A stretch of DNA of 50,462 nt, taken from the NCBI GenBank assembly GCA_902540995.1, contig CACBOY010000008.1:1-50462 (forward strand), written 5' to 3'. Origin of the DNA: an uncultured SAR86 cluster bacterium (GTDB lineage: Bacteria > Pseudomonadota > Gammaproteobacteria > Magnimaribacterales > AG-339-G14). The translations under genes and the position numbers were made by a program. This document shows positions 1 to 50,462 of this stretch, piece by piece. Below the pieces are notes generated by a model, which was not told where the DNA came from, searched no databases, and saw only the letters and a list, made by a program, of their open reading frames with translations. The first letter of the stretch is position 1, and every line of letters begins with the position of its first letter.

Positions 1-581
1 TAATGAGTTGTAAGAATTATAGTTGTTCCTTTTTTATTTAATTCTATTAAAAACTCCCATAAGGATCTCCTTAATTCTGTATCTACCCCCGCAGTTGGTT
101 CATCTAATATAAGAAGATCAGGATTATTGACCAAAGCTTTTGCAACCATTAATCTTCGTTTCATTCCTCCAGATAAATTTCTACCTTGTTCGTTCCTTTT
201 GTCCCATAGATCTAATCTTTTGAGATAAAACTCACAATTATTTTTAATTTCTGAAAATGGCATGCCGAAAAAACCTGCTTGGTGAAGTAAAATATTATGT
301 ACTGTTTCAAATTGATTAAAGTTTACTTCCTGACCAACGATTCCAATTCTTTTTTTCGCTTCAGAATGATGAGTATCTATATCTAACCCTAAAATATTTA
401 CTTTTCCGGAAGATTTATTCACCAATGAGCTAATAATACCTATCATGGTAGATTTACCCGCTCCATTTGGACCTAATAAAGCATAAAAGTCACCTTGTTC
501 GACTTCAAAACTTATATCGTCTAAAGCTACTAAATTATTATCGTAAATCTTTGTAAGATTTTTGATTTGTAATGCTTTCAA
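1..581 (-). CDS. ABC transporter ATP-binding protein, YadG-like (3' end outside window)
   Basis: ATPase subunit of an ABC-2 type exporter, closely resembling E. coli YadG throughout the visible 193 residues. Walker A GPNGAGKST lies at about residues 37-45, the signature LSGGM at 136-140, Walker B plus D-loop LLILDEPTAGVD at 156-167, and the H-loop histidine is residue 193, where the window ends. The start is taken as TTG at 581-579, one base after the stop of the upstream VWA gene; no ATG or GTG fits and the protein aligns from this point. The membrane partner (YadH-like) would be expected further downstream, outside the window. The exported substrate of this family is unknown to me. Confidence 0.9.
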   Translation of the reverse strand, partial: MKALQIKNLTKIYDNNLVALDDISFEVEQGDFYALLGPNGAGKSTMIGIISSLVNKSSGKVNILGLDIDTHHSEAKKRIGIVGQEVNFNQFETVHNILLHQAGFFGMPFSEIKNNCEFYLKRLDLWDKRNEQGRNLSGGMKRRLMVAKALVNNPDLLILDEPTAGVDTELRRSLWEFLIELNKKGTTIILTTH

Positions 582-582
582 A

Positions 583-1761
583 TTATTTTTTTGATAGAAA
601 AGACATGCCGTCTTCTAAACCTTTTAAAGTCAAAGGGAACATATTGTCATCAATAAGATGTCTTGAAATTTCAATTGAAGATGAGTAATCCCAATGCTCT
701 TCTGGAACTGGGTTTAGCCAAATTAATTTATCGTAAGTGGTCATGATTTTTTTCATCCAAACAGACCCAGCTTCCTCATTCCAATGTTCAATACTACCGC
801 CAGGATTAGTTATTTCATATGGAGCCATAGTTGCATCACCTACAAATATTATTTTGTAATCTGAAGCATATTTATGTATTACGTCCTCAGTTTTAATTCT
901 TTCATTGTGTCTTCTTCTATTGTCTTTCCATACAGTCTCATAAATAAAATTATGAAAATAAAAGTACTCTAAATTTTTAAATTCTGTTTTGCATGCAGAA
1001 AATAATTCTTCACAAATTTTAATATGAGGATCCATTGATCCACCGACATCAAAGAAAACAAGAACTTTTACTGCATTGGTTTTTTCTGGAACCATTTTTA
1101 TATCTAATAAACCGGCATTTTTAGCAGTACTTTTGATTGTGTCATCTAAATCAAGCTCTTCATCATTAGATTGTCTAATAAATTTTCTCAATCTTCTAAG
1201 TGCGACTTTTATATTTCTAGTACCTAACTCAACTGAATCGTCTAAATTTTTAAAATCTCTTTGTTGCCACACTTTTACAGCTTTATTTTGCTTTCCTTCT
1301 CCATCAACTCTAATGCCTTCGGGATGAGAACCAGCATTACCGAAAGGCGATGTACCGCCTGTACCAACCCACTTATCTCCTTTTTGATGTTTTCCTTTTT
1401 GCTCTTCCAATCTTTTTTTGAATTCTGAAAGAAGCTTCTCAAGGCCACCCATTGTTTCAATTTTTTTAAGCTCATCTTCTGTCAAAAACTTTTCAAATTC
1501 TTTCCTTAACCACTCTTCTGGAACCAAAGCCTGGAGAACATCGTCTAAAGTTTCGAGACCTTTAAAGTAAATATCAAAGGCTCTGTCAAACTTATCATAA
1601 TGTTTTTCATCTTTTACAAGAACGGATCTTGATAAATAGTAAAAATCATTAATATCAGCAAAAATTACCTGTTTCTCCAGACCAGATATTAAATCTAGAA
1701 GTTCTCTCAGGGTACACGGTACGCCGACTTCTTTTAGAGTTTTAAAAAGATTTATTAACAT
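583..1761 (-). CDS. VWA domain-containing protein, CoxE-like
   Basis: A 392-residue protein of the CoxE/VWA type usually paired with a MoxR ATPase. The N-terminal 200 residues are helical and charged, with a Gly-rich linker near 130-155. The VWA domain starts near residue 230, with the metal-site loop DVGGSM at 238-243 and a GDAT segment near 308-311. The classical metal-site pattern is DxSxS; here the first serine is glycine (DxGxS), as in many CoxE-type proteins, so metal binding may be altered. The gene follows the MoxR gene by four bases, so the pair probably acts as an AAA+/VWA metal-insertion or complex-remodelling unit. The client protein is not in view. Start is ATG. Confidence 0.85.
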   Translation of the reverse strand: MLINLFKTLKEVGVPCTLRELLDLISGLEKQVIFADINDFYYLSRSVLVKDEKHYDKFDRAFDIYFKGLETLDDVLQALVPEEWLRKEFEKFLTEDELKKIETMGGLEKLLSEFKKRLEEQKGKHQKGDKWVGTGGTSPFGNAGSHPEGIRVDGEGKQNKAVKVWQQRDFKNLDDSVELGTRNIKVALRRLRKFIRQSNDEELDLDDTIKSTAKNAGLLDIKMVPEKTNAVKVLVFFDVGGSMDPHIKICEELFSACKTEFKNLEYFYFHNFIYETVWKDNRRRHNERIKTEDVIHKYASDYKIIFVGDATMAPYEITNPGGSIEHWNEEAGSVWMKKIMTTYDKLIWLNPVPEEHWDYSSSIEISRHLIDDNMFPLTLKGLEDGMSFLSKK

Positions 1762-1765
1762 TCAA

Positions 1766-2620
1766 TTAATTTTGGTTATTGCCTTCTCTCCTGGTCATAA
1801 AAGCCAATCTTTCAAGCAATTGAACATCTTGTTCATTTTTAACCAATGCTCCATATAAAGGTGGAATAGCTTTTGATGGATCTCTATTCTTTAAGATTTC
1901 ATCAGGTAAATCATCTGCCATCAAAAGTTTTAACCAATCAACCAACTCAGAAGTGGAAGGTTTCTTTTTTAAACCAGGGACTTTCCTGACATCGAAGAAG
2001 ATATCCAATGCTTCTTTTACAAGTTTTTCTTTTACTTTTGGGTGATGTACTTTAATGATTTCTTTCATTGTTTCTCTGTCTGGGAAAGATATGTAATGAA
2101 AAAAACATCTTCTTAAGAATGCATCAGGAAGTTCTTTTTCATTGTTACTTGAAATGATCACTATTGGTCTTGTTGTAGCTTTTACAGTTTCTTTAGTCTC
2201 GTAAACATAGAATTCCATTCTGTCTAATTCTTGTAAAAGATCATTTGGAAATTCAATATCAGCTTTATCTATTTCATCAATAAGAAGGACCGCTTGTTTT
2301 TCCGAAGTAAATGCCTCCCAGAGTTTTCCTTTTTGAATATAATTTGAAATGTCTTTTACCCTTTCGTCACCTAATTGAGAATCTCTCAATCTGGTAACGG
2401 CATCGTATTCATATAATCCTTGTTGGGCTTTGGTTGTAGATTTAATGTGCCATTCAATCAATGGAAGGTCTAAAGATTTAGCAACTTCTAATGCAAGCAT
2501 TGTTTTTCCTGTTCCTGGCTCTCCTTTTATTAATAATGGTCTTTCAAGAGCTATTGCTGCATTCACTGAAAGGCTTAGATCGTCTGTAGCTATGTATGAT
2601 TTTGTACCTGTAAATTTCAT
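1766..2620 (-). CDS. MoxR family AAA+ ATPase
   Basis: A 284-residue cytoplasmic AAA+ ATPase. Walker A GEPGTGKT is at 33-40, Walker B VLLIDEIDKA at 111-120, sensor-1 asparagines at 159-160 and a candidate arginine finger at 170-171. A proline- and lysine-rich C-terminal lid follows. MoxR ATPases work with a VWA protein as chaperones for metal cofactor insertion or complex assembly, and the next gene downstream is exactly such a VWA protein. The ATG start has AGGAAA upstream. It heads a likely three-gene unit (MoxR, VWA, ABC ATPase); whether the ABC exporter is functionally linked or only co-transcribed cannot be told. Confidence 0.92.
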   Translation of the reverse strand: MKFTGTKSYIATDDLSLSVNAAIALERPLLIKGEPGTGKTMLALEVAKSLDLPLIEWHIKSTTKAQQGLYEYDAVTRLRDSQLGDERVKDISNYIQKGKLWEAFTSEKQAVLLIDEIDKADIEFPNDLLQELDRMEFYVYETKETVKATTRPIVIISSNNEKELPDAFLRRCFFHYISFPDRETMKEIIKVHHPKVKEKLVKEALDIFFDVRKVPGLKKKPSTSELVDWLKLLMADDLPDEILKNRDPSKAIPPLYGALVKNEQDVQLLERLAFMTRREGNNQN

Positions 2621-2675
2621 TTATTTTCCTAATTTGAGTATTTTTTAAAAATCTATAATAACAATATTTTAAGTA

Positions 2676-3482
2676 TTATTTCTTAATTCTTAATTTTGCT
2701 AATTGTTTTGATTGGCCTACTAAATTACCTTTAGAATCCCAGATTTCCCTATCTTCTTCAATATAGTTATTGGTTATAAATTCAGTTTTAGCAATAACTT
2801 TTAAAGGGCCAGGTTCAGGTATGTTTCTAATGTGAGATGTTAACGTAAGTGTTGGAACCCATCCTACAGTGCCTAATTTGTTATAAATAGGTGGAGTTGT
2901 TGCATCTAAAAATAAAATGAGCCCAAAAAGATTTACTGGTCCGCCATCTTTCCATCCCATATACAACTTTAAGGTAGCTTGATTTTCTTCCTTAGGATTT
3001 TCCCACCATATAGAATCTGAGCAATATTTTTTTTCTAGATTTTTATCCAGTTTAGGACTGAAACCTTCTTTGTAGGGAACTTGCGTACATGTTTCATAAT
3101 CTTCGAAATTAGGTTCACTTCTTAAATTTTCTTTTAAGCCTTTCATCTTTGAAAAATCTGTAAAAGTTACTGTGGTAAAAATCTTTAAATTTCCTTTTTG
3201 ACTCAGCGAAACATGTGCAGTTGAAGTACTTTTAGTGGATGCTATTTTTGATACTTCGATGTCTGCAGGTCCGAACTCAACTCTATCTATATAGTTTGCT
3301 GATAGAACCAAAGGATCTTTATGATCAAGGTACTCTGAACTAGCCTTTGCAAGCAAAGACATTGAATATCCACCATTAGCAGTATGCCCGATACTCCAGT
3401 TATCTGAAATATTTGCTGTAAAATTACCACTTGAGGTTTCAGTTACTTTTATAGCATCTTCAAAGTTTTTAGAAATACTCAT
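2676..3482 (-). CDS. Acyl-CoA thioesterase family protein (double hotdog)
   Basis: A 268-residue protein of the TesB-like thioesterase superfamily. The first half has the hotdog helix pattern GHTANGGYSMSLLAKA at about 32-47, followed by strands leading to a second, more divergent hotdog repeat (roughly 165-265). These enzymes hydrolyse acyl-CoA thioesters; chain length cannot be predicted. It stands alone on the minus strand and diverges from tatD with only 24 bases between the two start codons, so at least one promoter must lie inside a neighbouring gene. The ATG start fits the alignment of the first domain. Confidence 0.75.
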   Translation of the reverse strand: MSISKNFEDAIKVTETSSGNFTANISDNWSIGHTANGGYSMSLLAKASSEYLDHKDPLVLSANYIDRVEFGPADIEVSKIASTKSTSTAHVSLSQKGNLKIFTTVTFTDFSKMKGLKENLRSEPNFEDYETCTQVPYKEGFSPKLDKNLEKKYCSDSIWWENPKEENQATLKLYMGWKDGGPVNLFGLILFLDATTPPIYNKLGTVGWVPTLTLTSHIRNIPEPGPLKVIAKTEFITNNYIEEDREIWDSKGNLVGQSKQLAKLRIKK

Positions 3483-3506
3483 ATGTAGTTTTAATCATAA
3501 ATTTAA

Positions 3507-4292
3507 ATGAAAACTAATTCTTATTTTGACATAGGAGCCAACTTAACTCATGAATCTTTTGATAAAGATTTAATAACAGTTATTGAAGAAGCTAAACAAA
3601 ATAACGTAAAAAAAATTTGTATAACAAGTACTTCAATAGAAGATACAAGGGTTTCTTTAAAATTATTAGAGAATGACCAAGATTTCTTCATAACTACTTG
3701 TGGTATTCATCCTCATTACGCAGACACATTTGAAGAGTCTAATATTCGAGAGATAAAAGAATTAAGTGAACACCCTTCTGTAAAAGCTATTGGGGAGACA
3801 GGATTAGATTTTAATAGAAACTACTCGAAGAAAGATAATCAAATATTATGTTTTAAGTCACAAATTAAAGTAGCTCAAGATCTAAATCTGCCTCTTTTCT
3901 TACATCAACGAGATGCGCACAAAGATTTTATGAATTGTTTTAGTAACATAGATCTCAAAGTAAATGCTGTAGTTCATTGTTTTACAGGGGAAAAAGAAGA
4001 ATTTTATGAATATCTCGATAAAGGTTTTTGGATAGGATTTACCGGTTGGATTTGTGATCCAGTAAGGGGAAAACATATGATTGATTTAATAGCTAATATG
4101 CCTCTAGAAAGAATCATGATAGAAACGGATTCACCTTATTTACTTCCTAAAAATCTTAAAATTAAGGGTAGAAGAAACGAGCCAAAGTTTATTGATGAAG
4201 TTGCAAAGAAAATAGCTAAATTACAAAATAAAGATTTAGAGGAAATCACTCAAATATTTTTTGAAAACAGTCAAAAATTCTTCAATCTTTAA
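3507..4292 (+). CDS. tatD: TatD family metal-dependent deoxyribonuclease
   Basis: A 261-residue TIM-barrel hydrolase, collinear with E. coli TatD from the first residues. It carries FDIGANLT at 7-14, in the position where other family members have HxH; E. coli TatD has the same change. Metal ligands are E97 (GETGLDFNR), H133 (FLHQRDAH), H157 (VVHCFTG) and D208 (IETDSPYLLP). TatD is a cytoplasmic 3'-5' exonuclease linked to DNA repair of oxidative damage. No tatABC genes are nearby. Its stop overlaps the stop of the convergent racemase gene in the shared palindrome TTAA. Confidence 0.93.
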   Translation: MKTNSYFDIGANLTHESFDKDLITVIEEAKQNNVKKICITSTSIEDTRVSLKLLENDQDFFITTCGIHPHYADTFEESNIREIKELSEHPSVKAIGETGLDFNRNYSKKDNQILCFKSQIKVAQDLNLPLFLHQRDAHKDFMNCFSNIDLKVNAVVHCFTGEKEEFYEYLDKGFWIGFTGWICDPVRGKHMIDLIANMPLERIMIETDSPYLLPKNLKIKGRRNEPKFIDEVAKKIAKLQNKDLEEITQIFFENSQKFFNL

Positions 4293-5422
4293 CCTTCGGA
4301 AATAATCTGTTGAGTAGTTAATTCAGTAAATTTTTCCTCTAACCCGAGAGAAATTATGATTTCTTTAGTATGAGTTCCTACTTTTACTGGAGGATGACTT
4401 ACTTCACTTTTAGAATAGGAAAACTTTGGTGCTGGAGAAGGTTGGGTTACATTATCCAACTCAAAGAAAGATTTTCTTTCAATATTATGCTCATGATTTA
4501 TAGCTTCATTCATTGAAAGAACAGGAGCAAAACAAATATCAGTCCCTTCCATTATTTGACACCATTCATCACGAGTTTTTTCTTTAAATCTGGTTTCTAA
4601 ATTTTCTCTTAAAGCTGGCCATGAATTTTTATCCATTTGGTTATCAAAAATATCTTCATCAATATTCATTTTTTCTCTCAATAATGAATAAAATTGTGGC
4701 TCTATTGAACCTATAGAAACAAACTTTCCATCTTTACATTCATAACAGCCGTAAAAATGTGCAGCACCATCAAGTAAGTTAGAATCTCTTGTATCGGTCC
4801 AAATACCTGAATTCAACATTCCATACATCATGCTCATTAATAAAGCCGATCCCTCAGTCATAGCTGCGTCAATAACTTGTCCTTTTCCTTCTTTGTTTAC
4901 AGTGTTTAAAGCTGCACATACCCCAAGAGCAAGTAACATACCTCCTCCTCCGAAGTCGCCAATTAAATTTAATGGAGGTGGTGGTGGAGTATCTTTCTTA
5001 CCAATTGCCCCAAGAACGCCACTTAAAGCAATGTAATTTATATCGTGTCCTGCAGAATTAGCTAGTGGTCCATTTTGGCCCCATCCAGTCATCCTCCCGA
5101 AAATTAACTTAGGATTAATATTTAGAAGTTCGTCTGGTCCAAGATTATTCTTCTCCATGACTCCAGGTCTAAATCCTTCAATCAAAACATCTGCAGACTC
5201 AACTAATTTTTTAATTATGTCTTGTCCCTCTGGTTTTCTAATGTCTACTGCTATTGATTTTTTTCCTCTGGAAGCAATATCCGAACTAGAACCTCTTCCA
5301 GCAGCCGTAATTCTTTCAACAGAAATTACTTCTGCTCCCATATCAGCCAAAATCATTCCGCAAAATGGTGCTGGACCAATTCCAGCCATTTCAATAACTT
5401 TTATATCTTTAAGTGGACCCAT
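4289..5422 (-). CDS. Alpha-methylacyl-CoA racemase (CaiB/BaiF family)
   Basis: A 377-residue class III CoA-transferase-fold enzyme. It begins with the racemase-typical segment EMAGIGPAPFCGMILADMGA. H126 (GHDINY), D156 (IGDFGGGG) and E241 fall at the same numbers as the catalytic residues known for the Mycobacterium MCR racemase, so racemase activity rather than CoA transfer is the best call. The enzyme interconverts R and S 2-methylacyl-CoA so that branched acyl chains can enter beta-oxidation. The ATG start lies inside the end of the MMPL gene upstream (14-base overlap), which suggests translational coupling. Confidence 0.9.
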   Translation of the reverse strand: MGPLKDIKVIEMAGIGPAPFCGMILADMGAEVISVERITAAGRGSSSDIASRGKKSIAVDIRKPEGQDIIKKLVESADVLIEGFRPGVMEKNNLGPDELLNINPKLIFGRMTGWGQNGPLANSAGHDINYIALSGVLGAIGKKDTPPPPPLNLIGDFGGGGMLLALGVCAALNTVNKEGKGQVIDAAMTEGSALLMSMMYGMLNSGIWTDTRDSNLLDGAAHFYGCYECKDGKFVSIGSIEPQFYSLLREKMNIDEDIFDNQMDKNSWPALRENLETRFKEKTRDEWCQIMEGTDICFAPVLSMNEAINHEHNIERKSFFELDNVTQPSPAPKFSYSKSEVSHPPVKVGTHTKEIIISLGLEEKFTELTTQQIISEG

Positions 5423-7868
5423 TTATATTTCTCCCAAAAGGTTTTAAATGCCTGATTAAAACAGGTAATAACATTAATGCTGCTAATATCGCTACGATCA
5501 TAGAAAATGAAGTGAATATCCCAAAAAATACACTGGGATTAAAGTTAGAGCTTACTAAGATCATAAAGCCCAAAACTATAGTTAGAGAAGTGTAAAACAT
5601 TGCTCTACCAATTGTCGCATGACTATTTTTTATAGCTAAATCATAATTTTTTTGAAGTTCGTATTCTTTTAAAAATCTATGAACGTAATGAATGGTATTA
5701 TCTACTCCGATCCCAATACTGATTGCTGCAACAGTTACAGTCATAATATCAAGTGGAATGCCAGACCAGCCTATTATTCCAAGAACACTTGCAGCAGATA
5801 ATAAGTTAGGAATCATGGCTATTAGAGCCATATATAAAGACCTAAATAAAATAATAAACATTATAAAGATTGCACTGAATACAATTGTTAGACTTCCAAT
5901 TAAGGATTGGAATAAACTCTGAAGAAGGTTGTTATAAATTACTGAGATACCGGATAAATAAAATTGTTCTTCACTGAGATCATAATTTTGAATCAAATCA
6001 TTTTTAACTTCCTCGATAAGATTTTTTCTATTTAGTCCATCCATAGATTCAATTACTCTTGCAGATAATCTGACTTGATTGTCGTCTTCTGATATATACG
6101 AACTAAGAAGTTGATTATTAATATCTTCAGGTAGAACTTTTCTAAGTAACGCGAGTTCAAGATCATCTAAGGTTTCTCCCTTAGCTATTTCAGCTAATTT
6201 TATTGCGCTGGAAACAGAAAGAACTTTTCCAATTTCAGGTCTCCCTTCTAAATAATCATGGATTTCTTCTAGATAAGATAAATTTTGGGAATTGAACCAG
6301 TAACCATACTCTTCAGTCTCTATTCCAAAGTCATCGAAGTCCTCTTCAAACTCTTCATTAATTTCTAAATCGCTTTCTGGAGCAGAAATAATTATGTCCA
6401 AAGGTGCGGTACCGCCTAGCTTTTTATCAATCAATGAAAGTCCTTGATAGATTTCAGTTGTAGGTTTGAAATAGTCAATAAACTTATTTTCTACACTTAG
6501 CTTATTAATACCGACTAGTGCAAAAACGAAACCTAGCAAGGATGTTAATAAAATGACATTTTTAAATCTAACTACCAAAGAATTTATCCAAGTTGTAAAC
6601 CCAGAAGAATAATCAACTTTAGTATCTTTAACATTTTTTTTCATTAATGAAGCAAGAGAACCAAAGAATATAAAAGATACTGTGAAAGCAATAAAAATAC
6701 TCAATACCATTAATAATCCAAAATCAATAATTGGTCTTATGTCGCTGATTATTAATGATGCAAAAGCGACCATTGTTGTAAGAGCTGTATAAAGACAAGG
6801 AAGAAACATTTGTGAAAGAGTTTTTTTAAGAGCTTCATTATGGGAAAGTTCGCTAAATCTAGAAGTAATTTCTCTATACCTGACAACCAAATGAACTGTG
6901 AGAGAAATTCCAATTATCATTAATAAAGCAATGAAATTAGCTGAAACCACAGTCACTTTCCAGCCCATCCAGCTTATTAGTCCAGTAGTAAAAAGCGCCG
7001 ATAAACCAGCAGAAATCAATGGAATGACAACCCATCTAAATTGTCTAAAAATAAGAGAGAGAATCAAGACAAACATAAAAAATACAGCTATTCCAAAGGT
7101 AAGTAAGTCTTGTTGAATCATTTTTATAGTATCGTGGGCAATCATCGCTCCGCCACCTAAAAAAATTTCTCCTTCATCTTTATAGTTATTTGTAATATCT
7201 CTTACTTCATTTATAAGAATTGCCTCATTAGATAGATTGATTTTTTTTTGTTTATCTATTCTTAAATCAAGAATTTCTAAATTATTATTGAAAGTTTCCA
7301 CATCTAAAGAATTCTTTTGATCCAACAAATCGTATCTTTCAGAAATTAATTTTTGATACTCTTTGTTTTGCTCTAAAGACATTTGAAATGCAATGGTTTT
7401 CAAATCTTCACTGATTAATAACCCTCTATAAACCTGATTGGTTTCAAATTCATATTTTGCTTTATCTAAATTTACATTTTCAGTTGATAAAGTAATGACA
7501 TTTTCAGCGAGCTCACTTATAGATTGTTCTGAATATTTAAGGAGAGGTACATCAAATAAACTTAAAACGTTTTTGATGCCATTAACTTTCTTAAGATCCT
7601 CGACAAGATTTTTTAAAAGAGAGACGGTTTCAATCGTGAAAATATCTTTATTGGGTGTAAAAGCAATGACGAGAAAGTCGGAAGAACCATATTTTCTTGA
7701 ATTTTCTCGATACGTCTTTAAATCAGGATCATTATCTAGTAGCAAGGTATCTGATGATGCATCTAATTGAAACTTAGGAAGTCCTAAAAGACTTATTAAA
7801 GACAATACAATTAGGAAAAAGATAAAAAGTTTTGACTTATCTACTAAAAAATTAAAAAAAATATTCAT
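5409..7868 (-). CDS. MMPL/RND-family transporter
   Basis: An 819-residue inner-membrane protein with the RND layout: one N-terminal membrane helix (about 12-30), a large periplasmic loop to about 250, five or six helices, a second loop rich in acidic residues (about 495-640), then a second helix bundle. The second bundle contains GIGVDNTIHYVHRF, the proton-relay-type motif of MMPL proteins. This type (including HpnN-like proteins) moves lipids or hydrophobic molecules out of the membrane. The ATG overlaps the stop of trhO as ATGA. No membrane-fusion partner or outer-membrane channel is adjacent, which fits MMPL rather than tripartite drug efflux. The substrate is unknown. Confidence 0.88.
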   Translation of the reverse strand: MNIFFNFLVDKSKLFIFFLIVLSLISLLGLPKFQLDASSDTLLLDNDPDLKTYRENSRKYGSSDFLVIAFTPNKDIFTIETVSLLKNLVEDLKKVNGIKNVLSLFDVPLLKYSEQSISELAENVITLSTENVNLDKAKYEFETNQVYRGLLISEDLKTIAFQMSLEQNKEYQKLISERYDLLDQKNSLDVETFNNNLEILDLRIDKQKKINLSNEAILINEVRDITNNYKDEGEIFLGGGAMIAHDTIKMIQQDLLTFGIAVFFMFVLILSLIFRQFRWVVIPLISAGLSALFTTGLISWMGWKVTVVSANFIALLMIIGISLTVHLVVRYREITSRFSELSHNEALKKTLSQMFLPCLYTALTTMVAFASLIISDIRPIIDFGLLMVLSIFIAFTVSFIFFGSLASLMKKNVKDTKVDYSSGFTTWINSLVVRFKNVILLTSLLGFVFALVGINKLSVENKFIDYFKPTTEIYQGLSLIDKKLGGTAPLDIIISAPESDLEINEEFEEDFDDFGIETEEYGYWFNSQNLSYLEEIHDYLEGRPEIGKVLSVSSAIKLAEIAKGETLDDLELALLRKVLPEDINNQLLSSYISEDDNQVRLSARVIESMDGLNRKNLIEEVKNDLIQNYDLSEEQFYLSGISVIYNNLLQSLFQSLIGSLTIVFSAIFIMFIILFRSLYMALIAMIPNLLSAASVLGIIGWSGIPLDIMTVTVAAISIGIGVDNTIHYVHRFLKEYELQKNYDLAIKNSHATIGRAMFYTSLTIVLGFMILVSSNFNPSVFFGIFTSFSMIVAILAALMLLPVLIRHLKPFGRNINGST

Positions 7869-8734
7869 GTTTTTTTCATATCAAATTGCTTTTGACGTTC
7901 TGCATATCTAGTTCTATCTGACTCAGATTTTTCAAAAAAACAATTATGGCAAGAAATACCTTTTTTATATTCCCTTCTTTTTAAATCTTCCTCAGAGAGA
8001 GGTCTTCTGCAAGCATAACATTGTCTAAAATCTCCAGGCACAAGATCCTTTGTTACAGTAACTCTTTCATCAAAAACAAAACAATCTCCTTGCCAAGATG
8101 ATTTATCCTTGGATTCTGATAGAAAATTTAATATTCCACCTTGAAGTTGATAAATATTAGTCAAGCCTTCTTCTTCAAATGAATGTAATGACTTTTCACA
8201 ACGAATCCCGCCAGTACAAAAAATTCCAATATTTTTATCCTTTAATTTCTTTTTATTTTTTTTTAAAAAATTTTTAAATTCTCTAAAATTTTTTGTGTCC
8301 GGAGAAATAGAATTTCTGAAAGTTCCTACCTTATTTTCATAGTCATTTCTTACGTCAATGACAATGTTCTTGGAATCTTGAATAAAGTTGTGCCATTCCG
8401 AAGGAGTAAGGTATTTTCCCTTATGATTATAGGATTTACCATTGGTACCCGATGGCACAAGCTCTTTTCTAGTTTTAATTTTTAATCTTTTAAAAGGCGA
8501 TGTATTTGAATAAGAAAATCGAAACACTACCTCACTAACTAAATTGTTTAAATATAAATTTAGATCTTCTAAAGCTTTATCTTTATTAGAAGAAATAGTG
8601 GCATTTATTCCCTCTGGAGTAAGGATAATAGTTCCTTTTATATGTCTTTTAATGCAATGATCTCTTAAACCATCTTCTAATTCCTTGTATTTAGGAAATT
8701 CAAAACATTTATAAAAAGTTCCTATCTTGAACAC
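7865..8734 (-). CDS. trhO: tRNA uridine-34 hydroxylase TrhO (rhodanese-related, YceA type)
   Basis: A 289-residue protein matching TrhO/YceA: an N-terminal ferredoxin-like domain with the conserved GTIILTPEGINATI strand (34-47), a rhodanese domain with the active-site loop CTGGIRCEKS at 173-182, and a C-terminal Cys-rich tail (CYACRRP and CHNC). TrhO makes 5-hydroxyuridine at the wobble position of tRNA, using oxygen. The start codon is GTG with no strong Shine-Dalgarno; the segment MFKIGTFYKC matches the usual N-terminus. It lies between the BolA gene (14-base gap) and the MMPL gene (4-base overlap). Confidence 0.92.
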   Translation of the reverse strand: MFKIGTFYKCFEFPKYKELEDGLRDHCIKRHIKGTIILTPEGINATISSNKDKALEDLNLYLNNLVSEVVFRFSYSNTSPFKRLKIKTRKELVPSGTNGKSYNHKGKYLTPSEWHNFIQDSKNIVIDVRNDYENKVGTFRNSISPDTKNFREFKNFLKKNKKKLKDKNIGIFCTGGIRCEKSLHSFEEEGLTNIYQLQGGILNFLSESKDKSSWQGDCFVFDERVTVTKDLVPGDFRQCYACRRPLSEEDLKRREYKKGISCHNCFFEKSESDRTRYAERQKQFDMKKT

Positions 8735-8748
8735 GAGATATTCTAAAG

Positions 8749-9054
8749 TTAACTGGATCCACCCAAACAGTCAGGGGAATCCGAGCTAGATTGGTTGTTG
8801 CTCTCCCATTCAGTTTTGGTGAAAGGATGGATTGCTATTGCGTGAATAAGTTTCATTTCATCGCTAAGTACTTTATAAATTAATTGGTGTCTTTGAACTG
8901 GTCTCAAATTCTCAAATTCATCAGATACAACCGTTACCTTGAAATGTGATTCAGCTCCATCTGGAACATTATGATTGGGACTTTCGTTAATAACTTCTAC
9001 AAAACATGAGGATATTTCGGTTTTTAACTTTTCTTCTATTTTATCTTTGATCAT
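8749..9054 (-). CDS. BolA family protein
   Basis: A 101-residue protein with the complete BolA fold and the signature RPVQRHQLIYKVL at 51-63, followed by HAIAIHPFTKTEW. Conserved histidines are H56, H71 and H76. BolA proteins bind [2Fe-2S] clusters together with monothiol glutaredoxins and influence iron homeostasis, cell shape and stress response. The low-complexity serine-rich tail after residue 84 is typical of BolA proper. No glutaredoxin gene is adjacent. It follows the GPH transporter gene by five bases and precedes trhO. Confidence 0.9.
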   Translation of the reverse strand: MIKDKIEEKLKTEISSCFVEVINESPNHNVPDGAESHFKVTVVSDEFENLRPVQRHQLIYKVLSDEMKLIHAIAIHPFTKTEWESNNQSSSDSPDCLGGSS

Positions 9055-9059
9055 TTTTG

Positions 9060-10484
9060 CTAAGAATTATCTGCGTAGTTTAATTCATTTAGTTTCTCTT
9101 GATGACTTTCTTTGGTAGTAGTTACAAACGAGATAGTGAATAATGATATTGCCCATAAAATGACTGAAGCGGTTACTGCTGTAACTCCAAAAGTAAATAA
9201 AACTTCAGGATCGACCTTCCCCGGAACAGCATTTTCTGGCCATGCAGCAAAAGTCAAAATCATTCCTGCCGCAAAAGCTCCAGCTCCGCTCATACATTTT
9301 TGTGCGAATGATCTTGCTGCTAGAAGTGTTCCTTCCATTCTTCTTCCGGTTTTGATTTCAACTTCTTCCACTGTATCCCAAACCATTGAGTTTAGAGTTG
9401 TGAAAGAAATTACAGAAGTGGCAACTCCAATAAAATGAAAAACTAAAACTCCAGCAAGAACAATAGGAGATCCATTTTCTGGTAAGAAACCTAGAAGCCT
9501 TAGAACAATTATTCCATTTTCTACTGTTAAGGAAATTGCAAATAAGACTAATGCTCCATTTTTCTTACCAAACCTATTGGCTAAAAATGGAGAAACTATA
9601 ATACCTACAAGAGGAGCTAAAAATAAGCTCAATCCAATTGTAAGTATATTGAGAGGAGTAAATTCCCAAAAAAAACTATAGTAATAAAGAGTTAAATTAG
9701 TGGCGATTCCACTTGCTACTCCCATCATAATCATGGCAATGAACAGAATTATATAGTTTCTGCTGACGGTCATAGTTTCATATAATTCTCTAAGAATTAT
9801 CCCTAAAGTTTTTCTTTCGATTTCAGGAGCATGGAGATCTTTTATGTGTCTGTGAGTACCTGTAGCCGTTACTACAATTGCAATGAACATTATTGGACTA
9901 CAAACAAGGCCGTAAGTTATCCAAGTATCAGCAACGAATCTTGCGTCTTGAGTACCTGTAAGAGTGCTGTAAACAACAAATATCCATAACGAGTTCCAAA
10001 CCGCTAATCCACCCCACCAGCCAAACCAATATCGATAGGATAAAAGAGAACTTCTTTCTACATAATCTTTAGAAAGTTCAGGTCCTAAAGCATTACTTGG
10101 AATTTCATAAATTGTAATTGCTGTTCTTATGAAAGCACCCACAATTAACAGGAACCAAAACAGCTCCATTTGACTCATATTTTCTGGAGGGTCCCAAATC
10201 AAAAAAAAGGAAACTGCAACAGGAATGGCTGAACCATACATCCAAGGGTGTCTTCTTCCCCATTTTGATTGAGTTTTATCAGAGAAATATCCAATTAAAG
10301 GATCCGATATAGCATCAATCACAAGCATTAATAATATTGCTAATCCAGCAAGGTTTGGCGCCAATCCAAAAACTTGAACGTAAACAAATAATAAAAAATA
10401 ATTAAAGGCATTATCTTTTATTCCATATGCTAAAGATCCAAACCCATAAAAGAATTTGGTAAGAAAGGGCAATTTTTCTCTCAT
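9060..10484 (-). CDS. MFS transporter, GPH (glycoside-pentoside-hexuronide:cation) family
   Basis: A 474-residue, 12-helix carrier. The GPH signature DAISDPLIGYFSDK at 57-70, followed by GRRHPW, is diagnostic, and a matching charged loop sits in the middle of the protein. GPH carriers bring in sugars or sugar-like molecules with Na+ or H+. Related proteins in marine bacteria are often next to genes for unusual substrates, so the substrate should be left open. It is the last of four genes read in one direction from 15026 and is separated from the DUF3604 gene by 83 bases in which I see no clear terminator. Confidence 0.88.
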   Translation of the reverse strand: MREKLPFLTKFFYGFGSLAYGIKDNAFNYFLLFVYVQVFGLAPNLAGLAILLMLVIDAISDPLIGYFSDKTQSKWGRRHPWMYGSAIPVAVSFFLIWDPPENMSQMELFWFLLIVGAFIRTAITIYEIPSNALGPELSKDYVERSSLLSYRYWFGWWGGLAVWNSLWIFVVYSTLTGTQDARFVADTWITYGLVCSPIMFIAIVVTATGTHRHIKDLHAPEIERKTLGIILRELYETMTVSRNYIILFIAMIMMGVASGIATNLTLYYYSFFWEFTPLNILTIGLSLFLAPLVGIIVSPFLANRFGKKNGALVLFAISLTVENGIIVLRLLGFLPENGSPIVLAGVLVFHFIGVATSVISFTTLNSMVWDTVEEVEIKTGRRMEGTLLAARSFAQKCMSGAGAFAAGMILTFAAWPENAVPGKVDPEVLFTFGVTAVTASVILWAISLFTISFVTTTKESHQEKLNELNYADNS

Positions 10485-10567
10485 TTAATCAATCTAATAA
10501 ATTAAGAATTAAGTATTACACACATCTTTAGAAATTAATCTTGGAAGTATCAATTTTAATTTAACAA

Positions 10568-12805
10568 TTATCGATAGTTTACATAAATTGGAGAAGACCA
10601 TGCTCTTTCTTCAGACATCATTGTACAATTGTCTTCTCTTGAAGTTTTGTAACTTCCATAGCAAATGTTCACTTTTTTACAGTTGCCTAATTCATCAAAA
10701 TCACATCTTAAGTTACCAGCATTTATTCTAAGAGACGGTTCCTCAATTGCTCGAACATAATAGACGGAATCCCTTTTATCTGATGAATAATCTTCATCAG
10801 AAAAACGAACTCGACAACCATTTCCTTCTTTAGGACAATCTATTATTTTCCAAGGATCCATGATTAATTTATCAATATCTTCGTTGTTTGAATTCTGGGG
10901 AGTAATTTTTATTACTTCTATTCTGGTAATTACGTTCCTTACTTCAGAAGGGTTATAACATTCGTTTTTACACAAAGTTTTTATTTTTTCACTAGAAAGA
11001 TTTCCTAACTTATAATCAGGACATCCTGGTTTTTGCTTAAAAGATCCCAAGGCTTTGACTTCAAAAACTGGGTTTTCTTTTTTTGAAGTTTCGGTTCCCA
11101 TTGGAAGAGTTTCTGTTGTATCAATTAAATTGAACCAAAGCAAAATTCTTGGTCCACTAGTAGCGTAGGTTTCCCTTCTTTTAAAACTATCCCAAATTCC
11201 CTCTCTTGATCTATTATCTACATGAACTGCAGCCAAGCCTCCTGTTGTAAAAAAAGACGACTGTCTGATTGGTTCCCATAATGAAAATGGATCTGGGATA
11301 TCAAGTTCTTCTAAATTAACTTTTCTCGGTTGATCTGACTTTTCCTCTTGAAGAGTTAAGTTATCTTCAACAAATTTTAAAGCTGGACCATTTGCTTCGG
11401 TTGTAACCATTCGGTCAATTGGTTTATAACCCGTTCCAGGTCTTGACCGGTGATTATCACTTGATGCAATAAAACCAAATTTAAATCTCTGTTCTATCCC
11501 ATCTTCAGAATTTCTCAAAGCTAAAGCATATTGAGCTGAACCTCTAGGTCGATAATTGAAAGCAGGAACAAAACAATCTTTGCATTGTCCAGAATCTAAC
11601 CATTCTTCTGGAGTAATGCCTTTGACAGCAAACTTTCCAGATAATCCTCCTTCAATGTATAACTGTCTTGCTAAAGCAGCCCTTTTATCGCAAATAGCTT
11701 CGCTATTTTGATTTTCAAGACATCTTTCCTTGATAATTTCTCCAGCTTGCCAACAAGAAGGCAAGTAGTTCTCAGAAGGTTCTGGACAAAACTGAACGTT
11801 GTTTTCTGAAAGACTAGCAGTCCATGGTCGATATTCTTCAGAATTCCCATGTCCTGACATGATTTCAAATGAAATTTGTTTTTCAGAATTATTATGTTCA
11901 TTAGACAATTGTTTATCCCAGCTAGATTCACTAGGCGTATAAAAACCCCAAGTATTTCCATGGGGTATGACAATGGAGTCGGATTCTATTTTGTCTAATG
12001 CTGTAAAAAGATCTTTAGGAGTTAATGCTGAAAAGTAACATGAATTTTCAGGGCTAAAAAAATCATCATCGCAATCTTCAGTTTTAACTATATGCTCACT
12101 AAATGTAATTAAATCTGCATATCTATTTCTATTTTTAAAATCAACCAGTGCCATAGAGAGCATGTTCGATCTCACAATCGGTAATCTATCTGCGCTTCGC
12201 ATTCCATCAGTAGCTACTCCACCTGAACCAATTGGCATCACTGGGACAGATTCTTCATCTGTTTCCAAAAACATGACATTTTTATGTCCATAGTGATTCT
12301 CTTTATCAGGATCAATTTGAGTCCATTCAAAACCTAAAAAAGATATCAAATCAGGAGTTTCGCTGTTTTCATGGATTGCATTACATTGTCTTACTGCTTT
12401 TTTTGCTTCCATCCACTTTGTAGGAGTAGCAGCCTCCGCATGATCGGAAATTACCCAAAAATCCAATGCGGAACAGAATCTTGCGTAATCACATGCGTCT
12501 GATACAGGATGAGGACCTTCACCATTATTTAAAGGGAGGCTCCATAGAAAAGCATCAGAAGAATACGTTGAGTGAACATGAGTATCACCAAACAGAATTT
12601 GTTTGTTCGATGGGTTATGTTCCAGTTGAGACTGAATCTTTTTTGTTAATAAATCCTTTGGATAAGTAGAATTAACATTGGGTTCAGCTTTTTCAAGAAC
12701 TCCAAAAAAGCCAAAATAAAAAGCTAACAAATAAATACCTATGATTGCTGCTATCGCAAATATAGTTCCAAAAACCCAAAAAATAACTCTCAGAATTAAA
12801 TTCAA
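10568..12805 (-). CDS. DUF3604 protein, PHP-like metal-dependent enzyme, membrane-anchored
   Basis: A 745-residue protein with an N-terminal membrane helix (about 5-30) and the rest probably periplasmic. It has a PHP-type metal motif GDTHVHSTYSSDA at 73-85 and a second one at WVISDHAEAA, as in the DUF3604 family. Many cysteines in the second half suggest disulfides and fit export. The family belongs to the amidohydrolase/PHP group; the reaction is unknown. The start is TTG at 12805, overlapping the rhomboid stop as TTGA, with GGAG eight bases ahead; no better start is present. It is flanked by two GPH transporters, which suggests the enzyme handles a compound that one of them imports. Confidence 0.85.
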   Translation of the reverse strand: MNLILRVIFWVFGTIFAIAAIIGIYLLAFYFGFFGVLEKAEPNVNSTYPKDLLTKKIQSQLEHNPSNKQILFGDTHVHSTYSSDAFLWSLPLNNGEGPHPVSDACDYARFCSALDFWVISDHAEAATPTKWMEAKKAVRQCNAIHENSETPDLISFLGFEWTQIDPDKENHYGHKNVMFLETDEESVPVMPIGSGGVATDGMRSADRLPIVRSNMLSMALVDFKNRNRYADLITFSEHIVKTEDCDDDFFSPENSCYFSALTPKDLFTALDKIESDSIVIPHGNTWGFYTPSESSWDKQLSNEHNNSEKQISFEIMSGHGNSEEYRPWTASLSENNVQFCPEPSENYLPSCWQAGEIIKERCLENQNSEAICDKRAALARQLYIEGGLSGKFAVKGITPEEWLDSGQCKDCFVPAFNYRPRGSAQYALALRNSEDGIEQRFKFGFIASSDNHRSRPGTGYKPIDRMVTTEANGPALKFVEDNLTLQEEKSDQPRKVNLEELDIPDPFSLWEPIRQSSFFTTGGLAAVHVDNRSREGIWDSFKRRETYATSGPRILLWFNLIDTTETLPMGTETSKKENPVFEVKALGSFKQKPGCPDYKLGNLSSEKIKTLCKNECYNPSEVRNVITRIEVIKITPQNSNNEDIDKLIMDPWKIIDCPKEGNGCRVRFSDEDYSSDKRDSVYYVRAIEEPSLRINAGNLRCDFDELGNCKKVNICYGSYKTSREDNCTMMSEERAWSSPIYVNYR

Positions 12806-13578
12806 TGTTTTCTCCGATTCATTTCTTCTTCTGATTTTTTTATAAAATCTACTACGACGCTATCATTCTTTTGAAATGAAAATTCTTTAGCGTCTCTATT
12901 GAAAACTTGCCATGATGAAGTGTTTTGTTCATGAAACAATTTTACATCTTTGTTTTTAAAGAAAGGTATTAAGATCATTCCTGCCAAAAAACCTCCAATG
13001 TGTGCAAAATAAGCTGTTCCACCATCCATATCTATGGAACCTGGAATACTGAAAAATTGTAAGACAAGCCAAAAACCTAAAACCAAAAAAGCGGGTACTC
13101 TTATCATTTGAATGATTATGATAATAAAAACTAAACACTTAACATTAGCTTTTGGGTAAAGCATTAGATAAGCCCCCAAAACACCGGCTATTGCACCGCT
13201 TGCGCCAACCATAGGTATTTGAGATGTAGGATCTACAAGCCCCTGACACAGTGCAGCAATTGTTCCACAAAGAAGATAAAAGATAATGAATTTTATTGTC
13301 CCCATAGAGTCTTCTACGTTGTCGCCAAAGATCCATAGATAAAGCATATTGCCAGCAATGTGGAAAAAACCTCCGTGCAAAAACATAGAGGTATAAATAG
13401 TGAAAGACGAATAATTTGAAAAAAAATCAGCTGGAATGAAACCAAAATTATAAAAAATTGAAGGATTCATTTGACTTAAGTATTGAAGAATAAAAACAAA
13501 ACTACAAAGTCCGATTAATAAACAAGTCACGTAAGGAGTCGAAGAGCTTGGATTATCGTCAGATATCGGGAAAAACAT
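12802..13578 (-). CDS. Rhomboid family intramembrane serine protease
   Basis: A 258-residue membrane protein with the rhomboid core. HIAGN (about 73-77) precedes the catalytic helix, GASG at 125-128 gives the nucleophile S127, and AHIGGFLAG gives the general base H193. Six or seven membrane helices fit the sequence. The C-terminal about 50 residues are cytoplasmic and charged. Rhomboids cut membrane proteins within or near the bilayer. Its ATG overlaps the stop of the upstream transporter (TAATG) and its stop overlaps the DUF3604 start, so the three are almost certainly co-translated. A natural guess is that it processes the membrane anchor of the neighbouring DUF3604 protein; that is inference only. 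Confidence 0.9.
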   Translation of the reverse strand: MFFPISDDNPSSSTPYVTCLLIGLCSFVFILQYLSQMNPSIFYNFGFIPADFFSNYSSFTIYTSMFLHGGFFHIAGNMLYLWIFGDNVEDSMGTIKFIIFYLLCGTIAALCQGLVDPTSQIPMVGASGAIAGVLGAYLMLYPKANVKCLVFIIIIIQMIRVPAFLVLGFWLVLQFFSIPGSIDMDGGTAYFAHIGGFLAGMILIPFFKNKDVKLFHEQNTSSWQVFNRDAKEFSFQKNDSVVVDFIKKSEEEMNRRKH

Positions 13579-15026
13579 TATTCGTAACCTAAATCTTTAA
13601 CAGCTGACTCGTATTCGTCTCTCGTAATCGTATAGAAATAAATGAAAGTAAGTCCGCCAATATTTAAAATTGGACCAATGATGCAAATAAAAAGAACTAA
13701 GTTATTTACTGGCTCTTTCATTTCTTGAATGGTTGCTTCCGTATTGCTAAAACCTAAAAATTGGAGGACAAAACCAAGAATGAATACGCCTAGGCCAGAA
13801 AATACTTTTTGAAACAATCCCGGGCCAGCAAGAAATAAACCTTCATCTCTTCTTCCGGTTTTTTTCTGAGAATCTTCAACTACGTCAAAAACCATTGAAA
13901 TTAAGATTACCCAACCCATTACGGATAAAACGTCAGTGACACACTGATGAGAAATCATAATCCACCATAGTGCATTTGATCCATTGCTAGGGAAAGTTTG
14001 AGCTTCAAAAAGAGGATCTATCAATCTCAATACAAAAGGAATATACGAAATAAGTACTGTTGCTGATAAAGCAAAAAGTGCAATGTTCTTTTTTTCTCTA
14101 CCCTGTGATATTACAACTGCAATAATTGCACCAATGATTGCAGAAACGCCTCCTGCCAAAGGGAATACCGAAATATCTGAAGGAGTCCATTCCCAAAAAT
14201 AAATACTTATGTAATTGCCTACGCCGGTATTGAGGCCTAGAAATAAAGCATATAGACAACCTCCAAAAAAAATCATAAGCCAAGACTTATTGGATAATGT
14301 TTCTATTACTTCTCTAAAGACTTGTTTTATATCAACATTTAAATTGTCAGAGACAACATGAAGATCGTTTATATGTTTATGAGTGCTTGAAGCCGCAACA
14401 AGGCCAAGCACTAAGGTAAGAAAGCCAGCAAAATATGCTAATTTTTCATATCCTTCAGGATTGAGATATGCTCTTGATCCCATATATCCTGATGTTTCAG
14501 GAAGGAAAAACTCTAACATTACAAAGCCCACAAGAATCGCTCCTCCATATCCAAAAAACAAGCCCATCGCATTTAAAGTATTTCGGCGATCGTAATCTTT
14601 AGTAAGTTCTGGACCTAAAGCAGCCCTAGGTGTTTCAAAGAAGGTAATTGCTAGTCTTATACAGACCGTTAAAGTTAATAATTTTAAAAACAGATAAGAT
14701 TGATCATAAGATGAAGGTGGAACAAATAGTAACCAGATACAAAATGCTAAAGGGAAAATGCTTGCATAAATAAAAGGATGTCTTCTGCCTAGTTTTGATT
14801 TAAATCTATCAGACCAAACACCCACCAGAGGATCTGAAATGGCATCAAAAAAAAGAGAAACTCCAAGAGCAATAGATGCCAAATAAGGTTCTAGGCCTAG
14901 AACTTGATTGTAATAAAGTAATACCCAAGTCCCGAAAATTACATTTTTAATTCCTACAACTCCGGAACCAGCTGAATGTAAAAAAAGTGTTGCATTCGAA
15001 ACATCGATGTTCTTATTTTCTGACAT
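13578..15026 (-). CDS. MFS transporter, GPH family
   Basis: A 482-residue, 12-helix carrier with the GPH signature DAISDPLVGVWSDR at 61-74 followed by GRRHPF. It is related to the transporter at 9060-10484 along its whole length but clearly diverged, so the two are paralogues rather than a recent duplication. It is the first gene of the unit GPH-rhomboid-DUF3604-GPH and diverges from an SDR gene across a 67-base gap. The ATG start is followed by about ten hydrophilic residues before the first helix. The substrate is unknown. Confidence 0.88.
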   Translation of the reverse strand: MSENKNIDVSNATLFLHSAGSGVVGIKNVIFGTWVLLYYNQVLGLEPYLASIALGVSLFFDAISDPLVGVWSDRFKSKLGRRHPFIYASIFPLAFCIWLLFVPPSSYDQSYLFLKLLTLTVCIRLAITFFETPRAALGPELTKDYDRRNTLNAMGLFFGYGGAILVGFVMLEFFLPETSGYMGSRAYLNPEGYEKLAYFAGFLTLVLGLVAASSTHKHINDLHVVSDNLNVDIKQVFREVIETLSNKSWLMIFFGGCLYALFLGLNTGVGNYISIYFWEWTPSDISVFPLAGGVSAIIGAIIAVVISQGREKKNIALFALSATVLISYIPFVLRLIDPLFEAQTFPSNGSNALWWIMISHQCVTDVLSVMGWVILISMVFDVVEDSQKKTGRRDEGLFLAGPGLFQKVFSGLGVFILGFVLQFLGFSNTEATIQEMKEPVNNLVLFICIIGPILNIGGLTFIYFYTITRDEYESAVKDLGYE

Positions 15027-15093
15027 TTAAAAAATTTTAAAAATAATATACTCTAGATGAAAGCAATTATGCACTAATACTAGGGGTGAAAAC

Positions 15094-15996
15094 ATGGGAG
15101 TTCTAAATAATAAAGTAGCAATTATAACTGGAGCAGGTAGAGGCATAGGTATGGAAACAGCTCTATTATTTGCTAAGGAAGGTGCCAAAGTTGTAGTCAA
15201 TGATTTAGGCGCTAATCCTGATGGCTCTGGTCATGAAAAAATAGCTGATGAAGTTGTAGCTGAAATTAAAACTCAAGGTGGAGATGCAGTTGCAAATTAC
15301 GATTCAGTAGATTCCTACGAAGGTGGTATGAATATCTTCAACACAGCTATGGATGCTTTTGGTGCAGTAGATATTGTTATCAATAATGCTGGAATTTTAA
15401 GAGATAAAACTTTATTTAATATGGAAGAGTCTGATTGGGATGCAATCATGGCCGTGCATTTGAAGGGACACTTCAACTGTACTCAACCATTTGTTAGATA
15501 CATAAGAGAAACCAATAGATTGAATTGCAGAATCATAAATATGTCTTCAGTTTCCGGTCTTATTGGAAACTTTGGACAAACAAACTATGGAGCAGCCAAA
15601 GCAGGTATTGCTGGCTTTAGTAGATCGTTGTCTATGGAAATGGCTAAATATAAATGTACTGTTAATACAATTTCACCAGGAGCAGCAACAAGACTAACAA
15701 TTGATTTAATGAAAGCAGCGGGTAGAGACGTTGATCCTGACGATTGGAGTCAAGGACCGCAACAAATTGCTCCTATCATTGCCTGGATATGTTCTGATGA
15801 AGCAAGTGAAATCACTAATCAGATATTTCATGTATCTTCAGGAACAGTTGGAATTATGCAACAACCAGCGGTAATAAAATCCTTTCAAAGTGATGAGCTT
15901 TGGTCAATGGATCAGTTAAATAAAGTAATGCCAGATCTAATTGAGGCGAAAAAAACTCACGACAAGGAAGTTGAGGAGAAAGGAAAACCCTCTTAA
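15094..15996 (+). CDS. SDR family oxidoreductase, 3-hydroxyacyl-CoA dehydrogenase-like
   Basis: A 300-residue short-chain dehydrogenase. The NAD(P) motif TGAGRGIG is at 12-19, NNAG at 97-100, and the catalytic set S152, Y165 and K169 (YGAAK). The opening and the VVNDLGA segment with its long insertion resemble the dehydrogenase part of peroxisomal-type multifunctional enzyme 2, so the substrate may be a 3-hydroxyacyl-CoA. The ATG has a good ribosome site (AGGGGTGA) just upstream. A possible -10, TATACT, lies at 15047-15052. It ends immediately before the convergent HD-domain gene. Confidence 0.88.
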   Translation: MGVLNNKVAIITGAGRGIGMETALLFAKEGAKVVVNDLGANPDGSGHEKIADEVVAEIKTQGGDAVANYDSVDSYEGGMNIFNTAMDAFGAVDIVINNAGILRDKTLFNMEESDWDAIMAVHLKGHFNCTQPFVRYIRETNRLNCRIINMSSVSGLIGNFGQTNYGAAKAGIAGFSRSLSMEMAKYKCTVNTISPGAATRLTIDLMKAAGRDVDPDDWSQGPQQIAPIIAWICSDEASEITNQIFHVSSGTVGIMQQPAVIKSFQSDELWSMDQLNKVMPDLIEAKKTHDKEVEEKGKPS

Positions 15997-16566
15997 CTAG
16001 GCTTCAGCTTTATAAATTGATTTTTTAGTCTGAGATAAGACGTTTTTAAGCATCGGCATAAAAGTTTCAATAGGAAGACTCTCATACTCTGGATCAAATG
16101 AGTTTTGATCGTATTTGGCACAAAACTCTACGCAATCTTTCCAGTGTTCACTGTCCTTAAATTTATCACGCATATGTCTGTCAAGACCAAGGAAATGAAA
16201 AAAGTAGTAACCTTGGAAAATTCCATGATGCTTCAAAATCCAATAGTTCTTTTCTGAGATATAAGGCTCCAATAAAGTAGCTGCAAAATCTGCATGATTC
16301 GCAGGGGCTAAAATATCGCCAATGTCATGCAAAAGAGCACAAACAACATATTCTTCGTCTCTACCATCTCGATAAGCTCTGGAGGCTGTTTGCAAACAAT
16401 GCTCATATCTGTCTACTGCGAAACCTCCAAAATCGTCTTTTAACATATTAAGGTGTTCGATTATTCTTTCTGGAAGGTTCTCTGAATGAACCATCGCTGC
16501 TTCTACTATAGGCACATAGTCTTCTTGAGTACCTTGAGTCATTTTGGTAAATGTTGCTTTTTTCAT
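15997..16566 (-). CDS. HD-domain protein, possibly an HD-type diiron oxygenase (PhnZ-like)
   Basis: A 189-residue HD-fold protein. Visible candidate metal ligands are H56, H80-D81 (the HD pair, LLHDIGD), H91, H113 or H114, and D153. From memory this order and the 24-residue gap between the first two histidines resemble PhnZ, a mixed-valence diiron oxygenase of phosphonate degradation. The positions matching PhnZ Y24, E27 and K108 are F, F and Q here, so the substrate should differ, or the protein is an ordinary HD phosphohydrolase. It diverges from a ferritin-like gene across 129 bases containing a Fur-box-like palindrome, in keeping with an iron enzyme. HD domain is sure; function is open. 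Confidence 0.7.
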   Translation of the reverse strand: MKKATFTKMTQGTQEDYVPIVEAAMVHSENLPERIIEHLNMLKDDFGGFAVDRYEHCLQTASRAYRDGRDEEYVVCALLHDIGDILAPANHADFAATLLEPYISEKNYWILKHHGIFQGYYFFHFLGLDRHMRDKFKDSEHWKDCVEFCAKYDQNSFDPEYESLPIETFMPMLKNVLSQTKKSIYKAEA

Positions 16567-16614
16567 ATAGCTATTTTCTCTAAATTTTATTCTTCATTCA
16601 AATCTTTTTATGCA

Positions 16615-16633
16615 AATAATTCTCATTGTTATC
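16615..16633. promoter_or_regulatory. Fur-box-like palindrome
   Basis: The 19 bases AATAATTCTCATTGTTATC match the classical Fur consensus at 13 of 19 positions, counted by hand; the reverse strand reads AATGAGAATTATT, a typical Fur core. It lies between the divergent HD-domain gene and the ferritin-like gene. It abuts a possible -35 (TTGCAT on the minus strand) of the HD gene, and it is about 37 bases upstream of the proposed -10 of the ferritin gene. It could therefore act on either gene. Site quality is moderate. Confidence 0.5.
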
Positions 16634-16666
16634 TTATTTCTCATCAAGAGGAAAAACATATTAAGC

Positions 16667-16675
16667 TGATAAAAT
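16667..16675 (+). promoter_or_regulatory. Extended -10 of the ferritin-like gene
   Basis: TGATAAAAT is an extended -10 (TGn followed by TAAAAT, five of six consensus bases), 20 bases ahead of the ATG at 16696. The strong ribosome site AAGGAG lies between it and the start. No convincing -35 is visible, as expected for the extended type. Confidence 0.4.
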
Positions 16676-16695
16676 ATGAAAAAAAGGAGATCAAA

Positions 16696-17133
16696 ATGCA
16701 AAACGAATTAGATCTAAAACAAGTTTGTACAACTTTAAATGAAATTATGGAGTATGAATTAGCAGGTGTAGTTAGATACACTCACTCTGCATTGATGGTG
16801 GTTGGACCTCACAGAATACCTATTGTGAGATTTCTGCAAGAACAAGCTAATGAGTCTCTTCAACACGCTCAGCAAGCTGGAGAACTTCTTACTGGCCTTG
16901 ACGGACATCCCAGTCAAAAAATAGCTAAAATCGTCGAAACCAATAATCATTCTATAAAAGATATTTTGGAAGAAAGTTTAGAACATGAACTGCATGCTTT
17001 AAGTTTATACAAAAAACTTCTCACAATGGTTGAGGGAGCTTCTATATATTTAGAGGAATATACTAGAAATTTAATCGGTCAGGAGGAGCAACATCAGCTT
17101 GAATTAAGAAAAATGTTGAAAGACTTTAGTTAG
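16696..17133 (+). CDS. Ferritin-like / bacterioferritin-family protein
   Basis: A 145-residue four-helix-bundle protein. Helix 1 carries MEYELAGVVRYTH (E19/E21), helix 2 ESLQHAQQAGE (E53, H57), helix 3 LEHELHALSLYKKL (E96/E98) and helix 4 EEQHQLELRKM (E130, H133), giving a plausible diiron ferroxidase site of bacterioferritin type. It stores or detoxifies iron in the cytoplasm. I start it at 16696, not at the in-frame upstream ATG at 16486, because AAGGAG sits eight bases before this ATG and homology begins here. Its last eight bases overlap the convergent GST gene. A Fur-like site upstream supports iron control. Confidence 0.85.
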   Translation: MQNELDLKQVCTTLNEIMEYELAGVVRYTHSALMVVGPHRIPIVRFLQEQANESLQHAQQAGELLTGLDGHPSQKIAKIVETNNHSIKDILEESLEHELHALSLYKKLLTMVEGASIYLEEYTRNLIGQEEQHQLELRKMLKDFS

Positions 17134-17923
17134 AACCCTGAAGTTTTCTTTTATACCAATCCAAATAAGTTCCAATAACGGAAGAAAACTCTTCCGTTTC
17201 GGAAAGTTTCATTAAATGATCAAATGTTTTTGGGTAATCTGTGACAAAGTTTTCTGAAACAAGATTAAAGCCCTTTTCTTTTAAATCATCTACATAATGA
17301 CCTTCTCTCAAAAATTGAGAAAAATCACAAAAAAATGATATATCTACAATCGTTAGATGATCAAAGCCGATAAATTTAGAATTTTTTAAAGACTCTTCGG
17401 TTCCATTGAGGAAAAATTCATAAGCTGATTTCATTCTTTGATATAAAGCTTCGTTCATATTATTGAGGCCAAATAAGTATTCTTGATGCTCTCGAGAAAA
17501 AACAAGACCTGAGTCTAAGAAACTGTCTACCCTTGACGCTTCAAAGGCATCTTTTCCATACAAATTATTAATATCATCTTGTCTGGCAATCGCTCTTAAA
17601 ATACTATTAGATTCAAATATTCCTATTTTTCCATCAGGACTAAACGCTGCTGGAACAGTCCCAAAAGGAATTAATTTTATAAAGTCATCGGTTTTATATA
17701 AAGATGAACTAAACCCCCGTTTACCAGTTCTTTCAAATTGTTTTAATTCTTTTTTATCAGAATCTGATAATTTTTTTGGTTCAGAATCCCAAAGCCAATT
17801 GGGAATCTCAGAGGGCTTATCGCCAATAACTTCAATTGTTATTCCAGCAATCTTTGCAGCTATCTCCGCTTTCCAAACTCTTGGATTGGGTAAATAAGAA
17901 AAGATTTTGAGTCCCTTTCTCAT
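17126..17923 (-). CDS. Glutathione S-transferase family protein
   Basis: A 265-residue protein. The N-terminal thioredoxin-like domain starts at LKIFSYLPNPRVWKAEIAAKIAG, with the cis-proline region GTVPAAF and the glutathione-gamma-Glu contact ESNSILRAIAR. An all-helical C-terminal domain follows. A charged insertion at about 40-75 (IPNWLWDSEPKKL to GKRGFSSS) separates strand 2 from the core and is longer than usual, closest in my memory to EF1B-gamma-like GSTs. It precedes no clear substrate gene, but the next gene upstream encodes a MAPEG protein, another glutathione-linked family. It follows that gene by nine bases. Confidence 0.78.
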   Translation of the reverse strand: MRKGLKIFSYLPNPRVWKAEIAAKIAGITIEVIGDKPSEIPNWLWDSEPKKLSDSDKKELKQFERTGKRGFSSSLYKTDDFIKLIPFGTVPAAFSPDGKIGIFESNSILRAIARQDDINNLYGKDAFEASRVDSFLDSGLVFSREHQEYLFGLNNMNEALYQRMKSAYEFFLNGTEESLKNSKFIGFDHLTIVDISFFCDFSQFLREGHYVDDLKEKGFNLVSENFVTDYPKTFDHLMKLSETEEFSSVIGTYLDWYKRKLQGSN

Positions 17924-17932
17924 AGACTCAAT

Positions 17933-18361
17933 TTAAATCAATGAGGCGAATCTTACCCACATCCAAATTACAATCAACCAACTTGGTAACCACAACAAAG
18001 CTCTTAAGGGCATGTCTCCAATAAAGCCATTAATAAAGATGTGATACAAGGAATGTGCAACTCTTAAACCTACAAACCAATATGCTAAAACTACGAAATA
18101 TGCATCTACTTTTCCTGTGACATACAAAACAACACAAATAGCGTAAAACAAGATAGGAAATTCAAAGAGATTTATCAAATTTCTATCTGCTTGTTTAGTT
18201 ATCTGTGCTGCAGATGCTGGCAAAGGTATTTTCATCAGTTCACTTCCGGTATGACTTTTATCTACCAGTACGTTCTTAAATCTAATCAACGTGCTTAACA
18301 AAAATACTGATGCAGTAAGCAAAACCATGTAATACATAGGTATAAATATTTCAGCGTTCAT
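17933..18361 (-). CDS. MAPEG family membrane protein
   Basis: A 142-residue protein with four hydrophobic helices and the MAPEG core: FEFPILFYAICVVLYVTGK (about 67-85) and the fourth-helix region AYWFVGLRVAHSLYHI. MAPEG proteins are glutathione- or eicosanoid-related membrane enzymes; bacterial members are poorly characterised, but the nearby GST supports a thiol-detoxification role. It sits between psiE-like and GST genes with gaps of 19 and 9 bases, so the three are probably one operon. The ATG start gives a short periplasmic N-terminus. Confidence 0.85.
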   Translation of the reverse strand: MNAEIFIPMYYMVLLTASVFLLSTLIRFKNVLVDKSHTGSELMKIPLPASAAQITKQADRNLINLFEFPILFYAICVVLYVTGKVDAYFVVLAYWFVGLRVAHSLYHIFINGFIGDMPLRALLWLPSWLIVIWMWVRFASLI

Positions 18362-18380
18362 TTATTTCTCCCAAAAATTT

Positions 18381-18809
18381 TTATTCTTTATCTTGTTCTC
18401 GAGCTCTTAATTTTTCAAGGCTTAATTTGTCTTTTAGACTCATTAAATATGCTGCACCTGCAAGAATAATTACTGCGGCAGCTTCAGCAATGATCATCAA
18501 AGCATCCATTTCTTTATTTTGCATGACTATCAAACGGCATAAGGCAGTTATTGCAATAATAATTGGAAGAGTTACAGGTATCCTCGAAGTTGAATAAAAA
18601 GCTCCAACCATGCCCAATATCTCTGCATAAATAAATAGCATAAATAAATCAGGCAAAGTAATTTGTCTTGCTAAAAACATCTCATAGCAATACAAAGCTG
18701 CAGCAATGCAAGTTGATATTCCGATAATCGCTAGTAAAACTTTTTCACTGGCGATAGTGGTCCAATGCAGTCCCTTATTAACTGATTTGTCATTAAGTTT
18801 CTCAAACAT
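18381..18809 (-). CDS. PsiE-family membrane protein
   Basis: A 142-residue protein with four membrane helices. It matches the phosphate-starvation-inducible PsiE family, including the segment LPDLFMLFIYAEILGMVGAFY and the positive RLIVMQNKEMD stretch before the last helix. The C-terminus (KDKLSLEKLRAREQDKE) is cytoplasmic and charged. PsiE function is unknown even in E. coli, where it responds to phosphate limitation and cAMP. I saw no obvious Pho box in the 106-base gap upstream. It is the first gene of the unit PsiE-MAPEG-GST. Confidence 0.82.
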   Translation of the reverse strand: MFEKLNDKSVNKGLHWTTIASEKVLLAIIGISTCIAAALYCYEMFLARQITLPDLFMLFIYAEILGMVGAFYSTSRIPVTLPIIIAITALCRLIVMQNKEMDALMIIAEAAAVIILAGAAYLMSLKDKLSLEKLRAREQDKE

Positions 18810-18855
18810 AAAATAAGTTTATCGAGTTCTAAACTTCTAGCAAATAAAAATTATA

Positions 18856-18884
18856 TTGAATTATTATTTTTTAAAATTTATCAA
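18856..18884 (+). promoter_or_regulatory. Candidate promoter of the photolyase-family gene
   Basis: TTGAAT at 18856-18861 and TATCAA at 18879-18884 are separated by 17 bases. Each matches four of six consensus bases. It is the best sigma70-like pair in this AT-rich gap; its significance is limited because such matches are common here. Confidence 0.3.
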
Positions 18885-18907
18885 GTCTTTAGGCTAAGAG
18901 ATTTAAA

Positions 18908-18967
18908 ATGCTCATATGTATGAAAAAGCAGCTGAAGATAAATCAAGATTCATTCAAAAAGGATTGA
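18908..18967 (+). other. Possible 19-codon upstream ORF overlapping the photolyase start
   Basis: An ATG at 18908, preceded by AAGAGA at a good distance, opens a 19-residue frame (MLICMKKQLKINQDSFKKD) that ends at 18967 and overlaps the first 52 bases of the photolyase-family gene in another frame. The true gene start at 18916 has no well-spaced ribosome site of its own. It may be a leader that affects translation, or chance. Confidence 0.2.
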
Positions 18968-20043
18968 AAGATTATTCTTCTCAAAGAAATTACGACTTTG
19001 GTCCCAAATCTAGAGAAAACACATCAAACTTATCAAAGTACATCTCTCACAGGATTATCAACGAATACGATCTTGTAAGAGAAATTCTCTCTGAATACAA
19101 TCTTCAAAAAGTAGATAAATTTATACAAGAAGTCTTTTGGCGAGTTTATTGGAAAGGTTGGCTAGAACATAGGCCAGACGTTTGGAGGGATTTTGTAGAT
19201 TCCGACCCAACTTACTCTGAAGAAAAATATAAGAAAGCAATAAATGGAGAGACTGGAATCGAGTGTTTCGATGATTGGGTTAAAGAATTAAAATCAGAAA
19301 ACTACTTACACAATCACACTAGAATGTGGTTTGCGAGTATTTGGATATTTACTTTAAATTTACCATGGGAGCTTGGCGCTAGATTTTTCATGAAATATTT
19401 ATTTGATGGAGATGCTGCATCAAATACTTTGAGCTGGAGGTGGGTAGCAGGGATTCAGACTCAAGGTAAAAATTATTTAGCACGAGAATCAAATATAAGA
19501 AAATTTACCAATCAGAGATATATGAATACTTCTCTCAATGAGAACGCCCTGCCCTTAAAAAATCCTAAAATTTACTCCCTACAGGATGTAAGACATCTAC
19601 ACGCCACACAAAAATATAAAAACTTAGTTTTATTTGAGTCTGATCTAAATGTTAATGAACGTTATTCTTTTTTTAAAAATTACGAAAATATTTTTCTGGT
19701 GTTACTTGATAATAAAAATAGAAACATAAAGTTAGATGAAAAAGTCCTTAATTTTAAGAGAACACTGCAAGAGGCTTTTGCAAGTGAGATATCTAACTCT
19801 CAAATAATTGATGAAGATACTTTCATGTCATTAAATGCTCAATTTGATGTGTTATATCCATCCATTGGAGAAAACATGGATTTCCTGGATCGAGAATTTA
19901 AAGATATTGATAAATTACATTTTATAGGTTTAAAAGAGGATATTTATTGTTGGCAATTCTCAAAAAAAGGTTTTTTTAATTTTAAAAAAAATATACCTGA
20001 GTTTATTAATTACTTACTTCATGAAAATGATTTATTTAATTAA
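18916..20043 (+). CDS. Cryptochrome/photolyase family protein with FAD domain first and alpha/beta domain last
   Basis: A 375-residue protein. Residues 40-205 are the FAD-binding helical domain of photolyases: FIQEVFWRVYWKGWLEHRP (69-87), LHNHTRMW (131-138), DGDAASNTLSWRW (164-176) and NYLARESNIRKFTNQRY (186-202), with the FAD aspartates and the electron-path tryptophan near 174-176 intact. The usual N-terminal antenna domain is missing, and an in-frame stop at 18904 rules out an upstream extension. Instead, residues 229-375 contain LVLFESDLNV, like the first strand of the antenna domain, suggesting a swapped domain order. DNA repair or light sensing is likely but unproven. The start is ATG at 18916. 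Confidence 0.85.
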   Translation: MYEKAAEDKSRFIQKGLKDYSSQRNYDFGPKSRENTSNLSKYISHRIINEYDLVREILSEYNLQKVDKFIQEVFWRVYWKGWLEHRPDVWRDFVDSDPTYSEEKYKKAINGETGIECFDDWVKELKSENYLHNHTRMWFASIWIFTLNLPWELGARFFMKYLFDGDAASNTLSWRWVAGIQTQGKNYLARESNIRKFTNQRYMNTSLNENALPLKNPKIYSLQDVRHLHATQKYKNLVLFESDLNVNERYSFFKNYENIFLVLLDNKNRNIKLDEKVLNFKRTLQEAFASEISNSQIIDEDTFMSLNAQFDVLYPSIGENMDFLDREFKDIDKLHFIGLKEDIYCWQFSKKGFFNFKKNIPEFINYLLHENDLFN

Positions 20044-20082
20044 AAAAGTAATTTATTTTTTATTCTTTGATAGTATTTTTTT

Positions 20083-21072
20083 ATGTATACAAAAAAGTAC
20101 TCCCAAGACATCAAGATTAATAATCCAGACAAATATAATTTGACTGAAAATATAGTTTGGTCTTCTCCACAAGGTTTTGACTTAACAATGGATGTATATT
20201 CTCCAAAAAATATTTCTGTTCATTGCCCTGTCGTGGTGATGTTTCATGGAGGGGGTTTTTTAATAAGAAGAAAAGAAATCCTCAACAATATGGCTCAATA
20301 CATTGCATCCAATCATAATTATGTAGTCTGTAATGTGAATTATCGATTACTTCGAGACCAAAGTAACACTGTTCTTTTTAATGATCTAATTGGAGATGCT
20401 TTTGGGTCTATTTTATGGATTAAAGAAAATATTCATAAATACAACGGCGATAAAGAAAGAATTGGAATTACAGGTGATAGTGCTGGAGCCTACATCTGTG
20501 CCATGATCCTTAATCTTGGAAAAAAAATAGGAAAAAAAGAAGACTTTGAAAAAGATCATGCTTTTGAGCCTACGTATCTTCCCGAATACTTTTCTTTACA
20601 AGAAGTTGCTAACAAAAATCTTTTAGATGTTAAAGCAGCTGTTTTGAGTTATGGAGGTTATGATTTTTATAAATTCGCCCTACAGAATGCCGAAACTTAC
20701 AAAAATATTTTTTGGTGGCTTGCCTTAGCAAAACCAAGAGGTGTATTAGGTAAAAAATTTAATCCTATTGAATACCCTGACATTTACAAAGCAATTTCAC
20801 CTATCTACAACATACCGGATTCTTCAGAACGAAAATTACCTCCTCAACTTTTAACGGCTGCAACGAAAGACAGAATAACGCCAGTACGAATGATTAAAGA
20901 ATATGGAGTAGCTTTGAAGGAAAAAAATCAAGAATTTGAATTCTGGGAGCATTTAAATAGAAATCATGCATATTTAGATTCAGGGAGAACATTAATAGCT
21001 GGTAATGATTTCATAAGAGATGGGATACCAGCTTTAAAAGTCATGATGAACTTTTTTCATAAACATCTTTAA
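20083..21072 (+). CDS. Alpha/beta hydrolase (esterase/lipase, HSL-like)
   Basis: A 329-residue hydrolase of the hormone-sensitive-lipase type. The oxyanion motif HGGGF is at 55-59, nucleophile S133 sits in GDSAGA, the acid is D263 (AATKDRITPV) and the base H295 (NRNHAYLD). It has no signal peptide and so is cytoplasmic. It would cleave small carboxylic esters; the specific substrate is unknown. There is an insertion of about 35 residues between the nucleophile strand and YGGYDFY, which may form a lid. It follows the photolyase gene by 39 bases on the same strand and may share its transcript. It ends one base from the convergent phosphotransferase gene. Confidence 0.88.
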   Translation: MYTKKYSQDIKINNPDKYNLTENIVWSSPQGFDLTMDVYSPKNISVHCPVVVMFHGGGFLIRRKEILNNMAQYIASNHNYVVCNVNYRLLRDQSNTVLFNDLIGDAFGSILWIKENIHKYNGDKERIGITGDSAGAYICAMILNLGKKIGKKEDFEKDHAFEPTYLPEYFSLQEVANKNLLDVKAAVLSYGGYDFYKFALQNAETYKNIFWWLALAKPRGVLGKKFNPIEYPDIYKAISPIYNIPDSSERKLPPQLLTAATKDRITPVRMIKEYGVALKEKNQEFEFWEHLNRNHAYLDSGRTLIAGNDFIRDGIPALKVMMNFFHKHL

Positions 21073-21073
21073 T

Positions 21074-22123
21074 TTATTTCAAGAAATTTACCGCATCTAG
21101 ATGCAAAGCTTGCCAACCTGATCTTTCTGCCATGACAGCAAACATCTCATCGCCTCGTTCCGTCCTTTCAACAATCATGGCAGACATAACTGCCATTAAA
21201 AATCCTACAAAAGAACCTCGACGATAATCATTCCATGCCTGTTCGAAAGAATAATTATCATTAACCTCAAGCAAAGCATGATATTCCTTTACTAATTCTT
21301 TTTCTGCGCCTGCTCTTTCGTTTGGATCTAGGAAACTGGTAGAAATACAGTAAGCAACATCATTAAGAGGAAGCCCCACTGCTGCAGTTTGCCAGTCTAA
21401 GAGAATTGCTCTGTTGTTTTTGTCAGCAAATAAAATATTATCTAGCCTTAAATCTCCTTGAACCAAGGTCATAGGTCCTTCTTTTACTTCAGAATATTTG
21501 TCATAGTTTGATATTAATGCATCTCCCATCTCAAAAATATCTTCACTGATTCTTCCTTGATATCGATTTTTCCATTCTGGGTAAACTGCGGGAAGTAAAT
21601 TAGCAACGAAATCTTTTCTTTCCTCGCTAACACCATAAGTAAGCCAAGAATAAGATAAAAGTTTCTCATCGTTCCAATAACTTTTATGTAAGGCTGCAGC
21701 TTCCTTTAAAACCTGAGAAACTTCTTTTGCTGTACAACCATCCATTTGCGGAATTTGCTGAGCAGGATACATATCTTCCAAAAGTAATATTCCGTCGTTT
21801 GAATTTGAATCAAAATCTGAAAAATATAACTTTGGTACTCTGGCTAAACATTTATCCGATAAATATTTATAGAAACAGGTTTCTATTTCATATAAATGAA
21901 GATTTCTTGCTGTATCTCTACTAGATATATCAGCAGCAGGACACTTAGCTATAAATGATGATGGCAAAATATGATTTTCTTTCCAATCTAATGTCACTCT
22001 ATAACAATCGCCAACTTGGCCTGAACCAACAGGTTTATAGAAAAAATCGTTTAATTTAGATTCTGACTGATTAAACATCTTAGCTATAAATTTTTTTGAA
22101 AATTTATCTGGATGATCAATCAT
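21074..22123 (-). CDS. APH/ecdysteroid-kinase-like small-molecule phosphotransferase
   Basis: A 349-residue kinase-fold protein. SFIAKCP supplies the ATP-contacting lysine K60, LLLEDM (113-118) the hinge, QGDLRLDN (222-229) the catalytic loop with D224 and N229, and LLDWQ (241-245) the metal-binding D243. The loop reads QGD where most relatives have HGD. The pattern is nearest to the DUF1679/EcKinase branch that phosphorylates hydroxylated small molecules, not necessarily antibiotics. It stands alone on the minus strand, divergent from the lipoprotein metallo-hydrolase over 56 bases. Confidence 0.82.
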   Translation of the reverse strand: MIDHPDKFSKKFIAKMFNQSESKLNDFFYKPVGSGQVGDCYRVTLDWKENHILPSSFIAKCPAADISSRDTARNLHLYEIETCFYKYLSDKCLARVPKLYFSDFDSNSNDGILLLEDMYPAQQIPQMDGCTAKEVSQVLKEAAALHKSYWNDEKLLSYSWLTYGVSEERKDFVANLLPAVYPEWKNRYQGRISEDIFEMGDALISNYDKYSEVKEGPMTLVQGDLRLDNILFADKNNRAILLDWQTAAVGLPLNDVAYCISTSFLDPNERAGAEKELVKEYHALLEVNDNYSFEQAWNDYRRGSFVGFLMAVMSAMIVERTERGDEMFAVMAERSGWQALHLDAVNFLK

Positions 22124-22179
22124 AGGATTTTTAAATTTTTTATAATTCTTTGAAAATTTATTACAATAATTTTTAAGAT

Positions 22180-23118
22180 ATGAAAATTTTACTTATTTTT
22201 TTAGTTTTTTTTCTAATTTCTTGTTCGGAGAATGTTTTAGATAAAAAATATACTTACTCAGAGGAACAGAATTTATTTCTAGAAACTCTTGGATGGGCAG
22301 GTTTTGAGCCATCTTTCATTGAAACTACTTCTCTTAAAGAAAACCTCCATGTGATTTTTGGTTACGGCGGTAATATTCTTGTATCAATCGGAAAAGACGG
22401 GACCTTAATTGTTGACAGTCAATTTCCAGATAGCTCTCCTGTTATTTTGAGAAAAATAAAAGAATTAGGTGGGGAAAAGGTAGATTTTGTCATAAATACT
22501 CATTTTCATTTTGATCATGCCGAAGGTAACAGAGCATATGGTCCAATGGGAGCTGATATATATGCTCATGAAAATACCCTTGATTACTTTAGGAAAGGAG
22601 CATACATAAATCTTGTTGATATTGGATGGCTTCAACAACCTTATGAAAAAGATGCTATTCCTAATATCCTCTACAAAGAAAAGCTAACCCTTGAAATTAA
22701 TGATCATGTGGTGGATGTTATGCATTTTGGTCCTGCCCATACGACTGGTGATAGCATCATCTTTTTTAAAGAAGCAAATGTAATCCACCTAGGAGACATT
22801 GGTAATCTTGATAACGCTCCATTTATAGATGTTGATAATGGAGGGACAATTGATGGAATGATTTTTACTCTTGAGAAAGTTCTAAATTTAGTAAATGATG
22901 AAACTATAATCATTCCAGGACATGGAAAGTTATCAGATAAAAAAGAAATTAAAATTTATTTAAATGATCTTATAGAAGTGAGATCAAAGATTAGGAAGCT
23001 AATAAGCGAAGGAAAATCACTTCAAGAAGTTCAAGAGATAAATCCTGCATTAATACATTTTCCAGTTGGTCCTGAATTATTAAACGATAGAGTATTCACA
23101 TCCCTGCAAAAAAAATAA
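22180..23118 (+). CDS. MBL-fold metallo-hydrolase, predicted lipoprotein
   Basis: A 312-residue protein with a lipoprotein signal ending in LISC (Cys15), so it is anchored on the periplasmic side of a membrane. The metal site is complete: THFHFDH (H108, H110, D112, H113), H187 (GPAHTTGD), D206 (LGDIGN) and H248 (IPGHG). The fold fits a dizinc beta-lactamase-like hydrolase of the quinoprotein relay/SoxH-like group common in marine proteobacteria. The substrate is unknown. The ATG start is the only one that gives the signal peptide. It converges with a small membrane-protein gene 13 bases away, with no clear hairpin between them. Confidence 0.88.
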   Translation: MKILLIFLVFFLISCSENVLDKKYTYSEEQNLFLETLGWAGFEPSFIETTSLKENLHVIFGYGGNILVSIGKDGTLIVDSQFPDSSPVILRKIKELGGEKVDFVINTHFHFDHAEGNRAYGPMGADIYAHENTLDYFRKGAYINLVDIGWLQQPYEKDAIPNILYKEKLTLEINDHVVDVMHFGPAHTTGDSIIFFKEANVIHLGDIGNLDNAPFIDVDNGGTIDGMIFTLEKVLNLVNDETIIIPGHGKLSDKKEIKIYLNDLIEVRSKIRKLISEGKSLQEVQEINPALIHFPVGPELLNDRVFTSLQKK

Positions 23119-23131
23119 AAAAAGGAATGTT

Positions 23132-23530
23132 TTAGGGATTTTTAATTTCTTTCCAAAGAATTCGTAATCCAAAAAAAGCAGGAAGATAGCACAGCGCTGT
23201 AAAAATAATAATTTGTCCGAATAATGGAGATTCCCTAAATATTTGAAATGCTGGAAAATCAATCAAGTCGGTTATCAATCTAACGAAGATCAAAATAAAA
23301 AGCATGGATGCGCTCCTTAAATAAATTGCAAAAATAAATGCGAACCCTATTGCAAGATTTCTTGCAACAAATAGAGTGGATCCCAAGCTAAGAAAAGTAT
23401 CGCCAGCTCCTTCAAAAAACTCTGGATTCAATAATGCAATTAAAGGACCAAAAAACATCGGTGATATCAATAAAAATAAAATAAAAGACAGAGACCATGT
23501 AAAAGTAATTTTATTTTTTGATAAAGCCAT
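23132..23530 (-). CDS. Hypothetical small membrane protein
   Basis: A 132-residue protein with four predicted membrane helices (about 11-33, 50-69, 72-88 and 106-124) and a short positive N-terminus. I do not recognise its family. It begins 13 bases after the 3' end of the tRNA-Ala gene and is read in the same direction, so it probably sits on the transcript that carries the tRNA and is freed by tRNA processing. Base use is like its neighbours and gives no sign of recent transfer. The reading frame is convincing because of its length and clear membrane pattern. Confidence 0.65.
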   Translation of the reverse strand: MALSKNKITFTWSLSFILFLLISPMFFGPLIALLNPEFFEGAGDTFLSLGSTLFVARNLAIGFAFIFAIYLRSASMLFILIFVRLITDLIDFPAFQIFRESPLFGQIIIFTALCYLPAFFGLRILWKEIKNP

Positions 23531-23543
23531 ATTTATTAACTTT

Positions 23544-23619
<76 letters not shown>

Positions 23620-23620
23620 A

Positions 23621-24028
23621 TTAATTTCTTTGGGTGCAATCAAAGTAAGAATATGAATTTACACTGATTGCTTTATTATCCCAAACGTTTTTGTTCAAAG
23701 AAGACTGAAAGGTTTTTTTATCAATCACAAGTTTATTTTCAATAGCAAAAGTTCTTTTATTCCCTTTGAAGTACCTACCTTCATATACTCTGAGTTTATT
23801 TCTCAATCTATAGGGAATTGCTTCTGAACCAAAAAAAATAGTTTTTGCTTTAAGATTGATATCAATCACCTCAGTATCATTTGAAGCTTTATCTTTACCC
23901 TCAATTCCAACCAAAGTTACATCGCAATCTAAAATAATATTTCTTGAAAATGCCAAATTAGAAAACAGGATACTTATCAAAAGTAACTTAAGAGAAAAAA
24001 CTACTGCCAGCTTCATAAAAGATTTCAA
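23621..24028 (-). CDS. Hypothetical secreted protein
   Basis: A 135-residue protein with a signal peptide (positively charged start, hydrophobic 8-22, cleavage probably after FSNLAFS). The mature part of about 105 residues is beta-rich, has cysteines near both ends (LDCDV and YFDCTQ) that could form a disulfide, and has no family I recognise. The start is uncertain: ATG at 24028 overlaps the upstream metallo-hydrolase-like gene by 41 bases, while ATG at 24016 (residue 5) reduces this to 29 and still leaves a normal signal. It ends one base before the tRNA-Ala gene. A periplasmic role is likely; nothing more can be said. Confidence 0.6.
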   Translation of the reverse strand: MKSFMKLAVVFSLKLLLISILFSNLAFSRNIILDCDVTLVGIEGKDKASNDTEVIDINLKAKTIFFGSEAIPYRLRNKLRVYEGRYFKGNKRTFAIENKLVIDKKTFQSSLNKNVWDNKAISVNSYSYFDCTQRN

Positions 24029-24716
24029 TCTTATCGTCTATGAAATCATTATCAAGTTTATTTAATTTTAAAAAATGATTAATGAAGCCGGTATTTTTTA
24101 ATGGATTTGATCCAGTTATAAATAACTTTTTAGCTTCCAATAAATTACAGACAATCATTGTATTTTTTATATTCATGCTCAGAGTAAGCAATCCAAAAAA
24201 TTTTACTTCTTCCGCAGTAAGGATAGCAATGTCTGCTTTGATATCGTTATTTTTGATGATTTTTTTATTAACCACATGACCTTCATGAAAAGCAGAAAAG
24301 CCCTCTTCATTCAAAATGTGTAAACAATGAGCTGTCGTGTTGTAGGGAAATCCTGCGGGGTAAGCTCTAACTTCCAAATTGCCAATTAAATTTGATGATG
24401 AAAGTTCAAAGATTTGATTTTTAAGATTTTTTTTTAATAAAATTGATTTGACCTGAGATGAACACCAAATATTGGCTTTTGAAAATTCTTTTAAAGTATT
24501 TAAATGAAGATGATCTTCAAAAGGTGCGGTAATAATAATATTTTTAACTTGAAAAATTTCATCTTCTGTTAAATATGATTTTTTTTCTTTTTTTCTTTGT
24601 AAAAACCAACCTTTTCCATCTACCAAAGATAAATCAAACCACGGATCAATTAAGAGTGCTTCATTACCCTCTTCAATAAACCAAGATTGATAGTCGTCTG
24701 CTTTTTTTACTTTCAT
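23988..24716 (-). CDS. MBL-fold-like protein with degenerate metal site
   Basis: A 242-residue protein with the beta-lactamase-fold layout of the UlaG/YcjD-like branch: LLIDPWFD (21-28) near the start, IIITAPFEDHLHLNTL (79-94) where active members have HxHxDH, and YPAGFPYNTTAHCLHI in the middle. Only part of the metal set is left: the first histidines are replaced (APFEDHLH), so catalysis may be lost or altered. The ATG start gives a normal N-terminus. It heads the unit that continues with the small secreted protein, tRNA-Ala and the membrane protein. It diverges from the TauD-family gene across 75 bases. Confidence 0.65.
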   Translation of the reverse strand: MKVKKADDYQSWFIEEGNEALLIDPWFDLSLVDGKGWFLQRKKEKKSYLTEDEIFQVKNIIITAPFEDHLHLNTLKEFSKANIWCSSQVKSILLKKNLKNQIFELSSSNLIGNLEVRAYPAGFPYNTTAHCLHILNEEGFSAFHEGHVVNKKIIKNNDIKADIAILTAEEVKFFGLLTLSMNIKNTMIVCNLLEAKKLFITGSNPLKNTGFINHFLKLNKLDNDFIDDKIEIFYEAGSSFFS

Positions 24717-24791
24717 AAATATACAAATTAAAGGTATTCTATCTTTTTTGAAAGAAAAAAATGGTATCAGAATACTGAGAGATAAAAGTAT

Positions 24792-25625
24792 ATGAGATTA
24801 AGTGAGAATTTATCTAAAAACGGTATCGGGGTGGAAGTCTCTGACTTTTCTTTGGCAGATTTAACTCGAGAAAATATATCTTTTTTGAGATCTAAATGGG
24901 TAGAGTATGGGTTGATAGTTTTTCCTAAGCTATCTTTATCACATGATGAATTTAAAGACTTTGCCCTAAGCTTTGGCGACTTTGGAGACGATCCATTTAT
25001 CTCCTCTCTTCCAGATTACCCAAATATTGCTGAAATAAAAAGAAGTGCTAATGAAAAAGCTACACCTTTTGGAGGGACATGGCATTCAGATTGGTCATTC
25101 ATGAAAAAACCCCCATCTGCGACATTATTGCATTCAAAAATTATCCCTCCAGTTGGAGGAAATACTTTGTTTGCTAATACAGAAAAATCTTTTGCTGCTC
25201 TACCAGAAAAGATGAAAAATAGATTAAGGAATCTTAAAGTAATACATTCTGCAAAAATTCCTTATGCCGATGATGGTTTTTATGCCCTTGAAAAAGAAGA
25301 GCGCTCAATGAAAATCCTTCCGTCTAAGGAAGCCAAAGCTACCTACTCTCATCCAATGGTTAAAATTCATCCTGAAACCAATAAAGAGTGTTTGTTTATT
25401 AATCCTGTGTATACCATCAATATTGAAGGTTTCTCAGAAGACGAATCCCAACAACTTTTATGGAAGCTTTATGAACATATGATTCAAGAGCAATTTGTTT
25501 ATGAGCACGTATGGAATGAAGATATGTTAATCATGTGGGACAATCGAACTGTTATGCATCAAGCAACGGGTGGTTACGACGGTTATGACAGATTGTTACA
25601 TCGCATAACTCTTGCTGCAGTTTAA
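24792..25625 (+). CDS. TauD/TfdA family Fe(II)/2-oxoglutarate dioxygenase
   Basis: A 277-residue dioxygenase. The iron ligands are H98 and D100 (TWHSDWSF) and the distal H256 (VMHQA), and R267 or R271 holds 2-oxoglutarate; the spacing is as in TauD. It hydroxylates a carbon next to a leaving group, releasing for example sulfite or glyoxylate; TauD itself acts on taurine, TfdA on 2,4-D. The exact substrate is not readable here. No sulfonate transporter is adjacent, but the following group contains an alkylsulfatase-like protein, so organosulfur compounds are one option. It ends three bases from the convergent fusion gene. Confidence 0.9.
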   Translation: MRLSENLSKNGIGVEVSDFSLADLTRENISFLRSKWVEYGLIVFPKLSLSHDEFKDFALSFGDFGDDPFISSLPDYPNIAEIKRSANEKATPFGGTWHSDWSFMKKPPSATLLHSKIIPPVGGNTLFANTEKSFAALPEKMKNRLRNLKVIHSAKIPYADDGFYALEKEERSMKILPSKEAKATYSHPMVKIHPETNKECLFINPVYTINIEGFSEDESQQLLWKLYEHMIQEQFVYEHVWNEDMLIMWDNRTVMHQATGGYDGYDRLLHRITLAAV

Positions 25626-25628
25626 ATA

Positions 25629-27617
25629 CTAATTACCCGTTTCTAGATACCTCAGATCTTGTGTTGATAGCTCAATGTTTGTTGCATCAATACAACTATC
25701 CAATTCGAAAAAATTTCTAGGCCCAACTAAAGGGTAAGCAGATATATCTAGATTTACCACATAAGAAAGAGCTATTTGGATTGGTTGACAACCCTTCTCT
25801 TTAGCTAATTCAATAGCCCTATCTCTTCGAGCAATATTTAGTTCATCATGCCAAACTCTTTTTTCTTCTTCATCAGTAGGATTAGCAAAATGTTCATTTG
25901 CAGCAAATTCAACTTTATTGACAAAGAAACCTCTTGCCTGAGAGGACCAAGGAAATAGATGAATATTGTTTTCTTTGAGATATTTCAGATAAGTCTCGTC
26001 ACAAGAAAAGCAGCCAGGCCATACGGGTTCAATCATTCTAGCTAAACTAAAATTATTACTTAAGACTTTGAAGCCAATTTTTTGTTGTTCATATGCATAG
26101 TCATTTGCCGATTTAAAACGCTCTAGTTCCCAATTAGATGCGCCTAATACATTTATTAATCCATCATTTTTACAATCATTCAGAGCGTCTATAAATTCAT
26201 TTACAGGAACGTCAAGATTATCTCGATGCAGGCAATAAATATCTAATTTATCGATATTACCTCTTAAAAGAGATTCTTCAATTTGAGGTCTGATTTTATC
26301 TGGGTAACAATCTGGAGTGTGTGCACCTTTACCCAAAACAACTACATCTGTTAAGTTTCTTGAGTTTATCCAATCACCCAAATATTTATCACTCAATCCA
26401 TGATTGTAAATATAAGCAGTATCGAAAACTTTACCGCCTTTGCTGTAGTAATAATCAAACATAGCAAATGCATGAACTTCATTTATTTGGTTATCACACC
26501 CAAAAACTATTGGAGAAATTTCTTTTTTCAATTCAGGAATTTTTATTGAATTTAAGTCTTTTGATGGTTTTGAAAAAACTGAACTTTTTAGCGACGATGT
26601 ATTTATTGAGTTAGCAGGGTAATCTACGCCTAATTCGTTTAGCCATTTATCAAGCCAAATCGAATTACTCAAAGAATCTGCATGAGACATAAACATAGAT
26701 TCAATTTTTCCTGTCTCAATACAAGAACTTGCTTCATCAATTTCTCTGGTAAATAAACCCACATCATCGATTACTTCGATTACTTTCTCTTGATTATCTT
26801 CTAAAATTTTAATTTCTGCTTTTTGTCCTTGAAATTGACCGCAGTGCCATGGCTCTTTAACGAAAATGTGTTTGTCGCCAGATGAAATTCTTAAAGAATT
26901 TTCGTATTCTTCATTAATTGCTGATTTGATTGAAGCTTTAATTTTTGAACCAAATTCAAGCTCTGCTTTTGCGTTTAAATCGATATTATTCGAAGATAGT
27001 TCTCCAGAAGCAGATATTTTAAGAGGATCTGCAAAAGTATTTTTAACTAAACTACCTGCAATCAATCTAGCCATAGATAATGGATAGCAACCTATATCCA
27101 AAATTGATCCCCCACCTAATTCTGGGTTTTTGAGTCGATGTTTTTCATCAACATCGGCAGAAAAGCCAAAAGAAGATTCTATCAACACTTCTTGGCCAGA
27201 AAATTCTTGTTTAACTAATTCAACCATTTTATGAGTAAGTGGGTGACATCTATACATAAATGCTTCCATAAAAAATAGATTAAGCCTCCTCGCTTCATTA
27301 AGCAGAATCATCGCCTCAGTTGAATTCATCGTCATTGGTTTTTCACACAGAAGATGTTTGCCGCATCTGAGAGTTTTTAGACTCAAATCAAAATGGCTGC
27401 TATGCGGAGTACCAATATAGATAGCATCTATTGCAGAATCTTTCAGTAAAGCATCGTATGAATCGTATGTAGCTACACCATATTTATCAGAAAAATGTTT
27501 TAGATTTTTAGAGGATCTGCTTGCAACAGCTACCAATTCACCTTTTTTAGAATATCTAATGGAGTCGCAAAAAGCTTTAGAAATTGTTCCTGTACTGATA
27601 ACTCCCCACTTAACCAT
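25629..27617 (-). CDS. Fusion: Gfo/Idh/MocA oxidoreductase plus aldo/keto reductase
   Basis: A 662-residue protein with two whole enzymes in one chain. Residues 1-335 are a Gfo/Idh/MocA dehydrogenase (WGVISTGTISKAF for NAD(P), EKP at 92-94, GGGSILDIGCYP as in dihydrodiol/xylose dehydrogenase relatives). From about 365 an aldo/keto reductase follows, with the tetrad D399, Y404, K430 and H464 (FDTAYIY, LGKG, CLHRD). Both act on sugars or hydroxy/oxo compounds, so they may catalyse linked oxidation and reduction with shared cofactor. I start at ATG 27617 (SD AAGGA), not at the in-frame TTG 27632. It overlaps the transporter gene by eight bases. Confidence 0.88.
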   Translation of the reverse strand: MVKWGVISTGTISKAFCDSIRYSKKGELVAVASRSSKNLKHFSDKYGVATYDSYDALLKDSAIDAIYIGTPHSSHFDLSLKTLRCGKHLLCEKPMTMNSTEAMILLNEARRLNLFFMEAFMYRCHPLTHKMVELVKQEFSGQEVLIESSFGFSADVDEKHRLKNPELGGGSILDIGCYPLSMARLIAGSLVKNTFADPLKISASGELSSNNIDLNAKAELEFGSKIKASIKSAINEEYENSLRISSGDKHIFVKEPWHCGQFQGQKAEIKILEDNQEKVIEVIDDVGLFTREIDEASSCIETGKIESMFMSHADSLSNSIWLDKWLNELGVDYPANSINTSSLKSSVFSKPSKDLNSIKIPELKKEISPIVFGCDNQINEVHAFAMFDYYYSKGGKVFDTAYIYNHGLSDKYLGDWINSRNLTDVVVLGKGAHTPDCYPDKIRPQIEESLLRGNIDKLDIYCLHRDNLDVPVNEFIDALNDCKNDGLINVLGASNWELERFKSANDYAYEQQKIGFKVLSNNFSLARMIEPVWPGCFSCDETYLKYLKENNIHLFPWSSQARGFFVNKVEFAANEHFANPTDEEEKRVWHDELNIARRDRAIELAKEKGCQPIQIALSYVVNLDISAYPLVGPRNFFELDSCIDATNIELSTQDLRYLETGN

Positions 27618-28950
27618 TTTTCCTTGCCTCAATATTGATGAGTAATTCTTTATGATATTCAGAATTAATCGGATAAAAATACATTAAGAAGATAGAAATA
27701 GCGATACCTGATGCAGGAATTAAAGACATAATATCTTTCAAACCAGAAAGAGTTTCAGGAGTTTGAACTTCGTTTGGAGTAAAGTTAATTGAGGTTAACA
27801 AAACTCCTAGTATTAAAGCAGCAACTGCAATGGATGATTTTTGAGCAAATGTCATAAATCCATATAAAGAGGATTCACTTCTAATTCCTGATTTCCACTC
27901 ACCGTATTCAATGGTATCAGGCAACATTGACCAAAATAATACACCTCCCGCTCCTGAGGCAATGCCAATCAAACAAACTATGATAATCAATTCTTGTAGT
28001 GAGTTGATTTGATAATAATAAAATAATGCAAATGCAAGAAGTAGTAAGGACATCGAAATTTGCCATGTATTTCTTTTACCAATTTTTAAAGATATGTATG
28101 ACCAAAGAGGAATTGATGCAAAACTACTAAGCCCACTTAGACCTAGAACCAATCCTTGATAATTATGCAAGTCCAAAGCATATTTGATGTAATAAATTAA
28201 ATTTTTATTAAACATTATCGTGGTAGAGCCTAAGATTAGGATTGAAGAAAAGACTATCCAAAAGGGATAATTTTTTAAAATCGATAAAACTAGTTTTGAT
28301 ATTGAAGGATAAGTTTCTTTAACTTCATTTGTCGAAGATTCATTAACAGATGCATATGTAACATAGAGAATAATGATGGCAAAAAAAGCAGCAAAGCATG
28401 ATAAATAAATTATCCCAAGGGATTCGTCATTTTGACCAAAGTAATTAATTATTGGAAACCCCAAAGATGACATCAACAGAGTTCCAAATGAAGCTCCGAT
28501 CATTCTTGCTGTAGTCAACTTTGTTCTTTCTTCGCTATCTGAAGTTATTCGTGGGGTCAAAGAAGAATAAGGAACGCTGACAATCGTAAAGCATGTTCGA
28601 TGAAAAACGTTAACAAGTAATAAACATAAAAACAGAGAAAGTCCTGTAAAAGGAGGCAACCAAAACAATAAAACAAAAGATAGACCTAAAGGAATCGTCC
28701 CAAAAAAAATATATGGTCGATATTTACCTCTCTTGGAGGATGTTCTTTCTGCTAAGTAGCCCATGAATGGATCAGTAACTGCATCCCAGGCAATTCCAAG
28801 AGCATATATCCAACCAGCTAAATATGGACTGATACCCACAATATCTGTGTAGAAATATAAGAGGTAAAGACCAACTCCTGACCAATAAAAGCAAATAGCA
28901 ATATCGCCGACTCCATAGCCGATTCTTTGGCTATTGGATAATGGGCTCAA
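27610..28950 (-). CDS. MFS transporter, GPH family
   Basis: A 446-residue, 12-helix carrier with the GPH signature DAVTDPFMGYLAER (56-69). It is shorter than the two GPH carriers at 9060-15026 and closer to the standard GPH length. The start is TTG, overlapping the stop of the CoA-transferase gene as TTGA; no other start precedes the first helix. It sits between a CoA-transferase and the oxidoreductase fusion, all overlapping, so the three are one operon. It probably imports the compound processed by the fusion enzyme. The substrate is unknown. Confidence 0.87.
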   Translation of the reverse strand: MSPLSNSQRIGYGVGDIAICFYWSGVGLYLLYFYTDIVGISPYLAGWIYALGIAWDAVTDPFMGYLAERTSSKRGKYRPYIFFGTIPLGLSFVLLFWLPPFTGLSLFLCLLLVNVFHRTCFTIVSVPYSSLTPRITSDSEERTKLTTARMIGASFGTLLMSSLGFPIINYFGQNDESLGIIYLSCFAAFFAIIILYVTYASVNESSTNEVKETYPSISKLVLSILKNYPFWIVFSSILILGSTTIMFNKNLIYYIKYALDLHNYQGLVLGLSGLSSFASIPLWSYISLKIGKRNTWQISMSLLLLAFALFYYYQINSLQELIIIVCLIGIASGAGGVLFWSMLPDTIEYGEWKSGIRSESSLYGFMTFAQKSSIAVAALILGVLLTSINFTPNEVQTPETLSGLKDIMSLIPASGIAISIFLMYFYPINSEYHKELLINIEARKNG

Positions 28951-30083
28951 TTACTTAAAGATTCTATGATTTCTTTTTTGTGTTCGCCTAAAGCTGGAGC
29001 AGGTTTCCCATTGAACATTTCATTGCCATCAAATTTAGTAGGATACCTTAAAGCTCGAACCTTACCTTGTGAAGCACTATTTATAAACTGAAAAAGATTG
29101 TTTGCCTCAATTTGAGGATGAGTCATTAATTCATCTAAAGAAATTGTTTTAGAGCAAGGTACGTCTTCATTCTGTAATTTTTGAAGAGCATCATCAACTG
29201 TTAAGGATTCAAAAATTGTTAAAGATTTTATTAACTCAACCATATTTTCACTTCTGGCAAAGGCGTTATTGAACCTTTCGTCTTCGATGTACTCTGGCAA
29301 TCCTAGAGCTTTGAAGATACCAAACCATTGAGCATCGGATAAAGCTGCAATAGAAAGAAATCCGTCTTTGCATTTATATAGATTATAAGACTTAGTTAAA
29401 GGTGGTAACGTTACCACGTCATCATCTAGCAAAGTATGATTCATCATGCCATCCGGCCAGAGAAAAAAAACTGCTGAATCAATCATGGATAAATTTAATC
29501 GATCAGCAATACCGGTTCTTTCTCTTTTAAAAAGAGCCGAAGATAAAGACTGACAAACTGTATATGCGGTGATTTTGTCGCACAAAAGAGTTTTTATATA
29601 TGATGGTTCGTCAAGATCCGATTGAATGTCTGTTGCTCCTGCCATGGCCTGAACGACATGATCATACGCAGGAGCAGTTGAAAAAGGGCCTGAATCACCA
29701 AAACCATTTATGGAAGCATAAATCAATTTATCATTTAATTTTTTACAATCACTCTCCCCAAGGCCTATTTTATCCATGACGCCAGGCCTGAAGTTATTGA
29801 TTAAAATGTCTGCATTGGAAATTAGTTTTTTAACTATTTCTAAGTCATCTTTCTCCTTTAAATTTAAATCAATAGATCTTTTGCCTCTATTGCAGTTTGC
29901 AAATAATGCAGACACCCCACCTTTTTGCGTTCCCAAGTAGCGCATTGGATCTCCAATACCAGATTGCTCAATTTTGATAACTTCAGCGCCTTGATCAGCC
30001 ATCATCATTGTAGCCAAAGAGGCTGTAACGATTGTTGAAATTTCAACAATTTTTATTCCTTCTAAAGGTTTGTTATAACTCAT
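28947..30083 (-). CDS. CaiB/BaiF-type CoA-transferase
   Basis: A 378-residue class III CoA-transferase-fold protein with the characteristic N-terminal segment TASLATMMMADQGAEVIKIE and FANCNRGKRSIDL. The catalytic aspartate is D169 (LLCDKITAYT), the position known for formyl-CoA transferase. Unlike the protein at 4289-5422 it lacks the racemase pattern GPAPFCGM. It would move CoA between carboxylic acids to activate a substrate for catabolism. It is the first gene of the operon CoA-transferase, GPH carrier, oxidoreductase fusion, and diverges from the alkylsulfatase-like gene over about 60 bases. Confidence 0.88.
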   Translation of the reverse strand: MSYNKPLEGIKIVEISTIVTASLATMMMADQGAEVIKIEQSGIGDPMRYLGTQKGGVSALFANCNRGKRSIDLNLKEKDDLEIVKKLISNADILINNFRPGVMDKIGLGESDCKKLNDKLIYASINGFGDSGPFSTAPAYDHVVQAMAGATDIQSDLDEPSYIKTLLCDKITAYTVCQSLSSALFKRERTGIADRLNLSMIDSAVFFLWPDGMMNHTLLDDDVVTLPPLTKSYNLYKCKDGFLSIAALSDAQWFGIFKALGLPEYIEDERFNNAFARSENMVELIKSLTIFESLTVDDALQKLQNEDVPCSKTISLDELMTHPQIEANNLFQFINSASQGKVRALRYPTKFDGNEMFNGKPAPALGEHKKEIIESLSN

Positions 30084-30153
30084 TCTCTCTCTCCCAAAAA
30101 ATTATCTATAATTAAGATACTTCGTCTCGTAGACATATTCAATGGGGGAAATA

Positions 30154-31443
30154 ATGAATAATTTAAAAGAGTTATCAGAACTTGCATGGCAAGGAAAATT
30201 AGATACTAAATTTGAGCATCATCCAGTTCACACCTTTTATGAAGGTTCCACTGAACTTGCTGAGAACTTATTAGGCCTAAAAGGGATTGGAGGATTTTAT
30301 GTTGTAGATACAAACGATGGGCTAGTAATGATAGATGCTGGAAGTCACTTAGATATAGATTCTGCATATGAGGAAATAAATAAATGGAGACCACAAAGTA
30401 ATGTTAAAGCAGCTGTTTTCACTCACCATCATGTGGATCATATATTTGCGACTAAAAAATTTGATGAAGATGCTGATAAATCTGATCAAAAAAGACCGAT
30501 AGTTTATAGTCATAAATTATTACCTGATCATTTTGATAGATACAAAAAAACACTTGGATGGAACACCGCAATAAATAAAAGACAATTTGCGATTAATGTT
30601 CCTCATTTCAAATGGCCAGAAGAATACCGCTATCCAGATATAACCTTTGAAGATGAATATACTTTTAAAGTTGGAGATTGTACTTTTGAGCTCTTTCATG
30701 GTCGTGGTGAAACTGACGATCATACTTGGGTGTATATCCCCGAAAGAAAAATTCTAGCTCCAGGAGATCTATTCATTTGGGCGGTACCGAATGGAGGAAA
30801 TCCACAAAAAGTTCAGAGGTATATTAGTGATTGGTCAGATGCTTTGAAATTGATGATGAAAAAGGACGCAGAAATTATGATTCCAGGTCACGGTCTACCC
30901 ATATACGGAAAAGATAGAATTCAAGATGCATTATCAACTACAGCAGGCTTTTTAGAAGATATTGAAGAACAAACTCTTAAACTGATGAACCAAGGAAAAT
31001 CCTTAAATGAAGTTTTTCATCAGGTAAAAATTTCATCTGAGATTCTAAATAAACCTTGGTTAAGGCCTGTATATGACGATCCTAAGTTTTTAATTAGAAT
31101 GATTTGGAGAAGGTATGGCGGATGGTGGGATGGTGAATACGATAGATTGTTACCAGATAGCAGAGAAAATGAAGCTCAAGAATGGGTCGAGCTGAGTGGT
31201 GGAATCGATGCAATCATTAATAAAGCTTTAGATAATTTAAATAATAAAAAATATAAATTAGCAGCTCATTTAATTGAGGTTGCCTATTATGCTGATAAAA
31301 GAAATGAAAAACTGCATCAAGCAAGAAAAGAAATATACGCTGCCCTTTCTGAAGAACAAGATTCTTCAATGGCTAGGAATATTTTTAATCACGCAAACTT
31401 AGCTTCTAATGAATTAAAAAGAGATTTGGCCTCAGAGGATTAA
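30154..31443 (+). CDS. MBL-fold metallo-hydrolase, alkylsulfatase-like with C-terminal dimerisation region
   Basis: A 429-residue protein. The metal motif THHHVDH (H91, H93, D95, H96) lies in a beta-lactamase fold, with H889-type second-shell positions not assigned. The C-terminal part ([17 protein letters not shown], then a helical stretch to the end) resembles the dimerisation domain of linear alkylsulfatases such as SdsA/BDS1; the terminal sterol-carrier-like domain of those enzymes is missing. It may hydrolyse a sulfate ester or another ester. I prefer ATG 30154, with GGGGGAA just upstream, over ATG 30142. There is no signal peptide. Its stop shares TTAA with the convergent Trm112 gene. 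Confidence 0.83.
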
Positions 31444-31622
31444 AGCTTCTCGAGTTCTTCTTGCGATAATACTCGGGCTTCGTCTATGAGCATAATGGGA
31501 ATGCCATCTCTGATTGGGTAAGCTAATTTTCCCTCTTTGCTAATCAATTCATCTCCATGCAAAACGAGAGACGAGTGCGTTTTTGGGCAGACTAAAATTT
31601 CTAGTAATTTTTGATTAATCAT
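31440..31622 (-). CDS. Trm112 family protein (YcaR-like)
   Basis: A 60-residue protein matching the YcaR/Trm112 family: [11 protein letters not shown] near the start and the conserved [19 protein letters not shown] segment. The metal-binding CPxC of some members is CPKT here, as in many bacterial homologues, so zinc binding is doubtful. Trm112 proteins activate methyltransferases in other domains; the bacterial role is unclear. It overlaps the end of gltX by eight bases and is the last gene of the rnhA-dnaQ-gltX unit. Confidence 0.9.
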
Positions 31623-32976
31623 CCAGAGTATATTCTATCCTTTTTAAAGAAGTTTCTTTACCCAGTATAAACAAAAGTTCTGAAATTGAAGGTGCGTTCT
31701 CTTTCCCCGTCAAAATAACTCTTAAGGGTTTACCCAATTCAGGGAACTTAAGATCATTAGCTTGCAAAAATTCTTTGATAAATTTTTCTATCGAGTTTTT
31801 TTCAAAATCTATCTCTTTTAATTGATTACTAAATTCAGAAAATAAGATTTTTTTATTCATGTCAATTTTAAGCACATCAAAATTAACTTGAGGGTCTTCA
31901 AAAAAATATACTGAGTCTTCTGCAATTTGATTTAAAGAATTAGCCCCCTTCGCTAATAAAGAGATTGCTAGATTTCCATTATTTATTTCGCTGAAATCAA
32001 TCTCTGAATTTTCTTTAACTTTTAATACTAATTCTTCAGCAGACAAAAAATTTAAATATTTATTGTTGTACCAATTTAACAAATCTTGAGAATATTTTGA
32101 TGGAGAAGAATTCACATCACTTAAATCAAAGATTTTTTGAAGCTTTTCTAAAGAAAATATTTCTTCTTCTCCGTAAGACCACCCCAATCTTACTAAGTAA
32201 TTTATTAAGGCATCGCTCAAGTAGCCATTCTTTTTATAATCCAGGATATCTTTTGCTCCATCTCTTTTGGAAAGTCTTTTACCTGATTCTGCTAAAACCA
32301 TTGGAAGATGAGCATATTTGGGGGTTGTTGCGCCTAATGCCTTTAGAACATTAATTTGCTTGAGAGTATTAGTAATATGATCATCTCCTCTAATTACCGT
32401 TGTAATTTTCATATCCTTGTCATCAACTGCAGCAGAAAAATTATATGTTGGAGAGCCGTCACTTCTGAGGATTATGAAGTCATCAAATTCTTTATTATTT
32501 ATAGCAATATCGCCCAAAATTAAGTCTTTGAATTTTGATTCTCCCTCCAAAGGAAATTTAAATCTTAAAACCATACCTTCTGCGAATTCGATATTTTTAT
32601 TTCTATTCAGCCCGTTGTACTTAGGCTTTTGTTTTTTAGCTATTTGTTCTTCTCTCATTTTATTAAGAGTTTCTTCGCTACAATCACAAGCATAGGCAAA
32701 ACCTTTTTTATAAAGCTCAATTGCAAGTTCTTTATGATTCACAATCCTTTTTGATTGATATACGGGTTCAGCATCGAGTTTAATTTGCATCCAATCAAGA
32801 GAATTGAGAATAGAGTCAACATATTCATCTTTGGAGCGTTCTTGATCAGTATCCTCAAATCTTAAAAAAAACTTTCCTTTATTTGCTTTTGCAAATAAAT
32901 ATGAAAACAATGCGGTTCTTGCCCCACCTATGTGCAAATGTCCTGTTGGGCTGGGAGCAAATCTAGTTATTTCCAT
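31615..32976 (-). CDS. gltX: Glutamyl-tRNA synthetase
   Basis: A 453-residue class I aminoacyl-tRNA synthetase. The HIGH-type motif is HIGG at 15-18 ([15 protein letters not shown]), and the KMSKS-type loop is KRLSK at 233-237. The discriminating helical C-terminal half is present. It is slightly shorter than E. coli GltX (471). It charges tRNA-Glu in the cytoplasm. Start ATG overlaps the end of dnaQ by 14 bases, and its own end overlaps Trm112; this is therefore a tightly coupled operon. Whether it is discriminating or also charges tRNA-Gln cannot be read from the sequence by eye. Confidence 0.96.
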
Positions 32977-33643
32977 GATCTATCTTTAAGGAATTTAGGT
33001 AATTCTGATGCTGATTAAGATCATCTTCCGAAACTGTGATTTTAACTAAATTGAAATCATTTGAGACATCATTAGAAAATCTTGATTGAAATTCCTTTGA
33101 AGAGTTTTCGTCAAATCCTAAATCTCTCTGCCCTCCAGTCATAGCAAGATATACATCAGCTAAAATCTCGGAATCAATCAAAGCACCATGATAGCTTCTG
33201 TCATAACCAGTTATTTGATATCTATCTGTTAAAACTTCTAGACTATTTCTTTGGCCTGGGTGTTTTTCTCTTGCAATTGACAAGGTATCGGTAATTTTAT
33301 TTACGTGATCTTCAATTTTTATATCAAGATCAGCGAGTTGAAGTTCGTGATTTAAAAATCCAACATCGAACTCAGCATTATGAATTAATAATTCTGAGTC
33401 TTTGATAAAGTCTAAAAATTCTTCATAAATTTCTTTAAATGAAGGCTTATCAGACAAGAAATCATCAGATAATCCATGGATCTTGAAAGACGGTCCAACT
33501 GTTCTTTCTGGATTTAAATAAACTTGATAAGAATTTTTTGTTAATTTTCTATTTACTAGTTCTACTCCAGCAATTTCAATAATTCTGTGATCGTTGGCAA
33601 TATCTAAGCCGGTAGTTTCAGTATCAAGAACAACTTGTCTCAT
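32963..33643 (-). CDS. dnaQ: DNA polymerase III epsilon subunit (3'-5' exonuclease)
   Basis: A 226-residue DEDDh exonuclease. ExoI is VLDTETTGLD (D7, E9), ExoII HNAEFDVGFLNHE, and ExoIII YHGALIDSEILADVYLAMTGG with the catalytic His. It is a little shorter than E. coli DnaQ (243), mostly in the C-terminal tail that binds the alpha subunit. It gives proofreading to the replicative polymerase. It follows rnhA with a four-base overlap, the gene pair that is adjacent also in E. coli but there divergent. Confidence 0.94.
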   Translation of the reverse strand: MRQVVLDTETTGLDIANDHRIIEIAGVELVNRKLTKNSYQVYLNPERTVGPSFKIHGLSDDFLSDKPSFKEIYEEFLDFIKDSELLIHNAEFDVGFLNHELQLADLDIKIEDHVNKITDTLSIAREKHPGQRNSLEVLTDRYQITGYDRSYHGALIDSEILADVYLAMTGGQRDLGFDENSSKEFQSRFSNDVSNDFNLVKITVSEDDLNQHQNYLNSLKIDHGNN

Positions 33644-34080
33644 GTCAGCTCATCTATACCTTTATTTGCCAAAGCATCGGCAATATCGTTTTCTCTATGA
33701 TTACTATGTCCTTTTACCCAAAACCAACTTACTTCATGATGATTTGTCATTTGATCAAGCTCAATCCATAGTTCTGAATTTTTTACCGGTTTCTTTGAGG
33801 CATTTTTCCAGCCATTTTTTTTCCAATTGATAATCCATTCAGTTATACCGTCTTTTACGTACTTTGAATCTGTGTAAAGCTCAATAGTTTTAGGGTCTTT
33901 ATAAAACTTTAATGCCTCTATGGTTGCTGTTAGCTCCATCTTGTTATTTGTTGTATTAAAGCTACCGCCGTAAATCTCTTTTTCTTTTCCATTTTCAATA
34001 ATAAGTGCACCCCAACCACCTAATCCGGGATTGCCTTTACAAGCGCCATCTGTAAAAATCTTAATTGTATTTTCAGACAT
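33640..34080 (-). CDS. rnhA: Ribonuclease HI
   Basis: A 146-residue protein with the full RNase HI site: D11 (FTDGACKGNPG), E49 (NKMELTA), D71 (YTDSKYV), H125 and D132. It removes RNA from RNA-DNA hybrids in the cytoplasm. ATG is the first in frame and gives the standard N-terminus. It is divergent from gloB with 38 bases between their starts. It leads the operon rnhA-dnaQ-gltX-trm112. Confidence 0.96.
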   Translation of the reverse strand: MSENTIKIFTDGACKGNPGLGGWGALIIENGKEKEIYGGSFNTTNNKMELTATIEALKFYKDPKTIELYTDSKYVKDGITEWIINWKKNGWKNASKKPVKNSELWIELDQMTNHHEVSWFWVKGHSNHRENDIADALANKGIDELT

Positions 34081-34118
34081 CTATAAGAAAAGAGATAGAT
34101 GTTAATATTACTTTAAAA

Positions 34119-34886
34119 ATGATTTCTAATATAGAAGCTATCCCGGCATTTTCAGATAATTATATTTGGATATTAATAAAAGGTAACTCAGCAGCTGTTG
34201 TTGATCCTGGAGATGCCTCTGCAGTAGAGAGTTTTTTGAATAAAAATAATCTTAATCTTGAAGCAATATTAATCACTCACCATCATTTCGATCATACCGG
34301 AGGAATATCGGAACTTTCTTCTAAATGGAAAACGAGAGTATATGGACCTAAAGGAGGTCATATTAAAGGTATTGACTCTGAATTATCGGAAAATTCGAAT
34401 ATCACAATTTTAGATACGCAATTTCGTATTTTTGAAACTCCAGGACATACTCTCGACCACATTGCCTACTATTCCAAAGATATTGATTCCCTATTTTGCG
34501 GAGACACTCTTTTCTCTGGTGGGTGTGGGAGACTTTTTGAAGGAACGCCACTACAAATGTTTGATTCTTTGAGTAAATTTTCTAATCTACCTGAGGAAAC
34601 CAAAGTTTATTGCACCCATGAATATACTCTGAGTAATTTAACTTTTGCATTAGAAGTAGAACCAGATAATCTTGATCTAAAGAAATATTTTGAGGAAGTC
34701 AGTTCTTTAAGAAACTCCAATCTAATGTCTCTACCATCAAGCATTAACTTAGAAAATAGAATAAATCCTTTTTTAAGAACTTCTGTTGACCAAGTTAAAG
34801 AAAATGCTGAAAATTATGCTGACAAACAAAACTTACAACCCGTGGAAATCCTAGCAGCAATTCGAGATTGGAAAGATAATTTTTAG
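34119..34886 (+). CDS. gloB: Hydroxyacylglutathione hydrolase (glyoxalase II)
   Basis: A 255-residue metallo-hydrolase. The motif THHHFDHTGG gives H54, H56, D58 and H59; ETPGHTLDHIAYY and LFCGDTLFSGGCGR supply the remaining ligands, and the glutathione-binding C-terminus (NPFLRTS) is present. It hydrolyses S-lactoylglutathione in methylglyoxal detoxification. I start at ATG 34119, which gives the standard MxSNIEAIPAF beginning; an in-frame ATG at 34065 would add 18 residues not found in the family. It precedes mltD by one base, the same pair seen in E. coli. Confidence 0.95.
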   Translation: MISNIEAIPAFSDNYIWILIKGNSAAVVDPGDASAVESFLNKNNLNLEAILITHHHFDHTGGISELSSKWKTRVYGPKGGHIKGIDSELSENSNITILDTQFRIFETPGHTLDHIAYYSKDIDSLFCGDTLFSGGCGRLFEGTPLQMFDSLSKFSNLPEETKVYCTHEYTLSNLTFALEVEPDNLDLKKYFEEVSSLRNSNLMSLPSSINLENRINPFLRTSVDQVKENAENYADKQNLQPVEILAAIRDWKDNF

Positions 34887-34887
34887 A

Positions 34888-36291
34888 ATGAATAAGTATC
34901 TGCTCCTTTGTTATGGATTTCTTTTAATTTTTGCATCTCTAGCTCAGTCATCTAACGATTTGTGGGGTGAAATCAGAGATAGAATGGCATTTGACCATGC
35001 TTTAGAACAGCCATCTGTTGTATATGAGCTTGAAAAATACAACGACAATCAATATGTCATCAATAGACTTGCAAAAAATGGTCAGCGATATCTTTACTAC
35101 ACAGTAACTGAGTCGATTAAAAGAAACTTGCCTGTAGAACTTGCATTACTTCCCTTCATCGAAAGCCAATTTGATCCTTACGCACAATCTTCTACTGGAG
35201 CATCTGGAATCTGGCAATTTATCCTCAGTACCGCTCGTGAACAGAAACTTAAAAAAAATTGGTGGTACGACGGAAGAAGAGATATTGTCGCCTCAACAGA
35301 TGCAGCATTTAATTATCTAACCAAACTTCATAATAAATATGATGACTGGTTACTTGCAATTGCAGCTTACAATGCAGGTCCCAATAGAATTTTAAAAGAA
35401 ATAAAAAAAAATAAAGTCAAAGGATTACCCACAGATTTTTGGTCATTAAAACTCCCCAGAGAGACAAAAGCTTATGTTCCAAAACTTTTAGCTCTGCTTG
35501 AAGTTATAAAAAGCCCAGAAAAATTTAGTGTTGTTATTCCAAATTTACCAAATAGACCCTATTTTCAATTGGTTACTCTGCCCTCTCAAGTAGATTTAAT
35601 GCAAGTAGCAAATATTTCTGGTTTGAAACTAGAAGTAATTTACGAACTGAATCCTGGCTTTAATCAGTGGGCAACGGATCCAAATGGTCCATTTCATATT
35701 CTTTTACCTGTAGGTATTGCTGATAGGTTTCAAGTCATTCTAGATAATACCGATCCATCTGAATTGGTTCAGTGGGATAAGTATTTAGTTAAAAAAGGAG
35801 ATACGTTAACTTCTATTGCAAAAAAATATCTTATTGATTTTGCGCTGTTGAAAGAAATTAATGGTTTTAAAGACGATACCATCTATGAAAATGAAGAGCT
35901 TATTGTTCCAAGAGGCCCTAGTTGGATTAAAGATTATCTTAATAAACCGGATATTTATTATGTGAAAGCTGGTGATAGTATGTGGTCAATTGCTAAGAAA
36001 TTTAATGTGACCATAAGAGATTTATCAATCTGGAATGATCTAAATCCAGAAAAATTTCTTCTAACAGATACCAAAATACTGATCTACCCAAAATATTTCA
36101 AAGAGATTAAACCAAAGCCTGTTCCAAAAAATGATATCGCCTATCCGGTAAAAAGAGGCGACAGCATCATTAAAATATCTAATAAGTTTGGCATCCCAAA
36201 AGAATGGATATTGAAGTGGAATGATATTCCAGATGAAACCTTAATTTATCCTGGTCAAATAATTGAATTGAAACTATCTGAAATCAATTAA
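34888..36291 (+). CDS. mltD: Membrane-bound lytic murein transglycosylase D with three LysM repeats
   Basis: A 467-residue periplasmic cell-wall enzyme. A signal peptide covers about 1-21. The lytic transglycosylase domain has the catalytic E92 in LPFIESQFDPYAQSS, followed by GASGIWQF and the AYNAGPNRI segment. Three LysM peptidoglycan-binding repeats follow, beginning near YLVKKGDTLTSIAKK, YYVKAGDSMWSIAKK and YPVKRGDSIIKISNK. The signal lacks a clear lipobox cysteine, unlike E. coli MltD, so it may be soluble. Its stop shares TTAA with oppC on the other strand. Confidence 0.93.
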   Translation: MNKYLLLCYGFLLIFASLAQSSNDLWGEIRDRMAFDHALEQPSVVYELEKYNDNQYVINRLAKNGQRYLYYTVTESIKRNLPVELALLPFIESQFDPYAQSSTGASGIWQFILSTAREQKLKKNWWYDGRRDIVASTDAAFNYLTKLHNKYDDWLLAIAAYNAGPNRILKEIKKNKVKGLPTDFWSLKLPRETKAYVPKLLALLEVIKSPEKFSVVIPNLPNRPYFQLVTLPSQVDLMQVANISGLKLEVIYELNPGFNQWATDPNGPFHILLPVGIADRFQVILDNTDPSELVQWDKYLVKKGDTLTSIAKKYLIDFALLKEINGFKDDTIYENEELIVPRGPSWIKDYLNKPDIYYVKAGDSMWSIAKKFNVTIRDLSIWNDLNPEKFLLTDTKILIYPKYFKEIKPKPVPKNDIAYPVKRGDSIIKISNKFGIPKEWILKWNDIPDETLIYPGQIIELKLSEIN

Positions 36292-37133
36292 TTTTCTAAT
36301 TTCTGAGTATCTCTTGGATCTAAAATATCTCTTAGACCATCCCCTAAAAAGTTTAAAGCAAATAAAGTTAAAGAAAATAAAAAAGCTGGAAAAATAAGTA
36401 ACCACCAATACTCTTCCATAGTATTAGCTCCCTCTCTAATTAAGATTCCCCAAGAACTATCAGGTGGTTGAACTCCCAAACCTAAAAAACTTAAAAAAGC
36501 TTCTAAAAGCATAAATTGAGGTACCAGCAAGGTCGAATAAATTATTACCGTACCCAAAACATTTGGAATGATATGTTTAAACAAGATTCTAAAAGAGCTG
36601 GCGCCCATAATTTGTGCAGATATTACAAACTCTTTTTTTCTTAAGCCCAAAACTTGCAAGCGAACAATTCTTGCCATGGAAAGCCAACCAAAGGCTCCAA
36701 TTGAAATAAATAAAAAATAAATGTCTCTGCCAAAAATGACAAGAATGAGAATTATAAAAATAACAAAAGGCAATCCATCTAATATATCCACCAATCTCAT
36801 CATCAATGAGTCTATTTTTCCGCCAAAATAGCCAGATACTGCTCCATAGGTAAGGCCAATAGTTATTGCTACAAAAGTAGCTAAAAAGCCAACTAGTAAA
36901 GATATTCTACTTCCGTAAAGTATTCTTGAAAAAAGATCTCTACCAAGAACATCAGTACCTAAAATGTACTGCAAGGATGGCGCAGAAGCTCCTAGAGATA
37001 AATTCTGCTCGGATACTTCGTAAGGAGAGATAATAGGTGCAATTAGAGCAATACATACTAGAAATAAGGTATACAAAAGGGAAATCAAAAGAATTTTTCT
37101 TTGTTTGATCTCTTGAAATAAATCTAACCACAT
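36288..37133 (-). CDS. oppC: Oligopeptide ABC transporter permease OppC
   Basis: A 281-residue inner-membrane protein with the N-terminal OppC segment (IAPIISPYEV, then LGTDVLGRDLFSRILYGSRISL) and six helices. The cytoplasmic EAA-like loop is near ILGASSFRILFKHIIPN-type residues, here written MGASSFRILFKHIIPN. It pairs with OppB to form the channel. The start directly follows oppB with no gap. This is the last gene of the operon; no ATPase (OppD/OppF) follows, because the next gene is mltD on the other strand. Confidence 0.93.
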   Translation of the reverse strand: MWLDLFQEIKQRKILLISLLYTLFLVCIALIAPIISPYEVSEQNLSLGASAPSLQYILGTDVLGRDLFSRILYGSRISLLVGFLATFVAITIGLTYGAVSGYFGGKIDSLMMRLVDILDGLPFVIFIILILVIFGRDIYFLFISIGAFGWLSMARIVRLQVLGLRKKEFVISAQIMGASSFRILFKHIIPNVLGTVIIYSTLLVPQFMLLEAFLSFLGLGVQPPDSSWGILIREGANTMEEYWWLLIFPAFLFSLTLFALNFLGDGLRDILDPRDTQKLEN

Positions 37134-38066
37134 CTATTCAAGACCGCCTGAATCTCTCAAAGTAGGATTTAAAAAAGAAGCTACAATATCTGAGATCAAC
37201 ACAAAAGTTAAAGTCATAAAAGTAAATAAAATAGAGGTTCCTAAAATCATCGTGTAGTCTCTATTAAAAGCTGCTTGAACGTAAAAACGACCCACTCCAT
37301 TTATTTGGAATATGGTTTCAACTACAAATGAACCCGCAAGTAGTCCGGCAATAGCAGGTCCTAAAAAACTTATAACCGGTAAAATTCCACCTCTTAACGC
37401 ATGAATAATAATAATCCTAATCTCTGAAAGACCCTTTGCTCTTGCAGTTCTAATATAATCTTGGCCGAGAATTTCTAACATCCCTCCTCGAGTAAGTCTC
37501 GCAAAAATTGCAGCATAAGCTGTTCCAAGCGTAATTGTGGGCAGAATTTTATCGCCAGGATTATCGCCCCATCCATAAACGGGTAAAACTTCATACCAAA
37601 TTCCAAAAATTAGAACCAGTACAGGTCCTAAAATTATTGAAGGAATACAAATACCCAGTAATGAGATAGACATTGGTACTATATCTAAAATTTTCCCTGG
37701 ATTCAGAGATGCTACTAAACCAGAGATCACACCTAAAAAGATTGCAAAAAGAATTGAGTAAATTGCTAATTCTATAGTTGTTGGTAATCCTGACATAATA
37801 AGTTCGGTGACTGTTCTACCTGGATATTTAAAAGAAGGTCCAAAATCTCCTTGAATGGCATTAAATAAATAATTGTAGATTTGAACGTGAATTGGTTTAT
37901 CTAAATTGTATGCTTCGTTTAATTTTTCAATTATTTCAGGGGATGCCACCCTTTCTGCATCAAAAGGTCCACCCGGTGCAGCATGTATCATTAAGAAAGT
38001 AATAATGACTACAACTAGTAAAACAGGGATGTAAGTGAATAATCTTTTTAAGATTAATTGAATCAA
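37134..38066 (-). CDS. oppB: Oligopeptide ABC transporter permease OppB
   Basis: A 310-residue membrane protein with the OppB/DppB N-terminal pattern LKRLFTYIPVLLVVVIITFL, APGGPF, and the EAA-like loop RARTAKGLSE-type, here RTARAKGLSEIRIIIIHALR. Six helices are clear. The start is TTG with GGAA upstream; four bases separate it from oppA. It forms the peptide channel with OppC. Confidence 0.93.
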   Translation of the reverse strand: MIQLILKRLFTYIPVLLVVVIITFLMIHAAPGGPFDAERVASPEIIEKLNEAYNLDKPIHVQIYNYLFNAIQGDFGPSFKYPGRTVTELIMSGLPTTIELAIYSILFAIFLGVISGLVASLNPGKILDIVPMSISLLGICIPSIILGPVLVLIFGIWYEVLPVYGWGDNPGDKILPTITLGTAYAAIFARLTRGGMLEILGQDYIRTARAKGLSEIRIIIIHALRGGILPVISFLGPAIAGLLAGSFVVETIFQINGVGRFYVQAAFNRDYTMILGTSILFTFMTLTFVLISDIVASFLNPTLRDSGGLE

Positions 38067-38070
38067 AATA

Positions 38071-39663
38071 TTATTCCAAACTTAGAAATTGATATGGGTT
38101 TGTATCTAAAATATTGTTCTGCCAATTTTTAACCCTTTCACTTAAAAGATAGGTTCTGGTGTAAGTATATAAAGGTATGACTGGCAGTTCATCTATTAGT
38201 ATTTTTTCTGCTTCTTCATATAGTTCATATCTCTGTTTAGTTGAAATTTTTGAGGCAGCATTATTTAAAATCTCATCATAGGCAGAATTACTCCAACCAG
38301 TTTTATTGTTTCCTCTATTTGTAACCATCATATCTAGAAATGTAAAAGGATCAGGATAGTCTCCAATCCAACCGGCTCTAGAAATATCAAATTCTCCTTG
38401 AGTTTCTCTGGCTAAATAAACTTTCCAATCAACATTGGTCAGAACCACATTCAATCCCAAATATTTTTTCCACATTTCTTGAATTGCCTGTGCAATTTTT
38501 TGGTGCCCTTCAGAGGTATTGTAGAGGACCTCAAGAGGTGAGTTATTTACATCATATCCAGACTCTTTGAGAAGTAGTTTTGCCTTGGCTGGATTAAATT
38601 CCAATTTAGTATTTGGGTTATAGCTATTTTCATCTGGAGGTGTGAATGAATAAGATACCTTTTGATTACCTTTTAAAATACTCTTCACAATCAAGTCACG
38701 ATCTATGGATAAAGATAATGCCCTTCTAAAATTAACATCATTCAATGGGTATTTATTTGTATTGATTCTGTAGTAATAAGTTCCGAAATAATTATGTTCT
38801 ATTAATTGATTAGGTCTTTCTTCTCGGTATCTTTTTATTTTTTCAGTAGGGACAGTATTTGCTAAATGAATTCCGCCAGATCTAAATAAACGATCTTGAG
38901 TAAGTTCATTCTCAATCGGGAGAAATTCTATTCCGTTTATTTTATTTGAGTTATTACCCCAATAAAGATCGTTTCTTGATACTTTGAGAGATTTATTTAT
39001 TTCCCAGGAATCTAATTTAAAAGGACCGTTACCAATAAAATTGTTTACTCTGGTCCACTGATTGTTTCTGCTAATCATCCCACCAAATTTTTCGACAGTT
39101 TCAGGATGCACAGGCCAAGTTGAATAATGAGTCAAAATATTCAAGAAATAAGGGGTTGGATTTTCCAGAGTGACCACAAGTTTGTTCTCAAAAGCAGAAA
39201 CTCCTACCTGATTAAAATCTTTTATTTGGCCTTTATGAAAACCTTCAGCATTTTTTACAACATAAAGCATGTCAGCATACTGCGCTCCCAATTCAGGAGA
39301 CAGGATTCTTTTCCATGAATAGACAAAATGCTCAGGTTTTACTATTTCACCATTAGTCCATTTTGCATCTGGATTAAAAGTAAAGGTATAAATCAATCCA
39401 TCCTTACTTATACTCCATTCAGAAGCCACACCTGGAAGAACGCCATTGGTTTTAGGATTAAAGATTACTAATCCTTCTAGAAGCGCCAGTAATATTTTAT
39501 GCTCAGGTACACCTGTGACAATGTGAGGGTCTATTCCTGAAGGTTCTGTTCCATTACCTAAAAGTAAAATTCCTTGTTGTGAAAAAATATCTACCTTTGA
39601 CGCAGTATCATCTTTCCCGGAACAACTTATAAGGAATATAAAAACGACAAAAAAGATGCGCAT
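38071..39663 (-). CDS. oppA: Oligopeptide-binding lipoprotein OppA-like
   Basis: A 530-residue solute-binding protein of SBP family 5 (DppA/OppA type). The lipoprotein signal ends at LISC (Cys14). Family segments include GTEPSGIDPHIVTGVPEH, PLNDVNFRRALSLSIDRDLI and GWIGDYPDPFTFLDMM. It catches peptides in the periplasm and hands them to OppBC; a murein-peptide role is possible. Its ATG overlaps the stop of the TonB-dependent receptor (TAATG), so receptor and binding protein are translationally coupled. Confidence 0.92.
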   Translation of the reverse strand: MRIFFVVFIFLISCSGKDDTASKVDIFSQQGILLLGNGTEPSGIDPHIVTGVPEHKILLALLEGLVIFNPKTNGVLPGVASEWSISKDGLIYTFTFNPDAKWTNGEIVKPEHFVYSWKRILSPELGAQYADMLYVVKNAEGFHKGQIKDFNQVGVSAFENKLVVTLENPTPYFLNILTHYSTWPVHPETVEKFGGMISRNNQWTRVNNFIGNGPFKLDSWEINKSLKVSRNDLYWGNNSNKINGIEFLPIENELTQDRLFRSGGIHLANTVPTEKIKRYREERPNQLIEHNYFGTYYYRINTNKYPLNDVNFRRALSLSIDRDLIVKSILKGNQKVSYSFTPPDENSYNPNTKLEFNPAKAKLLLKESGYDVNNSPLEVLYNTSEGHQKIAQAIQEMWKKYLGLNVVLTNVDWKVYLARETQGEFDISRAGWIGDYPDPFTFLDMMVTNRGNNKTGWSNSAYDEILNNAASKISTKQRYELYEEAEKILIDELPVIPLYTYTRTYLLSERVKNWQNNILDTNPYQFLSLE

Positions 39664-42437
39664 TAATAAATTCTCTTTGAAATATTTAAATACACAAATC
39701 TTCCCAAAGGATCGTAATACGATGGATATGTATTTGCATTACCAGGAACATAATTTATTGATTTTCCATTAAGAGGAGGATTCTTATCAAAAATATTATT
39801 TATTCCAAAAGAAAAATTAATATCATTTACTAAATCTATTGAGAAATTCATATCAAGGTAATAATAGCTGGAAAAATCAATTGGGTTTTGAGTATTAGAA
39901 TCGTCAACTCCATCTATATAACGCATCGTTAAATTAGACGAGGCGTCAAACTGGGAAACTTTATAGATAAAATCCATAGAAAATATATTTTGAATTTGTG
40001 GTGAGGGTAATCCACAAGTATTTTCATATTTCCCTTTACAATCTTCAATTGGTAGTGAAGGTCTAAGCTGAATGTCATTTTTGAGCAAGTATGAAAGAAA
40101 ATTATTAAGTCTAATTTCTCCAAAATCAACATCAAATATTTTTGATATATTAAAATCCAAGCCCGAAATATTTTGACTGGACACATTCAAAAGAGGGGAC
40201 GCTATTTTTCCAGAACCCTCATAAAAAGTTCCGGTAGTTGGATTTCTTTCAATCAAATTACAATAATAAGAAGCTCCAGTTTCAAGACAATTGTCTAATA
40301 TAAAAGACACCTCCGAAGAGCCAATCTTATCTTTTAGAGAAATGGAATAAAAATCGATCTCTAAGTCAATCTTGTCTGAATAAAGAAAACTCAAACTATT
40401 TGTAATAGCTGTTTCAGGTCGTAAATTTAAATTTCCACCAATTAGAGAGTTTATCTGCGTTTCAGTATTTGAAATATTTCCATATAAAGATTCAGTTACG
40501 CCAGTCCTAGCGCATTCTGAGACAGATTTTGATGGGTTAGAGCCTGAACAGGGATCATTGTCTAAGAAAGCTTGATTTACTTTTGTTGGGCTATAAAGAT
40601 CGTTAATATCTGGCATACGAATTGCTTTTTGTTGAGAAAACTTAAGTGTATATTTTTCTTCAAATAGCTGAACTAAACCAATGTCATAAGTCAGTGAGTT
40701 TTCTTCTAAAGAATAATCGGAATATCTAATGCTGAAATTTAAGTTGGTATCAGTGACCAAGGGCAGATAAATCTCAGAAAATAATTCTTTGACTTTTAAA
40801 CTTCCATACAAACTTGAATGTGGATATTGTTGCCCTGCTCCATCAGAAAAATCATCTGCATTTTTCTTTAAATTTAATTCTCTGTACTCAAGACCTAAGG
40901 CCATGTCTAAAGATGGTAATAAGGAATTTTTTGTTGTGAAAGATTTTGAGGTTACAAACCTAAACTGATCTTCTGTTAATTCAGCATTAACTTTTAAGTT
41001 TGTTGAAATATAGTCTAAGGCCTCTTTAGTAACGCCTAAGGCAGCTGAACTCTTCAAATTTCCATCGCTATTTATAAAAATATTCCATGGCTTGCAATCA
41101 TTTCCAGAAATACAGGATGGGTTTGATGGCGTACCTGAAACTTTTAGAGCGTTTATCGCTCTCTGCTTTGAAATATCATTGAGGTAAGTAAAGTCTGCGG
41201 TAGTTCTAGAACTTTGAAGACTTAAATTATAAAACCACTCATTAGTAATTTCACCATCAACGTCAAACACAAACCTATCTGTTGAATGCTTAAAATTCTG
41301 CTGCCTTGGATTTCCTTCAATATTTCTTCTGCTTATATATAAAGGGGCAGAATCCGATGATGTCAATTCATTATCAGAACAAATAGCTGTAAATTGTTGA
41401 GTAGATAAGAAAGGATTATTACATGGGAGATCAACAGATAATCTAAAAACACCAGAATAGTCTAATTGACCAACTGTTTTGTGTGATGACTTGAAATAAT
41501 CAACATTAAAAGTATGCTTTTCAAGATTTTCAAAAGTTAACAGTATTCCCACATCATTTTTTTTATCGGGCCTAAGTAAATGATTCTTCGATGCAAAATT
41601 ATAAAATGTTGGGCCTAAAGCAAAGGTATTATCTTTTACGTGAAATGTTTTTCCAACAGCTTTATTTTCAACAAATTTTCCCTCTGGAGAAGTTGATGAA
41701 GCTCGACATTCAGCATTCCCATTTAATGCGCAAACACTTATATCTCTTTGTGACCAAGTTACTTCATCTACTGACCTATAATTAAAATAAGAGGTTAAAT
41801 AAACATCCTGAAAAATTTCATATCCCAAAGAAAATTGCAGTGTATTCGCATGACCGTCTGAGACAGAATTAGGAGCTAGATCATAATTTTTTCTTTCATA
41901 ATTTGGATCTTCATTTTGGTGGTTATAAAAAGAGTGTTGATATGAAAGATCAATACCAGAAAATTTTCTATTTAATTGAAAATTAATGACGCCGCCTATA
42001 GCGTCTGATCCATAAATAGTTGATTTACCACCGGTAAGAACATCGACCTGTTTTATCAAAGAAAAAGGTATTTGGCTTAAGTCTTGTTCCGCTGTTCCAT
42101 TCATAGGTGTTCCAGGAGAAAGTCTTTTACCATTCATAAGAATTAAAGTCCTAGTTCCGCCTAAACCTCTTAAGCTGACTGAAGCTGTTCCTGTAGCTTT
42201 ATTCGAATGAAAATTAGAATTGCTTGGGTTAATTTGAGGAAGGTAACTAAGGAAATTTTCAATATGAAGAGTTCCGCGCTTTTCAATATCATTTAAATCA
42301 AACGTGCTTATTGGGTTTGCAACCAAAAGTGAAGTTTTTTTTATGACGCTGCCGGTTACATAAACATCCTCAGAAACGTTTGCAATTAAGGTACCAAAAA
42401 AAGTCAAGAATAAAAAAAATGTAAGTGAATGTCTCAT
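39663..42437 (-). CDS. TonB-dependent outer-membrane receptor
   Basis: A 924-residue protein with a signal peptide (about 1-19), an N-terminal plug domain (VYVTGSVIKK, then FLSYLPQINPS, VSLRGLGGTRTLILMNGKR, IKQVDVLTGGKSTIYGSDAIGGVINFQ) and a long beta-barrel ending in an aromatic residue (Tyr). It moves a ligand across the outer membrane using TonB energy. Being first in an operon with oppABC, its ligand is probably a peptide or a peptide-like siderophore; plug similarity is also seen in sugar and vitamin receptors, so this is inference. A perfect -10 TATAAT lies only 11 bases before the ATG. Confidence 0.93.
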   Translation of the reverse strand: MRHSLTFFLFLTFFGTLIANVSEDVYVTGSVIKKTSLLVANPISTFDLNDIEKRGTLHIENFLSYLPQINPSNSNFHSNKATGTASVSLRGLGGTRTLILMNGKRLSPGTPMNGTAEQDLSQIPFSLIKQVDVLTGGKSTIYGSDAIGGVINFQLNRKFSGIDLSYQHSFYNHQNEDPNYERKNYDLAPNSVSDGHANTLQFSLGYEIFQDVYLTSYFNYRSVDEVTWSQRDISVCALNGNAECRASSTSPEGKFVENKAVGKTFHVKDNTFALGPTFYNFASKNHLLRPDKKNDVGILLTFENLEKHTFNVDYFKSSHKTVGQLDYSGVFRLSVDLPCNNPFLSTQQFTAICSDNELTSSDSAPLYISRRNIEGNPRQQNFKHSTDRFVFDVDGEITNEWFYNLSLQSSRTTADFTYLNDISKQRAINALKVSGTPSNPSCISGNDCKPWNIFINSDGNLKSSAALGVTKEALDYISTNLKVNAELTEDQFRFVTSKSFTTKNSLLPSLDMALGLEYRELNLKKNADDFSDGAGQQYPHSSLYGSLKVKELFSEIYLPLVTDTNLNFSIRYSDYSLEENSLTYDIGLVQLFEEKYTLKFSQQKAIRMPDINDLYSPTKVNQAFLDNDPCSGSNPSKSVSECARTGVTESLYGNISNTETQINSLIGGNLNLRPETAITNSLSFLYSDKIDLEIDFYSISLKDKIGSSEVSFILDNCLETGASYYCNLIERNPTTGTFYEGSGKIASPLLNVSSQNISGLDFNISKIFDVDFGEIRLNNFLSYLLKNDIQLRPSLPIEDCKGKYENTCGLPSPQIQNIFSMDFIYKVSQFDASSNLTMRYIDGVDDSNTQNPIDFSSYYYLDMNFSIDLVNDINFSFGINNIFDKNPPLNGKSINYVPGNANTYPSYYDPLGRFVYLNISKRIY

Positions 42438-42448
42438 AGAAAAAAGTG

Positions 42449-42454
42449 ATTATA
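42449..42454 (-). promoter_or_regulatory. -10 box TATAAT of the TonB receptor-opp operon
   Basis: On the minus strand TATAAT lies with 11 bases between it and the receptor start codon at 42437. A transcript from here would have a leader of about five bases and no Shine-Dalgarno sequence. The -35 region is only T-rich. The gene may be read from an almost leaderless messenger. Confidence 0.45.
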
Positions 42455-42497
42455 TTTGATTTAAATAACGATAAAAAATTTTTTTTATTAATTGCAA

Positions 42498-42506
42498 TGT
42501 TAAAAT
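42498..42506 (+). promoter_or_regulatory. Extended -10 of fabI
   Basis: TGTTAAAAT is an extended -10 (TGn plus TAAAAT, five of six) nine bases before the ATG at 42516. The expected leader is very short and lacks a Shine-Dalgarno sequence. It diverges from the receptor promoter across 43 bases. Confidence 0.4.
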
Positions 42507-42515
42507 TATTCTTTA

Positions 42516-43310
42516 ATGTCATTTCTCAAAGATAAAAAAATTCTAATTGTTGGTGTTGCAAATAAATTCTCCATTGCAGCAGGTATAGCCAAGTCGATGT
42601 CCGATCAAGGGGCAGAATTATTTCTGTCTTATCAAAGTGAAAGACTGTTAAAAAAAGTTACTCAAGTAGGTGATCCATTAGGCTGTAAAAACTATTTTGA
42701 ATGCGATGTCAGTGATGATGGCTCTATAGATTTACTCATAAAAGAAATTGAAGATGAATGGGGATATTTAGACGGAATAGTTCATGCTGTTGGATTTGCG
42801 CCAGCAAATGAACTTGATGGTAACTTTGTAGACGTTGCTACTAGAGAGGGATTTAAAATTGCTCATGATATAAGTGTTTTTAGTTTCACCGCCCTTGCAC
42901 AAAAAGCTCAGCATCTAATGAGAAATAGAAATGCCTCGTTATTAACTCTCTCCTATCTTGGAGCACAAAGAACTTTGCCAAACTACAATGTCATGGGGGT
43001 TGCAAAGGCAGCTTTAGAATCTACAACAAGATATCTTGCAAATAGCATGGGTACTGACCAGATTAGAGTAAATGCAATTTCTGCTGGACCAGTAAAAACA
43101 TTAGCTGCTTCTGGAGTAAAAAGCTTTAAGAAAATGCTCTCTTACAATGAATCTAGAGCTCCGCTGAAAAGAAACATCACTTCTGAAGAGGTAGGAAATG
43201 CAGCTGCTTTCCTTTGTTCAGACCTAGCAAGTGGTATTACCGGCGAGATTCTTTATGTTGATGCAGGATTTAACATCACCGCTATGGGTGATTTATCTGA
43301 AGCTAATTGA
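42516..43310 (+). CDS. fabI: Enoyl-[acyl-carrier-protein] reductase FabI
   Basis: A 264-residue SDR-type reductase with the atypical NAD motif [14 protein letters not shown] and the catalytic Y147, Y157 and K164 (E. coli Y146, Y156 and K163). It performs the last step of fatty-acid elongation. Two substitutions near the nucleotide site and the beginning ([14 protein letters not shown]) are normal for FabI. No ribosome site is visible upstream. Its last eight bases overlap the convergent ppiD. Confidence 0.95.
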
Positions 43311-45102
43311 TAAAAGAATTTGACTCTAACTCTTTAAAAAAAGTATCCAAATAAGATCTTGAATTTAAAGATCTTAAAGAATTTTTAGCTGCCTCAATAT
43401 CGTCCTTTTTTGCAAGATTTTTAGAGTTTTTAATTTTTGTTAATCTAACTACATAGATATCTCCATTTTCTTGAGAAGATATAAAAACTGGATTTTCAAG
43501 ATCTACTGTAAATAAGTCGCTTAGTAAATTGTCCGGTAAAAGGCTACTGTCTCTTTTAATCAACGAGTAAGAGTTAAAATCTGATAATTCATTAGCAATT
43601 GCTTTGGCTTCATATTTTTCTAGCTCTTGAAGGATAGTTTCTTTTGCTTGCTCGAGTTGAAGTATTTTTGTAATTTCTGACTGTGCATCGGATTGAGAAA
43701 GCAGAGTTTCTTGCTTTACTTCAGTAATTTCAAATAAAAGAAAATTACCTGCTTCATCTTCATAAGGTCCAAAAAATTCAGGACTTACATCATCTTGATC
43801 AAAAATTTCATCTGTAACGTTAAAAGAAAGAAGTTCTTCTGGAAAATTCTCGTTATCAAATTGCCCAGATTTTTGGACTTTGAGGTTTAAATCAGAAGAA
43901 AGAGCATTCAAAGTAAGACCTAGATAGTTATCTTCAATATTTAAGAGACTTTGGTTAAGAATTTCTTGAGACTTATTAGACAAAATCATTTCTTTAATTT
44001 CAGCATCAGAAAATAAGAATTCATTCTTTTCTGTAACTTTCAAAATATGAACAGACCCTGGCATTTCTATTATTTGAGAAATATCGTTAACAGATAAATT
44101 TTTTATTTCTGATTCAAATTCTTCAGGAAGAATTGTTCCATCGGTGTAACCTAAATCTCCACCATTACTGTTACTACCAAAATCATCAGAATACTCTTCA
44201 ACTAATGACTCAAAAGTCGTAGATTCAGAAAGCTTCTTAAAAATAGTATTAGCTGTATTTAATTTTTCTTTCTTCTCTTCATCAGACGAAAAACTAAGTT
44301 GGATATGACTTACTCTTGTTTGAGAATTCTCTTTGCCCTCCTCTAATAGAGTTCTTTCTTCTAAAATTTCTTGAGTGGAAACCTCTAAAGAATCTTTATA
44401 AATATTTTCATTCAACAAGATATAGTTAACTGCAACTTTTTTCGGCTCTATAAATCTAAACTGATTTTGTTGATAGTAGTTTAAAATCTCTGATTCTGGG
44501 ATTTTTTCCTTTTCAGAAATTTCAATAAGATCCAATTTAAAAAAACTTACAGATCTTTGTTGATTTGTAGCCTGAATGAAATTCAATGCTGAAGAATCTA
44601 AAGAAAATTCAGAACGAGAAATAAAGTCGCTTAAGCTGTTTGCCAAATATTTTGATTTTACAAGCTCTCTATAATCATTAACTGTCAAACCAAGTCTTGC
44701 CATGTATCCTGAAAAAAGTGCTGTATCGAATTCATCATTTGTTTGAAAAGACAGGTCATTTGCAATCAAGCTATTTACATAATCATCGGAAACGTTCATT
44801 TTTAAATCAAGAGCCTTTTGATAGATCAACTCTTTTGAAATTATTGAGTTTCTGGTTACTTCATTAATTATTTCCTCTGATACATCGCTTTCAGAAAATA
44901 AGGTGGAAATTCGACTAAATTCTAAATTGTATTCTCCAAAAGAAATATTTTTGCCATTTATCTTTAATGGCGAATTTGAAGGAGCAGATGGATCAGTTAA
45001 AAATCCACCAAAGGTTGCAACCAAGCCGAAAATCAATACTGCCACAATGATGGATGAGCCAGTTGACGATAAACCTTTCCTTATGTTTTGAAGTGCAGAC
45101 AT
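43303..45102 (-). CDS. ppiD: Periplasmic folding factor PpiD (SurA_N/parvulin)
   Basis: A 599-residue membrane-anchored chaperone. A short cytoplasmic N-terminus ([15 protein letters not shown]) is followed by one helix (about 16-34), an N-terminal SurA-like chaperone domain to about 240, and a parvulin-type domain at about 260-360 (RVSHIQLSF, then SNGGDLGY and GSVHILKV). The C-terminal half is a second helical domain. It helps outer-membrane proteins fold. It lies after hupB, as in E. coli, but is separated from it by a terminator, so it probably has its own promoter or partial read-through. Confidence 0.9.
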
Positions 45103-45111
45103 TTTGTGATT

Positions 45112-45151
45112 ATAAAATAAAAACGCGCCCTATAAATATAGGACGCGTTTT
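45112..45151 (-). terminator. Intrinsic terminator after hupB
   Basis: On the minus strand an arm of about ten base pairs with one mismatch (AAAACGCG-CCTATA type, core 45124-45147) closes a four-base loop and is followed by TTTTTATTTTA. This is the clearest rho-independent terminator in the window. It ends the hupB transcript 12 bases after the stop and ahead of the ppiD start. Confidence 0.85.
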
Positions 45152-45162
45152 AAAAAATAAGT

Positions 45163-45432
45163 TTATAAACTATCTTTGAGACTTTTACCGGCCTTGAAAC
45201 CTACGCCTTTAGAAGCGGCTATTTGAATAGTTTCGCCAGTAGCTGGATTTCTTCCCATTCTTGCTGCTCTTTCTCTTACATTGAAAGTTCCAAATCCAAC
45301 AAGTGCAACGGAATCTCCATTACTTAAAGCTCCTGCAATTGAATCTAGTACAGCATCTAAAGTTCTGCTGGCTTCTGCTTTTGAGGTATCAGTTGCGTCT
45401 GCAACTGCTTCTATTAGTTCGGCTTTATTCAC
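45163..45432 (-). CDS. hupB: DNA-binding protein HU
   Basis: An 89-residue nucleoid protein of the HU family with the full DNA-binding arm (RNPATGETIQIAASKGVGFKAGK, within about 60-83) and VALVGFGTFNVRERAAR. The start is GTG at 45432 preceded by AGGAGAGAG, an ideal ribosome site. HU compacts and bends DNA. It is a single-gene transcript with its own promoter and terminator, in the expected place between lon and ppiD. Confidence 0.96.
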   Translation of the reverse strand: MNKAELIEAVADATDTSKAEASRTLDAVLDSIAGALSNGDSVALVGFGTFNVRERAARMGRNPATGETIQIAASKGVGFKAGKSLKDSL

Positions 45433-45489
45433 TAGTCTCTCTCCTAAATAAAGTTGTTAAAATCTTTAGACACAATGTCAATAACGTGA

Positions 45490-45517
45490 TTTAGACATGT
45501 AGATATATATCTGTCAA
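45490..45517 (-). promoter_or_regulatory. Candidate sigma70 promoter of hupB
   Basis: On the minus strand TTGACA (45517-45512) and TCTAAA (45495-45490) are separated by 16 bases. A second TTGACA at 45481-45476, again followed by TCTAAA but only five bases away, lies closer to the gene. The perfect -35 makes the first the best candidate. Confidence 0.5.
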
Positions 45518-45528
45518 GCGAGATTTAG

Positions 45529-45562
45529 AGCTTGAAACACCTTTTTTAATGGGTTTCAAGCT
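45529..45562 (-). terminator. Hairpin over the lon stop codon
   Basis: A perfect ten-pair inverted repeat (AGCTTGAAAC at 45529-45538 with GTTTCAAGCT at 45553-45562) has the lon stop codon and an A/T run in its loop. No T-run follows on the minus strand, so it is not a textbook terminator. It may stop or protect the lon messenger end. Confidence 0.4.
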
Positions 45563-47930
45563 TATCTTTTCTAGTTTTTCTTCTTCTTGTAGATTTAGAG
45601 GAATTCTCGCCTTTTTCTTCCCAAATTTTAGGTTTTTCCGTCAAAACAAGATCAAAAACTTCATCGATCCATTTCACTGGTCTAATTTCTAACTTAGTTT
45701 TTATTTTGTCAGGAATTTCTCTTAAATCTCCGACATTACCTTCGGGTATTAATACTGTCTTGATGCCACCTCTTTTGGCAGCTAGCAACTTCTCCTTCAA
45801 GCCTCCTATTTTTAAAACCTCTCCACGCAAAGTAATTTCTCCTGTCATGGCTACGTCAGCTCTGACTGGAATTTCAGACAATACCGAAGCTACAGCTGTG
45901 CACATGCCTATACCCGCACTTGGACCATCTTTCGGAGTAGCTCCTTCGGGAACGTGTATGTGAAGATCATTTAATTCATGAAAATCAGGGTTTATTCCTA
46001 AAGTTTCTGCTCTAGCTCTTATCACTGAAATTGCAGCTTGAATAGATTCCTGCATTACGTCTCCGAGTTTTCCAGTTTTTATAATTTTACCCTTTCCTTT
46101 AAATGCTGAGGCTTCAATGGTTAAAAGTTCTCCACCAACTTGCGTCCATGCCAATCCAGTTACCTGACCTATTCGATCTTTATCTTTGGCTTCACCATAA
46201 TCAAACTTTTTAACACCTAAAATATCTTCGAGTATTTTTGGAGTAACCTTAATTAATTTCTTTTCTTTAAGATCAGCAATCTTTTTAATAGTTTTTCTGC
46301 AAATTTTTGCAATTTCTCTTTCTAAAGATCTAACACCAGCTTCTCTGGTGTAATATCGAATAACATCTAATATGGAGTTATCTGAAATATTAATTTCAGA
46401 TTCATCTAGTCCATTATTCTTGAGTTGTTTTTTAACTAGATAATCTTTAGCAATGCTTAGTTTTTCATCTTCGGTGTAACCAGGCAGTCTGATAATTTCC
46501 ATTCTGTCCAACAAAGGTGCAGGAATATCTAAGGAATTTGCAGTACAGACAAACATAACATCAGATAAGTCATAATCAACTTCAAGATAATGATCGTTAA
46601 AAGTATGATTTTGTTCTGGATCTAAAACTTCAAGTAATGCTGAAGAGGGATCTCCTCTGTAGTCCATTCCCATCTTATCTATTTCATCGAGTAGGAATAA
46701 AGGATTTTTAACACCTACTTTAGACATTTTTTGAAGAATTTTTCCAGGCATAGAACCGATATAGGTTCTTCTATGTCCTCTTATCTCTGCTTCATCTCTA
46801 ACACCGCCTAGGGAAACTCTTGTGAATTTTCTTCCTGTTGCTTTAGCAATAGACTCACCTAAAGAGGTTTTTCCAACTCCAGGAGGCCCAACAAGACACA
46901 AAACAGGTCCTTTTAGTTTCGAAACTCTTTTTTGAACTGCAAGGTATTCCAAAATTCTTTCTTTGACTTCTTCAAGTCCATGGTGATCTTTTTCCAAAAC
47001 CTTACTGGCGTTTTCAATATTTTTTTGAATTTTAGACTTCTTTTTCCATGGAATACTTGTCATCCAATCTATATATCCTCTAACGACTGAAGCCTCTGCT
47101 GACATAGGAGGCATAAGCTTGAATTTATTCAGTTCTGTATTAACTTTTTCTTTAGCATCGTCAGGCATTCCAGAGTCTTTTATTTTTTTCTCTAAAATCT
47201 CTACTTCATCATCGAGGTCATCGCCCTCGCCCATTTCTTTTTTGAGAGCCTTCATTTGTTCACTCAAGTAATACTCTTTTTGGCTCTTTTCCATTTGTTT
47301 TTTAACTCTGTTACGAATCTTTTTTTCCATTTGCGTAAGATCAAGCTGAGTTTCTAGAAGATTAACTAAATTTTTGGCTCTTTCCTCTAAGTCAAGTTCC
47401 TCAAGTAATATCTGTCTATCTGCTATGGAGATAGATAAATGACCTACTAAGGTATCAATTAATTTTTCTAACCTTTCAACCGATCTAACTTGATTGGCAA
47501 TTTCAGGTCTAATTTTTTGAGATGTTTTTGAAAGTTCTCTAAATTGAGACTGCAAAGTATTAACATAGCTTTTCTTGAGGTCGTCTTCCATTTCAGAGTC
47601 TTCAAGAATGTCCACCTCGGCTTCCAAAATATCTTTCCCAGCAAGCAAGTTTTGCAGTCTTGCTCTTTTTATTCCCTCAACCAAAACTTTATAAGTTCCA
47701 TCAGGAAGTTTTATAAGCTGCAATATTGTTGAAATAGTACCAATTTCGTATAAATCCTTTTGACTAGGGTTTTCCGTATTTGCTTCCCTTTGAGCAACCA
47801 GCATAACGGATTTGTCATCCGACATAGCTTTTTGCAAAGAGTTAATTGATGACTCTCTACCTACAAATAAGGGTGTTACTACACCAGGAAAAATTACTAC
47901 ATCTCTAAGGGGGACTAATGGAATATTCAT
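45546..47930 (-). CDS. lon: ATP-dependent protease Lon
   Basis: A 794-residue LonA protease. An N-terminal substrate-binding domain runs to about 200, a coiled coil follows (about 200-255), the AAA+ domain has Walker A GPPGVGKT at 348-355 and Walker B LFLLDEIDK at 411-419, and the protease domain has catalytic S671 (KDGPSAGIG) and K714. It degrades misfolded and regulatory proteins in the cytoplasm. Start ATG has AAGAGG upstream. The C-terminal 30 residues are basic and low-complexity (KSTRRRKTRKDK), beyond the usual end. A candidate heat-shock promoter lies in the 45-base gap to clpX. Confidence 0.97.
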   Translation of the reverse strand: MNIPLVPLRDVVIFPGVVTPLFVGRESSINSLQKAMSDDKSVMLVAQREANTENPSQKDLYEIGTISTILQLIKLPDGTYKVLVEGIKRARLQNLLAGKDILEAEVDILEDSEMEDDLKKSYVNTLQSQFRELSKTSQKIRPEIANQVRSVERLEKLIDTLVGHLSISIADRQILLEELDLEERAKNLVNLLETQLDLTQMEKKIRNRVKKQMEKSQKEYYLSEQMKALKKEMGEGDDLDDEVEILEKKIKDSGMPDDAKEKVNTELNKFKLMPPMSAEASVVRGYIDWMTSIPWKKKSKIQKNIENASKVLEKDHHGLEEVKERILEYLAVQKRVSKLKGPVLCLVGPPGVGKTSLGESIAKATGRKFTRVSLGGVRDEAEIRGHRRTYIGSMPGKILQKMSKVGVKNPLFLLDEIDKMGMDYRGDPSSALLEVLDPEQNHTFNDHYLEVDYDLSDVMFVCTANSLDIPAPLLDRMEIIRLPGYTEDEKLSIAKDYLVKKQLKNNGLDESEINISDNSILDVIRYYTREAGVRSLEREIAKICRKTIKKIADLKEKKLIKVTPKILEDILGVKKFDYGEAKDKDRIGQVTGLAWTQVGGELLTIEASAFKGKGKIIKTGKLGDVMQESIQAAISVIRARAETLGINPDFHELNDLHIHVPEGATPKDGPSAGIGMCTAVASVLSEIPVRADVAMTGEITLRGEVLKIGGLKEKLLAAKRGGIKTVLIPEGNVGDLREIPDKIKTKLEIRPVKWIDEVFDLVLTEKPKIWEEKGENSSKSTRRRKTRKDKLETH

Positions 47931-47947
47931 AATAACCTCTTACTTTT

Positions 47948-47975
47948 ATATAGGGTCTGAAGAAAAAAAAACAAG
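47948..47975 (-). promoter_or_regulatory. Candidate heat-shock (sigma32-like) promoter of lon
   Basis: On the minus strand CTTGTTT (47975-47969), a 13-base spacer and CCCTATAT (47955-47948) resemble the sigma32 pattern CTTGAAA-N-CCCCATnT; a T-run fills the -35 end where AAA is expected. It starts 17 bases before the lon ATG. E. coli lon is known to use sigma32, which supports the call. Confidence 0.45.
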
Positions 47976-49238
47976 TTATTGTAATTTTTTTGAATCTAAA
48001 TCAGTTTCGTAGACCAATAAAGGCTTTGAGTCACCTTTGATACAAGAAGCATCCAATACAACTTTCTCAAGATTTTCTACAGACGGAACTTCATACATAG
48101 TATCTAAAAGAGATTTCTCTAGAATTGATCTTAAGCCTCTAGCGCCTGTTTTCATTTCTATCGCAAGTTTAGCTATTTCTAATAATGCATCATCTCTGAT
48201 ATCCAGTTCTACTTCTTCCATTTCAAAAAGTTTTTTGAATTGTTTTGTTAAAGAATTTTTTGGCTCCGTGAGAATTGTTACGAGAGCGTCTTCATCAAGT
48301 TCATCTAAAGTAGCCATTACTGGCAACCTACCAACAAACTCAGGAATGAGGCCATATTTAATCAAATCTTCGGGTTGAGAATTTTTAATTACTTTAGAAT
48401 CAAAACCTTGAGTTTTTTTCTTAACAGACGCTTCAAATCCCATACCTCTTTCTTCAGATCTAGCTTTAATTATTTCCTCTAGTCCAGAAAAAGCCCCGCC
48501 ACAAATAAATAAAATATTTGATGTATCGACTTGTAAAAATTCTTGTTGCGGATGTTTTCTTCCTCCTTGAGGTGGCACCGATGCAGTTGTTCCTTCTACA
48601 AGTTTAAGTAATGCTTGTTGAACTCCTTCCCCGGAAACATCTCGAGTTATTGACGGATTGTCTGATTTTCTTGCAATTTTGTCGATTTCATCAATGTAAA
48701 CAATTCCAACCTGTGCTTTTTCAACATCGTAGTCACATTTTTGAAGAAGTTTTTGAATTATGTTTTCAACATCTTCACCAACATATCCTGCTTCAGTAAG
48801 TGTCGTCGCATCCGCAATAGTAAAAGGGACATCTAAGAGTCTTGCCAAAGTCTGTGCTAATAAAGTTTTACCACTACCCGTAGGTCCTAATAGAAGAATA
48901 TTACTTTTTCCTAACTCTACATCTTCACTGGAAGACTGAGAACTCTTTAATTTTTTATAGTGGTTGTAAACTGCAACTGCTAGTGTTTTTTTTGCAGATT
49001 CTTGACCAATAACATAATCATCCAGAATTGCTTTGATTTCCTCTGGTACAGGTAATTTTTCTTCAGAAGATTCTTGGTTTGCTTCAGCTAAATCTTCTTT
49101 GATTATGTCATTACATAAAGATACGCATTCATCACAAATATAAACAGAAGGTCCAGCGATGAGTTTTTTAACCTCTGATTGATTCTTTCCGCAGAAAGAA
49201 CAAAATAATTTTTTATCTGTTTCTTGATTTTCAGACAT
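47976..49238 (-). CDS. clpX: ATP-dependent Clp protease ATP-binding subunit ClpX
   Basis: A 420-residue unfoldase. An N-terminal zinc finger uses C13, C16, C35 and C38; Walker A GPTGSGKT is at 118-125, then the pore loop GYVGED, and the IGF-type loop that docks to ClpP is expected in the C-terminal half. It delivers tagged proteins to ClpP. It follows clpP by two bases on the same strand, the standard order. Confidence 0.97.
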
Positions 49239-49240
49239 AC

Positions 49241-49843
49241 CTATTTATCTCTTTTATCAATAACTTTATCTATTAAACCATATTTTACAGCTTCATCGCC
49301 GCTCATAAAATTATCTCTTTCAGTATCTTGACTAACTTTGTCAATATCTTTTCCACTATGTTGAGACAGAATTTCATTTAATTTAGTTCTTATTTTTAGT
49401 ATTTCTTGAGCATGAATTTCTATATCAGTTGCCTGCCCTTGAAATCCTCCCAAAGGCTGGTGAATCATAATTCTAGAATTGGGTAGAGCAAATCTTTTAC
49501 CTTTTGTACCACCTGTAAGTAAGATTGCTCCCATACTAGAAGCTTGGCCAATACATAGGGTGCTAATATCTGGCTTGATATAAGACATTGTGTCGTAAAT
49601 GGACATACCCGAAGTTACTGAGCCGCCAGGTGAATTTATATAAATATTAATATCTTTTTCAGGATTTTCAGCTTCCAGAAAAAGTAACTGTGCTACAACC
49701 AAGTTTGCCATGTGGTCTTCAATAGGGCCGGTAATGAAGATAACTCTTTCCTTAAGAAGTCTTGAATAAATGTCAAAAGCCCTCTCTCCTCTTGGTGTTT
49801 GTTCCACAACCATTGGAACAAGTTGATTTTTAATATTAGTCAT
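49241..49843 (-). CDS. clpP: ATP-dependent Clp protease proteolytic subunit
   Basis: A 200-residue serine peptidase. The catalytic triad is S103 (GQASSMGA), H128 (MIHQPLGG) and D177 (ERDNFMS). Residues 1-12 are a short N-terminal propeptide-like stretch of the E. coli type. ClpP forms the two-ring chamber that ClpX feeds. It follows the trigger-factor gene by nine bases and precedes clpX. Confidence 0.97.
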
Positions 49844-49852
49844 AATCTTAAT

Positions 49853-50462
49853 TTAACCCATAGAAACAACTTCTTCAAAACTTAACGTCTCTTCTTCAAC
49901 TTTAGACTTCTCTTCTAAGTATTCTGCTACTTTATCCTCTAAAACAAGAGACTCAATATTTTTTAGCTGTTCTTCATTACCATATATCCAATTGACATAT
50001 TGCTCAGGATCTTTGAATGATTTTGATTTATCTTCAATTTCTTTCTTCAAGGTATCGTTATCGACAGAGATATTATTTTCTTCAATTAATTTATTTATCA
50101 AAACTCCCAATCTGACTCTTTTGAGAGCATTTTCTTTAAAATTATCTATAGGGAATTGATCTTCTTCTAATTTACTAATATCTAATCCCATTTGCTGAGC
50201 TGTATTATTTCTTAAATTATTTGCCTCAGAAATTATCATGCTTTGAGGAATATCAATTTGATTTGAACTTTCAAAAGCATCGAATATTCTTTGTTTGGTT
50301 TTTGTTTTTAGATTTGTTTTTAGATCTGTCTGGAGTTGTTCTTCTATTTTTTTCTCAAATTCTGCTTTTGTTTTAACATCCATATTTATCGATTTAAAAA
50401 ATTCCTCATCAAGATTAGGAAGCTTTACCTCTGAAACTTCTTTCATTTTTATCTTAAACATT
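49853..50462 (-). CDS. tig: Trigger factor, C-terminal part (gene enters from beyond the window end)
   Basis: About 202 residues of the C-terminal half of trigger factor, corresponding to about residue 230 to the end of the E. coli protein. The opening (VKLPNLDEEFFKS) aligns with the end of the PPIase domain and start of the chaperone arm region. The N-terminal ribosome-binding and FKBP domains lie beyond 50462; the ATG seen at 50461 is an internal methionine. It is the ribosome-bound folding chaperone and heads the tig-clpP-clpX unit. Confidence 0.92.
   Translation of the reverse strand, partial: MFKIKMKEVSEVKLPNLDEEFFKSINMDVKTKAEFEKKIEEQLQTDLKTNLKTKTKQRIFDAFESSNQIDIPQSMIISEANNLRNNTAQQMGLDISKLEEDQFPIDNFKENALKRVRLGVLINKLIEENNISVDNDTLKKEIEDKSKSFKDPEQYVNWIYGNEEQLKNIESLVLEDKVAEYLEEKSKVEEETLSFEEVVSMG

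Follow-up and report, generated by a model that had tools for sequence, protein, structure and literature searches.

Photolyases in which the FAD domain comes first in the chain are already known. The NewPHLs (Emmerich et al. 2020, Nucleic Acids Res 48:12845; A8LJA9 of D. shibae, M7YZC8 of M. mesophilicum) repair CPDs in ssDNA and have an inverted domain topology, as stated in a passage of a 2026 paper (PMC13274461, citing Emmerich et al. 2020), and the D. shibae enzyme is said in a passage of a 2022 paper to hold a “mere Trp dyad” (PMC8948257). For marine picocyanobacteria, Phr7 of Prochlorococcus has been described as an N-terminal FAD domain followed by a C-terminal Z-domain, without Fe-S cysteines, and equated with the ssDNA photolyase NewPHL (PMC9426592, 2022). 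The same study describes another reversed-order type, Phr4+Phr5 or Phr6, with Fe-S cysteines.

Here we analysed a stretch of 50,462 nt (the window) from an uncultured SAR86 cluster bacterium, which encodes a further protein of this kind. It fits every NewPHL feature that we examined (inverted order, Trp dyad, no Fe-S site, position in the clade) and is thus very probably a photolyase of the NewPHL class, similar to Phr7. Architecture, orthology, conserved residues and predicted fold were computed directly for the SAR86 protein, and the class membership is based on Prochlorococcus Phr7-type loci and alphaproteobacterial orthologs, A8LJA9 and M7YZC8 being compared by description only. A preliminary description of the locus had placed the FAD domain at the C-terminus in all standard photolyases. 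This is wrong, as NewPHL dates from 2020 and the picocyanobacterial Phr7 and Phr6 were reported in 2022. The inverted architecture is therefore not novel, and the SAR86 protein is a further member of a class that occurs commonly among marine bacteria.

Domain order and comparison with described classes

The ORF at 18916-20043 on the + strand starts with ATG and encodes 375 aa. Its features are as follows.

18904-18906, + strand: in-frame TAA 5′ of the start codon, which rules out an N-terminal antenna domain in frame
18916-20043, + strand: NewPHL-type inverted-order photolyase, 375 aa (Pfam, phmmer, homologs, AlphaFold2 model, tree)
18916-19515, + strand: catalytic FAD domain, residues 1-200 (alignment to E. 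coli PhrB)
19615-19953, + strand: C-terminal alpha/beta domain, residues 234-346, putative antenna-domain counterpart (model; profile comparison)
19954-20040, + strand: conserved KGFFNFKKNIP motif and last helix, residues 347-375 (model, alignment)

The only Pfam domain seen in the protein was FAD_binding_7, on residues 69-191 (model positions 1-129 of 203, E=1.9e-19). As phmmer aligned E. coli PhrB 204-395 to residues 3-187, the catalytic part starts at about residue 3. Neither the normal antenna family PF00875 nor the PF04244 N-domain of the DPRP type was matched in the Pfam search of the 375 aa. The protein has only two cysteines, C117 and C345, and hence no four-cysteine Fe-S site. Pfam, phmmer and the structural model thus bear out the reversed order put forward in the preliminary description, with the FAD domain N-terminal and an antenna-like alpha/beta domain C-terminal. 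The stop codon that it invoked to exclude an upstream antenna domain is present, and its N-terminal location of the FAD domain was right, but the domain does not begin at residue 40.

An antenna domain encoded elsewhere and joining this chain had been named as evidence that would speak against the reversed order. In the genome surveyed (984 kb in 28 contigs, 79% complete) a single PF00875 domain was found. Since it sits inside a complete, separate normal-order photolyase (478-codon frame), no stray antenna domain joins the NewPHL chain. A third photolyase gene in the genome has a DPRP N-domain, the type that includes the Fe-S (6-4) photolyases.

With the NewPHLs, as portrayed in the passages of PMC13274461 and PMC8948257, the SAR86 protein has the inverted order and the Trp dyad in common, and alphaproteobacterial relatives fall in the same clade. 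It differs in its gammaproteobacterial SAR86 host and in belonging to a separate marine subclade (support 100/100). Like Prochlorococcus Phr7 (PMC9426592), it has an N-terminal FAD domain, a C-terminal second domain and no Fe-S cysteines. It is 44% identical over the full length to the Prochlorococcus Phr7-type proteins of loci L079 and L117, the differences being only those of host and sequence divergence. Phr4+Phr5 and Phr6 (PMC9426592), found in marine Synechococcus and Cyanobium, share the reverse order, in split or fused form, and the four Fe-S cysteines of Phr4 and Phr6 have no equivalent in the SAR86 protein. The short photolyase-like type, SPL (Xu et al. 2021, as given in a passage of PMC9649867), also lacks an N-terminal alpha/beta domain. 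In that passage SPL is defined by this lack alone, whereas the SAR86 protein has a C-terminal alpha/beta domain in the model and so does not count as SPL. The class I/III CPD photolyases (E. coli PhrB, 1dnp) have the FAD domain and the CPD residues in common with it, but they carry an N-terminal antenna and a Trp triad, and the SAR86 protein, which has no N-terminal PF00875, is not one of them. The DPRP and Fe-S (6-4) photolyases have the PF04244 N-domain and Fe-S cysteines, neither of which is found here.

Fold and origin of the C-terminal domain

An AlphaFold2 model of the full-length protein, built on 27 homologs, was confident for both domains (mean pLDDT 92.2, pTM 0.90), and its top fold matches were photolyases. 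The predicted C-domain has a five-stranded alpha/beta layout with strands at residues 236-239, 258-262, 295-298, 310-313 and 335-337, helices between them and a helical tail after the last. The sequence LVLFESDLNV (residues 237-246), proposed earlier as an antenna-like first strand, is indeed strand 1 of this domain. By position, residues 347-375 may correspond to the VFTPF segment found after the normal antenna domain.

When the isolated C-domain was compared with the PDB in Foldseek, the 50 matches listed were all generic Rossmann-like folds, none of them at E<0.001, and included no photolyase. Searching PDB profiles and Pfam with this domain by itself yielded no useful match, and the SAR86-group C-domain profile alone did not match the antenna profile significantly. 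Using hhalign, the C-domain had no significant match to a shallow antenna alignment (9 sequences) and a significant one to a deeper alignment. A profile made from the C-domains of 24 orthologs (four from Alphaproteobacteria, the rest from non-gamma Pseudomonadota) matched a profile of 20 normal antenna domains collinearly with a score of 31.6 (E=1.8e-4), compared with 13.4 for the reversed control and 18.4 for the best of 40 column shuffles. The C-domains of the 24 orthologs in turn matched those of the SAR86 group (E=7e-11). The C-domains of Deinococcus and Persicobacter together matched the antenna profile at 6e-9, and the Deinococcus reversed-order proteins, which form a branch next to NewPHL, match PF00875 directly (E 2e-4 to 1e-3).

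These comparisons bear on the alternative that an SPL catalytic domain was fused to an unrelated Rossmann-type domain, which concerns the origin of the C-domain only and would be compatible with NewPHL membership. It would agree with the Foldseek result and with the SAR86-group profile taken alone, but both the collinear antenna match of the Pseudomonadota orthologs, with their link to the SAR86-group domains, and the direct PF00875 matches of the related Deinococcus proteins argue against it, and we consider it unlikely. Judging by the profile comparisons, the C-domain is a diverged antenna domain in its normal internal order, a conclusion that we hold with moderate confidence. The structural check suggested in the preliminary description thus favours an antenna fold when the wider-family profile is used and lends it no support when the isolated domain is searched with Foldseek. 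Internal circular permutation of the C-domain was rejected as strands 1-5 are in the normal order. The term “circularly permuted” is thus imprecise, as whole domains are swapped and the C-domain itself is not permuted.

The Deinococcus reversed-order photolyase-like proteins (L037 1351-2642; L149 1342-2712; L150 1342-2715) have a Cys cluster like an Fe-S site. This form is fused in strain AJ005 and in D. psychrotolerans. In Deinococcus QL22 it is split into two overlapping genes, the second of which is annotated as hypothetical and matches PF00875.

Distribution, phylogeny and selection

When the same order was sought in other genomes, as had been proposed, the first 100 related genomes yielded 19 further full-length copies, and the best 80 named loci were nearly all full-length. 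The protein is thus not a local artefact. Within the SAR86 order the distribution is patchy: the gene is present in 13/16 genomes of genus g1 (with one copy broken and another cut short) and in 9/9 of genus g3, and was not found in the genomes examined of genera g2 and g4. In the SAR86 relative G002 (C1:526929-528051), internal stops and frame changes disrupt the gene. Scanning named genomes yielded at least 588 relatives, the best 80 being mostly from Pelagibacteraceae, with others from SAR86, Puniceispirillum, OM182, one genome labelled Rhodobacteraceae and two Prochlorococcus single cells. Of 399 genomes drawn across the phylum, 26 gave a match, and besides the source genome 22 of these carry a full-length copy. 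Plasmid-borne copies were seen in Ruegeria, Asticcacaulis, Novosphingobium, Niveispirillum and Peteryoungia. A single-sequence query of viral contigs detected no relatives, and a fold search of BFVD had only normal viral photolyases at the top.

In a maximum-likelihood tree of the FAD domain only, all 30 inverted-order proteins form one clade with support 100/99, including two Prochlorococcus (Phr7-type) copies and 18 from Alphaproteobacteria or non-gamma Pseudomonadota. The normal photolyases are separate (100/100). Deinococcus and Persicobacter are also placed outside the NewPHL clade, the Persicobacter branch being long and its placement unsure. The Prochlorococcus loci L079 and L117 have neighbouring genes in common.

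For eight genus orthologs (L005 and L011 left out, dS saturated for L012), dN was well below dS in both halves of the protein, the C-terminal half evolving faster. Both halves are under purifying selection. A normal photolyase decaying after loss of its antenna domain, with a tail gained by chance, might leave copies such as the broken one in G002. However, this reading is already refuted by full-length conservation over SAR86, Pelagibacteraceae, OM182, Prochlorococcus and other Pseudomonadota, and the confident model and the excess of dS over dN in both halves also speak against it, so that its probability is negligible.

Conserved residues, predicted function and gene neighbourhood

We compared residues in 85 homologs, with 9 normal photolyases as contrast. 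E72, W75, M137, N170, W174, W176 and W151 are invariant in the homologs, except for one truncated row. Most of these fall at the following positions.

19129-19140, + strand: E72 and W75, at the E. coli E274 and W277 positions (CPD binding), invariant in aligned homologs
19366-19368, + strand: W151, at the E. coli W359 position, middle Trp of the electron-transfer chain (alignment)
19423-19443, + strand: N170, W174 and W176, at the E. coli N378, W382 and W384 positions (alignment)

Going by the positions in E. coli PhrB, we take E274 and W277 to bind the CPD, W359 to be the middle Trp of the electron-transfer chain, and N170, W174 and W176 to provide the flavin contact, the proximal Trp and the CPD-stacking Trp, respectively. 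In a departure that counts against the photolyase assignment, H134 occupies the position of E. coli R342. The distal Trp of the classical triad, present in 9/9 normal photolyases, is missing, so that W174 and W151 make up a dyad. The earlier statement that FAD and tryptophan positions are kept is hence correct for the FAD positions and the inner Trps but not for the distal one. With the flavin, CPD-contact and inner Trp positions kept, the protein is probably an active light-dependent enzyme, as had been suggested.

By analogy with the characterised members, it is most likely a CPD photolyase that acts on single-stranded DNA and is driven by blue/UV-A light, with the C-domain over the FAD site. 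The N-terminal helical domain would bind FAD and the lesion. Reduced FAD, excited by blue/UV-A light, would split a cyclobutane pyrimidine dimer lying in the pocket by donating an electron to it, and W174 and W151 would re-reduce the flavin. The C-terminal alpha/beta domain, a putative antenna relative, would pack on the catalytic domain and cover the FAD site; in the 2020 NewPHL abstract of Emmerich and co-workers, the C-domain reportedly seals this site. As in the characterised members, CPDs in single-stranded DNA would be the preferred substrate. The enzyme may work alongside the normal-order photolyase and the DPRP-type, (6-4)-like photolyase of the cell.

The gene is flanked by two others.

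18381-18809, - strand: PsiE-family membrane protein gene, head-to-head neighbour, context and not part of the enzyme (Pfam, flank comparison)
20083-21072, + strand: BD-FAE-type alpha/beta hydrolase gene, starting 39 nt past the NewPHL stop

In genus g1 the PsiE-family gene is head-to-head with the NewPHL gene, about 110 nt apart, and in most g1 genomes the hydrolase gene adjoins the latter. About 31 Pelagibacteraceae loci (e.g. L083 2088-2465) have a PsiE homolog of about 43-45% identity immediately upstream, in the same orientation. In the three g1 genomes without NewPHL the PsiE gene is missing too; in g2 and g4 it is present without NewPHL. That the marine-clade NewPHL and the adjoining PsiE-family protein form an undescribed membrane-linked unit for light repair or light response seems very unlikely to us. 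A DPRP-type photolyase gene occurs in the flanks of 39/80 of the best named loci, which fits a role in DNA repair. The Pelagibacteraceae loci (L043, L046, L051, L057 and others) have genes for a DPRP-type photolyase, an MsrA-like protein, an SDR and a DUF393-like protein nearby, of which DPRP alone was checked by Pfam, and look like a light/oxidation-damage island.

Residues and neighbours also have to be weighed against a cryptochrome-like light sensor, in which the inverted photolyase frame would be used for signalling and DNA repair would be lost. The flavin and Trp positions alone would suit a sensor as well, the same genome encodes other photolyases, and the conserved membrane-protein neighbour PsiE could be a partner. 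Nevertheless, the aligned homologs retain every CPD-contact residue that we checked (E72, W75, M137, W176), a second photolyase gene is nearby in many Pelagibacteraceae, and the characterised relatives are repair enzymes. We therefore regard a sensor as highly improbable and favour the single-strand CPD photolyase.

These results extend a recently described photolyase class to SAR86, abundant bacteria of the surface ocean, and show that NewPHLs occur widely among Pelagibacteraceae. The collinear match between the C-domain and the antenna domain, together with the split and fused Deinococcus forms, bears on the origin of two-domain photolyases.
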